Shown here piece by piece: positions 1-64,000 of a DNA stretch of 64,000 bases. The DNA comes from Styela clava. Lineage: Eukaryota; Chordata; Ascidiacea; Stolidobranchia; Styelidae. The notes under the pieces were generated by a model that saw nothing but the letters and a program-made list of their open reading frames with translations, was not told the DNA's origin and ran no database searches. The stretch covers positions 22,435,395 to 22,499,394 of the forward strand of contig NC_135250.1 of the NCBI RefSeq assembly GCF_964204865.1, read 5' to 3'. The position numbers were made by a program, and so were the translations under genes. Each line of letters opens with the position of its first letter. Positions within the stretch are counted from its first letter, which is position 1.

Positions 1-2750
1 AACCTACTCAAAGACACAAAAATCACTCAAATACACAGGTGCGATTATGTGGAATGCTGTACCTGGTGAAATGCGAAGCATGTCTTATCCTCTGTTTAAA
101 ATGAAGATGAAAAAATTTTTTTGGTCCAAGTATCTCGAATGATGACAATAGTTAATTTATATTCCTTGAGGTCTTTCCAAACCCTGAAATCAATTCAACA
201 TAATATGAGCTAATAACTCGGTCCATAATATTAGTATGTACTTCTGATGGTTCATTTTCCAACAAATTTTTACCAATATTTGTGTTTATTCATTTTATTT
301 TACAACATGCCAATCTTATTGCCAGATTTACCGAAATATACTCGTTTCATTTGATTCCCACTCCCCTTAACATGAACTAGATATGGGTCAACTCATTGTT
401 GTAGTTCAGTAGCTATGAACTTTGTATTATATATATACAGATATATTGCAAATCTCAGCATTTGTCATGTTAAAAGTAACTTTTTTTATTACACACTTGA
501 AATGACACTTCAACACCTAGTCACATTGTTTCTTTTTTGTTATATTGTGCAGTCCAGTGCGTCTGTACAGACGATAGAATATTATTCATCACGTTACCGG
601 TACCGTACGGTATTTCATATTCGAGTACCGGTACCGGTACGGTACTGTGCGCATGTTAAACATCTGCTTCAATAGATTTATGTCATTTATACCTGTTCTT
701 TCTTCATTGTCTCCCGTTGTCCAGTCCACTACAACTAGATGATTATCATAATTTGGTTGTGATAACTGAGCCACTACAAATTCCCGTATATTTCCCCATA
801 ACACGCTTTTATTCAATGCCTGTAAGCTACGAAACGGAGAATACCCCTAATTACTATCTGATGTATTGCGTGGCTCTCAGATACACCCTAGTGTCATGAC
901 GATTTCTCGTTAAACCGTATTAGTATATATTTACGGCTAAACTATACTATGCTATATTGATCTACTAAAATTATATGTTAATTAGATAGTTGAATCTTGG
1001 GTGCCGCTGCTAGATAACCAACTTTGGTTCCCCACGGTTTCCCTTCCCCAGTAAAATTATGTTTTTGAATTTTTGCTTATTTTTTGTATCATTCATTATT
1101 TTACTGGTTGGAAAAAATAAACTTGACTATTGACTATGCGTATGAAGGTCGAATAACAGTACCGGTAGCCTACGCATCAAAGTGTTTTTACTAAGTCTCG
1201 TATTTCACATACAAAAAATGAATTATTCTGTGAGCAAGCATATTGAAAAACTCAAGTTTAACGGAAAGGGGCTATAAAAGTCATAAAAAAATTTTACGTT
1301 ATACTGGCTACAGACATAAAATAACCAATAATACTCTCGATTATTGAACAAAATTGGAAGCAATGAAAATTATTTTGGTCAATAACCCAAAAGCTCAAAT
1401 TCCATCTACAAAAAACGAAAGTTCTTCTTCAATCCATCAGATCAAATATGTGTGCGCATTCGTGGCAACTTCGTGACTATTTTAGTTAGATGTGTCCGTG
1501 GCTAAGGAAGGATTACACGTCTACCTTTATAGTATAAAATGGTTTCAAAAATTTTGGTGTGAAATACAATCAAGCATTCAAACTCAGTCAATAAAACCTC
1601 AATGTTTGTACGTTAGTTGCAAAGGACCACAAGGATTTGAATTAGGAAGTGAGGATGTCAAGTTATGAACCATCACAGTAATAGGAATGAGTGTTTCAAA
1701 CGGGATTCTATTCGATCGGGATATCTAGGTTAAAGCATTTCCGAATCACAATATTTTGAACCTTGTAATCAGTAAAAAAAGCTTTTTTACTACATGACTG
1801 ATGATTTAATCAATCTGAATATTGGAATAGTTCGTGAAGGCAATTAGTACTTATTTTCAAATTACCTCTGGGATTAGATATCCAGAGTTTCGCTGTTTTA
1901 TTTCAAATTTTAATCCACAGAGCTTGACTTGCTGTGTCACTGTCGTTCTTTGTGTTGGTTTCGCAAAATCAGTGCCAGTACTGTGATTAGGTATCTGACC
2001 TTCGAGATAAATATGTTTGAGCATTGATTTATTTATTTAGTGTGCATTGCGGGAGTTACGTCAGAGCTGTCTTTGACCTCGATTTTCGCATGTTCATAGC
2101 ATGTTTTAAATTCTTGTTATTGATTATATTTGCCCATTTGTATTTTGACGCCCTATCGCATATAGTTGAGTTTGAAAACACAAAATTTGGAACAATAATT
2201 GCGTTACTAATGCAGATCAGTATGGAAGAATTTTAATATTTGAGTCAGCAGATTTCCAAATTTGAATATTTTTATTAGCAGGCTTAAAATCATACTTACC
2301 CTATATCATTTTAACAAATACAATTTTAGTTTTGAAATGTTCATATAAATTGTCTTTGTGCAGTTATCGTATAGGTAATTCGAATAGAGATTTTTTGTTC
2401 TCCGAGCAGTAACCCTAAAAGTGAGGTTATAGAAATATGGTGAACTAAAATTTAGAAGTCAATTTTCACTTAAGATTCGAAACTTGTTTTGCTATAAACA
2501 CCATGTTTGCGCCGCTCAACGCAATAAAACTTGCTTTTTTGCTTTGAAACTGATGCACATCCTTCCTGTCTTTATGCTTTTGGTAATATATATTTCAGGC
2601 TAGAGATTCATTTCCCGACATTAATTCACCAAGGAAAAGTGTTATTCAAACCAATTCTCCAACGGTAAATGGTCAAATACACTGTTTTGGTCGCTAGCAT
2701 AACGATTATTTGCTGTTCGCAGATCACAATTAGAACGTCCGAAAATATTC
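1..2750. other. No supported gene; AT-rich intergenic DNA
   Basis: No recognisable coding exon is seen on either strand. The only structure is a short run of palindromic GGTACC/TACCGGTA units around 593-648. Short open frames here show no family resemblance and no splice context. Confidence 0.5.
593..648. repeat. GGTACC-rich short palindromic repeat
   Basis: Overlapping TACCGG/GGTACC units form two half-blocks separated by about 18 bases. The same TACCGGTA motif recurs singly across the window, for example near 15437, 37110, 43108, 57086 and 57413. Confidence 0.6.
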
Positions 2751-2765
2751 TTAGTGATTTTAGCA

Positions 2766-5700
2766 ATGAGAAGTGTGCGCAGTCTGCTTGATTCATTCCC
2801 CTTACGAGTTTTCAAAAATGTCGTCGAGTATTGTCTTGTAGTTATTTTAACGGTAGCGATTGGAGATGTTCTTCGTTTATTCGGCATAAGTATCTTAAGT
2901 AAGTATGAACTATGTTGTTCTGTAAATCAATCAGCATTTGGCTAACTATATGATGGTATTACATGAGAAAGGTCTTCTAACCCCAACTCAAAGCCTATTA
3001 GCATCACTCCTTACAGAGTGTACACGGGCTAGTTTAACAAAGAATTTAAGTGCCTAAAGAAGATTAAGCCGTACCGTGGGAATACTAGTCTTTGATAACT
3101 AACTGCTCTCCTGCAGCTATAGGTAATTTGTATTCAGAAATCAATCGTATCAAATATACCAAATACGATGTAAACTTGATCGATAGTTTTGATTTTAAAC
3201 CTGGTTTGGCACAGATAGAATTCATTAATCATTAAAAATTGACTTACATCGAAATAATGGTGGTAGCGCAAATCTCTCATAATAACCTATGTCAGGGTGG
3301 TCCAAGGTTGTCCTTTATTGTCTGAACACGTTGATCATTATTTGTCATTTATGAAGCTAAAGCATGCAAAAACCACAAAAAAAACTCACTGAAACATACA
3401 GAAATCTTACTATATCTACATTTAGTGCAAGATTTCAAACACTTCATTACGGAGAAAGTGCCATCAGGAAAAAATGAGGTTTTAAATTGTCACCGCAAAA
3501 CTTGCAGACATATTAGTACTGTGGTATTTTCCCTCCCACATCTAGTCAAAAGTCTGTTTGAATTGGTCAGCTTTCCTTTCGAACTCATGCTTACAAAATA
3601 ACTTACAATTAGCTGCAGATTGATTGATTACCGAATTTTGCCAAATTTGAAATACAGAATGGTAAATATATACTAAATTTTCTGACATATAGGCAAAAAA
3701 AATTGTGTTTCTGTTTGGGCTGGTTGCAAAAAAAGACGCGGCGGGAATTATATATATCGTTCGGTCATTACATTATTATTTAGTTATCAGGCATAGCCAA
3801 CCTAGGCTAATAGATTTGATTTTTAGTTTTTTATAAAGCCCATTTTGTTAGCATATATTCACGGCCAAAATAATAGAAAGCCAGTTAACAATTTAGACTA
3901 GCGAAACACATTATTCAACTTCGTTCGTTGCCTCAACTAGCCATAACACTAGTTAATTCAGTAACATTTGTGTTGTAACAATAGGTCAAAAGATTTTCAT
4001 GACGAAACAACACCAAATGCGATTTTTTGTTTACCCTCGCGCAAATGCGACGCGGGCCATAGATACTGAATTTGCGGGCCGTATGGGGCCCGCGGGCCTG
4101 GGTTTGGACCACCCTGTCCTATGTAATAGAAGTGTTCGTTCAATTCAAATTATTTTTACTACCTTCAATCCACATGTAAGGAAACAGACTATGTATGGTA
4201 TCGATAAACTTCCTATGTAATTTTAAACTTTTGAAACTTCATGAACACCCTGTACTTCATATTTTACAGAGTTCATGTCTAGCAGGCATGGAATGGAACC
4301 AACGCTCGAAAATGTTCCTAAATTGTGAGTTACGCTATCGCATTTTCGACCTGTGCTCAGAAATTCCTTCAATAAACAGCATTCAAAAAACTTTTCGTCA
4401 ATACGCCAGCTCAATGATTAAGTGTAATTAATCTACTTCTATTTTAAATAGTTGCAACTAATTAATTATATATACAGCATTCCATAAAACAAACATTTGT
4501 CAATTTCTATTTCGAAGTCCTTTGTCCTTACTTCCGTTGTTGGCATCATGAACTCTTAGTTTTTCTTGACATATGCATTACTCAAATATGAGTAAAATTG
4601 ATATTTTTTTAATTTTAGATCATTTCCATGAATGAGAAAGTATTGAATCCGTTCAACGCGTTGTATGACCAATTTTGTTTTACGATATTTTACATTTCAG
4701 TACATTGGGATCACTTCGACATATCGGGAGAAAATATTATCAAGATATTTTTAGAAGTGCGGTAATTGGGCTGAGGGCACCAAATTCCACAGTTTATGAT
4801 CAAAAAACTTTGAAAAAACGCAGGTCAGATGGAATGAATTTTTTTTATCAAATAGTTGCATATTTGAGATAGCTTCTATTGAATGAACGATTGTAAAAGT
4901 GTTAGGCATTCTCATGTTGAAATCTTATGGCCCTTTCAAAAATAGTATTAAATTTGTACGTCGTTAATATATATCAACAATTGCTTGTACCAAACCTTGT
5001 TCAGAACGAAATGGGCGTTACTTCAAAATTGAGAGAAGTTGTATAACCTTCAATACTAAATTGATATTTTTTATTGAGTACAAGAAGTGTAATTTCACAA
5101 ACTATAATACATGATTTCATTGTTGTAAGCTTATTCTATAAAAATAAATTTTCCTTGATGGTATGATTTATGTTTGTGTTTAGAATTCTTGATTTCAGTA
5201 ACCCAGGACGACCTCTCGTTCTCATATTTGGATCATGCACCTGACCCCCATTTCTGAAAGGGATTGAGCGTCTCCCTACTCTTATGGAGGAATATCGTTC
5301 AAAAGTTGATTTTGTTGTGATATATATTCAAGAAGCTCATGCCACGGACAGTAATTGGCATTTCAAGGACATGAAGTAAGTGAAGTAAGAAACAGCGTTA
5401 GGTTCAAGTCATTAAACTCCAAGTGGAGCCACAAACCATATAGGTCTTCAGAAATTCGACTTCCATGAATTGATAATTTCGACTCCAAATAAGATCGTAC
5501 TAAAAAGTATTACGTTTTGTATATTTTCTCAGGCACCACATTTTTCTTCATAAAAGTCTTCATGATCGGCAGTCTGCCGCAGAAATTCTTAAAGACTACC
5601 TTTCGTGCCCTTTGGTGTTGGATGGAATAGAAAATGAAGCAACGAAGCAATATGGTACGATTCCGGATCGTATGGCAATCATCTACAACGGTTGCTTAGA

Positions 5701-5785
5701 ATATATCAGTGCGAAAGGACCTTTTGGGTTTAAAGTAGAGGAAATGATAATTGCTTTAAATCATCTATTACAACGAAACGAATAG
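2766..5785 (+). CDS. Iodothyronine-deiodinase-like selenoprotein, copy 1 (5 exons)
   Basis: Family role: a thioredoxin-fold, membrane-anchored reductive deiodinase that removes iodine from thyroid-hormone-like iodothyronines using selenocysteine. Exons: 2766-2902 (or 2898), a short weak exon ending at 4216 (start 4181 or 4130), 4701-4823, 5184-5375 and 5533-5785, giving about 246-263 aa. Exon 1 encodes an N-terminal hydrophobic segment after an L-L-D-S-F-P motif. Exon 3 carries the R-A-P-N-S-T motif. Exon 4 carries G-S-C-T-[TGA]-P-P-F with TGA at 5242-5244, then E-A-H-A-T-D with the conserved histidine. Exon 5 carries the Y-G-T-I-P-D-R-M thioredoxin-fold segment. The TGA is read as selenocysteine because the motif is conserved in the neighbouring paralog and SECIS hairpins lie downstream. 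Splice phases of exons 3-5 match the paralog. Exon 2 and the exon 1 donor are uncertain, with two GT donors 4 nt apart. The subtype and substrate cannot be assigned. Confidence 0.85.
3293..4116. mobile_element. hAT-like non-autonomous element in deiodinase 1 intron 1
   Basis: The ends are inverted repeats, CAGGGTGGTCCAA on the left and TTGGACCACCCTG on the right. Flanks are 8-bp near-duplications ACCTATGT (3285-3292) and TCCTATGT (4117-4124), 7 of 8 matching. The GC-rich GGGCCCGCGGGCC near the right end is typical of such elements. There is no transposase frame. Confidence 0.85.
5242..5244 (+). other. Selenocysteine TGA codon, deiodinase copy 1
   Basis: In-frame TGA sits between Thr and Pro-Pro-Phe in the active-site motif of exon 4. 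The reading frame continues 131 nt to the donor and through the last exon to TAG. The same position is TGA in the paralog. Confidence 0.9.
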
Positions 5786-6082
5786 GAATTTTTATACCAT
5801 TCAAGTTATCAGTATGGCCTTCAATGTTACAGTACCAATGGGGCATTCGCTGTTATAATGCTCAATACTATGTTTGTATATATAGCAAGTAAGCTATCCC
5901 CTTAATTTCGAACTGCCAGTAAAAGATATTTCGATAGGTATATCACCTAGAAATCTTTGAAGGCCAGCAACGTTAAACAAGGCTGTCACTTTTATTTTTC
6001 TGTTCCAAAGTAATTTGTATTTTTGATTTCTTTGCTACATTATGAGAAATGTTATTTAAAATATCAAACATGTAAAGAATTT

Positions 6083-6131
6083 ATGAAGGTACATAAGAAA
6101 ATTGCGGAAAGCAACCTTTAGTTCCAGATGG
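6083..6131 (+). promoter_or_regulatory. SECIS-like hairpin, copy 1
   Basis: The 5' core ATGA at 6083-6086 faces a 3' core AGAT at 6126-6129. Between them helix GGTAC/GTTCC has one T-T mismatch relative to the other copies. An unpaired AAAA run follows, then a mini-stem TTGC/GCAA. This matches the type II SECIS layout that directs selenocysteine insertion. Confidence 0.75.
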
Positions 6132-6274
6132 TTTATTTCTAAGCATGCTAACTGTTTTTATAACGTTTCCAAGTAAATCATGTTTTTTTGTTTTGTTCCA
6201 AAATTATTGTATTTTTTATTTCTTTGCTACATTATGAGAAATGTTATTTAAAATATCAAACATGTAAAGAATTC

Positions 6275-6323
6275 ATGAAGGTACATAAGAAAATTGCAAG
6301 AAGCAACCTTTAGTACCAGATGG
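6275..6323 (+). promoter_or_regulatory. SECIS-like hairpin, copy 2
   Basis: ATGA at 6275-6278 and AGAT at 6318-6321 form the core. The basal helix GGTAC/GTACC is perfect. The apical AAAA run and TTGC/GCAA mini-stem are intact. Confidence 0.8.
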
Positions 6324-6401
6324 TTTATTTCTATGCATGCTAACTGTTTCAATAACATTTCCAAATACATATACACAACTCTCCTAATATATATGCATAT
6401 G

Positions 6402-6407
6402 AATAAA
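6402..6407 (+). promoter_or_regulatory. Candidate polyadenylation signal inside the SECIS array
   Basis: AATAAA lies after SECIS copy 2. Equivalent hexamers occur at 6630-6635 (after copy 3) and 7040-7045 (after copy 5). Alternative 3' ends would include different numbers of hairpins. Confidence 0.45.
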
Positions 6408-6503
6408 ATCATGTTGATTTTTTGTTTCAAAGTTATTGTATTTTTCATTTCTTTGCTACATTATGAGAAATGTTATTTAAAATATCAAACATGTAGAGAA
6501 TTC

Positions 6504-6551
6504 ATGAAGGTACATAAGAAAATTGCGAGAAGCAACCTTTAGTACCAGATG
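6504..6551 (+). promoter_or_regulatory. SECIS-like hairpin, copy 3
   Basis: ATGA at 6504-6507 and AGAT at 6547-6550 form the core, with GGTAC/GTACC helix, AAAA run and TTGC/GCAA mini-stem. A poly-T run replaces part of the 3' outer strand immediately after the core. Confidence 0.8.
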
Positions 6552-6733
6552 TTTTTTTTTTTCTATGCATGCTAACTGTTTTTATAACATTTCCAAGTAC
6601 ATATACACAACTTTTCTAGTATGCATATTAATAAAATCATGTTTTGTTTTTTTGTTCCAAAGTTATTTGTATTTTAATTCCTTTGCTACATTATGAAAAA
6701 TGTTATTTAAAATATCAAACATGTAAAGAATTC

Positions 6734-6782
6734 ATGAAGGTACATGAGAAAATTGCGGAAAGCAACCTTAAGTACCAGATGG
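6734..6782 (+). promoter_or_regulatory. SECIS-like hairpin, copy 4
   Basis: ATGA at 6734-6737 and AGAT at 6777-6780 form the core. Two base changes lie inside the helix (CATGAG for CATAAG, CTTAAG for CTTTAG) and roughly keep the pairing. Helix ends, AAAA run and mini-stem are kept. Confidence 0.78.
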
Positions 6783-6926
6783 TTTATTTCTATGCATGCT
6801 AACTGTCTTTATAACATTTCCAAGTAAATCATGTTTTGTTTTATCGTTCCAAAGTTATTTGTATTTTTTATTTCTTTGCTACATTATGGGAAATGCTATT
6901 TAAAATATCAAACCTGTAAAGAATTC

Positions 6927-6977
6927 ATGAAGGTACATAAGAAAATTGCGAGAAGCAACCTTTAGTACCATTCTATG
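6927..6977 (+). promoter_or_regulatory. SECIS-like hairpin, copy 5, 3' core deleted
   Basis: The 5' core ATGA (6927-6930), helix and mini-stem are present. After GTACC the sequence jumps straight to TTCTATGCATG, so the AGATGGTTTA stretch with the 3' G-A half of the core is missing. It is probably non-functional. Confidence 0.75.
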
Positions 6978-7060
6978 CATGCTAACTGTTTTTATAACAT
7001 TTCCAAGTACATATCCACAACTCTCCTAATGTGCATATTAATAAAATTACCAAACAAGAG

Positions 7061-10000
7061 AGCAATACCCAAATATATGAGCATTAAGATTCAATAATAG
7101 CACCGGTAGACTAAGCGACTTACACTGAAATGTGGATGAGAACCAGGTTCGCAAAATTAGGAACAAGTAGCCAGTCACGCTTGACGGAATGAAAACAGTG
7201 CTGCCAAATATAAAATAAACAGAAAACTTTACGGTGAATAATCGAATCACATAATTTCATTTCGCAACAAAAAAAAACATTACCAAGTCTAAAAACAACA
7301 AAAATTTAGAAAAACAATCTATATGGTCAGTTAGTGTTCAACAATACAGTTCTTGTTAATATAAGGACCAAGTTGAGATTGATTGGGGATGTTTTGCAAA
7401 ATATGCCTCGCCACTAATATTAAAGAAGGAAATTAAATAGTTTCTTGAAAGAAAAGAATAAATTTTACAGCAGTATGGGGAGGAACATTCCCAAATTATA
7501 CCAATGCTTCAGTTTTATAACAAGAGAGCTATGCTCAAATATATGGACACGTAGCGCCACATAATTTTGAAGACGTCATAGCAAAAAATAAAAGTAATAG
7601 GAGGAAAATTCTGGAGAAAATTCCATTTTTAACCACTGAAAATTTCAAAGCAGTTGGTCCAGTAATCAAAGAGAAAAGCGATTTCCTCAAAACGTGTCAA
7701 TGAACAAGAACAACGAAACGATCGTTACGTCCACTAAACGTGTCCAATAAAAATGTCCTCGAATACTCACATAAGAGCTATGCTCTACTGAAATGGCACA
7801 CGCTTTTGGAGCCATACCAAATTGCATACCGTACTGGTAGCGCGGAGTTAGGTGTCAATATCACCGTCAAGAGATTATACCGGATTAGAGTTTTTGAAAA
7901 TATAATTGTGACGTAATTCCATTCTATATGTTTGTGATTCGCATTTCAAGCTCTGCGACTAATTTTTTTTTTTTTTGTAGAATATTTCTGTATTGGGGAT
8001 AAAGTAATGATTAAAGTGCAGTTCGGACGATGACTTGACATGTGGGTCCGTATGTTTGTTCTCGTAATATTCAGTTAAGAAAACTGGTATTTAAGCTCTA
8101 CACTTTTTTCTATCTCATTTAATTCAACGAAACTGCTCAAATTGGTAGCCAAGGTTGAATCACCAATCCTTATTTACCATCAATAACTTATGTTACATTG
8201 TAAATATTCGTGTATGACAAACAACGACCAAGTTATATACAGAGCAATTCAATTAACTTTTGTAGCCGTTTTTTTAGCTTTATATGCGTGTGGCAAATAA
8301 GAAGAGCAATTTGTTTGCGCGTCTTCGAACGCCGTGCCGTGTCATGCTTGCTTAGTAATATTTTTATTATAAAGGTTTTGAGACTTTTGACAATAGTCAT
8401 GAACGCCATAGACCTAAATGACGCAATTCAATTAATCTAGATGAAGACGAATAGGGAGAAAGACCGCCTGTTAAACAGAGCCCAATCACGGAAGTCAAAG
8501 TAATATTGAAAGGGTAACTGATAGAAGAGGATCTAGCAAGTACTCTCTCTTGTCTAAGATGTATAAATATATAATTTTTAGAACAAAGATGACAGACTTT
8601 GGCAGGTGACTGAAGGCAACATTTTTAAAGAAACAGTCGAGGGTAAAGGAGTTTTTATGACTTAATTCCGAAACAACTGTATACTCTTTAGATAACAACA
8701 TTTTTTAACGTTTCAAAAATTGTTTTTACATCATGTCTCGAATATTGGTAGTGTCTTCATCTGGCTATGAATTGAGGTTTCAGCAGTATGATAAATAGCC
8801 AATCCAATATATCGTTTATGTATGATTCTTTCTTGGTTATTAGTTCGAAAAAAAACTGCAATTTTTTCAAATGCATACTTGAAACTCCGAGTCAGGTAAA
8901 ATATAAATATCTTACACTCGCATAGAGTTTGCTTTAACTTGGGTCAATTTTTCATCCAACATAAAATCAATGTTTATACCATAAGAAATAGTTTAAAAAG
9001 TGTTCAGTTAGATTAATTTTACTTCAGATCCACCAGTATGAAATAATCATGTAATATTTTTTAACGATTGCTAACCAGAATATGCATTGCGCTCGGGGCA
9101 TTGATCTGCCTTTACCGAACGGCAAATATGTCTTGTTCATATTTATGTACCTTCAGGCGCTCATACTCGACAAATGCTTTGGATTTGGCCAACATTTAAA
9201 ACCTTGCCTCTCTCACTGAACGCCTAGCTCAGGGCTACTCAACTGGTGGACCGCGGTCCGAATCCAGACCTTTGGAGTATTCAATTTGGACCACAGCTGT
9301 CTATTGACTTTGAATATCACCGTTTCTTTTTATTTCACAAATGTGATGTAATGCATTTTGCATTTTTCGCTAAATCACTGAGAAAAAAATTGCCATAGCA
9401 ATATAAGTTTCTCAGAGCAACAATTCACTTGTTTACTCCCTTAGCATTAGCTAATCAACAAGATGTATTATAGTGGCGTATTATAGTGGCGTAAAACAAA
9501 AGTTTTAGCGGCTGTTTGGATACATTACTCCCAGTTTTTTATATAAGGTGGTAAACATTAAATTGTTTTGGGGCTTTGCATGCTATTTGTCAAGTTTTAC
9601 TTGTATTTTTGAAATTTAAAATAGAACAATTATTGATAACTTATAAATAAAATAACTTTGCTATTGGACACGTAGTCGACTAATGAATCGTTTTGCTAAA
9701 ATCATTGTGCTCTTGTATTTGGTGAAACGATACTCTTGTTTGCATAGGTAAAATATATTTTTTGAAATGCCCGGACCGCGATAACTTTTGAATTTTGTGT
9801 TCGGACCTTTGGTGAGAGTAGTTGAGTAGCCATGCTAGCCGATAAACATGTGGTTTTTCGTTCTTTTAAGTAAATCAAAATCAATACAGATTTGCAGTAT
9901 AGAAACATATCGCTTCGTAGTATCGTAGTCAGGACATCTAGAGAACCACAGCTTGTATTGTTAGGTACACAGTATTTAAATAGAGAACAGCACATATCAT

Positions 10001-10500
10001 AAATTTTGAAACTCTAATCATCATGCCTCGCGTTACACGTTACAGTCCATTACCTATGACGTCATAGATAAATTCGCACAAACTATTATTATGATGGTAC
10101 AGTATTATAACATTAAATTATTATGTTACGTCATCTCGGTAGAAAGACAATTTGGCATACCCGTAATATTTGTATTGCCGTTTGTGCCAGAATCTCCATG
10201 AGACAAAGCTGTCGAGAATGTGCCAGTGAGCATAACGCCAAGTTTTAGTGCCAGGCAGTGGGAAATTGTGCTGTTATCCTAGTATGAGTCAGAATCGTCA
10301 GACTAAATTGAAGACAAATTATCGACTGAGATCAAATAGAATTTGCTTGGCAATACTTTACAACAATAGGCTTCATATGCAACATTAATTAAAAGTCTAA
10401 CTAATTACTATATTGTACTAGAATGCAAAATAATCAACAATGTGACTATAATAGAACGCCGCCCATACACCAGGACAGATTTAAACGGTTAACCGTTAAA
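7061..10500. other. Intergenic region between the deiodinases
   Basis: No supported coding exon is seen. A hAT-like element (9230-9834) is the only defined feature. The rest is AT-rich unique-looking sequence. Confidence 0.5.
9230..9834. mobile_element. hAT-like MITE
   Basis: The ends are inverted, with GGCTACTCAACT on the left and AGTTGAGTAGCC on the right. GGTCCGAATCCAGACCTTTGG near the left is mirrored by a similar TCGGACCTTTGG block near the right. Flanking duplication is degraded (CTAGC shared). There is no transposase. Confidence 0.7.
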
Positions 10501-10524
10501 ATACTTTCTTTATTGTTTTTACAG

Positions 10525-10535
10525 AGTTTGGTACA
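10525..10535 (+). promoter_or_regulatory. 5'-UTR with acceptor-like site before deiodinase 2
   Basis: A pyrimidine-rich tract ending in TTTTTACAG stops at 10524, only 11 nt before the start ATG. It could be the acceptor of a 5'-UTR intron or of a trans-spliced leader. Confidence 0.4.
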
Positions 10536-13517
10536 ATGGCAAGTTTATATAGCTTGCTTGACTCTTTTCCAGTCAGAGTTTTCAAAAATGTCGTCGAATA
10601 CTTATTACTCGTCATCACATTGGCTATTATGAATTTTTTCCGCCTGTTCGGCGTTAATATTTTTGGTAAGTATGGTGGCGTACATGATGCTATGCTATAA
10701 CTACGTCGTAGCTGAAGACACAAAACAGTGGATGTATCTTATACCTTCAAGTTTGGATTTCGAAAATTCTTTCAACTAGTATTGAGCCGCAATCTACCTG
10801 TTCAAACAGACTTGATTTACATACGTAATTGATTTTTTAACTTAACTTTGGATTCTATGGCAGATCCTGGAATGAAATTTTAAATGAGAGTCTGAAATGA
10901 AGCCCATAGGCCATAATACCTGTTTTTCGCCAATTTTTCGATTTTAATATGGTTTATTTCACATTATCTAGGCCTCGTGTCAAAACTACACCCCCCGAAC
11001 ATCAAAAAACAAAAGGTGAAGCCACCTATTGATGAGCTTCCAAAATTGTAAGTACCGACAAGACAGGTTACCCGATATTCACAATTTTACCTATTCGATA
11101 CCTTTTTCAAATTTGTAGTAACTCCGTAGTATGGGTGTAGGTATTGTTGCATAATATTCAGCAAGTACTATGTTATACAGGCCTGGGCAAGTTGCGACCC
11201 GCGGGCCACATCCGGCCCGCGGCAACGTTTTATCCGGCCCGCGACCAAATTTCTAGATCTAGAAAAACGAGTTATTATATATTTATTGGCGACGAGATGC
11301 TAAAGGTAAATGAAGGAGTGAAGCTGCAACCAACCTAAATCTAGATTAAAGAGCGACAATATAACATATATACTAAAAAATAAACAGAAGCAATATATGT
11401 TTTAATTTAGGAGGCTTCGACAGATTAAAAACGCTGTTGTTGAAATTAGAAACTGAAAAATTTCATGTGTCCTCGAAATCATACTATGACTGAAGTTGAA
11501 AGACAGTCGGTTTGGCCCGCGATGTATATTTTGATCAATTTTAAAACTATCAATTCTATCTATCTAATTCTAAAATCACCGACGGGGCCTTACATAAAAG
11601 ATAATTAATGTGAATTAAATTCAATCGATTTTTATGGTAGCCTACTAAAATAAATTTTACTCTGCGTGGTTTTATCACAGACGTAAGGATTTTTCTAGCA
11701 GTAAAATCTTCAAAACAGAGCGAAGTCGATTTTGTAAGAACGAATCAGATTGGGCGAATTCTCAAAACACGGATAAAAATGATCTGGCAACTTACGCCAC
11801 ATTTTCATGTCCGCGGAATGAGGTGCTATTTCAAAGCAGTAATGCTTATGTTTTATCAACGCAGCCGCGGTTAAGTTGAGAACAATAAAGCGAAACATTT
11901 TAAATAAGCCGTATAGCAAAAAATGCATCAAAACCAAGTATATTCCGGTAGTTTATCTCACATTTCTATAGCCACAGTACAATAGATATAGTACTTTGTT
12001 TTATTTAAATGTGTAATAAAATACGACAAAAACGCGCAATGTATGTTGACTTTACTTAGTTCGGCCCGGTATGTTGACTTTACTTAGTACTGCATTTTGA
12101 ACACTCAATGTGGCCCGATAGCAACAATAATTGCCCAACCCCGATGTTATACTTTATAGTCTGCTAAACAGGCCTAGAACCGAAATTCTTTTGGGAGTCT
12201 CACTATATATATATATCTTATTCAAATCAAACTCGTTCGAGTTTCAGATTAAGTTCTTGTTAAAAAAGAGTAGATAGAACAATGCAATTCTCCACTGACA
12301 GTCTTAACTTTTATTACCGCAATTTTAGCACATTGGGTTTTCTTCGACACGTAGGTAAAAAATACCTTTTGGACATTCAAAGAACTGCAGTGATTGGACG
12401 AAAAGCACCGAATTCAACAATTTACGATCATGAAACTTTAGAAAAAAAGAAGTGAGTCTTTAAAAATAGATGTATTTCTCCTATTTGAAATGGAATTTCC
12501 TATATATATATAAACTAAAGTTGTAAAATATTAGAGTACTAGGATCAATTTTATCAAGATTCAAAATCCAATCATTTTTTTTTTTTGGATGAAACTATAT
12601 TATGTGTTCATAGTACAAGCAAAAAGGTTAAGTCCTTCCGTTGGCACCAGGACATGTTTTAGAAAACATTGGTTTACTAATTCCATATAGTATATCAATA
12701 CTTATAACTACAATTTTTGTTACCTATTTCAATGAGATCATTCTCTCCTTTCCAGGATACTAGACTACAGTAACATTGGGCGCCCACTGGTCCTCATTTT
12801 TGGATCATGTACTTGACCTCCGTTTATCAGCGGGATTGAACGTCTCCCTGCTCTTATAGAGGAATATCGTTCGAAAGTTGATTTTTTAGTAATATACGTT
12901 CAAGAAGCCCATGCCACTGATAGTAATTGGCATATGAAAAGCATGAAGTAAGTACGCTCCGGACGTCGATAAAGATATAATTACATTTTCAAACTGCTTT
13001 CAGGTAGAATCAAGGAAAACGATTCTTTTACATGTATTTTGATAGTTTTGTCAAGTGCAGGGTTTACGGTGAAATGCAGAGCTTGTACACAAAATGGTTG
13101 CTCTGCAAACAGTACGGTCTACAATTTGCTGATATGTTGTTTTCAATAATTATGAATTCGTTATTTTAATACACATTGCTCTCGGTTGCGACACCCGGGG
13201 CAGTAATAGACATACAAATTTGTTTTATTTTCTATTTGTTAATTAACATTGTATACATTCACAGATACCACATTTCCCTTCATAAAAGTCTCCAGAATCG
13301 TCAGTCTGCCGCAGAAAATCTTAAAGACTACTTTTCGTGCCCTTTGGTGTTGGATGGAATAGAAAATGAGGCAACGAAGCAATATGGTACGATTCCGGAT
13401 CGTATGGCAATTATCTACAACGGTTGCTTAGAATATATCAGTGCGAAAGGACCTCTGGGATTTAAAGTGGATGAAATGCAAAAAGCTCTGAATAACATAT
13501 TGCAACAATCTGAGTAG
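10536..13517 (+). CDS. Iodothyronine-deiodinase-like selenoprotein, copy 2 (5 exons)
   Basis: Exons 10536-10665, 10972-11047, 12329-12451, 12756-12947 and 13265-13517 all have GT-AG borders and join in frame to give 257 aa. That is within the usual size of deiodinases. Exon 1 encodes an N-terminal membrane anchor after a short L-L-D-S-F-P-V-R-V segment. Exon 2 is a basic, proline-rich linker ending I-D-E-L-P-K. Exon 3 has K-A-P-N-S-T. Exon 4 has G-S-C-T-[TGA]-P-P-F with TGA at 12814-12816 and E-A-H-A-T-D. Exon 5 completes the thioredoxin-like fold. A well-formed SECIS follows at 14372-14442. By family, this is a membrane reductase acting on iodinated thyronines; substrate is not deducible. 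It is a tandem duplicate of the gene at 2766-5785, and exon 5 is far more alike than the other exons. Confidence 0.92.
11178..12143. mobile_element. hAT-like non-autonomous element in deiodinase 2 intron 2
   Basis: The left end CAGGCCTGGGCAAG and right end TTGCCCAACCCCG are imperfect inverted repeats. Exact 8-bp duplications ATGTTATA flank it (11170-11177 and 12144-12151). The left end has the GCCCGCGGGCC block common in hAT elements. A short internal duplication of TATGTTGACTTTACTTAGT lies near 12041-12090. A related fragment sits near 48505-48670. Confidence 0.88.
12814..12816 (+). other. Selenocysteine TGA codon, deiodinase copy 2
   Basis: TGA lies at the catalytic position of the S-C-T-U-P-P-F motif. 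The frame is open on both sides of it across five exons, and a SECIS lies downstream. Confidence 0.92.
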
Positions 13518-14371
13518 ACATTAACGTGGTGTGATATCGTTCAAAACACTTATTATAGATTGATTGTGCGTCGATATGATAATGATCCCGAACCCTTTCT
13601 GACGACAAACCGACTCTGTTACGATGTTGAACTTTGACCCGTCTTAGTTTTTTAAAGAAATGAATCAAAGAAAATAGGGGTAGCCTAATAGTAATTTCCT
13701 TCTATATATACTACCAAAGCATCTTTCTCCCAGAATCATGATATAAACTTTCCAAATTTTCACGCTTAAAACTGATGACACCTATACGTTAAAATGCAGC
13801 AAGTTACAGTTATGTGCGAAATGTAAAACTAAAATTTTTTGCCCGTCGATTCCTTGGCATTAAAATTCATAGAGTTCGATCGAAACTAATGTTAGACCAA
13901 CTGATCTACGTTATGTTATAGGTTAATAGAAGAAACAAAATATTTAAATACTTATTTTATTTTGTGTTTATCGGTTGGCGTAATTTATATCACTTCATAT
14001 ATATGGTCTATGTGTTTATTTTTGTACATAATTTATTAATAAAAATTATTCTATATATATAAAAAAATAAATAAAAAATACTGGCTAAACAGTAAATCTG
14101 CATTATCTCGAAATTAGGAGAATATCATATTAATTAAAACTTTTTAGTGGAAATGATACGAGAGAACCAAAAATTATGATTTTCATTAGTTTTTACCGAA
14201 ATTGAGAACAATCCTTTTTTGACGACAGTCTGAACGGTCAAAAACCTTAATCTGTTCTATGTCATATTCTAAATTATTCTTCCTAAATAATTCTACAACT
14301 TCTTATTTATTTTTTCATTATAGAGTAAAGTGTTAATTACAAGAAATGGTATGTATAATAACAATAAATAT

Positions 14372-14442
14372 GTTCAGAATTTATGACGGTACAGAAGAAA
14401 ATTGCTGAGAGCAGATTTCTGTACCAGAGAGTTTTTCTGAAC
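14372..14442 (+). promoter_or_regulatory. SECIS element of deiodinase copy 2
   Basis: The outer helix GTTCAGAA (14372-14379) pairs with TTCTGAAC (14435-14442). The core is ATGA (14383-14386) facing AGAG (14426-14429). The inner helix GGTACAGAA pairs with TTCTGTACC without mismatch. An unpaired AAAA run at 14398-14401 is followed by the mini-stem TGCT/AGCA. This is a complete type II SECIS, about 866 nt after the stop, so the 3'-UTR must reach at least here. Confidence 0.9.
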
Positions 14443-14727
14443 ACGTTTGCTGTTGCTATACCAAGATCATTCCTACTACGCAATTGAAATATTTGTAATT
14501 TTAGTGAATTAAACTTATTCATTGCATCAATTTATTCAAATTAGTTGATTGGTGGAGGAAAACCACAGTATCGCCTGAAATTTCGTCATAACGTACCGTT
14601 GTTTTTAACAACTGATGGTGAGATGATCGCATGCTTGGTGAAATTTGCGAACGGCTTGCAAAAGCAATTTGGAACGTATTTTCAGGGCTAGTTGGCATAA
14701 AATTACGGCAATTAAGGCTACTTAGTG

Positions 14728-15038
14728 CAGTGGTTCTCAAACGTTTTAAGACGCGCTCTTTTTTGAGAATTTGTCAAGTCTCGCGCCCACCTCAAAAGTA
14801 ACTAGCTAAAAATAAGCTGAAAATAACAGATAGTAAGACGAAAGTATGTTTTATTCAAAAACACGTTAAAATTACATGAATGGAACGTAAATATCCAGAA
14901 TAAAGAAATGCGAATATTCAGAATAAGGCAGGCAAAATCAAATCTAACAAATGTTTTTATATTTAATTAGCTTCACGTCCCTCAAAAAATTGTCTATACC
15001 CTACTTGTGGGACGCGCACCATCGTTTAAGAACCACTG
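14728..15038. mobile_element. hAT-like MITE
   Basis: Ends are CAGTGGTTCTCAAACG and CGTTTAAGAACCACTG, near-perfect inverted repeats. GCGCGCTC/GCGCCC-type text lies just inside. No exact target duplication was found. Confidence 0.75.
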
Positions 15039-15233
15039 AGGGTCAGTGCGATTAATATGCTCAATATTTAGGAGCGCTTGGTTCAATTTTTCCACAGTAG
15101 CATCTTGTAGTATATATTTACGGTAGCATTTGTTTCTGCACCAAGGGAGAAGTGGTACTGGTCGAATAATCCTTCAAGATGGATGATTCCCCATCTTTGG
15201 CGCCAAACTGACAATTACTGGTTAAGAGTTTTA

Positions 15234-15370
15234 TTAGTGATGGAATGACAGACTTTTGGGCGGTTTAAATTTCGTTATTGGCTCTATTTTCGCGATGGTG
15301 GATCGCAGTACTGGTTCTAAAACTTTCAAATTTGATCGATATCTTGATTTAACATAAGTTATTGTAAATT
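15234..15370 (-). pseudogene. Relic of hAT transposase C-terminus
   Basis: On the minus strand a short frame reads K-S-R-Y-R-S-N-L, then R-S-T-I-A-K-I-E-P. This resembles the C-terminal dimerisation segment of ZBED/hAT transposases (Y-R-x-x-L ... L-R-x-x-L-x-x-I-x-P). It is isolated and lacks the catalytic part. Confidence 0.45.
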
Positions 15371-16939
15371 TTTTACAAGGATAAATAGAGAAAAAAGGAA
15401 GAAAAGTAACTATGGCTGGTTCCGACATTAATTGTTACCGGTACCGCAACCCACATCGAGCCCTTCCGCGACCCACTGGGGGATCGGGGCTCTCAGTTTG
15501 AAAGCCCCGTTTATTGCAATACATTTTTCTCCTATACACGTCCATACACATTGCTAATTTACCAAACACATACGACCTAATCACGCATCTGAGTTAGGTA
15601 CGCTACCCTGCTCGGGGAAAATCATTTTGATTCCATGACGTCATGCTATGGTGGTGAAATGTTCGAATAAGGCGCGATGTGTGGCTTCCTGTACCAGTAC
15701 CTCCACCAAAGCTTGTATTGTGGCCGGGTCATGCTTTCTGGTTGAGTTTTACATGGAAATTGTGCTATTCATCTTGTATTTAGAGTGGCCCTAGTAGAGT
15801 GAGGTACGCCTATTTTATGTAATGTGATAGAATACCGTACAATGCCTTGTGAACAGGTTTTAGCGTTTGCGAGTCACAAGGCAGCAAGACCAACTGGTGA
15901 ATGCAGATGTTTTTGCTATCTCTGGATCTGGATGTGCCCTCCGTTTGCTGTTGTTTGTTCTACTGTTCTAGCCTATGTCAGAGGGACCAAAATAAAATTG
16001 ATTGATTGATATCAAAATTGTTTAGACAAGAATTTGTAATGAATTAAATTGTATATTTTCATCCTTTCCAGACATTTAAAATACAGAAATGAGGCATTAC
16101 CGGTATCGGATTGACTTGGTCATTATTAGCTTAAGCCTTGAGTGTTTTGAAAGTATAACATCCCAAAGTTTATTACAATCATGTATTTTGTTTGTTTATT
16201 TCTGCTCCAAGCCTGGTTTAACTAAGTTCTGAAGTTTGTGTTTTTGTCATTTTTTTGCGCAACTTCATTATACTGTATTATTACTGATATTGAGGGACAA
16301 CAATGTCCAGACGTCTCCCAAAGTAGGGGTGTCTGATCATCGGTAAAATGGGTTTCTCTGAAACGGGACAATGTCACCCGATTTGTATAGTGTGCCCTAC
16401 TGTATTTTGTTTTATTTGAAAGTTAAGCCTGTCTGCCTGTATGAGGCAATTGATTTAAAATTTCATGAATTTTCATCAAGATGGAAGAAGTCACTGGGAA
16501 GCGTTTTTGAAGGCATATCTGGATATAGAACCAAGTTTTTATCAAAAATTAAAGTTGAACATGTATTCTTTTGTAGCGCAAATGCCTCTATATTCCGGTA
16601 TTTTGATATTGCTTGTTTGTCAATCTTTTAAGGCCAAATCTGCGCTTACCTTACTGCCGTATGGCACAGCTCTCCGATTCTAAGCACAGGAGCATAGCCT
16701 CACATTAATACACATCAATTATAACAGTGAATGCGAATCCCATTTTTATGAGACATCTATATATTTACGTGGTGTCTATATTGCCACAAATCAACTGTGC
16801 AATAAACTAAGAGGAAATGCAATCTAAAAACGTCACTATTCTGCTATTGGATTTGTCGAAAAACAAAATTATGATTACCAAAGGAAGAATATGTTACCAT
16901 AGTCCATAGCATTCAAGAGTTTTTGGCAAAGGAACAATT

Positions 16940-17110
16940 TTGGTCAGATTGATTTAAAATATTATCGAGACAATCATGGAACGATCTGACGTGTCGTCGT
17001 GCCAGATGCCCTCGTATCAGAGTTAAATAGAGTGTTTTTTTTTATTGTTCCAAATGTGGGAGCATCTTGAAATCTGAGAACTGTGCCCTACTGTGTGTTG
17101 ATGAGCAGCC
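16940..17110 (+). repeat. Dispersed repeat shared with 39070-39240
   Basis: The block with GAGTGTTTTTTTT, GTTCCAAATGTGGGAGCATC and AATCTGAGAACTGTGCCCT matches the one at 39170-39235. Each copy lies 100-250 nt upstream of a start codon (importin beta and PA2G4). Confidence 0.6.
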
Positions 17111-17367
17111 TTTGTACCCGTTATGCAGTAGTTTCTATATATTTGAGAATAGCTCACCTAGGTATTACTAAAAGGTAGATGCATTTTCACCTACAAAAAA
17201 AATTGAAATCTTCGCTTATGGAGTTTCTGCTGCTGTGAGCTAAAAACTAAAGAATTTTGTTTCAGGATAATAGGATTTTGTAAATTTCAAGGGCTGGCAT
17301 AGTTTTTTTTAGTTTATTTGCAACTCTGGAACTTCAATTTTAAGAATAAGCTTACAAACTCAGTAAA

Positions 17368-20300
17368 ATGGCGACTCTTGTGGAAATCTTGGATAAGACT
17401 GTGTCACCGGGTAACTTTATTGCTATAAATATTATTTCTCTAATTAAGCTTGTATTTTGAATAATCGTTTTCATGAAATCATGGCTCGATGATTGGCGCA
17501 ACATTCACTGTGTTAGGAACAAGCTTTCCATCGCATCTGTGATTAACTTGTGTGAATTCGAATGTTTGAATCTCATAGTTTTACGTGGGAGCCGGGAGAA
17601 TTGCTGGACTCCTCACTTCCGTAGTGCTGTAGTGTAATTCACTTGACCACTGGTCAGTTACGGCTTTCCCACTATCGAGCTCATGCATCTGAAACAAATA
17701 ACAGGTTATCTTTTTCCATATCTGACTTGTACAGGATGCGCCACATGATTAGTCGATATTACCACCTATCCTTCATTGCAGCAAATATGAAAATCGTATT
17801 CCTATCCTTTTTTGCAAATTTCTGAAATTTAATATTTACTGGTAATAGTAATAGTTTATATATATATACACCTGTGACAGAATTTAGAAAAAAAACCTGG
17901 GGAAATTTAGAATATAAAGGTTTTCATAAAGTATTGTATTCATATTCTTTTTCAGACCCAAATGATATTAAGCAGGCACAAGGATTTCTGGAACAAGCCG
18001 CACAAAGCAGTCTTGCGGAATTTCTGGTCAGCTTATGTCAAGTTTTGGCAAACCCTGGAAACAGCCAAGTTTCGAGAATGGCTGCTGGTCTGCAGGTGAT
18101 TGTCAAATATTTTTTAGATTGCTGCGCACTAAAAAATCAAAAAACTGCGGCACACTTATCACATAATAAGTTTTCAAAATTGTACAATCCGCAGATGTTA
18201 TTGATGAATGCACATTTTTCTGTTCATAAGCACACATTCATTTCGTCAATGTACCAAAATCTGCAAAGCCATGAATGTGAATTACAATTTACTTCTGATT
18301 GATGCTATATAACAGTCACACTAAACACTATTGCTACTCTGCTAATTCAAAAATATCCATGGCATCATAATGTTACATGTTACACAATTTGACATCCACT
18401 TTCATCGAGTGTATGTTTTAGATGAGTTGAATGCTCTCAACTTGAATCTGAAAAAAGTTTGATTAGATATTTGTTAATTTACATAAATTGTATCACCCTT
18501 CATTTATGTTTTCAAGATAAAAAATTATACAACTTCAAAAGACCAAACTGCCAGGCTCGATAATCAGAAACGTTGGCTGTCTCTAAATGAAGCAGCTCGA
18601 TCAGAAGTTAAAAAACTGGTAAGTATGACCTTTACATTACCATAAGCATTTTCCAATGAGGTGATGGTTTTTATGTGAAATGTTTCAGGTGCTGAAAGCA
18701 TAGTGTGAGATCTCTGTATGCAGTATGAAATAGAGTTCAATCAATTTATTGCTATTTCAGAATGTTTTTAAAAAAATAGAATAACATGGTTGTTGGGTCT
18801 CTTAATAAAAGGGGCCCAGGTCTTTTCCACTCATGATAAGTTGACACAATAAGGTCTTTTCCACTCATGATAAGTTGACACAATAAGGTCTTTTCCACTC
18901 ATGATAAGTTGACACAATAAGGTCTTTTCCACTCATGATAAGTTGACACAATAAGGTCTTTTCCACTCATGATAAGTTGACACAATAAGGTCTTTTCCAC
19001 TCATGATAAGTTGACACAATACTAATATTTATTGTAATATCTCAGGTTCTTCAAGCATTGGGCACAGAAACTAACAGACCTTCATCAGCGGCACAAGTAA
19101 TTGCATCAATCGCATGTGCTGAAATACCTTTAGATGGATGGAAAGAGCTTATTCCTCAACTTGTGCAAAGTGTGACTGCAGAAACAAGCACTGAACATTT
19201 GAAGGAGGGAGCACTGGAGGCTATCGGATACATTTGTGCAGATATGGTAATGTGAATGAATATTTTCATGGCACTGTATACTGACATGCAATGCATGATG
19301 CCCAGTTGGCAAATTAGTAGTAAGCAACTGTATGGTTTAAGAACTTGTGACTCACAGAGAAAGCTATTGCATGTCATATTGGTGGTCCTGTTTCCTGGTG
19401 ACTATTTATTACTACTGACAAATGTACTATTCTGTTGCTTGAAACAACATCATAGATCTGAATCATGGATATCTCGTTGCTGACACTATCTTGTCTATAT
19501 TACATATGCTTATTGAAATATATATAAGGTTACAATCAAAATACTATGATTAGTCGTGCTGTGGTTAATAACAGGATGCTGAATTAGTGTTACAATTATT
19601 ATTATGATCTGAACTTTCAGAATTTTTCCCTCAAATGTTTTCAGTCGATAAACATGGTTGGCTGTTAATAACTTTACAATCAGTGCACATACCAGACAAA
19701 AGAAAAGACATTTATGTGGAATTGAGTATTTTTATACCAATTTGTATATACTAACGTGTAATTTCATCTAATTGTAATCTAATTGTTCATCTTCATGTAA
19801 TTTTTATATTTTTAGCAGCTCTTCGCTTTCTAGTGGTCAATTGTAACTTTGCTCAGCAATCAATCCTTTCAGTTCCTAAGTGAATGCATGTGACAACCGT
19901 GCTTTGAGCAAATTTCCTCAAAAAGAAAAAATCTTTTTTTCTTCAATCTGTATATCGTAATTAAAATTACAGTTTATTGTGGGTCATTTTTTCAACTACA
20001 GCTCCAAACTTTTAGGGAATGCAAATTTCAAAAAATAAACTGTGTTGTATGCAAGCTTCGCACAACGAATGTTTGGAACGCTTCGCACAACGAATGTTTG
20101 GAACGCTTCGCCAAATCAATTTTTTTGAGTTTCTATGTAAAAATTTTGATTTCCATCGCCACCAAGAAATGTCTCAAATTCTGACTAAATCAAAATCTGA
20201 TAAAAACAAATCAAACTCGACTCCATGCCTCATATAGCTCTTTAGCTCTCGATGGAACACAAAATAATATTTGTCATCATTTTCTTCTGTGTCAGGATCC

Positions 20301-23300
20301 ACAACACCTTCTTACTCATGCAAACGGCATCCTGACTGCAATTGTTCAAGGAATGAGAAAACAAGAACCAAGTTTTCATGTCAAACTAGCAGCGACCAAT
20401 GCAATGCTCAATTCGTTGGAATTTACCAGAGGAAATTTCGAAAAAGAGGTAAAATATTGTGCATTTCCCACTCAAATGACCATACTATAGTTATCCAAGA
20501 ATTCGTTGTATTCAACTTGTATATTTCTTTAACTAGTACAGTGCATGATAATTGTAATTGCTGTACATTGCTATGCAATTGAGGGTTTCAAAAAAATCCC
20601 AAAAAATAAAAAATAAAATGATTTTTGTTTAAAAATTTTTTTTAAAACCTTGTTAGTTAAGATTATTTATACATCTTGTGCTCTGGGTCTTTTTTGCTCT
20701 TTCAGGCTTTTGCTTTCATCACAAATTTTCTTTTGCTTTTTTTCAGTCTGAGAGGCATTTTATCATGCAGGTCATCTGCGAGGCAACTCAAGTTGAGGAT
20801 TCCAAAACTGGAACTAATTCAGTATGTTCAATTTTTGATTTGTAACACAATTTTATATAGGTATACTCATATTTGAATAAAAAACTCCCTAAAATATAAA
20901 ATTACTTGATAATAAAGACTTTATTGTATCAACATGCTTGACCACATCTTCTATGGTTTTCACTGATATATACAGTTCCCTCTGTGTTATCAAACGTTAA
21001 CTGTACCAGTACTGATGCCGGACTTATTTGAGCATTGCTCTCCTGTTATTCCTATCACTCATAAGTCATAATAAATAATTTCCATTATAAATATTGTGAA
21101 TGTTTTGGTCTGATTACTTTACCAGACTACTTGTTGTTACTTAGTAATTATTACTTGTTTACATGTTTGTGTGAGGGTGCTACTTCGGTAATGGTGCAAT
21201 ATTATAGTTTGTAACAGGCCTGGATAAAGAACCTGTATATGTGTATCTGCTTTGAGGGCAAATAAACTTTTCAAATATATTTGGTATTATTCTTTTTTTT
21301 CTATTTTTCATAGATTCGTGTTGCTGCTTTACAATGTTTGGTTAAGATCATGTCTCTATATTACCAATATATGGAAGCTTACATGGGCCCGGCTTTATTT
21401 GCAGTAAGTACATTTGAGTACATTTTTCTATTATTACATTTGTTTCTATATGATTGCAGACAATGGTGTTTCTAACAATGGTTAAATATTATTTATTATT
21501 ATTATGAGATCGTTTTACTTGGATTGATAACATGCCTGTTTGAAATATTCAAAACAGGCCGACTTCATCTCAGTGGAACAGTATTCGCACCCTAATATAT
21601 ATGAAGGATTATAGATAGGATTTTCCTATATATTCTTGGGTATAAGAAAGCCGGTAGGACTGCGTAATCAAACGGTGAACCACTGCCTTTCAGCGTTTTT
21701 CAGTCTATGGTCGTCTATATCAGTTATCGTAGCAGAGTCTTGGATTTCATGGTGGTGGACTCCGTAACTGGGAGTTCTCAATTCGTAACAGCAATTCTCT
21801 TGCATATTATTATCCGTCACAGTATTCAAGCCTGCGAACCCACGTGGGGTAATTATAGCTGCATTCGCAAGCTTGTTTCTAACATACTGCAAAATATGCC
21901 AACCAGAATATTCTCTAGTCTTTAGGTGACTATATTTTATATCCTAAACTTATGAAATTGTTTTTACCTTCTTTCAGATTTCTGTCGAAGCAATGAAATC
22001 AGCTGATGACAATGTTTGTTTACAAGGGATTGAGTTTTGGTCGAATGTCTGTGACGAGGAATCTGACTTATCCATTGAAATGGCAGAAGTGAGTAGCAGT
22101 GGCGCAACCAGGCCGTTTTCAACGGGGGGGTCCGACCGGAATTTACACAGTGCAACCACGACGTAAGTCGCAACGCCACTAGGTGTCGCCCCGCTGACCA
22201 CGATAAATTGCTCATGGTTAAAAGGGAAACGCCATCGATTAAATCCCAGCTTTTCGCTTACCTTGCACTCGTTCATTAACGGCGCTTCGCTTGGTCTTGC
22301 ACCTCGTGGGTAGCAAAACGCCGTTCATTACATTCCAGCGAATTGCTAACGAAAAGCTGTTAATTATTTTCAACGTTTCCCTCGCTTTGCGCCTCGTGGA
22401 TAGTGAAAAACGGCTTGAATAAATTCCAGTGTTTCCCTCGTGCCGCGCCTTGCTCGTTGGGTGAATTCGTCAAGACTTCGTGAATTCGTCAAGACCTTTT
22501 CCCGACCCTAACCCCGGAAAAATTCTAAACTAAACTGAAGCTCACCGGAAGACATAATGAAAATTAAAATAATTGATTTACAACTAATTTTTGGAAACAC
22601 AACTAAAAACTGACTAATTTAATGCAGGGATGTCCAAATCGAATTTAAATTCAAATATCGCAAACTTCAAATACTGTTTTTTCGTGTTTATAATAATCAC
22701 GAATATGGCGCACATATCCTAGCGTCGTCGTCCATGTGTGGTTCGGCAATATATTACAGTTGACATGAAAGAATTTCGATAAACGCCGACTTGAAGAACT
22801 TATAAGACTTCGAGGACGTTTTTGATTGAAAATATTTTCTTATCGGGTATTTTAACTTAGTCGAGATGGTTTAGGCGTCCTCGGCAAATTGTGTCTTAAT
22901 TAGTTGTTTTCGTCCTCAGTTTCGATAGTGACCGAACATAACAGGAAATTTTTTCATTTCTTCTAATTTAGCGCGTATAAAATAGCTCTTAAATAGTATT
23001 AAATATCTATCGCGGATTTCGTCGGCATCCGGCATTGATGACAACATCAGTTCAGTTAAAGTTAGCGGTATTCATTTACAAACAAAAATACATAACAGCC
23101 GACATGAAATATTCAAATCAGCGCAGAGTTCAATAATAAAACACGTTTTATGTTCTCAATATGCACATAGAAAGAAGAAAGGACAGAGAAATAACGACTA
23201 AAAACTAAGAACGGTATGGTATGTTTGTGTACTTTTGTTTACCATCGTCATCATAATCAAATTAGTTAAACCCGATTCCCAAATTTCCGTTCGCCAATAA

Positions 23301-26300
23301 TGGAGAATAAAGATGGAAAAACGTGTTTTACTTTTTGAGTCAGCGTTGATTTAAATTTTTCATGTTATGTGTTATAATTTTTTGATTATAAACCAATACC
23401 TCCAACTTAAAATGAACGATATTGTTATCAACGACGTCGGGACTCGGGATAACGATAAAATCTCCGATAGAAACCAAATAATATTTAGAAGCTTTTTTTA
23501 TAGATTGCAAGAAATTAAAAAATTTCCCGTTGAGTTCGATAACTATCGAAACTAGGGATGAAAACAATTAATTAGGACAGGATTTGTTTTTGAGTTTATT
23601 GCCGAGACGCACAACATATCTTGACTAAATTGAAATATACGATAACAAATGTAAAAAATTGTCAACCAAAAACGTCCTCGACGTCTTATAAGCACTTCAA
23701 GTCAGAGTTTATTGAAAACCTTTCACGACGACTGTTAGTTATTGCCGTGCCACACATGGCTGCTTTCGATTGCGATAAAAAATGAAATAATTCTGAAATG
23801 TTTTTAAATCAGAACGGGGGCGGTAGGATGTTTACGGCGTTTTCGGTTTTCGGCCTTTCATATGTAGAAAATCTTAGGTTAATCGAAGCAATATTTTTCC
23901 GAAAATAATTTTCGTATCCAGATTTTCAGAGTTTCTACTGCATTATTATAACATGAAGACGGGCGGCGTTACATTGCGTCAAGATGATGAAGCACGAGAG
24001 TATTCGTCACAAGAGAGAGAGAGATAGCATTATGCTATTGTCGCTTTCAATTCGCATCGACAGCGCGCGATTTCTACTTTTGAGATAACATATCTCATTT
24101 TCGAATACAAACATATACGCGGGATAGCGATTATTACGCAACTATCAGCAAAAAGGTATGATTGAAGTCGGGCGGTGTTAAATTACGTCGACGTGATAAA
24201 GCACTGGAAAAAAGTAGTTTTCACCGGATTGTAATGACCGTAGAACGACGTTGTTTTAACGTAGAACAATAATAAAAAAAAACGAATTTCAAACGGGGGG
24301 GGACACGACCCCCGTAACCCCCCCGCTGGTTGCGCCACTGGTGAGTAGCACTATCCAGTATTGGGAAGACCCGAGACTGAGAACTGCACTGCACTATGAT
24401 ACTGTTTAAGTTTAATTAGATCGTAACATTTATCACCAATTTTGTCTTTCATTGCGCAACATGATGCACGGTGTTATCCAGTGTATTATTCAACAGATTT
24501 TCAAAATGTAATTTAGCATACTTATGCATAATGTCCCTTTTGTTGAGCATAAGGTAAAACAGCAGTAATTATGATTCCTTGACTTTCTGAACCAGATCTT
24601 TTGTAGCCCTAATACTTTCAGAGAGTATTTGGATATCGTGTATTGAGCTAATCTCTGTATGTTTCCACACAGGCTGATGAAATGGGACGAGCACCAGAAA
24701 GAACGAGCAAATTTTATGCAAAAGGAGCTCTTCAGTATCTTGTACCAATTTTGACTCAAATCTTGACAAGACAGGTATTTTTTGTATTTCAATCTGAGCT
24801 CTGATTGGTGTGATTCAATATTTCTGAAGACTGAAAGGCAAACACGAATACAATGCTTTCTGGGTGTATGTTGAAAATTTTGACATCTTCAGAAATATGA
24901 AATTATGGCTATTGGCTAGTTAGAAATTAGAATTTGGACACCAACTCTGGTGAAAACATACTGAACTCGGTTTCATAGTCCTGATGTAGGCAGAGCAGAT
25001 ATAACTGTCTATTCAGCAGCAATTAAACTTGATTTTTAGACCTTTAGTAAATCATCATTTAACTGCAGAAAAGAGCAATTTTTTTGGCTCCAAACTGTAC
25101 ACTTGGTCATAATTTTCTCAGTTTATAGTATCATTTTACAATAATCTTTCATTTAGGATGTAATGGACGACGAGGATGAATGGAATCCATCAAAAGCAGC
25201 AGGTGTCTGTTTAATGCTTCTTGCTACATGCTGTGAGAATGATATCGTGCCTCATGTTGTACCCTTTTTGGAGGAGAATATCAACAGCCCGGACTGGAGA
25301 TACAGAGATGCCGCTGTTATGACTCTGGGTGAGAATGAGTTCAATTTTTAATGAGTTTCTGACGGATTTCCAAACACTTCACACCAGAATTTTCTTTCTG
25401 TATATTCAACCGTTGCAAAAATTGTAATGTTTATTTTGATCTCTTCAACTGGACTTGCAACTGTATAGTCTAGAAATACATGTCTCGGCAAGTGAGATAA
25501 GGTAGCCACAAATGACATTTTTTGAGAATTGCTGTCAATTGGTCTTCATTTTCAAAATGTTTTTGATGTGTACGCTATTTCATTTTGCTATTTTTTGTAG
25601 TCTTATTTCAAAATTTTTTTGTTGTTTTTACTGTATAACTGAATATATTTCTGAAATTCCAGGTTCCATTTTGGAAGGACCGTCACCTGACCAACTGGCT
25701 CCAATCTTAGAGCAAGGAATGCCAACTTTCTTTACGTTATTGAAAGATGAAAGTGTTGTGGTTCGGGATACAACTGCTTGGGCTATAGGAAGGTTTGTGT
25801 TAATAACATTATGTTTCTAGTAATTCACACATATTTTTCAATAGTGTTGTTTCAATTTTTGATTGAAAGTGACAGCTAGAATGTGTTTCATACACCGGAA
25901 ACATTTTTCACAAATGCGATCGAAAATCGGGGATGTGCAGTTGAAAAAAATTTACAATAGACCCTGACACCTAACTCTTGGGATTCGATAACAGGATTCG
26001 GTTTCCGCCTCTCCGGCACCATGCGTCAAATTTTGTATTTCGGGTTTCTAATTTATCAATTATAGACGTGCGTTTTTCTCGCGTGGAAATCTCTCCCGTT
26101 TAATTAAACTTGCGTCTGCTCGCAAAGAACCCGTAAATCTGTAAACATTGGACACTGTAATTTCGACCGGCATATTCAGGACAAGACGTAGGCAATATCA
26201 CCTCACGGCGAAGACTCGTTATTGCACCATTTTTGCATTTTCCTGCTTTGCTATCTAGCTAGCGTATAATAATTATTTGTGCCGACTTGTTGGTGATATT

Positions 26301-29300
26301 CCGATAATCTGGATGCAACAATCTTTAATTGTTTACAGACGTGCCTTACTTCATTTTAAATTGATTCTCGCGACCTAAGAGTTTTCCCGAAAAATGATGC
26401 ACGTAAACCAAAAGCCAGGCGTTAAATGTTATAGCATTACTTGCGATTAATTTGGATCAAATATTAGTTACGAATAATTTTATCATACCATTTTCCGAAA
26501 TACAAAGTTATATCGCAAAACGCGAACATCTATCACATTTAAATTTCACTCTCAAAAAATTTCATATTTTCCGTTCGGTTTCTATCGTTCAAGATAGACG
26601 CACGTTTGATCGAGTGTCTGTAGTATTTTAGTCGCTGAGAACTTTTGCCACGTCTGGCGAAGATAGTGACGTATTGAATTTGAGTATGGCCAAGTCTGGG
26701 TACTGGGTAGATAATGATATGTTACGATAATCATGGAAAATGAATTCGTCTTTAGATGTTATTACCTAATAACTAAGAACGAAATCGCCCTTACGGGAAC
26801 TTGGTTTTACGTGTCTTGCCCGCACAGAATAAAAAGTTGATTTTATTTGATAGTGGTTAAAATTAATATTTTACAACGGCGCATAGGTTGCACTGGTCAC
26901 TCGACAGACTTACATTATTAACGATTTAATGCCGTTTCATGTCTATTTTTGTATTTAACCGCTTACTATTAAAGTGTGTAAAGCGTGTCTTAATTTAGCA
27001 TATCAGTATTTATTAGTATTTAGGGATTACATACATTTGGAACAATTGGAGGCAAAAATATTGTAATATTCTTAAATTTTATTGTCCTGGGAACTGCCTG
27101 TTTAGTATCAAATTTTTTAACATCTAAATCCAGCAATGTGGAAATTCTCACTGTTTGAATAAGTATGAAAATAGAATAGGATTCGGTATTCTGGATTCGA
27201 TTTATTTATTCTACATTGCCCATCCCTACTTGTGGAAAATAGTTTCGCCTCTCGACTCGCGATTATTTTCGACTCCCAACCTGGGGCTGTAAATTCTTTT
27301 GATTTTGACCTCAGCTCCGAACTTCGAGGAAATCAAATTTCAATAACAAAGCTTTTGAATCTTGAGTAATTTATAATTTTGACTCACTCTTCCAGTTCTT
27401 CAAGTTCAAAAATACGACTCCGACTCCGCTGTGGAGTTTAAAAAATACAATGACTCTAGTGAAAACAGCACTGAGTTATAATTGTAATAATATAGGGTTT
27501 GAAATGTCACATTACATAACATTTTTTCGTGAAAATCAACGGAATCACATTTTTTACCGCCAAAATTCTCTAGAATTTGCTGAATCGTCGAAAATAAATA
27601 TCTAATTTGATAACAATAATCTTCAATTTTTTTTAAATAAAATTTTCCAGGCATTTTTGACTATCACTGTATATATACCTTAAATTTGATGTTGTGTTGA
27701 AATTTAAGTTACCAGGGATGTTAAAAAGCTGGTATTTTCAAACAAACTCAGATTAGCCCACGCTCTGCAGTGCAGTGTGGGCTGGCTTGAGTACCTAACT
27801 CAACTCAAGCCCGTATTTATTTTCAAAGTAACTCGAGTCATCTTAATAAAATTACTCTTCTCATCATCGATAAACCACAAGTGAGACTTAACTCGGTGCT
27901 TTTGTCAACTTCGGAATTGGATGACCTGTGACTCAAGTTCCATAATTCAATGTTAATAATCTACTATTTCAGAATCTGTGATCTGATTCCTGATGCTGTT
28001 ATCAACGAGAAATACCTGATGCCCTTACTTACTGCAATGGTTGAAAGCTTGACTGCGGAACCAAGAGTGGCCACCAATGTTTGCTGGGTAATTTCAATTA
28101 TTAATTTTTTACACTCATTCACACTGAACAATACCCTGTATCGAGCAGCTACTGATATAGAATTCGAACCTGGGTGTGTAATTTTGTACGCATCTTGTTA
28201 AGCTGCTCTGAAAATTAAACATACTGTCCAATATGGCAGACCAATATCCGCTCTACCAAGAATACCATTCCAAATGGAACCATGTAACTTTGTTGACTAT
28301 CTGCAGAGAATCTTATCATGATTCACTATTTTTCAGGCATTTTCATCACTTGCCGAGGCTGCATATGAAAACGCTTGTAACGAAGCGTCTGGTGAAGATC
28401 CGGAGACCTATCCAATGTCTATGGTTTACGAGAACATCATCGAGAAACTTTTGAATACAACAGACAGACAAGACGGACACCAGAACAATCTCAGAAGCTC
28501 TGCATACGAAGCTATTATGGAAATGATCAAAAACAGTCCACAGGACTGTTACGATACTGTTTTGAAAACTACAAACGTCATCATGGACAGGATCAACCAA
28601 CTTCTAATGATGGAGGTTAGAGCCGGGGTTTTCTACCTGTATTCTCTCATTACTTATCGATCTAAAAAGTCTGTCTGTTAGATGCACGCGATATCTCACG
28701 AAGGCGTGGTTGAATCTGCTCCAAATTTTGCATGTGCAATCATCATATCTCGCATCAGAAGCCTATTGATTTTGGATGAATTATGTCGTATAATTAGCGA
28801 GTTAATAATTAATTAGTGATGGGACACATGGTGTCACTATGGAGTAAGAGCGCTGTTTTGGGGGATCCCCTAACTTTCCATCGATAAGTCTTCGGTCTCT
28901 GACCGATATTCTCATTTACGTCCCATTTTTTTTTTTATATTTTAAATTTACCAAAGCCCATATTTGATCATGGTATTAGATAGCCTGTTCTTAAAGTAGA
29001 GAAAATTTAAAATTTTTGATTGTCAAATTTACCTCTGGGTTTGATATTTGATAATAAAAATTTTGACATATGCCGGCCCAAAATCGTCCTTATATTTCTG
29101 AGAATATTTTACTTGTTTTATCACCATTGAGAACCTGAATTTTCGATTCCCGTCTCTAGAGAATTTAGATTTTCTACATCGATTCTTTGGAGTTAGGAAA
29201 ATAGTGTATGACATTGGAAATAATATGTTTTATTCGTATCATTCCTGTTTTAATTCCTGTTTCAGTCCCAGATTCATTCAAGCAGCGACCGATCACAATA

Positions 29301-32300
29301 TAACGATCTTCAATCGCTGCTATGTGCAACACTACAAAGCGTTCTTCAGAAAGTGAAGCCGGAGCATGTTGCTTGTATGTTTATCATTTTTACTCAAAGT
29401 TTTTTATATATTCAGTAACCATTGTGACAAGGTCTGAACTCGAGTCACGAGTCGTTCACTGAGTGTCGCTGACGGTGAGTTGATGACACTTTGAGCCATT
29501 GATAAATGGCGGCTCAAGTCCGACTTGTGTTAATAACTCTCTCGACCAGTGCTGCATTTATTCTTTGATATCGCTTGGAACTTAGGGTTGAGTAGATTCG
29601 TCAAGTCAGATCCGAGACTCAAACACTCGGAGAGTGACTTGAGTCATCCAAGCGGAATGACTCAAACTCGACTAACCACCAGAGAGACTTAGCTTGAGAC
29701 TCTTACGATAATTTTGAGTGAGCCTACGAAATAGAGAAAAAATTGAAATGAAAATTTTCTGCCCTTTGCCAATTTTTAAGGTAAAGGTGGTCAATACATA
29801 CTAAATCATGGTTTGATTTTCGAACCCTATTTTGGTTTAACTCAATATAGAAGTTTCAAGTGTCGTTGTGACTCATTTCATTTTTTTCTATGAAATCTAC
29901 TATGAGTCGAAGCTACGGCAACCTGATTTGAGACTGAATGTCCAGTGGCGGGACTTGAATTTGGACTCAAAAGTTAAAAATTTCCGGGGTCTCTCAAAAT
30001 ATTCGTTCTAATGATTTTTCACAACTTTTACAGCTATTGCAGACAATGTTATGGGTTCCTTGCTGAGAATGTTGGGATCTGGATCAGGCGGAGTTCAAGA
30101 GGATACCATGATGGCTGTTGGAACTTTTGTGGAAGGTAGAATTGTCTTCATCTAAATTGGGTTTATCCAACATAACATAATAACTTAACAACATATTTTA
30201 TTGGCTTATCTTACAACTCTGGCTTTAGGCACTTCAACCCGACACATTTTGATTATTTCAATTTTTTGAGGGATTAAAAATAATCTGTAAATTTTACAGT
30301 TGTTGGAGACAAATTCGTCAATTATCTACCGGCATTCAAAGATTACTTGTTTTCTGCTCTGAGAAATCCTACCGAATACCAGGTATAGCTAATATATTTT
30401 AAATTGCTAGGTAGTCAATGGATTGTTTCCCTGACCCTTGACCCCAAAAAAAAAAATTCTACCTAAATTATTTTCGAGATTACTTTCAGAATTTGGTTTG
30501 TGAAAACTGGTTTATATCTTAAGATCGTCATTTTGTCCTAAAATGTGAAGGCTTTTGCTCATAGCTCGAAAAGAATGTGGTTCCGCAATGGGACTTAAAG
30601 CCCAGATTGAGAAACTCTGGGATTAACTATGTGGTTTGCAGAATAATCCTTCTTGCGACCACTTGCTAATATTCAATCTCTCTTTTTATTTCAGGTTTGC
30701 ATTGTTGCAGTCGGTGTAGTCGGCGACATTTGTCGTTCCATCGGGGCTCAAGTCCTACAATATTGTGACCAAATTATGACCCACCTTCTCGATGATTTAT
30801 CTGACCCAACTGTCCATCGAACCGTGAAACCCCATATCCTGTCAGTGTTTGGTGACATTGCACTCGCTATTGGAGCAGAATTCAAGAAATATTTGGAAGT
30901 CGTATTACAGACTTTGCAACAAGCAGCTCAAGCCAGAGTGGATACAGTGAGTCATTTACGATAGAATTCACATATTTATCCCAGGGAAGAGGAAAACCGA
31001 TAAGACGTCTAAATTGTATAGTGAACCATGGTCTCTCGTTCAGTCACCAGTTCATGTTGGGTATGGAATTAGTCAGACAGCTCTTTGTTTTCGGAATTAT
31101 GGACTTGGCGAGAAGTTCAGCAATCCTCTTGCTTCATAAAATGCTTATTCGCTCCGAACAAGGCCTTGTAGAAATATCCACCGATATCGAACAATATCTA
31201 GGAACCGGAATCTTTCTGATACTGCATTGTCTACCGGATTTATTACACCCTTGGTTAGCAAGGGATTTGAATTTGAGATGGGTATCTGCGTTGCGTCTAT
31301 ATGTAAATTGCTTGAAATATGGTATCCGATGTTTTCACATTACAGTTGTTTATGCCATCATGACAAACCAGTTCACTGGTATGTAGGCTAATGATCTCCA
31401 CGTCAAGTTGACGGAGATTTCTACTATGACTCCATATTCAAACAAGAATACAATTTTGTTGACACTTTTGATAATAATTCTTGCCAACCTAATTTTTTTG
31501 CCTTTGTGACTTGCCTTTTGACATTGGATTATAAATTACGAATCTCTGTTAGTGTTAGTGCCATGGCTATTAAATATTCATCTTTCTATCTTATTTTCAC
31601 CAGAGTGATTATGACATGGTGGATTACTTGAATGAACTCAGAGAAGGATGTCTTGAATCTTATACTGGCATTATCCAAGGATTAAAAGGAGATCAAAAAG
31701 ACCCACATCGTAAGTAGTTGGTTTTTGGGGTAGCTAGTAGTAGTAGGTAAGTTTATTTCAACTCCATAATAAGCATGAAGGCGATACATGAATGATAAAA
31801 ACGAATAGAAAAGCATGATTAAGGATGTTAGGAAAGCAATCAAGCACATTAAGTTTGAAACATACAAGCAAAATTTTTATAGATTATTGTAAAATAGAAG
31901 GGGCAAGTGTTAGCTCACCTGTACAAGAAAATAAAACACAAGGAAATGAAAATAGGCAATTCATAACTTGTTTTTATTAGAAAAGTTTAGTACTTTCAGG
32001 CGCGACCTTTAACACCCATTTATTTTTTTAATATTCTAATATTTTGTTTTCTTATTCTAACATATTTCTGAAATTTCAGCTGATGTATTACTAGTCAAGG
32101 ACCACATCATGTTCATTCTGACTTTCGTTGAAGATATTGCCAACGATGAGGACCATAGTGATGGAGTCGTTGCTGCATCAAGCGGACTTCTTGGGTAGGT
32201 CCAATCAATTAATTCAGTTCTAAAATGGTCTAAATTTTCAACATTTTATTATTTAAATAACCAATTATCAAAATGAAAATTTGTATCTTATTGGACATAA

Positions 32301-33021
32301 AATTATCCAAATTATTGGAAAAAATCGCTATTCGCCATAACAAAGTGAACAATCGATTTCACTTTATTAGTATCTAGGGACTGTAGAAATCTTCCAGAAG
32401 CCTATTACTTTTATTTTTTTTATGTTTTTTCCTATGAGTCCTAAGGTAACGATAAGAAATTCTGCTGTTTTATGTTAGTGAAAGGAGAACACTGTTCATT
32501 CTATATTGCTTGACGCCGACAGCCTTTGTATTGCTCGTCAGGCCAATCTTTCTAGAAAACTCTGTATTATCAAGTCTTACCGAACTATCACTGATGCACA
32601 ACTTTCATGTGTTTATATATAACGAGTAACTAGATTCAGGGCTTTTCAAAATTGATGTTCAGTATCTTGGCGTTGAATATTTAGAAGTGTAAGAAAATAT
32701 TACATTTGTGTGATTTAAATTTTGGTTAAGATTTTGGTAATATCAGAAAATCTGTTTTTAAGATTCATTACCACCATAATCATTTATTATAACCATAATG
32801 AGTGCATTTTTCGGGTTTATGGTATCCATTTTTTACTCTTCTGCAGTGATTTATGTACCGCTTTTGGTGGTCAGTTCGGTAATCATCTCTTGAAACTTAT
32901 CGATTCGAAACCCAAGATTCTCGAGATGTTAACTGAAGGAAGGAGATCCAAGACAAGCAAAACAAAAAGCCTGGCTGTTTGGACCACGAAAGAACTCAGA
33001 AAACTTCGAAACAAGGCATGA
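17368..33021 (+). CDS. KPNB1: Importin subunit beta-1 (20 coding exons)
   Basis: This is the nuclear import receptor that binds importin-alpha or cargo, Ran-GTP and nucleoporins. Exons: 17368-17410, 17956-18095, 18517-18618, 19046-19246, 20296-20448, 20747-20821, 21314-21403, 21978-22088, 24673-24774, 25157-25328, 25663-25792, 27973-28087, 28337-28615, 29266-29374, 30034-30135, 30300-30382, 30695-30946, 31604-31709, 32080-32194 and 32847-33021. They join in one frame of 884 aa, close to the 876 aa of the human protein. Recognisable stretches are A-N-P-G-N-S-Q-V (N-terminal HEAT repeats), [12 protein letters not shown], an acidic D-D-E-D-E-W-N-P loop, [12 protein letters not shown], and C-terminal L-T-E-G-R-R-S-K-T. 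All HEAT-repeat regions seem present. Introns 8 and 11 have been enlarged by transposons. Confidence is very high from continuous similarity across all exons. Confidence 0.98.
17475..17720 (+). mobile_element. tRNA-derived SINE, degraded copy (importin intron 1)
   Basis: Matches the SINE at 56837-57190: GAGAATTGCTGGACTCCTC, CCACTGGTCAGTTACGGCTT and CATGCATCTGAAAC blocks occur in the same order. The tRNA-like head is strongly mutated. Confidence 0.65.
18819..19020 (+). repeat. 34-bp minisatellite, about 6 copies
   Basis: A 34-bp unit beginning GGTCTTTTCCACTCATGATA is repeated about six times without visible differences. The array ends 25 nt before the start of importin exon 4. Confidence 0.95.
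21655..21895 (-). mobile_element. tRNA-derived SINE, minus strand (importin intron 7)
   Basis: Read on the minus strand it gives CGTGGGTTCGCAGGCTTGAA (B-box region), then GAGAATTGCTG and CAGTTACGGAGT in the order found in the 56837-57190 copy. Confidence 0.6.
22097..24340. mobile_element. 2.2-kb hAT-like element in importin intron 8
   Basis: Termini CAGTGGCGCAACCAG and CTGGTTGCGCCACTG are perfect inverted repeats, followed inward by poly-G and poly-C blocks. Exact 8-bp duplications GTGAGTAG flank it (22089-22096 and 24341-24348). The left copy is the exon 8 splice donor. No transposase frame is visible. The interior (about 22775-23740) is a long imperfect palindrome. Confidence 0.93.
22775..23740. 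repeat. Long imperfect inverted repeat inside the hAT element
   Basis: The left arm has CGCCGACTTGAAGAACTTAT and GAGGACGTTTTTG. The right arm has CAAAAACGTCCTCG and ATAAGCACTTCAAGTC. Further mirrored blocks follow inward (TTTCGATAGTGACC against GATAACTATCGAAAC). The centre is near 23250. Confidence 0.7.
25927..27230. mobile_element. Possible transposon in importin intron 11
   Basis: A roughly 1.3-kb block begins GGGGATGTGCAGTTG and ends CATTGCCCATCCC, which are imperfectly inverted. Its internal composition, with CGC-rich stretches, differs from the adjoining intron. No target duplication was found, so the limits are tentative. Confidence 0.4.
27240..27400. repeat. Dispersed repeat related to 42500-42740
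   Basis: CAGCTCCGAACTTCGAGGAA followed by ATCAAATTTCAATAACAAA here matches CAGCTCCGATCTCCAGAGAA and ATCAAATTTTAATAACAAA at about 42510-42550. A further segment of the family (TTTTATCACCATTGAGA) occurs at 29115-29135 and 42633-42650. Confidence 0.5.
27730..27950. repeat. ACTCGAGTC-rich diverged repeat
   Basis: Repeated ACTCAAGTC and ACTCGAGTC words fill this part of intron 11. Similar text occurs at 29430-29720 and 40440-40890. I cannot define unit ends. Confidence 0.45.
29430..29990. repeat. ACTCGAGTC-rich diverged repeat
   Basis: Same word family as 27730-27950, in importin intron 14, with words such as GAGTGACTTGAGTCATCC and CTCAAACTCGACTAACCA. Close text appears at 40780-40830. Confidence 0.45.
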
Positions 33022-33057
33022 CATGTCAATCCGAGGCACGACCTCGGCAATGTCAAC

Positions 33058-33063
33058 AATAAA
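33058..33063 (+). promoter_or_regulatory. Importin beta polyadenylation signal
   Basis: AATAAA lies 37 nt after the importin stop codon. No better signal is seen in the next 200 nt, so a very short 3'-UTR is possible. Confidence 0.55.
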
Positions 33064-35943
33064 TTTTGATAATGCGAGAGAGATTGTGTGAAGTCTGTAA
33101 GTATGGTATATTTTTCTCAGTTTTACAAAGCTATTTAAAATATCTTTATTAGTTACTAATCTATAATCTTGGCTTAATAACAAACAGGACCCAGATGACA
33201 GACTTTTGGCGTGTTTCCTTTGTAATCTGAGACGAAGTCAGGCTTTTGGGTCTTCAGGAGTCAGGAATTCAGACTAGAATAAGTTTACAATGGAAATCAA
33301 AATTTTTTTAGATACTTAATAAAATTTAGTTGACTAATTTTGATTTCTCAGGGATGAGTCTTGTAGAAATTTCTATCAAGCTGGAGATAAAGTTTTTTCA
33401 AGCAAGATAGGAAATCATTTGTGAATTTCTTCATAGTTCTGATAAAAATGCAGTCATCTTCCATGTATGGAACAAGTCGATCAAAAGCTGTTGAGCCATG
33501 CACATTTGCAGCCAGCTTACTATATTTTTAAATGGCATATTTTCAGTTACTCCTAAGCCAGGGTTTTGAAATGAAGTTATAAACCCAAAATTTAAATTAT
33601 TAAGTTTTGCTTGTTTTGTGCTATTTCAACGGGAAATGTATTACTTTCAACAGTTTGTATGCTTTGTTCCTGAATCTCGTTTCTCTATCTCTCTACAAAT
33701 CCCTTTACGGATATCTTCGAATGACTGCCCGTTACGACAGATGATGATCGATGAGTGTGCAATGTGATCGAGTGCGAGTGAGTGCTCCTGAATATCCCTC
33801 AAAGAGCGATAGAACATTGTGATACAAACGACCAACGCTGGTCTTCTGATTATTGCGCAATATTCCATATATGCTGTCTTAAAATAAGCTTCTTCAAACT
33901 ATACAAGACATTCTGCTAAAATTAATAAATTACCGTTAAATAACTGTATTACGGCTTCTTTTCTGATCCCGAAAGCCTAATAAGGAAAAATAAGACTTAA
34001 GTCATGAGATTTATTATATTATTCGATACAGCTCTATATTCCAAGTTGAATGACCAAAACTATTCCATATATTGATACTTATTTTTCGAATAGTTTTTAA
34101 TTCAATCAAACGCAAAGTTTCATGTTCTTACCAGCGATGAATTTATGCCCATGTTCAGTTAATTCTTCCCAATGTTCCTGTGTGCATGCTGTGCCTTTTT
34201 ATTATTTGCGATTTGATCAAACATGAAATGTAAATTTGTGTCGTGATCAGTATTTAAAGATGAACATATGAGACAAATATTTAACAAAAAAGAATTGGTG
34301 TATTTTTTTATTGTTTACAGCAACATGATATGGAATTTTGACTTGTAAAATTCTGGCTATTTCTAATTCTATATGTAATTCTTAAAATCAACCGTTTCGT
34401 ATTCTGCCATCAATGCATATTTGCCAAGCCTAAATGAGGTAAAAAGTATTTCTTCTATTAGAGCAATAGATATCCTACAATCTGTATTTTTCATCTTTGC
34501 CTACTTGATTGCGACACACTGGTATATTTCTGTGACTGATTTGAGACACTGTTGCCTGATGTTTGACTGTTATTTTTTGCTTTGATTTGAAAATGTGCTA
34601 AAAACCTACTCTTTTGCTAGAATTTTTTCTAGTTTAAGATGAGCAAAATGTTTTGGTTGAACTGTTATAAAATTTCTTGTGCTTTTTAAACAAAATCTTA
34701 TTTTGCAAGTCTCCATATTTACCCGTCTACTTGTAAAAATTGATTCTGTTTCATTTACTAAACTACGCCCTTCAATCTGTCACATAATAATACATTGTGT
34801 TCATATGGACATAATGTTGTTTATATGATGAATTGATGACCGATTGGTACTGTAGGTTTGAGTTGATCATTATTTATCATTAATAAATAGTTAGCCTTTG
34901 AAGTGTCATGTTTTTGAGTGTCTTTGTAGGGAAATGAGTGATTTATTCTGGATTCCCGTGGTGGAGGTACTGGTATGCAGCTCAAGTCAAAAGTTTTCAT
35001 CTCGCTCACTGTCTCAATCGAGTGTTGGGGGGAATACAGTTGCCAGAAAAAATACTGGGTAAAAAATGGAATGCTTTTTCGATGGAAAGATTCATTCCAG
35101 TACTTGGTGATTAATTAATTCACTATAACATAGCTGTTTTTTTTATTATATAGACTCTAACTGCATCAATTGTTGCTCATAGCTTTGACGAGACTGCTTT
35201 ACTTCCGGAATAGTATACATGACTTAGCTTTGAAAAGACTGAGCCCATTGAATTCTTTGTAAAGAGCGCTACGGCTGTACATTCAGATATGATTGGAATA
35301 TTTTGGTGTGCATGGCAAAAAAAAAAGTTGTTCAGGGGATGTTACAACAGTTTAGGGTCGTCCACGTCCATCAATTATGTCTTGGTAGGTACAATAATAC
35401 TGGTATGGTTCGCCCTTGAGAACTACAGTCTCAGCGTTTGCTTGCACAGTATTTTCGACATAGAGTTTATTTCATTTTGTCAAACCAAGAAAACAATATA
35501 TACATAACAAATAAGCAAATGTTTTCGGTACATGACTGGGAGGCAACGATACGACCTTTGGAGGTCATCAGAGTCAGTTGCCACCCAATTCAATAAGCAT
35601 AAAAAATAAATAACAGATCCGGTGTCAATCTATTAATACCTCTCATGTTTGTTTACTATATACAATATTTACATGTTTTATTATCAGAGCGAAAACTATG
35701 GTATACGGTTCTTTCAACTGACCGAAATTCGCCACATAATAAATTTGAATTTTCAAATTATAAACTGCTTAGTGGAGCCCAGGTACTCTAATAAGATACG
35801 ATTTATTTGGGTAACTTGTAAACTTATGGGTGAAGATAAGTTAATACAGGACATGCAGGAATTTGAAAAAGGGTGGAGTTCCATTATAACATACACATAC
35901 TAGTGTTATATAATCAGAAGCACGGGATGGATCATCGAAAACC

Positions 35944-35982
35944 AAAGTGACTATAGTATAGACTATAGTTTATAGTCACTTT
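35944..35982. repeat. Short perfect inverted repeat (hairpin)
   Basis: AAAGTGACTATA (35944-35955) and TATAGTCACTTT (35971-35982) are perfect inverse complements separated by 15 nt, which themselves read ATAGACTATAG-like. Confidence 0.8.
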
Positions 35983-36164
35983 GATCGAAACAATACAGAT
36001 TTTTGTTGTATACAAAATACCTTTATTTGGACAAGGCCATTCATGCAAATATTTTGATGAAGTGTTGACTTAGTATAAATAAAGTAATATTAAATTCAAT
36101 ATAGTCAATACAGTCGATAATAAACTATAAATCAAGTGAATGAAGACTGACATAGACTGATAAC

Positions 36165-36280
36165 CGAACAAGATGCCGTGGTTTGCCACGTGACTGACCC
36201 ATCTTGTCGACTTCCCACCCTTCCGCGATAATACGACAACTCATTGATTGTTTGTTATGAAAAATATGTAAATCCTACAA
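36165..36280 (+). mobile_element. tRNA-derived SINE, 3' fragment
   Basis: GCCGTGGTTTGCCACGTGAC, ATCTTGTCGACTTCC and the terminal AATATGTAAATCCTA match the 3' half of the SINE at 57110-57180. Confidence 0.55.
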
Positions 36281-37089
36281 TAGCAAAAATTTCAAGGGCC
36301 GTGTCATTCGGTTTCCCGCCTCCTTTTTGTGCATTGAGTTTTTCGATAAAACCGTTTTCGCGAACTGTCTGGTATCGCGAACGGTCTGGTATAATAACGT
36401 CACTCTCCCAATCTATATATTTAGCCTGATGTCTTACTAATAGCATAAACACATTGTCAGATCCTATATATGGAAATGTGTATTATATTTTCATTTTAAA
36501 ACATATGGTCGCGATCAGGGTTTTCGCGCAAAAATACTTCTCCGCTATCACAGCCGTGAAAAATAGCCCAGTGAATAAAGGCGGCACGTGTGGTGCCATA
36601 AGTGCATTGGTCGCGTGGTAATGGAAATGACTATTGAGCGCGTTTATTGTTGTATTGAGGACAGTATTTTAACGCAATATTCCATAATTTAAGTGACGAA
36701 ATTTTAAATCCCTGTGAATTTTAACATTAGACATCGATTTCGTTGTTATTTACCATATCGCAAAATGTTTGCCTGGTTTTAGCAGTTTTATTATATTTTA
36801 ACATGCCAGTGCCAGTGAAAATTTAGAAATACGAAACTAATCTTCAGAACCAGCTTTGGGCAAACAACTAAATTAAAAAGTAGGCTGGAGGTGGTGGTAA
36901 CAGGGGGGGGGGGGGGAAACAGTAAACATATTCTGATATTTGAGATTATCACGCAGATTAACTGTAACCTGGTAACACAAAAAATGTGAGGAAAGAAAAA
37001 TAAAATATTTATAGAGAATGCAAAATGTAAAACTAAGAAACAAGGAAAGCAAACAACTACAAAATATCTATAACAAATGAAATTTTGAA

Positions 37090-37290
37090 GACTTATTTCT
37101 GTATATACCGGTACCGTACCAAATGCAAAAAGGCTTAAGGCTTCCTCCTCAAAGTCCATGCAAATAAAATGAAAAAAATAACTAACTAATCTTATACCCG
37201 ACATGGAATGGTAGCCAGACAAGAGGCTATGGTTTTTACATATGGTTTACTGTCTTCCTCTCTTCAGGGATAAATATGTAAATCCTATCC
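37090..37290 (+). mobile_element. tRNA-derived SINE, 3' half
   Basis: Ends GGGATAAATATGTAAATCC like the full SINE copies. Upstream AACTAACTAATCTTATACCC and CAAGAGGCTATGGTTTTTAC match the 57050-57130 segment. The tRNA-like head is missing. Confidence 0.65.
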
Positions 37291-37312
37291 CAACTCAACA
37301 AATCATATTGCG

Positions 37313-38845
37313 GGGTCTCCCTAAAACCAGGCACTTGCGAATTCAGGCACTTTTTCAGGCACCATTTCAGGCACTTTGATATTTTTTTTTATTTTTACCG
37401 TACGTCATTGAAATTTCCAATTTACCTGACAAGATAATTAGACTTTAAATAATTTTTTGCATTCCTATATTGCAATAAAACAATATTATTTCCAATTTAT
37501 TAGGGTATAACAAAATTTTTCAATAGTAAAATGTGGCAACATTGATTACAAAATATAGAAATCAGGCACTTGTGAAATTTCAGGCACTTGGTCAAAACCT
37601 ATTTTACAATGTATCTGATTACTCTAAAACAGAAAATTAAATATATACACTTTGTATGGTTGAATTTACAACATTTTGATAAAATACAATACCGTTTGTG
37701 ACTGATGGAGACGTGTCATATTTCACAAGTGCCTGATTTTTCATTTTTCTCGGTGACAGTTGCCATAAACAACACAATGTCATTCAAACTTTACAATATT
37801 CAAATAATTTTGCAAAAGCGTGATTGGTTTAATTAAATACCGATTTCCGGATGTAGATACTGATGTTAAAAGTTTAATTCCATTTATGCTAAGTGGAGCT
37901 CTCATACAAACATTGACTTTTATACAATAATGCAATAGGGAAACAACATATAAAAAAAAGACAAAAATTATAGAGATATGGCAACTACCATTGACAAAAC
38001 CAAAAAATCAGGCACTTGCTAAATTTGCCACATTCCTACCAGTGACAGTTCTTCTTGTTTTGAACAATAAAAATACCAAATTCAGTCATACAAAATATGT
38101 ATATTTGGATTTTCGGCTTTAAAGTAATCAAAAACATCGGGAAATGGTTTTTTACAATGTGCCTGAAATTTCACAAGTGCCTGGTTTTAGTATTTTGTGC
38201 TTGCAGTTGCCAGATTTTATCATTCCTATTCAATTTCAAATAAATCCAAAAAGTACGATGTTTATCTATATGTTGTCAAATAATATTGCTCATTGTAAAA
38301 ACGCTGAAATTGTTATAGAACTAGGAATTTATTTTAAAAAGCAATGATTAGTAAGTTCTAACTCAAATAATTTAGAAAAATTGTTGCGAAAAAATATGGC
38401 AACTGTCACCGAGAAAAATGAAAAATCAGGCACTTGCGAAATATGACACGCCTCCATCATCACAAACGGTATTGTATTTTACCAAAAAATTGTAAATTCA
38501 ACCATACAAAGTGTATATATTTAATTTTTTGCTTTAGAGTAATCAGATACATTGTAAAATAGGTTTTGACCAAGTGCCTGAAATTTCACAAGTGCCTGAT
38601 TTCTATATTTTGTAATCAATGTTGCCACATTTTACTATTGAAAAATTATTTATACCCTAATAAATTGGAAATAATATTGTTTTATTGCAATATAGGGATG
38701 CAAAAAATTATTTAAAGTCTAATTATCTTGTCAGGTAAATTGGAAATCCCAATGACGTACGGTAAAAATAAAAAAATATCAAAGTGCCTGAAATGGTGCC
38801 TGAAAAAGTGCCTGAATTCGCGAGTGCCTGGTTTTAGGGAGACCC
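37313..38845. mobile_element. 1.5-kb fold-back element with 9-bp target duplication
   Basis: Starts GGGTCTCCCTAAAACCAGGC and ends with its inverse, GCCTGGTTTTAGGGAGACCC. Exact 9-bp duplications CATATTGCG flank it (37304-37312 and 38846-38854). The arms are inverted for roughly 600 bp each, leaving a short centre near 38000-38150. The word CAGGCACTTG recurs many times in both orientations. A 9-bp target and long inverted arms fit Mutator-like elements, which is an inference. No transposase is encoded. Confidence 0.88.
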
Positions 38846-39069
38846 CATATTGCGTCTCACTCCAAAGGACATTTAAATCAGGGTTACAATTAAAAAAAGT
38901 TTCAAAGAAATTGTATAGTTCAGTGGGTTTTTCTCAGTTTTGGCTTACCATTATGGACTACAAAAATTTACACAAAATTTATATATCTGTATATACTATA
39001 ACATTTTAATTCTTCTGCATGCTTATTCCTCGACATTTCTATCTTTATATTTCAGTATGGCACATTTCC

Positions 39070-39240
39070 ATAATTTCAAGAATAGCCCTCACTTTAAAAG
39101 ACCTATCGACACAAGCATGACGCTTTCTGACGCATATGCTGTCATGTCAGATTCCCTTGTTTCAGAGGCGCGAAGAGTGTTTTTTTTACTGAACCAAATG
39201 TTGGGACATCTTGGAATCTGAGAACTGTGCCTTGCTGTTT
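39070..39240 (+). repeat. Dispersed repeat shared with 16940-17110
   Basis: ATCTTGGAATCTGAGAACTG and flanking text match the copy upstream of importin beta. It ends about 110 nt before the PA2G4 start. Confidence 0.6.
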
Positions 39241-39347
39241 TTAGTTACTTACCAACCTACAGCATGTTACATGAAAATTCAATCTCACAAATAAATATAT
39301 ATTTATTATTCAGTCTTATTCTGTAAAACAATAAACCACAAGTAAAG

Positions 39348-42300
39348 ATGTCGGACTCCGAATCTGAACCAGAACAAACTATTGCTGAAGATGTTGTAGT
39401 CACCAAATATAAAATGGCTGGTGATATGGCGAACAGTAAGTATATATTACATTCTTCTTATCATTGTGATGATATACAGATTTTTGACCCATCCGCGTCC
39501 CATAGGTTTGTGGATGACACCCAATACATCATTTATCAGCATTGAAAGATTTACAGACTTTTGGCCCAACATTATTTCAGAAGACGAGGTGGCATTCATC
39601 AGGGTCAAAATTAATTTTTTAATTTGCATTGTCTGATTTTCAGACTTTAAAATGGTGATAATAGTGGCCAAAATTTTTCACTGAAACCTAGTAAATATTT
39701 TACAACCTAGAGTAAAAGTCCGAACCAAAATTTTCCTTATCTGGAATCGGTGGTAAATGAATATAGACTCCACAACCCAGACATATCGTTATGGGATAAG
39801 AGGCAAATAAGGAACGACAACCTAGTTCAATACACAGTATTTTAAAATCTATCCTAAAAATGTTCCACAATTCTTAAGTGCTGTGTAATAGCAAAATTTT
39901 TTATAATACTTTTATAGAATCACCTGTTTGTACGATTTTTTAACCGGAAATGTTAAATAATTCATAAAATCGAGCATTTACTATGTGACATATAAGTAGT
40001 ACTTTCGTATTACCGGTATTTTGCACATTCTCAAGGTATATAAATTTTCGTTTCATAGTCTTGTTTATAAATTATAATCATCTATTATCCTCTAGGCATA
40101 TTGAAGAAACTTATCACAAAATGCGTGGAGGGAGCGAATGCTATTGAATTATGTAAAGAGGGTGATAAGTTAATAGAAGATGAGACGTCAAAGGTTTTCA
40201 AGAAAGAAAAAGAAATGCTGAAAGGTGAGAAAAATATGACTGTCTGGAAAAAGCAAAGAAACATTGTTATTATATTAAAATGAATAATTTATTACTATTA
40301 TCTCGCTTTATGTATGTTTATGGTGATGTCAGCTTGTTCTTTTATATTTATTATAAAAGAATGAAAAATTATAAAAAATTGTTTTTCCAATTAAAAGTAA
40401 CGAATATCAACAGCAATTTTCACACGACAATTTTCGGAAGAAATCCCTGAGCCCCAGGTCAGAAGTTGAATCGAAGCACTGAGTTGAGCATGACTCTGAG
40501 CCATTTAATCGAGATACTCGAGTAACTTCGAGTCTCTGATAAATAATGCATCAAGTCGAGTCAATAACTCAAGTCTCCCTAATTCTGCTTTAAGGCAGTT
40601 GAATGAAATATTGTTTAATTCTTTGTCGTAGTCTCAGAAGTTTTTTTTAAGTATTGGTTTAAAGAGCTTATAAATCAAACTGACAAGGAAAATTATTTTA
40701 AAATGAGTAAATCACTCCAAGAAGCAGGTTTGGGGAGGCCCGAGTCATTGACTCTACTCGAGTTGGACTATACTCAAAATGACTTGAGTCATCTAAATCA
40801 AATAACTCTGACTCATACTCAACTAACCAGTGTGATTGACGCTACGTCGGAATTGGCTCGAGACTCTCATCTAACCACGACTTGCGCTCAGGGATTCCGA
40901 AAAAGGTCATATGACAAAACCACTTTTTTCATTTGTAAATAAAATGGTAATAATTACAATTTAAGCTTTCTTGATCCTTAGAACAAGCATGATCATAGGA
41001 TATTACCAATTCAATTTTATCCAAGCAGGAATATTTATATTTTTTGCAGTGGAAATAGATCAACCAATTTCGTTTTTCATATCTTTTTCTCTATAAATGA
41101 TGTTATATTTCAGGTGTTGGATTCCCAACATGCATCTCTGTGAACAATTGCGTTTGTCATTATTCACCATTGAACAGCGAGAAAGAAATTTTTCTCAAGA
41201 ATGGAGACATTGTTAAAATGTAAGTTTATTGTTGTTATGCTTGTCGCTGGAAATCACTTTCTCCACAACTAATGAAGCAATCAATGGTAATACTCACTAA
41301 AATGTTATTACCGTATTTATTCAATTGTAACGCGCACTCGTGTATAACGCGCACCTTTAAATTTTGAATGAAAATTGGTATAAAATTCTTTTTTTTATTT
41401 TTTCTCTACTAACTACTGGTAAGCACATAAGGTAACAACTCACAGCATGAACAAAAATTTATTAAAAGCACACAGTAATTCAAAACTCTTCAAAATCGGA
41501 TTCAGTCTCTGATTCACCAAACAACTGTTCGATTTCTGTTTGGGTTATGTTTAAATCAGTGTCCCAATCGGCGGGAACATCACTTTCAACCTCTTCTTCT
41601 GACCCTGATTTTGAATCCCACAACAAGTCGTCTTCTGTACCATCCATACTATTGCTAATGCCCGTCTTTAAAAAACTTTTGATGACCATTTCTTTTGGGA
41701 TGCCCTCCCATGACGCCTTGACCCAGGATGTAACAAGACATAAACCAGGCTTCTTAAGATTTCCTCCAGCAGTCAACTCTTTGTCGTCGGTTTTCATCCA
41801 GGCAATCCATTTCTCCCGAATTCTGTCTTTGAAAGGTTTATTTAACACGACATCCAATGGCTGAAGAATAGAGGTTAGTCCACCTGGAATCACAGATTGA
41901 AAGGTGTTTAGAGTTTTAACCTTCGCCTTAACAGTGTCTGTCAAATGTGATCGGAACTGGTCCCATACGAGCATGGACTTTTTCTTCAATAGGGCACCTG
42001 GCCTAGCATCCCAAACTTTGTTGAGCCATAAAATGATCCCCTCCTCATCCATCCATCCTTTAGGATGACAGTGAATCACAACACCTGGCGGCAAATAAAT
42101 ATTCTCAACGCAGCGGGATTGTCAAACGCATGCTGAGCTGTCGCATGTGCGTGTGCTTGCACGAAATCGAACGCTTGCACGAATGTCAAACGCACGCTGA
42201 GCTGTCGCATGTGCGTGTGCTTGCACGAAATCGTCCTGCATTGGAATGTGCATCGTTTCAGATGTTTAAAACCACATTTTCAATACCGCTTTTCTCAGAC

Positions 42301-45300
42301 CTCGTGTATAACGCGCAGCATTGATTTTTGCCTAAAATTCAGTTCAAAATTTTGCGCGTTATAATCGAATAAATACGGTAGTTTTTTTCACAATTCCTCA
42401 GAATCCTATAAAACCTAAAATTTCAACCAAAATTTTTCTGTTATATTTTAATTTAATCATATTTGGCCATTGCTCGCATAGCAGGATTACAGAAAGTTTA
42501 GACTGTTACTCCAGCTCCGATCTCCAGAGAACATCAAATTTTAATAACAAAAACTTATATGTATATGCAATCTTGTTAAAAGCGTTTGATAAACTTATTA
42601 CATTTTCAATTTCTGTGTAAAATATTGACTTATTTTATCACCATTGAGAGTCTACAATTCAGGATTCTGACTGAAAATTTCAGGATTTCCACTCTAATTC
42701 CGAACTCTGAGGAGATTATAAATAACACTTTGGCTTCGGTAAAGTATCATACCAAACTCCCTTGGGTAATATACTCTTTTCTTTTTCATTTCTATATAGT
42801 GATCTGGCAACCCACATTGATGGATTCATAGGATCTGTTGCTCACACATTAGTCGTTGGAAGCAGCAAAGACAATCCAGTTACTGGTCGGAAAGCTGATG
42901 TCATCATGGCAGCATATCTATGTTCTGAAGCAGCGTTAAGGATGGTGAAGCCAGGAAATAAAGTGAGTTTTATATTTATTCTAGAAGGACAATTTCTTTA
43001 GTAGCCTAATTTGTTTATTTATTGAAATTATTTAACACAAAGTGGGGTGCGACTAATGGACCGATTTCAAATTTTGGTACAAGAAAATCTCCTACAGAAT
43101 AGCGGGTACCGGTATATTTAAAACCTTTTTTCAGATTGTATTCCAACTTTTTCCGACAAGACAGTAGCCTATATAACGTTGGTGGGCACACCGCGGCTCG
43201 CGAGGCGCATGCGGCTTGCCAGACTTTTTCTGTGGCTCTTCTCGCTAACATAAATTATTATCCAAATTTTAACTAAGAGAAAAACTTTAATGTAAACTTT
43301 TTTTATTTATTAAAAGTCGTAAAGAAGTTTTCGTCAATAATTAGGACAAATTATGTTTTAGTATGAAAATCGCTGTAGCGTTGAATTTAAGTCAGTCGAG
43401 TCAGCAAATCTTTCGTCACAATGGTCAATGTTTATTGATGCGTCGGCGATATTGCAGCTTGATTGCGGTTAGTTAGTCTAAGTAAGTTACTGTGCGATGT
43501 GTCCAAAATTAAAAAAACGATAGTACGAAGATGAAAACAGAGTTGTCAGAGTTGCCTTGTTTATCTATTTATTGTTATTAGACTCTTGTGTGAATTTCTT
43601 TTCTGTTCATAGTATTTCGATAATATTAATAAATTCACAAATTCTGCGGCTCTTTCAAAGTTCTGACTTGCAGCATGCGGCAAAGCATGTTATGGCAAAA
43701 TCTAGACTATGATTAAATGAAAGCTTACAAATATACTTGCTATATGCTCCCTCATTCATGGAAAGAGAATATATTTGTATAATATCCTAGTTTTTTTTCA
43801 TTATGAGAATGTTATAAATAATTTGAATAATTTTAATTCATGAATAATTATATTCCGATTCAATTTAATATTTCTGGCAGTAACATATTCTTATTTTATA
43901 AAATTGTCTTTTCAGAATGCACAAGTTACAGGAATCATACAGACTGTGGCAGAATCTTTTGACTGTAAACCAGTAGAGGGGATGCTGTCACATCAACTTC
44001 AACAAAATAAAATAGACGGCGCTAAAACTATCATTCAAAATCCGACAGAAAAACAAAGGTACGATTAGAGACATTAAGATTAAAGCAATAAAAAGAGAAA
44101 AATAATCACACAGAACAAAATCCGGAGAATATAAAAGGAATAATAATAGATATATTTATATTTATGAAAAGTTGTTATGTGGTAACAGGTGTATATGGGT
44201 GCCTTGAAAATGTCATGTCCCACTTGTCTCACACATACCACACTTGTCTTAATAGTACGAATCTAACTTTAAATGAATACTCTTATCTTTTTCGAAATTA
44301 ATATATTTATCTGAACCCAGAATGTAGTGTAGTGAATCCCACTTCATATGCTTACTTTCAATTTTAACTATTTGCCCCACAATATATACCTACCATAAAT
44401 TGTATAGTTTGACAAGTGTGGGAAGAAAAGGATACAAGGGGGAACAAGTGAAACATGAAATTTTTGAGACACCATGTGTGTTGTGATAATTATATAACCC
44501 CCCCCTCCTTCAAAAATATGGCAACCAGGTATTGAATTTCTAATTATTGTAGAGACATCGATTATTATGCTTCCACATTCAAATTGTGTCATGATTACAT
44601 ATTCGTCTGCCATATATGATTTAAATAGAAGTCATTTTCGACTTTATCTCGAAACCCCCAAGAAATTCAAAGTTTAATAATGAAACGTAGTAGGTGCTAG
44701 CCTTTTTTAATAGACTGTCAGAAAGAGTCATTAAACTCAATTTTAAACTCTGTGGACAATTTTGACTTCAATATTACCACTGAAAGTCCATGGATGTTTG
44801 AAAATATGACTAATATTATGAGAAAAAAGGCAAATCCTGTTTCTGTAGGTTGGCATCAGTGGTTTTTAGTCGAGGCTCCTCGGCACACTAGGGTTACGCC
44901 AATACAGTCTCGGACTTTTACAAGTATCCATTCAAATTGTTCATAATACCGTAAATGCTCGTTTTAACGCCCGACCTTGATTAAGGGCCCGTTTGAATAG
45001 TCGCCCGTGTGAACAGGACATAAAAATAAATAAGGGCCGGTGCTTGAATACCCGCTCGGTGTAAAAGTTTTTTTTTTGCGGATTTGTACCTGCTGTGCGT
45101 AGAGAAAGTCAAAATTTTCATTATTCTCGTTCAAATCATACTTGAGAACTGGAAATGACAATATACGGTATTAATTATGGTAACGATCGATCTTATCTAC
45201 CGGTATTTTTGTGTGTAATTTTACTTTAAAAATAACAAGCGCCCCTGCTTGAATAAGGGCCCGGGCTATTAAACGAGCAAATACGGTATTTTATTTTCTG

Positions 45301-47135
45301 TTGTTTTAATATAATCAAATACCTACCATATTAGGTTTTCCACTATTATTAAACACTTTAAAGATCATTTTGTTTTGCCAGTATTAGGTTCGCTTTTAAA
45401 TATATTTATAGTTTATACAATTCAGACAATAGGAGGCGATTAATCTTTGAGTCTTTGTTTCATTGGGGTTCCGCTAAACCGAAATTTTTATTACTGCTGT
45501 AAAAAAACATGCAGTTGAACAGGATTTTACTGTTATTAATTGTTTTAATTTTTGTCCTGAAATAGACAAGATCATGAAGAAGCAGAATTTGGTGTTCATG
45601 AAGTTTATGCAATCGACGTGCTTGTAAGCACAGGAGATGGAAGGCCACGTGAGATCGATACAAGAACCACTGTCTACAAACGTAATCCTGAAATTTTATA
45701 CCAACTCAAAATGAAGACATCTCGAGGTAAAAACTCACAAAATTTCCTAATTTTACATATTTTTTAAAAAAAAAAAAGAAATAAGGAGTGTTTTTTCTTG
45801 GCTTGTACATCATAATGCATACACGACTGGTAAGAATGAGACTACATAGTTTAGCCGTTAGTATGAACGGGGGTGTTCGAGGAGGGCCCGATACAAATAA
45901 CTGGGTAAAACCGTGGGACGATCCTTTTTTCAACATAGGCATTCTAGTAGTTGCATGCCTAAAAAGTTGGTTATTGATCTTATGAAATGCGTTGTTCACT
46001 TCGCACAAGCTCGCACAATTTGTGAGACGACCAAATTCTCTTGACCGTTGAAATTTAATATCTGTTTACTTGTCGTAATCAATTCTTCTAAGTTCATTTT
46101 TTTTCTTCCGTTGTTTTTAGCTTTGTTTAGTGAAGTGGAGAAACGATTCGGAACAATGTGCTTCACGTTACGTGCTATTGAAGATGAAAAGAAAGGGAAA
46201 CTGGGAGTCGTCGAATGCGTTAAACATGAACTATTAACACCATTTCCTGTACTATGGGAGAAAGAAGGTTCGTGGATTCTGACATTTGAGTTTTATGAAC
46301 GTTTTCCTCGTATTTCCATTTACGGATAGTTCAATTAATTATTGAGGAAAGTATTTATTCTTATATTTTCCTGATAAAGAAAACTGATAATAAGGTCATG
46401 TACTGCGGAAGTGGGCAAAATTTACAATCGAATTCCAGGTTAAAACTTTTTTTTTTAATTTTTTATACTTTTTTCTAACCTTTTTTTTATGTAAAACAGT
46501 TAAATGGGAGTAATAAACTGTCTATTAACTTTGCGTATCCATTTTTTACTTTTTTCAGGGGAATTTGTTGCTCAGTTCAAGTTCACTCTTCTGTTGATGC
46601 CAAACTCTCCTATTCGTATAACTTCGGGAGTTTTTGATCCAGAGTGTTACAAGTCTGAATTCAGCGTAAAAGATCCAGAAATCTCGGTAAGTTTTGAACA
46701 GTTTTTAGAGAGAACCATTCCTGGGTATTTTGCAAACATGACTGAGTTTCGACTAATTGTTGAGGAAGTCTATGCTTCCACAGAACTTACCATTGCGCAG
46801 TTTTTGTTGTATATTGGCAATGGTTGAACATTAATGAATACGAGGATTTTTGGGGGACGAGCAAGGTGACCTTTCACTGCGGATAGACTGTCTAGCGTTG
46901 TTCCACTTTATATATCGCAGTAAATTTTACTTTCGATATTTACTAAGTGGTAAATGGGAGAATAAAGTTTTAGAATCTTGGACTAATAAATATGTCTTGA
47001 TTATGAATCCTATCTTTTTGCTACCACTAGACATTGCTCAATACCTCGACTAGCAAGCGAGCGGCTAAGAAGAAAAAGAAGAAGGCGGCTTCGAAAGCAG
47101 TACAACAAGCGACTGAAGAGGTTGCCGAGGCTTGA
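39348..47135 (+). CDS. PA2G4: Proliferation-associated protein 2G4 / EBP1 (9 coding exons)
   Basis: By family this is a methionine-aminopeptidase-like (pita-bread fold) protein without peptidase activity, which binds ribosomes and RNA. Exons: 39348-39435, 40096-40224, 41114-41219, 42800-42962, 43916-44058, 45566-45726, 46121-46267, 46559-46686 and 47031-47135. They join in one frame of 389 aa (human 394). Clear family stretches are [13 protein letters not shown] near the N-terminus, [29 protein letters not shown], and [14 protein letters not shown]. The last exon encodes a lysine-rich tail ([10 protein letters not shown]) like the nucleolar/ribosome-binding tail of the family. Intron 3 holds a pogo-like element and intron 5 a MITE. 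Confidence is very high. Confidence 0.98.
40440..40890. repeat. ACTCGAGTC-rich diverged repeat in PA2G4 intron 2
   Basis: Third block of this word family, with GACTTGAGTCATCTAAATCA and CTCATACTCAACTAACCA closely matching the 29640-29690 text. Confidence 0.5.
41480..42094 (-). pseudogene. Truncated pogo-like DDE transposase
   Basis: A 204-codon open frame on the minus strand resembles the C-terminal half of pogo/Tigger transposases. It has V-W-D-Q-F-R-S-H-L (second catalytic Asp region) and [12 protein letters not shown] (third acidic region), then an acidic tail. The N-terminal DNA-binding helix-turn-helix and first catalytic Asp are absent, so the element is non-autonomous as found here. 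A domesticated function cannot be judged from this sequence. Confidence 0.85.
42121..42236 (+). repeat. Tandem duplication (about 58 bp, 2 copies) inside the pogo-like element
   Basis: GTCAAACGCATGCTGAGCTG and the following GCATGTGCGTGTGCTTGCAC block occur twice, with one base difference noticed. Confidence 0.8.
42500..42740. repeat. Dispersed repeat related to 27240-27400 and 29090-29180
   Basis: Shares the CAGCTCCGA...ATCAAATTT.AATAACAAA block with importin intron 11 and the TTTTATCACCATTGAGA block with intron 13. Confidence 0.5.
44947..45288. mobile_element. MITE with TACCGTA ends in PA2G4 intron 5
   Basis: Left TACCGTAAATGCTCGTTTTA and right TAAACGAGCAAATACGGTA are inverted repeats with TA at both edges. 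Inner GCCC/GGGC blocks (AAGGGCCCG) are mirrored. It is 342 bp with no coding frame. Confidence 0.88.
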
Positions 47136-47232
47136 CGTTCGTTACCCACTTTTGTAAACACACACGCTTGAAGTAAACTGCCAGAGGTTCTTGATGAGTT
47201 TGAATGCTCCAAACCCCAAGTTCTGTGCATCA

Positions 47233-47238
47233 AATAAA
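47233..47238 (+). promoter_or_regulatory. PA2G4 polyadenylation signal
   Basis: AATAAA lies about 100 nt after the PA2G4 stop codon. Confidence 0.55.
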
Positions 47239-48078
47239 CAGCCTATTGGAGATTTTCCAGTTGAATATAGATGTGCACTAGTAACAGATGCTTGAACTAG
47301 TGTCAGCGTCATCTTTTTTTTTTGTTTATTGGTTTTGTCGCTTGACGATTTTTATTTAGTAAGTTCAATCGAGACATCTGATTTAGTATCGCAACTTTAT
47401 GGATTTTGAACTTTGATTTGATAAAGCTGTAGCTAGGGTGAAACAAAATCAAAAAATTTGTTAGTAAAGCTATTTTTTGTCAAGCTCTGAATTTGGATAT
47501 ATTTACAATTTCTGTGAAAATAGGTCGCTCTGACAGTTTGATAAATCAAAATTCATGTTGTTCAAAAAAAGGTGTTTTTTCACAATTAAGGTTATTCGAA
47601 TATCTAATTCCTTCTTTCTTTAAACTTAGGCAATTACGCATAGTGATTTGGGTTAAGTTTTGAAAATTCAAATTTGGCATCGTGGTGAAATAATTCAATT
47701 TTAATACAGTAAATCGCAAGTCTAGAACATCCCAAATCAAAATACTGCAGTTTTTTACTTGTGATCAATTTGCAAAATTTTTACAACTGGACAAAAATTT
47801 AATTTTGTGTTGGTTGCCTTTAAGTTGCAACAGGTAAAATGATTTCTTGGTGTTTGTGTGCCTTTGAAAATGATTGTCTTTTGGGCGGATGATGAGAATA
47901 AACTTGGTATTTAATTGAATATTTTGTCAATGTTGTCATACTTCGAGATGGTGAGTTATTTTACTGTTATCCGGCCTTTGTTGGAGGAGGAGCCATTCGT
48001 TGTGTATTTGAAAAGGCTGTCAGCAAGTCAATGCGGGATGGACCCCGCGCCCCTATTTTTGGAAGACTGATATAGTCT

Positions 48079-48305
48079 GCGGCGGTGTGGCTCATCGTGC
48101 TAAGCGTTAGGAATACGCTCGCCACCGCATCCCTGATTGTTCCGCGTTGGTTGCAGGTTCGAATCCCATGAGGGGATAGTTAAGTGCGAGAAGCTTGCTG
48201 GACTCCTCGCCGCCGTAGAGTAGTTCACATAACCGCTGGTCGGTTCGCCATATGCCTAAGCCGTATCGGCTTTCATCCCCCGCGATAAATATGTAAATCC
48301 TATCA
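48079..48305 (+). mobile_element. tRNA-derived SINE with internal deletion
   Basis: A-box-like TGGCTCATCGTGCTAAGCG and B-box GGTTCGAATCCCAT mark a Pol III promoter. The body matches the 56837-57190 copy until the CGCTGGTCGGTT sequence, then jumps to the CGATAAATATGTAAATCCTA tail. Confidence 0.85.
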
Positions 48306-48504
48306 TAAAAACGCGTCCGCTTGTATTTTGTAAAAATCTCCGATTGTTTTCGTCAGCGCGACGTGCTATTTGGGTCGTAGACACCTTAACATCGGTATTC
48401 TCCCTAAATCACAAATTTCTATCAACCTATGCATATGTTGTTCCATGGAGACGACGATAAGTACTACTTTTTGGTTCCCGCACGGAATTGTGAGTTTGTT
48501 GTGA

Positions 48505-48670
48505 AAAACGAGTTATTGCATTATAATCATCGGCGACGAGATGCTAAAAACCATAAAGGAGAGAATCCACAACTCAAATTTTAGCGGCGATATAAAATAC
48601 TAATATTAAAACGAAGGGGAGAAACCCTATATATGTTTTGCTTTAGGGAGGCCCGCGACAAATTAGAAAT
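48505..48670 (+). mobile_element. Fragment of the 11178-12143 hAT family
   Basis: CGAGTTATT, GGCGACGAGATGCTAAA and CTATATATGTTTTGCTTTAG-like text match 11266-11420 in the same order. Confidence 0.6.
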
Positions 48671-51600
48671 GTTTTTTAGACATTGTAAATCGCAACATTT
48701 GATGCATGTGCCTACACACGCTATATTAGGTTAGGTTTGAAAATTTACCGTTTATCGGGAAATACAAATCGAAACACGATATAATCGGACGTTGCCACAT
48801 ATTTTTATCGCCGCGGTATTTCGGGATAGTAATGCTTGTGGATTGAATAATTTGTGCAATTGCGAATTATACTCTCCGGGATTTTACGGCAGACAGTGGG
48901 TTTTCTCTAACAGCGATATCCTGGCAGTCAGTGCTAAAATAATAGCTCAAAGTTGACAAATCCCGAGGTCGCAAAAATCCGAATCCAAACTAGTTATAAA
49001 TGGGCAGTATGTCTACGGATTGCCGTAGTACTTTAAGGCAGTAGTGCAATATTTTATCGTAAGTCCAGGCCAAGGCGAGTTACGACGAATACAAATAATG
49101 ATTAATCATATTTTAGGATAACTATTCAATCAGATATACCTTTTGTCCTAACATCTCGTACCTATGGTTTTGTTTTTTATCAATTATAAAAAACAGCCTG
49201 TTTTGAAACAAGGGCTCGTTTTTAATTGAATTTTTTCTTTTTCTATTTACTATTTTTTTTATTGAAATATCCTTTGCACCGCTGTGAAACTACGCCCAAA
49301 ATGTTGCGTTTTGGTGGCTGCACACGCTACCTAATAATAATTTCAAAAATTCAAGAAAAAATGCTCGTTAGACTTTCACTTTCATCACGTAATTTTATCT
49401 CCATGTTAGCATCCACACCAAAGTCATACGATTTTAACATAAATTTTTATCCGAGATATCAGGAAGACGCTTTTAAAAAAGACAAGAAAAATCATGAAAC
49501 ACAGCACACGGGCCTACTACGATCAAAATGCAAATGGATCAGGGGCCCGCCAGCTTGAGTAGGCGTGTATGGACAACTCATCGATATTTATGGTGTTTCG
49601 AGGGTTTACTGTAAAATAAAAGCAGCAATTGGCAGGTTATTGTATACATTGTTCTTGTTTTAGTTTTAACCTCTTCAATACAAAAAAATCAAATAATACA
49701 GTCATTTTAAACAAAACAGGGGGAAAACTTGATTTGAAACAAATATTTTTAAACAACTCTTTTCGAACAATTTCCTACTCGTACCAGTGCGTAACTAATA
49801 GAAAAAATAGTTCCCTTCTTGGATACGAAGTGAACCTTTATATATATATATCACTAATTTTTAATCGGTCAAAAATGTTTAGAAGATATATATACATGTT
49901 TATAGCGACAAAATTCTTCATCATTTATTCACTGTGAACGTTGCTCTTGCATTTCACTAGTCAATTGTACAAAGCGATATAATATCCTTGTTTTGAATGC
50001 CCTTCTCATTCGTGTAGCCACATCTTTAATAGAATTTCTATTTTCGTCATTTTTATGAGAGCAGAAACCATTGACGAGTATCGAAACAGATTTTTGTGCA
50101 ACACTGCAGTAGCCTACTCGGTAACTTCTATATAGTGGCCAGAATTTACCAGCCAGTCCCTATATTATTTGGTACACCCTAGTAACCCAATTCATGTGGT
50201 ACACCCCAGTTTTTGGTACACCCAACTTCCCGTACCAGTGCGTAAATGTTTACGATATTATTCGAGATGGAAAAGGTAGTAGGCCTACCATTGTTTATGG
50301 ATCAGGTGATAACGAACAAACGAAGCTCAATAATCGTGAGCTCATTCATGAATATTACTATAAATACACAAAAACAGATTGTTTACTTGTCTTTAATTAT
50401 ATTTTAGGGTAATTCTCTTTCTCCCAACAGCTTGTACCAATGCCCAAACCAAATACGATAGGATGCTAAAAGTATTATTATTATTTATAAATAACCTGCG
50501 AGATTTTACTATAAATACACAAAAACATATTTTTTTGCTTGTCTTTAAGCATATTCCAGGTAAATGTTTAATCAGATAAGCCATTTTCCTGACATCTTGT
50601 ACCAGTGCGTAAATGTTTACGATATATATATATTCATATTACGAAATTAGTCATTGTTTATAAATAACGATCGAAGCTTATGAATATGCCAAAATTGATA
50701 TAATTAGCTTGTTTATGAATATTTCTATAAATAAGCATGATTTTGCTAAGTTATCCTAAAATAATTGTTCAATAAAGTAAACCTATTTTATGATATTTAC
50801 AGTGCATGCTAGCGATCATGCGAGATCAAACTGCTTAACGTTGAACTCTAATTATGACATATGTTGGATCAGGATCAGCCTTGTACGCTGTATATCGACA
50901 TATGTAAAATTGCGTTTCATTTCTTTGACAATTTACTCGACCAATTAACATTAGCTTTGTCCCTTGTCCATCAAGTCCACTAGGTGTTCCACAAGCATCG
51001 ACTTCTTTGTTTATTTTTCCATAATCAGCAAGTTATCGGAGGTGACGTAACAATTGAAATTTTAACATCCACAGACACTTTTTCACTCATACATAACTTT
51101 AAACATCACCTCATTTTCGTGATTTTACGAGCTAATTGTCAATTTTTTGTTGTGTTTTCGAAATTGAGGTATAAATCAAATACTTCAACGATACTTTGGT
51201 CTTCCGAGGAGTTTTGGATTGTAGGAGTAATCAAAAATAAGACTTACGAAAATCTGCGATAGACTAGACTAAAATTGTTTTTAAACAGCATGTGTTCAAA
51301 CATTTTGAATCAAAATTTTGAAACAAGTAAACAATTTGAAATTGGCATCTAAAATTTCCATTGGTAAAGTATATAGGTATAAAGATTTATCCACTCCAAT
51401 GTCTACTTTCCTGCTCTGTACATCACCTAGTGACTTGAAACTATAATCTCTTTAAAAAAAAATGACTTAAGTTTTGTTGGCCTTCTAACAGTCAAGAATC
51501 AGTTTACAGCACAACAGATGCTTATTCACGCAACTAAATATACCATTTAATTTGTTGTATTAATATCATAATTAAAGCAATCGTTGTATATCGTCTGATT

Positions 51601-51995
51601 TTATCAAAAATGTCCAGTTTCTTTTTATATTTTACTAATTTTATATGTTACTCAGAATGGAATTTTTTTTTATATGTTTTTAAAATACTAGAATCAGAAT
51701 TCAGAAATCTAATGGGAAAGTATGCTTTGAACTAACTCCGAAGACGGACAAAATCACCTATTCTGCCTCCAATATAATTTTCGGGGTTTTATTGTATGTT
51801 ACCCAGATAGGTTTTTTGTTCAAACTTTCATATTAAATGCTTAATAAAATTCTGCTTCAACTCTGCCAGAGTAAAAAATAGTATCGAAGGGCTGCTAAAA
51901 TTTAAATTTTCACGTCACAATTGACATGTTGCCGATTGGCCAATATTACAGAAGTAAACAGGGGAGGCAATGCTCGGGTGAACCAACGCTTAACA

Positions 51996-52484
51996 TATAG
52001 CAACTAACCCCCAAATGTACCCCATTTCATGTTGAAATCATCATGACAAAGTTAATTTTTCCCAAAATTCGAACAAAGACTTTCGTAGGAATCAAATTAC
52101 ACCAGGTTTAAGAACATAACAAGTTCCACCCAGTCATTATCAAATTAAAATCTATATTCTCAAGACCTTTGGCACTGATTGAAAGAATTATATCTAAGTT
52201 CCCATCCGTACGATGTACCTAATTACCCTTGTTGAGATAATAGGAATTTCTGTTTATAACGTGAATCACGAGCTCACGTTTACAGTATTTAATAAGGTTT
52301 ATGATCAACGTATAAATACTACTCCGATATCTTTCGATAGAGAGAAGACGATGTAAATCATTCTAAGCTAGTCTGGATAAATGTTATAAGATTTATATTC
52401 TGTGTGTTGTGGAAATATACGGTAACATCCATTTACAAATAATATGCTATAAATACCATTCATTTACCAAATATATATGCTATA
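51996..52484 (+). repeat. Left LTR
   Basis: 489 bp, TATAGCA...TGCTATA ends. TATA-like TATAAATA at 52311-52318. No difference from the right LTR was noticed. Confidence 0.93.
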
Positions 52485-52487
52485 AAT

Positions 52488-52503
52488 GGTGACCCCGACG
52501 TGA
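52488..52503 (+). other. Primer-binding-site-like sequence
   Basis: TGGTGACCCCGACGTGA begins 3 nt after the left LTR. TGG start and position fit a tRNA primer site. The tRNA was not identified. Confidence 0.7.
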
Positions 52504-53838
52504 TGGAAACACCACCCTTTAATTGATTGCCCTCAATACCAAACAACTGTTACTGAACTTATTTTACATTATAATTCTTCTAATCAGATTTACCGCCTAG
52601 ATTTTCCAAAACTTGGGCAATCAATCCATAACTGGGGTTCATGTGGCAAGTCAGTTAAAAGATGTTTTAAGTCTGATACTTTTTGTACCAATAATGGTTT
52701 GTTATTCGAAACGCAACAATGCATTGCACTTGATGGTTCATCCCTTTTTACTCTTAAATATCCCGCCTTTAATTACGATTATACTGTAAAGAATTTTTCA
52801 GAATCTTCTCCTCTAATTGGGTTTATTCAAGAAAGCACTGATAGGGTTTCCGAGGTAATAAACAAATTGACAGCAGATATTAATTATTTGGAATGCCAAA
52901 TTGAAAGCATTCTAACCACTAATATTAAACTCCTGTCTAAACAATACCCCGGTAAGATCTTAAGTCAGTTACTAGGTGGGAACAGAGCAGCTATCACCGT
53001 GGGTGATATATTGACCGAAATTGAATGCCAACGTATTAACGTTACCGTTCTTAGGAACCTCTTTTTACAGGGTAAATATGCTACCCGACCTTTAGTGCAC
53101 TTTATTAATAATAGCAATGAAACGATCATTGCACAAATATTCCCTGATTCTAACGCTTATGTGGGTATTCATTTTTTTGAAAATTATACGCCTGGTCGTA
53201 TATTTACGTTTCAAATTGACGGTCGGTTCTATAACTACGTCAATTATACTTTAAATCATGCGGATATGCATGTAAAATTTCTGAGACCCACATTCAAGCC
53301 TTTTGTCGACAATTTTAATCCTATCGATTACAATGAAGCATATAACGAATTACCAAGGGGACACCAGGGTTATGATGATATTAATAATATGTTATTATCA
53401 ATCAGCCACATTAACCTTATTCGAGAACGAATATTAAGTGAGCAAACCCTAACTAATGCAGATAGCACATCAGACACTGATACTGATGCTATCTCACATG
53501 AAGTGCAAGACACTTTTGTTCATGCCCTCTCCTTCATTAAGACGTCAATTTTATCAGGTATTTATATGCTCTTATTCCATTTATCTCTCATTTGGGCCAC
53601 TATTTGGACCGTTTGTTTTATCAAGAAACTTTGCCCAAAACTGAGAGATGAAGGACTTCCTAGAATACAACGGCTTCGGCAATACTTGGCTGCTCGCAGG
53701 GAACAAGTGAACCCTGTTGAACCACCTCAACCTCTTGTGCAAAACAATAGACAAGATCAGGGGGGTCAAATATATCAATCCAGACCAAATCCCAATAATA
53801 GATCAAATTCGAACTTATACCCTAGTCTGGCAGACTAG
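52504..53838 (+). pseudogene. 5'-truncated envelope-like glycoprotein frame
   Basis: An open frame of 444 codons runs from just after the primer site to TAG at 53836-53838. No in-frame ATG occurs until well inside, and there is no signal peptide, so the N-terminus is missing. The frame has clustered cysteines early, many N-x-S/T sites, a heptad-like segment, then one hydrophobic membrane span near the C-terminus followed by a basic, proline- and glutamine-rich cytoplasmic tail. That layout fits a retroelement envelope protein of class I fusion type. The exact envelope family was not recognised. It is intact in frame but lacks an initiator. Confidence 0.65.
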
Positions 53839-54120
53839 TCGAATAGCAATGCTCATATTGTACATATATATTATACTTTAACATGATTTCTTTCTAACAT
53901 GTGTTTTACGAAGAATTAAATACTTTGTGCATTTACATCAATACCTATAACAATAATATACCTCATGTATAACTATCTCAGGAATAACTATATTTAATTT
54001 CCTTTATACAGCTTAAAATTTATTTTTTATTTTTAGTTGAATTTCATGAAAACAGCACGTCATTTCCGCCTTCTCAGCCCAAATTGCATCCTTAGAATTC
54101 TCCGAACTCCTGCGGGGGAG

Positions 54121-54837
54121 TTATGTAGCCAATTAGTTGTTATGTAACTACAAAATTACACCAAATTGGCCCAATTCGTGAGAAACTCATGAAAACCAAA
54201 ATTAATTATTCCCGTTATAGCAATTATCAATTTCTCAAAATCCAATTTCAAGATTTAATAGCCTTTCGGTGCCATCCCATGTAAAAATAAAATTTATTTC
54301 CAGTAATATTCCAATAACGTAAATTCGAAATATCTTGTTAAAACCAAATTGTCCACTTGAGAACAATTTTTTACATCTCATAATTGGAGTAAGTACGTGA
54401 CCAGGAACACGGTGACTTGGCAATAACAAGTTAATTGCTAGTAATGAACTTCAAGAAAACACTTTTAATAATGTTTGATTATAGTGAACCGAAAGCTAAC
54501 CAGAAACCGGAATGACGCGTGATTCTTTAATCGTTAATGTAAAAATCTGTTTCTTTATTCTATTTTAATTGCTTGGTAGAAAGCTATATATCCAGCAACG
54601 TGTTTTGTTTTAATCAGACTAGATTTGATCAAATTGTGTGTACATTGTATTTCTGTGTATATTGTCGGAATTGCAATAAACTCATAAGGTGTTTTCAAAC
54701 GTCTCCTTACTACAGCCGAAGGCTATCGACAGATAGACAGTTCGAGTTAACGAACGCAAGACAAAACTATTGTCAGTCAATGCTGGGGTTATAATACATA
54801 AACCAGACCAATCTACAAACAACCATTTATGCCATAA
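54121..54837 (+). repeat. Internal, unrelated LTR (second element)
   Basis: Preceded by a purine tract TGCGGGGGAG (54111-54120). It begins TTATGTAGCC, ends GCCATAA, and is followed at once by TGGTGACAAAACCG, a second primer-site-like sequence. The order purine tract-LTR-primer site means 3' end joined to 5' end of one element through a single LTR. Confidence 0.65.
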
Positions 54838-56150
54838 ATGGTGACAAAACCGACTTGAATTAACCTTTTGAAACGGACCAGATCAACGGACAACAACCAG
54901 GACAAGCAACAATTGGACGGAATCAACCAAAAAACAGACCAAGCGAAAGCTTTCAACAAGTGCCGAGAAACCGTCTCTACAAAACGTGCAAAAATCAAAT
55001 TCGACCAACTTACGAACGTCGGGGAGATTCAAATTGCTTGGAACAACGATTGAAGTAGCAAATTGCTGACAAGTCGAAATAATGAAAAACATTATGAAAA
55101 ATAATCTCAATTGAAAACAGTTGAACTATGGTAACGGACTCTGGAAACGTTAAAATTATGAATATGGACTGTATTGAACATCGATCGAAATGAACTCTTT
55201 TAGAACATGACATATGTTCGAGGTGAAAAACCTAATCAAAAACGAACTGTTGAAAACAATGAACTATATGGACTGTTTTACTGTAAATTACGCGCTCTAT
55301 TCCGAACAATAGAGAAATTGTCGCGCTTACCTAATGGATATACAGATCAGGAGCATGTAATTCCACAATTTGTTTCATGATTTGCAGGTTTTTCTCCTCA
55401 TTGAGACAGACATTTTTCATTCTTCCACTAATACTAAGGTAAAGTACTTCTTTTTCTCCTTATATAAACATGGCGTTTTATTCGGTTTTCAATTTTTATA
55501 AATTATTTAATGGTAAAACTTTGAATATTCTAATTTCAAATACCTTTAAAGAGATTTATATTATTGAATAATTGTGGTTAGCATTCCTTTTCGATTAAAT
55601 AGATTTCGTTATTATTAAAATGCTCTCTAAAAGTAGATTCGAGCGAGTCATACTTTTAATTATTTACAAAGCCGTCATATAGAACGGTAAAATAATAAGC
55701 TCGTTTAACAAAAATTGTATCCAAAAGCGTTATTTTTTCAAAAAAGCCCTGAGATGGCATAAACTTAAAAATGCGTTTTTTCTTCCCGACATGGGACAAG
55801 CATATATTGACCAACTAGGTCTACAAAATCGTAACAATGCGATAAGGCGAGTATAAGTATTTTAACTTAGCGAAATACATTAAATTGAAAATATGTTTTA
55901 ACCGTCCAAACCAAAATTTTTCAAATAAAAATACGCCATCCTTCTGTAATTCTAATTTACAACTTTTACCCTTTGCTATAACCTCCTGTTTATTTCAATG
56001 TCTTGTCTCATTATAGATCATATACATTTAAATATTTTTTTTGACCTATATCATTAATTTTAGCATTGTGTATTGTATTTTTCTATATATTTTCAATTTA
56101 TTAGAGGGTGCCAAATCTTTAAACTTCCAGTTAGTAAGATGGGGAGATAA
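54838..56150 (+). other. Leader-like and non-coding interior of the composite element
   Basis: Starts with the second primer-site-like sequence. A 61-codon lysine/glutamine-rich frame (54868-55053) shows no recognisable gag domain. The remainder is AT-rich and non-coding up to the purine tract before the right LTR. Confidence 0.5.
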
Positions 56151-56639
56151 TATAGCAACTAACCCCCAAATGTACCCCATTTCATGTTGAAATCATCATG
56201 ACAAAGTTAATTTTTCCCAAAATTCGAACAAAGACTTTCGTAGGAATCAAATTACACCAGGTTTAAGAACATAACAAGTTCCACCCAGTCATTATCAAAT
56301 TAAAATCTATATTCTCAAGACCTTTGGCACTGATTGAAAGAATTATATCTAAGTTCCCATCCGTACGATGTACCTAATTACCCTTGTTGAGATAATAGGA
56401 ATTTCTGTTTATAACGTGAATCACGAGCTCACGTTTACAGTATTTAATAAGGTTTATGATCAACGTATAAATACTACTCCGATATCTTTCGATAGAGAGA
56501 AGACGATGTAAATCATTCTAAGCTAGTCTGGATAAATGTTATAAGATTTATATTCTGTGTGTTGTGGAAATATACGGTAACATCCATTTACAAATAATAT
56601 GCTATAAATACCATTCATTTACCAAATATATATGCTATA
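56151..56639 (+). repeat. Right LTR
   Basis: 489 bp, same length and, by eye, same sequence as the left LTR. Followed by the AACA target duplication. Confidence 0.93.
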
Positions 56640-56649
56640 AACATACCGG

Positions 56650-59170
56650 TTGAACATCAACATTCACTACCGAGCATGCATGAGTACTGTGCTGCTGGTT
56701 TAGCATAGTTCATGTAACCGCAAATCGTCCTTCTGTAACGCTATATTATAAAAACTTGAATGAAGTAGCCCAACTACAAGAAAATATATTAGTTAGTAAA
56801 TTCACGGGAAAGGGAAATAAAACATATTACTATACTAGGCGCGGCGGTGCGGCTCATCGTGCTAAGCGTTAGGAATACGCTCGCCACCGCACCTCTAATT
56901 ACTCTGCGTGGGTTCGCAGGTTCGAATCCCATGCGGGATGGTTATGTGCGAGAGGATTGCTGGACTCCTCGCCGCCGTAGGGTGGTTCACGTAACCGCTG
57001 GTCTGTTACGGCTTCCTCCAGCATCAAGTTCATGCTTCCGAAACCGAATACGGTAACTAACTAATTCCATACCCAACATGCAATGGTACGGTACCGGTAA
57101 CCGAACGAGAGGCCATGGTTCACCAAATGGTTAAATCGTCTTATCGGCTTTCCTCTTACCCGGGATAAATATGTAAATCCTTATCCTTATACATCTGGCA
57201 ACACCCTTTTTATCCTGCACTCCACGTGGGTTTTTCACCAGAACGAAGTGAATGAGAAATGTTTAATGTTTGAACGCTGGCAACGATAATATCCGTTTAA
57301 ATCTGGTAAGATTTATTGCAAGTAAGTGTTATAAAATAATTTTCTTCTCATACCTACGTATTGTTTTCAATTTTGTACCATTACCTTATGATTGGGAGGC
57401 CAAGTTGCAGTGCGGTACCGGTACTGCTTGCGATGCAATCATAAAACTGTAAAATACTGGCTGCTTTGGCCTGATATATTTAATAGCTATGTGATCCCCA
57501 TACTGCCAATCCACACTTTCTAGTACCTAGTAATAATAGTACCGTATGTGATCAACTTTTGTGTGGATATGATTCAGAATTGAGCCAGTTGCTCTAGCTG
57601 TACCGGTATGAAATGAATCTCCATCTGTCCTAGGTTATAAATATGATTTTCATATGATGATTGGATGTCTTGAACATAATACAGTAACAAGGTGTACCAT
57701 AGCTTTTAGTCTGGTTACAAGTCTGTGTCAGGTTTGGAATCAGTCAGTTATTTGTCTCAGATGCTGGACTAGCAGACTTATGCCAGTACAGAAGTATGTT
57801 GTGTTGTGACTACTGGGCTGAATTGTAGTTAACTAAACTCAAATACAATTACAAAATACTTGAATAGACTGATAGATGCACAGTAATCCACATGTTTTTA
57901 TCTTCATGTTGTTAGTTATCCAATCGGAAGCTTATTCATACAGTCATATGTTTTTAGTAATGTCTGAATGTAGTACATAGTAGACTATATTTCAGTATTT
58001 GCTTTTCAAACTTCAAGAAATGTTTTGGAATAATGTGGCAAATGAGTTTTATTTTCTAATATTTTCGCCAATTATATTTGTATATTTCTAGACATAAATA
58101 AATTTATCCTGTTGTTTTTGCCAATTTGTTCTTGTTAGTTTATTTAATATATTTCTCTGCTGTTTGTCTTTTTCTACCAATTTACTTAGCCTCGCTTTTT
58201 TTATTATTTACATTATAAATTGGCCATTATCATGTAATTTATTTTATCTGATAATTTAGCAGGTGCTGTGCTGATTATAGAGTAAATAGATAAATATTAA
58301 AATAGAATAAACTTATTATTATAAAATAAACTTTTATAAGTATTTCCTTTCCGAGTTTCTTATTTCCCTTATTCGCAGATGTCTGTAATTATTTAATGTC
58401 AGACAACCTGTGTTTATATATTACTCGGCATAGGGCAGTGGGAAGATGAGTGTATTCATGTACCCAGTCAGATACCCATGTTTTTCGTACATTATGGTAA
58501 CGCAATGGCGATTGGGTCCCCCCAACCAACCCTAATCCTAAATATTGAAAAAGTGGAGTTTACGAGAGAAAATTTTGTTTTGAAGAACGCAAAACTTCAT
58601 ACTCGCGAAACTACCCGCACAAAGTTGTGACTAAGACATGTTCAAGCCAAATTCTTTTATTCATGTTGTTTGGCTGCTGGCTGACCTTGGCCAACAGTCC
58701 AATTTGCTGATTACGCCATTTTTTCAAATTTTGGTACAAATATAATAAGAACGTAAAAACTAAGTTAGTTTGACAATCTAATAGGCTACAACAGTATTTC
58801 CTAACTGAGAAGGAATCTCGTCTCAGAAGAATCAATTGTTGTAAATTTTACTTTATGTTCACATGTAATTTAATTATTATTTTTAATTTGTTAGTAATTC
58901 TTTAACACATATTTGTGCACATATTAAACCCAACAAATGGAAACGTAACGTAACAAAATTAATATCAGCGCTTTTCAAAGTTGGGGAGAATGAAGATTCG
59001 AAATTAGTCAAGATAGTAATAGTTTTCAATAAAAGTTGTCAAATAATTCCCCTTGCATTTTACAACATTTTAGGACTTGAACATCATATATGTATGGAGA
59101 CTCTTTATTTTTGCATGTTATTTTACTATCAGTTGACAATTAAACTTTCTTGATCTGAGTAGAACTAACT
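56650..59170. other. Intergenic region upstream of the PIWI gene
   Basis: It contains one full SINE copy. The rest is AT-rich with no coding exon I can support. PIWI 5'-UTR exons may lie here but cannot be seen. Confidence 0.5.
56837..57190 (+). mobile_element. tRNA-derived SINE, longest copy
   Basis: The tRNA-like head has GGCTCATCGTGCTAAGCG (A box) and GGTTCGAATCCCATGC (B box). The body has GGATTGCTGGACTCCTCGCC and TAACCGCTGGTCTGTTACGG, and the tail is GGGATAAATATGTAAATCC. About 350 bp long. Used as the reference for the other five copies. Confidence 0.9.
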
Positions 59171-59176
59171 AGAATT

Positions 59177-61142
59177 ATGGCTGAACAAGCCAGACCAAAA
59201 GGACGAGCTCGTGGAAGAGCAAGAGGCACTGCGTTACTACCCGAAGGTAAAGTTTGATTTTGACCGTTAATTTGAACATGGATAAGGAGAATAATTGTTT
59301 TTATTGCAATGCAGGTTTATGTATTTCTCTCCTAAGAATTTACATCCTGAAGTATTGTTAATTTTTATGTATTAGGTGAATAATTTTAAGTTATATTGAT
59401 AGTTCTTTTATTTTGACTGGTGTAACCCCTTTGGGGCATTTATAAATTGGTGGATTGACATCCGAATTTGTCCTTCGTCCTCAAAATTTGAATGACTTTG
59501 TCGTCTTCATCTGGCTATGTGACACACACCACTACATATTGAGATTTTTAAATCTTTTTTTTTCTTCCATGATTTTTTTAAACAGCGGCTGCTGGGCCCA
59601 GAGGCGTGGAAAGAATGCCCCCGCATCCTCCTGAAGCTGGAGAAGGTGTCCCAGGATCTGGGCGGGGTAGACAACGTGGGGCTATGAGGGCAAGAGAACC
59701 AGGTGAATTATTTTATTCAAATCGAAGAACAATTTGTAAGAATAATAAGTAATATGCATCTCTAACATGTCGTGACTCATACTAGCCCCACTTTTAGTCA
59801 AAGTATTAAAAATATTCGAACCCAAAACAGCATAATCATGCTCATTCTGCTTGCTTTATTCATTTTCAATATATTGCAATATATATACCGTATATATGCT
59901 CGCGAATAGGCCGAGTTTAAAACTCAAAAAAAAAGTTGCTAAACTAAGGGACCGTCTTATTCGCGCATAACTCAGATTGCACCAAAAAATCGGCTCATTC
60001 GCGCATCAGAATTTAATCGCGCAACGAGATGATATTATGCTGACTTGCCGGTAATTCCAAAAGCTTCGAACCATACTCTTTAAGTTCTCACGATAAAAAG
60101 CGTGCACGCACACACACACTCGCTTGTGAAAGTGGATTGTCTTATCATACAGCTGATGGCAACAATCCCTTCCATTAATACAAATCACGACGCATGAAAA
60201 GCAATATAGACTTTATTAACATGAATTTACAAGTAAGAGTTACGAGTAAGAATCTACGGCTGTCGCTAACAAACAGAAATGATAAACGTTAGAAATATTT
60301 GTGTTACAGCAATTTTATTTTCTTTCTGCGCCTTTCTTAAGGCGTCTGGCGTGTTAAGATTCGTAGCGATTTATAAGAATGTGTTAATACAGCGTTATTT
60401 CTTTCCTTGAAACGGACAAGGAACGAAATTAATCGGGAGGAAATTTTAGGGAGTCTGCCTATTCGCCATATAGGCGTAGTTTCGAGTAAATACGGTATAT
60501 CCCTAACTCAAAGCAGTGGTACAAGTGGGGATAACTCACCATTATTTGCCTTTTGCTGCAAACAATGTTCTTTTTCCATAGCCACTGTTATCAAAGATAA
60601 GTTGAAGACTACTATTTTTAAAACGACTGGAATACTTCTACTTCGGCATTGCCTACACAATTTAATACACCACACCAGTGCTTCCCAAACTACGGGCCAA
60701 GTACAGCCTACGTAATGATTTAATAATTGTCCCCCAAACTCAAGTTTAACACTTTTGTATTTAAATTATAAGCACGGGTAGTAGTATTGGCACCCTGCGG
60801 GCTCTGCCGGCCCACTTCAAATTTTAGTCCTGGTCAATCAACTTTCGTAACGTCTGCCCTACACCCACATTGAAGTAAATGATACTAATGTCCCGATCTT
60901 GCAGGTCCTCGGGGAGACGTTATAGCTGAAGCATCGAGAGGCATGGGTAGAATGACTGTGTCTGGAAGGGCACCTGTGATGTTGCTTGGGCCCAGACGCA
61001 ACTTTGACCCCTCTCTGTTCGATCCGGAGACTAAACCAGAGCACATTACTAACAAGAAAGGGTGCGATGGCATGACAGTCGACATATTAACGAATTATTT
61101 CAAACTGAACGCATCGAAACAATGGTGTTTGTATCAGTATCG
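59177..61142 (+). CDS. PIWI-like Argonaute, N-terminal part (gene continues past window)
   Basis: By family, PIWI proteins bind piRNAs and silence transposons in the germ line. Exons 59177-59246, 59586-59702 and 60905-61142 have GT-AG borders and join in frame for 141 codons plus two bases. Residues 1-60 are rich in Arg-Gly and Gly-Arg-Gly (R-P-K-G-R-A-R-G-R-A-R-G; G-S-G-R-G-R-Q-R-G), the sites that are dimethylated and bound by Tudor proteins in this family. The third exon contains N-K-K-G-C-D-G, then T-N-Y-F-K-L and Q-W-C-L-Y-Q-Y-R, matching the start of the PIWI N domain (G-x-x-G ... N-F-F-R-L ... Q-W-x-L-Y-Q-Y). PAZ and PIWI domains lie beyond the window. Introns 2 and 3 contain transposons. 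The paralog type cannot be assigned. Confidence 0.88.
59886..60497. mobile_element. MITE with TACCGTA ends in PIWI intron 2
   Basis: Left TACCGTATATATGCTCGCGA and right TTTCGAGTAAATACGGTA are inverted, with CGAATAGGC and GCCTATTCG mirrored inside. TA at both edges. 612 bp with no transposase. Confidence 0.8.
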
Positions 61143-61376
61143 GTAAGTTACCCTAACACACTAACTTTTTCTCCCAATAGAACGAACCCCTGATATGTCA
61201 ATGGGGCCTCTAACAATAACAATGATGAGTGATTACAGAAGAAAAATGCAAGAAATTCAGTTATGCGTCTGCTTTGGTATTTTCCTCGCAAACTTCTTAA
61301 GTTGTATCTCAAAGTTGTTCATAAAAATATCCACACTATTCAATCAATATCTGTTTATATTCTTAATAGTTGTATA

Positions 61377-63401
61377 CAGGGATGGCCATTTCCGAATACT
61401 AAACTATTCCGAATACATTCTAAAATAATGTTTTCGAATCTGGAATTCCGAATACATTCTAAAATCGAAAATAACACATTTTTTTTTAAGTTTATTAAAA
61501 CCCAGTAAAATAGGGACTAAGCTTCAATGGTAATACCAGAATAAAGCCACAAACCAACAGTATATGTGCACAAAGTAATTGATAGTTTATAGCTATCAAT
61601 AAAAATAATAGCATCTTGTGACACAGTCAGTTTATTAAAATTGTACACTTGGTACAAACGACCATATGGAAAGATAGCCAAGGAGTTGTCTGACGCTTTC
61701 TATCATTGGTACCATGATATTATGATAATAGTCAAGTTTATTGACAAAAATACTATAGAGTAATAAAATTCATTGGCAATACAGGCAACTGCAGCAAGCA
61801 ACAATAATCGAATATCCATTATGCCTTTACAAATTCTAATATTTAAGCCTTGAGTATTCTACTACCTACCAGTATATTTGTATATTAATTTATGTGAAGC
61901 ATATTGTTATTATGTGTAACATATCGTTATATCTGAAATAAGCAATAAGTTAGGATGTAACAGCCACCGCGATTCCCCGCTCGTTCCGTCTTTTCAGCGT
62001 ATAATGATCATTTATATATATAATATATATTAATTTTATGAGTCCAATGTAACTTGTGGTTGCTTCTTCTTACGTCAAAATAAAAACTTAACTATTCAGT
62101 CGACAGCGATCTGTGGCCTAAAAGTGAAAGTTAAACTGCCTGATGTATTTAATTTTAATACGTATTTTTGCAATCTCACCAACTCGTTATCGCCGTTAGA
62201 AAAATCTCAATAACTGATATCGAATTCTGTAGAGTACAACTTCATTTCATACAATGAATATACATATAAAGTTTAGCAGGAAATTAAAAATACATATCGC
62301 GCGATTACTCCCCCTGTTAAAAAAACCGACTTTTACAACGAATAATATAACAACGAATACCGTATATATTTCTCTGTTGTGCAAAGTGATGAATTCGTGA
62401 CCGATACGGGCATATTTAAAATGTCTTGCTTTATTAATTTAATTGTTTTCAATTTAACCTGCGGTTGCTTCGTCAAAATAAAATCCTCACCACTCTAATA
62501 TATCATGACAATCCGCGGACATAAAAATAAAAATGTTTGGTAAACTGCGCGGTTATATATTGTTTTGATCCGTATTTTGCGAATTCGGCAAATTTGAGAT
62601 GTGTAACACTGACTCCGCTCAATCGGAATGCCGCCACTCCGATTATTTTTAAGTTAAAACCGTTCGAAAAATTCATAAATCTGCCGTAAAATCTCAGACT
62701 AAAATTTATTTCAGCACAATAAAAATTGATTGAATATTCTTTAGATTAATTATATTATATACATTCTCACAATCCAGTAAAAGTCGCGTTTCAAACCTTG
62801 TATAATGTTAACACAAAAATTTTTGACGGCAATTTAATTAAGGTAATGGATAATCAGGCAAATCCCGCCCTCAATTAGTGACGATATGTTTCTAAACGCG
62901 GACCAAACATAATTTGGAAATTTTGCGATTTTCACCGCCTAGAAAAGCGTTTTTTAAACTGTCGCGGGCTTCAATAAAACATATTTTGTTTACGGTTTTA
63001 TTTTCAGTATTTCAAATTGCCGCTTTTCAATCAGAAAATTTGCGTTTTCTTTAGAAACTCGCCGCCGATGAACGTATTCACCGGATTCACAATTCCGTGC
63101 GAGTACAAAAATAGATAATTGTCATCGTTATCGTGGAACAAATTTGTGATAAATTTTAGTTTTAAGAGAATAAAACAAACGTAATGGCGTTTACGGCCTG
63201 AATAACACGTTACCCTGATGAGCGATGAAAACAATCACGCGCATGTTTCTATCGAGAATGTTTTCATTCAACGGAAACGTCTTGAAAGCGCGACGTCGAA
63301 AATGTGTGACGTCACACAAATATCCGATATTCTTATGAACGCTAATTCCGATATTCGAATAACGAGATATTCGAATACTTTATTCGAATTGGCCATCCCT
63401 G
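61377..63401. mobile_element. 2-kb hAT-like element in PIWI intron 3
   Basis: Ends CAGGGATGGCCATTTCCGAA and TTCGAATTGGCCATCCCTG are inverted. Exact 8-bp duplications GTTGTATA flank it (61369-61376 and 63402-63409). CGAATA words recur near both ends. No transposase frame was found, so it is non-autonomous. Confidence 0.92.
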
Positions 63402-63600
63402 GTTGTATAGCAAAAAATGCTGTTTTACACACGTAAGTATTGGAAAATAGTTGTATTCCACTCACAAATAAGTAACTCTCATGAAACCCCTAATCTAGGG
63501 TTTCCTGAACTGGGGTCTGTAAACCCCTAGGGATTCGTGATGACGGCACAGGGGGTCCGCAACAATATTAGAAGAGCCTGATCGATCTTTAATGATTAAT

Positions 63601-63849
63601 TTCAATCAAAAAGCCATTGCATCTTTTCGGTTGAGCATTGCGGACAAATATCCTCTGCTGTCTGAAAAAGCATTTAAAATTTGATTGCTTTTTGCAACGA
63701 CAGAGACAGCATTTTCAGCTCTTACCAATATGATGGCTAAATACAAGTCGATACTTGCCGTAGAATCTGATCTACGAGTTTGCTTGTCACAAATTGTTCT
63801 GAGAATCGATAAATTGTGCAGTGAAATGCAATCTCATCAATCACACTAA
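63601..63849 (+). pseudogene. hAT (ZBED-type) transposase C-terminal relic
   Basis: The frame reads A-D-K-Y-P-L-L-S-E-K-A, then T-E-T-A-F-S-A-L-T-N-M, then V-E-S-D-L-R-V-C-L-S, and ends at TAA 63847-63849. This matches the C-terminal dimerisation region of ZBED-like hAT transposases. An in-frame TGA interrupts it after F-K-I, and no upstream catalytic portion is seen. Flanking GGGGTCTGTAAACCCCTAGG and GGGGTCTGCGGCCC text may be the element's ends. Confidence 0.8.
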
Positions 63850-64000
63850 TGTTGTTTGTGTTGTAAATGAGAAATTATCCTTCCTAGTAAGTTAGGCACA
63901 GAAATTTATACACTAAGGATGGGGGTTCGTCAAAACTAAGATTCACAAATAGGGGTCTGCGGCCCATTGAGGTTCAATAAATTAGATAGGCTAGTACTCG

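Follow-up and report, generated by a model that had tools for sequence, protein, structure and literature searches.

A textbook selenoprotein message carries one SECIS element, and selenoprotein P is the usual exception. Genes with a single selenocysteine (Sec) codon and two SECIS elements have also been published. In the passages concerned, PMC3473315 reports deiodinase gene clusters in amphioxus and in placozoans, and describes the amphioxus deiodinase Bf.DI_b as carrying two SECIS elements, a state that it puts down to non-reciprocal recombination. The single-Sec gene Gpx_a of Nematostella likewise has two elements (PMC3473315), as does human Sep15, in which the upstream element is reported to be non-functional (PMC2874816).

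Here we analyze a 64-kb stretch of Styela clava DNA (the window; C1:22435395-22499394), near the start of which a single-Sec deiodinase gene, gene A, is followed by five tandem SECIS-derived units. The array is confirmed, and it is unusually long; two-SECIS single-Sec genes are already known. An original prediction, made from the letters of the window, had held that no array of this kind was described. For at least three copies this stands among the matches listed from the open-access literature, where no natural gene had more than two SECIS elements; for two copies it does not, as the single-Sec genes with two elements show (PMC3473315, PMC2874816). In the passages matched, the "four SECIS" of PMC5323020 and the "three SECIS" of PMC3328465 are separate constructs or elements, not parts of one natural gene. 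The reading that we argue for, and consider likely, is that the array is a tandemly multiplied 3′-end module of the message of a Sec-type deiodinase, its surplus copies being mainly redundant.

Three clustered deiodinase genes

The window (G+C 35%, animal DNA) holds two intact deiodinase genes near its start, in the same orientation, and a search of the whole assembly (376.6 Mb, 379 contigs) placed a third just before it. Positions given without a contig are those of the window.

2766..5785, + strand: gene A, deiodinase; five coding exons (2766-2898, 4270-4324, 4701-4823, 5184-5375, 5533-5785; GT/AG joins, open frame), 251 aa, stop codon TAG at 5783-5785
10536..13517, + strand: gene B, paralogous deiodinase; exons 10536-10665, 10972-11047, 12329-12451, 12756-12947 and 13265-13517 (GT/AG joins, open frame), 257 aa, Sec TGA at 12814-12816
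C1:22430198-22433341, just before the window: gene Z, third deiodinase

All three genes have a single TGA, which lies in the motif GSCTUPPF; in gene A it occupies 5242-5244 (codon checked). The protein of gene A matches Pfam T4_deiodinase (PF00837, E = 4.9e-50, 170.5 bits), and that of gene B matches the same family. In the list of solved relatives, type III deiodinase appears at E = 3.3e-35 and type II at E = 3.4e-24; a type I chain is absent. The product of gene A is thus predicted to be an iodothyronine deiodinase with Sec in its active-site motif, its solved relatives being named type III and type II. Of the label "deiodinase 1" given to it originally, the family part holds (PF00837, 170.5 bits) and the type is not supported, type I being absent from the listed relatives.

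Gene Z is the counterpart of LOC120347387 in Styela clava; the database protein of that locus lacks the Sec exon (64 residues). With those 64 residues set aside, our gene Z protein and the database protein differ at 1 of 187 residues. The public protein is a typical selenoprotein misannotation, and annotators should be warned that it skips the Sec exon.

Several other features of the window were recorded. An importin-beta-like gene, with exons around 17370-19250 and an IBN_N domain in a piece joined by eye, contains six perfect 34-bp tandem repeats (18818-19021). A piece of a DDE_1 transposase lies on the − strand at 41480-42121 (E = 1.4e-24). A 444-aa open reading frame (52504-53835, + strand) has a weak Pfam match to the ectodomain of herpesvirus glycoprotein B (26.6 bits against a cut-off of 43, E = 4.8e-6), and two like repeats lie near it at 52426-52487 and 56581-56641; it may be an LTR element's env-like gene. 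The phage collection that we searched gave no match, as expected.

Layout of the array

Behind the stop codon of gene A, five tandem units fill positions 5986-7075. We set these boundaries ourselves; Tandem Repeats Finder gives 5990-6826.

5786..5985, + strand: 3′ UTR of gene A ahead of the array; 191 of its 200 bases (95.5%) agree with the corresponding stretch of gene Z
5986..6177, + strand: unit 1, short (192 bp); SECIS 6075-6141, AGTAAA at 6172, then G/U-rich DNA
6178..6406, + strand: unit 2, long (229 bp); SECIS 6267-6333 with both cores, AATAAA at 6402
6407..6636, + strand: unit 3, long (230 bp); SECIS 6496-6560 with both cores, AATAAA at 6630
6637..6829, + strand: unit 4, short (193 bp); SECIS 6726-6792 with both cores, AGTAAA at 6823
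6830..7075, + strand: unit 5, long (246 bp); SECIS remnant from 6927, AATAAA at 7040
14373..14441, + strand: the one SECIS behind gene B, a strong element; 34.1 bits with Rfam SECIS_1 (E = 9.9e-6), fold z −4.89 against shuffles

Over their well-aligned core, the five units are 93-97% alike in pairwise comparison, and they come in two lengths, the long ones (units 2, 3 and 5) having an added tail that ends in AATAAA. The elements that had been read from the sequence are largely there: ATGA, AAAA and TTGC/GCAA occur in five of five units, as claimed, and the AGAT core is kept in four and lost in one, namely unit 5, which compared with unit 2 is missing 10 bases that include the GAT of the 3′ core. 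The GGTAC/GTACC helix, claimed for every unit, is whole in four of the five; unit 1 reads GTTCC in place of GTACC, which puts a U-U mismatch into helix II. Helix II of unit 4 is the best paired within the array. The distance from the UGA to the SECIS runs from about 681 nt (unit 1) to 1525 nt (unit 5), and is 1249 nt in gene B.

Poly(A)-signal-like sites between the units

A poly(A)-signal-like hexamer stands at or close to the end of every unit. It is AATAAA in the long units and AGTAAA, near the junction, in the short ones; the AATAAA of unit 2 takes its last base from the first base of unit 3. Behind each inner hexamer, the following unit opens with G/U-rich DNA (12-13 of 14 bases). Such G/U-richness, as found behind the AATAAA at 6402 and at 6630, is reached by 9% and 2%, respectively, of the 230 AATAAA in the window, whereas the terminal AATAAA at 7040 has 8 of 14 G/U behind it, and 90% of the window's AATAAA do equally well or better. 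With this G/U-rich DNA behind it, each of units 1-4 plausibly constitutes a SECIS plus a predicted cleavage site. The internal poly(A) signals that had been proposed are therefore present as poly(A)-signal-like sites followed by G/U-rich DNA. All three of the AATAAA counted as internal exist (6402, 6630, 7040); two of them are internal and the third closes the last unit.

These sites bear on how much of the array enters the message. Cleavage at the first good site would leave only the first module or modules in the mRNA and the remaining array untranscribed or unused, as the 12-13 of 14 G/U behind AGTAAA 6172 and AATAAA 6402 and 6630, set beside the 8 of 14 behind AATAAA 7040, might suggest. 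We regard this as possible but rather unlikely. AGTAAA is a weak poly(A) signal; unit 1, the sole copy kept after cleavage at the first site, is the weakest of those with both cores; and the same end closes the arrays of genes Z and A (38 of 40 bases), as an ancestral 3′ end would.

The units as SECIS elements

By its position, the array would belong to the 3′ UTR, and so to the mRNA, of gene A, which has a Sec UGA in frame. To assess its units, we used Rfam SECIS_1 (RF00031), for which the gathering cut-off is 35 bits. The element of gene B aligns to the model end to end and, at 34.1 bits, falls just under the cut-off. In narrow scans, SECIS_1 positions 1-64 align on units 1-4 end to end and in the expected register, with 12.7, 16.4, 19.3 and 15.4 bits, all below the cut-off. 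The corresponding E values (5.8, 0.57, 0.096 and 1.1) cover all 4227 Rfam families, and for one family predicted beforehand would thus be about 4000 times smaller. Narrow stretches were required: a scan of the whole 64-kb window at the gathering cut-off returned zero matches, and an E-value scan of a 1.5-kb stretch missed the SECIS. Behind gene Z, a narrow scan listed one of its two units.

In the SECIS_1 alignment, the AUGA, AAA and GA positions are in register in the gene B element and in units 1-4; the two sides of the non-Watson-Crick quartet (5′ AUGA and 3′ GA) stand where a form II element has them. The apical part, with AAAA 11 nt past the AUGA and the TTGC/GCAA mini-helix, is present in five of five units. 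Helix II pairs at 10 of 10 positions in gene B, 9 of 10 in unit 4, 8 of 10 in units 2 and 3, and 7 of 10 in unit 1.

We also performed a SECIS-shape scan, which joins a pattern (AUGA, 10-13 nt, unpaired AA, GA, closed helix II) to a fold. At a threshold of −6 kcal/mol or lower, units 2, 3 and 4 (−8.0 to −10.7 kcal/mol) and the gene B element were found in the 64 kb, on the + strand only; the − strand of the window was empty at this threshold, and 60 dinucleotide shuffles gave a mean of 0.05 per strand. Relaxing the threshold to −4 kcal/mol added unit 1 and a site at 10684, where shuffles average 0.17. Both units of gene Z pass the scan. When folded freely, units 2, 3 and 4 adopt helix II and the mini-helix, and the best fold of unit 1 is not a SECIS. 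If the quartet is forced to stay unpaired, units 1-4 pay 1.7-2.6 kcal/mol to take the SECIS state, compared with 0.7 kcal/mol for the gene B element. Covariation was uninformative: both partners had changed in 1 of 14 pairs, a count that 411 of the 500 shuffles also reached.

Because of these scan, Rfam and folding results, units 2-4 look good as SECIS elements, unit 1 looks doubtful and unit 5 looks dead. What had been proposed as a SECIS array behind a selenoprotein gene is borne out as a set of SECIS-derived repeats, kin of the single SECIS of gene B. The number proposed, up to four working elements, was overstated: units 2-4 form the shape, and unit 1 is mismatched and has a non-SECIS best fold.

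The genome-wide Rfam search is weak as a SECIS census because it scored 150 of 7261 candidates and its list lacks gene B's 34-bit element. It listed at least six SECIS matches elsewhere in the genome at 23.5-31.9 bits, all below 35 bits yet above the array copies. The six listed all pass a slightly laxer shape scan at −8.5 to −13.7 kcal/mol, with units 2-4 inside the range. Three protein pieces picked by eye beside these matches comprise two glutathione peroxidases and one piece without a Pfam match. A near-identical SECIS-shape pair lies on C18 (L024 and L026), about 8 kb apart on the same strand. Two unlinked deiodinase-like loci, at C1:16.08 Mb and C18:14.43 Mb, each have one candidate by a laxer scan on the gene's strand, the one on C18 being weak (−5.7 kcal/mol).

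Kinship and distribution of the units

The 3′ UTR of gene A aligns with that of gene B along roughly 150 bp, scoring 56 where 200 shuffles score at most 26, and with the gene B SECIS masked the score drops to 22, within the shuffled range. This best alignment belongs to unit 1 (56, ~150 bp) and covers 14312-14460 on the gene B side; the other units score 38-50 against the gene B region, and shuffles of unit 3 (n = 500) reach at most 26. By blastn, the array units are 73-78% identical to the gene B element. Judged by these alignments, they are homologous to gene B's single SECIS.

To see where else the element occurs, we searched the 376.6 Mb for a core pattern of 25 bases, allowing up to 3 mismatches. 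It occurs at nine places, eight of which are the copies in the cluster (two in gene Z, five in gene A, one in gene B); the ninth, on another contig, has 3 mismatches. A reversed control pattern gave 0 matches in the same 376.6 Mb. The element therefore sits only behind the deiodinase cluster, bar that one 3-mismatch match. The full array matches itself and the 3′ UTR of gene Z and nothing else, in a search that leaves out words of very high frequency. Dispersal of the unit as an ordinary satellite, the finding that the original prediction had named as speaking against it, is contradicted genome-wide by the core-pattern search. We accordingly rejected the idea that an ordinary satellite, or a dispersed repeat, came to lie behind the gene by chance; it has the tandem structure alone in its favor, and given the confinement of both core pattern and full array we think it extremely improbable.

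Repeats of about 200 bp in tandem are error-prone in assembly, and collapsed or misjoined reads could have added units to an array with fewer true copies. We think such an assembly or haplotype artefact very unlikely: all five units differ (93-97% alike over the core) and have private changes and indels, and the gene Z array independently has two units.

History of the cluster

Genes Z and A are a close pair (dN 0.042, dS 0.16 over 250 codons). From the last AATAAA onward, 38 of 40 bases are common to both, and the match behind the two arrays ends about 40 bases past the start of that hexamer. Because of this agreement, a multi-unit array may predate the Z/A split, its numbers having later shifted by unequal exchange. 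Behind the array of gene Z, after about C1:22434050, a reverse-transcriptase-like fragment was seen by eye.

Gene B appears from its divergence to be the older paralogue. Between A and B, dS is 1.31 in exons 3-4 and 0.36 in exon 5, and the last exons (5533-5785 in A, 13265-13517 in B) share an identical run of 42 bp at 5681-5722. The low exon 5 value and this run suggest that gene conversion between the two last exons is probable. With all five of its inner branches open, the unit tree gives no order of duplication.

Copy number and selection

Among the five units of gene A, 3 of 42 non-loop SECIS columns vary, fewer in proportion than the 32 of 136 in the flanks (p = 0.025, in a post hoc split of the A units alone), and a 47-column block directly upstream of the SECIS shows similar conservation (5 of 47 variable). 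This hint of constraint is lost when the units of gene Z are added. Over the seven units of genes A and Z, the figures are 6 of 42 for the non-loop SECIS and 24 of 123 for the flanks (p = 0.50), and no excess constraint on the SECIS is detectable. With p = 0.025 for five units and p = 0.50 for seven, we rejected this test as evidence for function. Within gene A's units, the SECIS has changed mainly in its terminal loop, where 3 of 5 columns vary, compared with 3 of the 42 remaining columns (p = 0.011).

These results bear on a role for the array in dosage or tuning, in which weak SECIS elements would act jointly and a poly(A)-set copy number would tune Sec insertion in deiodinase A. We consider this unlikely. 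We give it some room because gene A's copies are weaker than gene B's single element, and the poly(A)-signal-like sites between copies, the concentration of changes in the terminal loop and the human SELENOP message, in which SECIS number does change with alternative poly(A) use (PMC5133445), are all in keeping with it. Against it, gene A carries a single Sec codon, paralogue B has a single SECIS, and the second SECIS of the amphioxus deiodinase was judged unnecessary in the passage concerned (PMC3473315). Moreover, two of the five gene A copies (units 1 and 5) are damaged and the SECIS varies as its flanks do, and for these reasons selection for dosage is not supported; redundant copies after passive duplication are probably the best explanation.

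Discussion

In the reading that we favor, a redundant, tandemly multiplied 3′-end module, unequal exchange in the tandem deiodinase cluster would have taken the SECIS number from one to two to five, a route put forward earlier for the two-SECIS deiodinase of amphioxus (PMC3473315). Any single intact copy, likeliest unit 2, 3 or 4, would recruit the SECIS-binding protein and the Sec-tRNA elongation factor, and this recruitment would have the single UGA at 5242 decoded as selenocysteine. The choice of poly(A) site would set whether the message contains unit 1, units 1-2, units 1-3, units 1-4 or all five. The surplus copies would be mainly redundant, which is why units 1 and 5 could decay. More speculatively, and in our view improbably, the copy number of the SECIS-plus-poly(A) module (1, 2, 5) could be an evolvable dial, poly(A) choice giving about one to four both-core SECIS elements and so setting how the UGA is read when selenium is scarce.

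Whichever holds, one, two and five related SECIS elements on sister genes of one species are a ready-made natural experiment on whether SECIS number limits selenocysteine insertion or one element is enough. The cluster also suggests a route to SECIS arrays, by way of repeated 3′-end modules in an unstable gene cluster.

Compared with Rfam SECIS_1, gene B just misses the 35-bit cut-off and units 1-4 clearly miss it; out of ten helix II positions, one is unpaired in unit 4, two in units 2 and 3, and three in unit 1. Selenoprotein P resembles gene A in that poly(A) choice can set the SECIS count of the message, and as described in PMC5133445 it has ten Sec codons and two SECIS elements that differ in form and role. 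Gene A, in contrast, has one Sec codon and near-identical SECIS copies. Ciona intestinalis SelW1 is likewise a tunicate single-Sec gene with more than one form II SECIS; it belongs to another gene family and has two elements, and the passage on it describes no tandem array of alike units (PMC2874816). Amphioxus Bf.DI_b is, like gene A, a clustered single-Sec deiodinase with more than one SECIS (PMC3473315). Where Bf.DI_b is described with two elements, Styela has five tandem units in gene A, four of them with both cores, and two in gene Z, and each Styela unit, set against that account (PMC3473315), has a poly(A)-signal-like hexamer at or close to its end.
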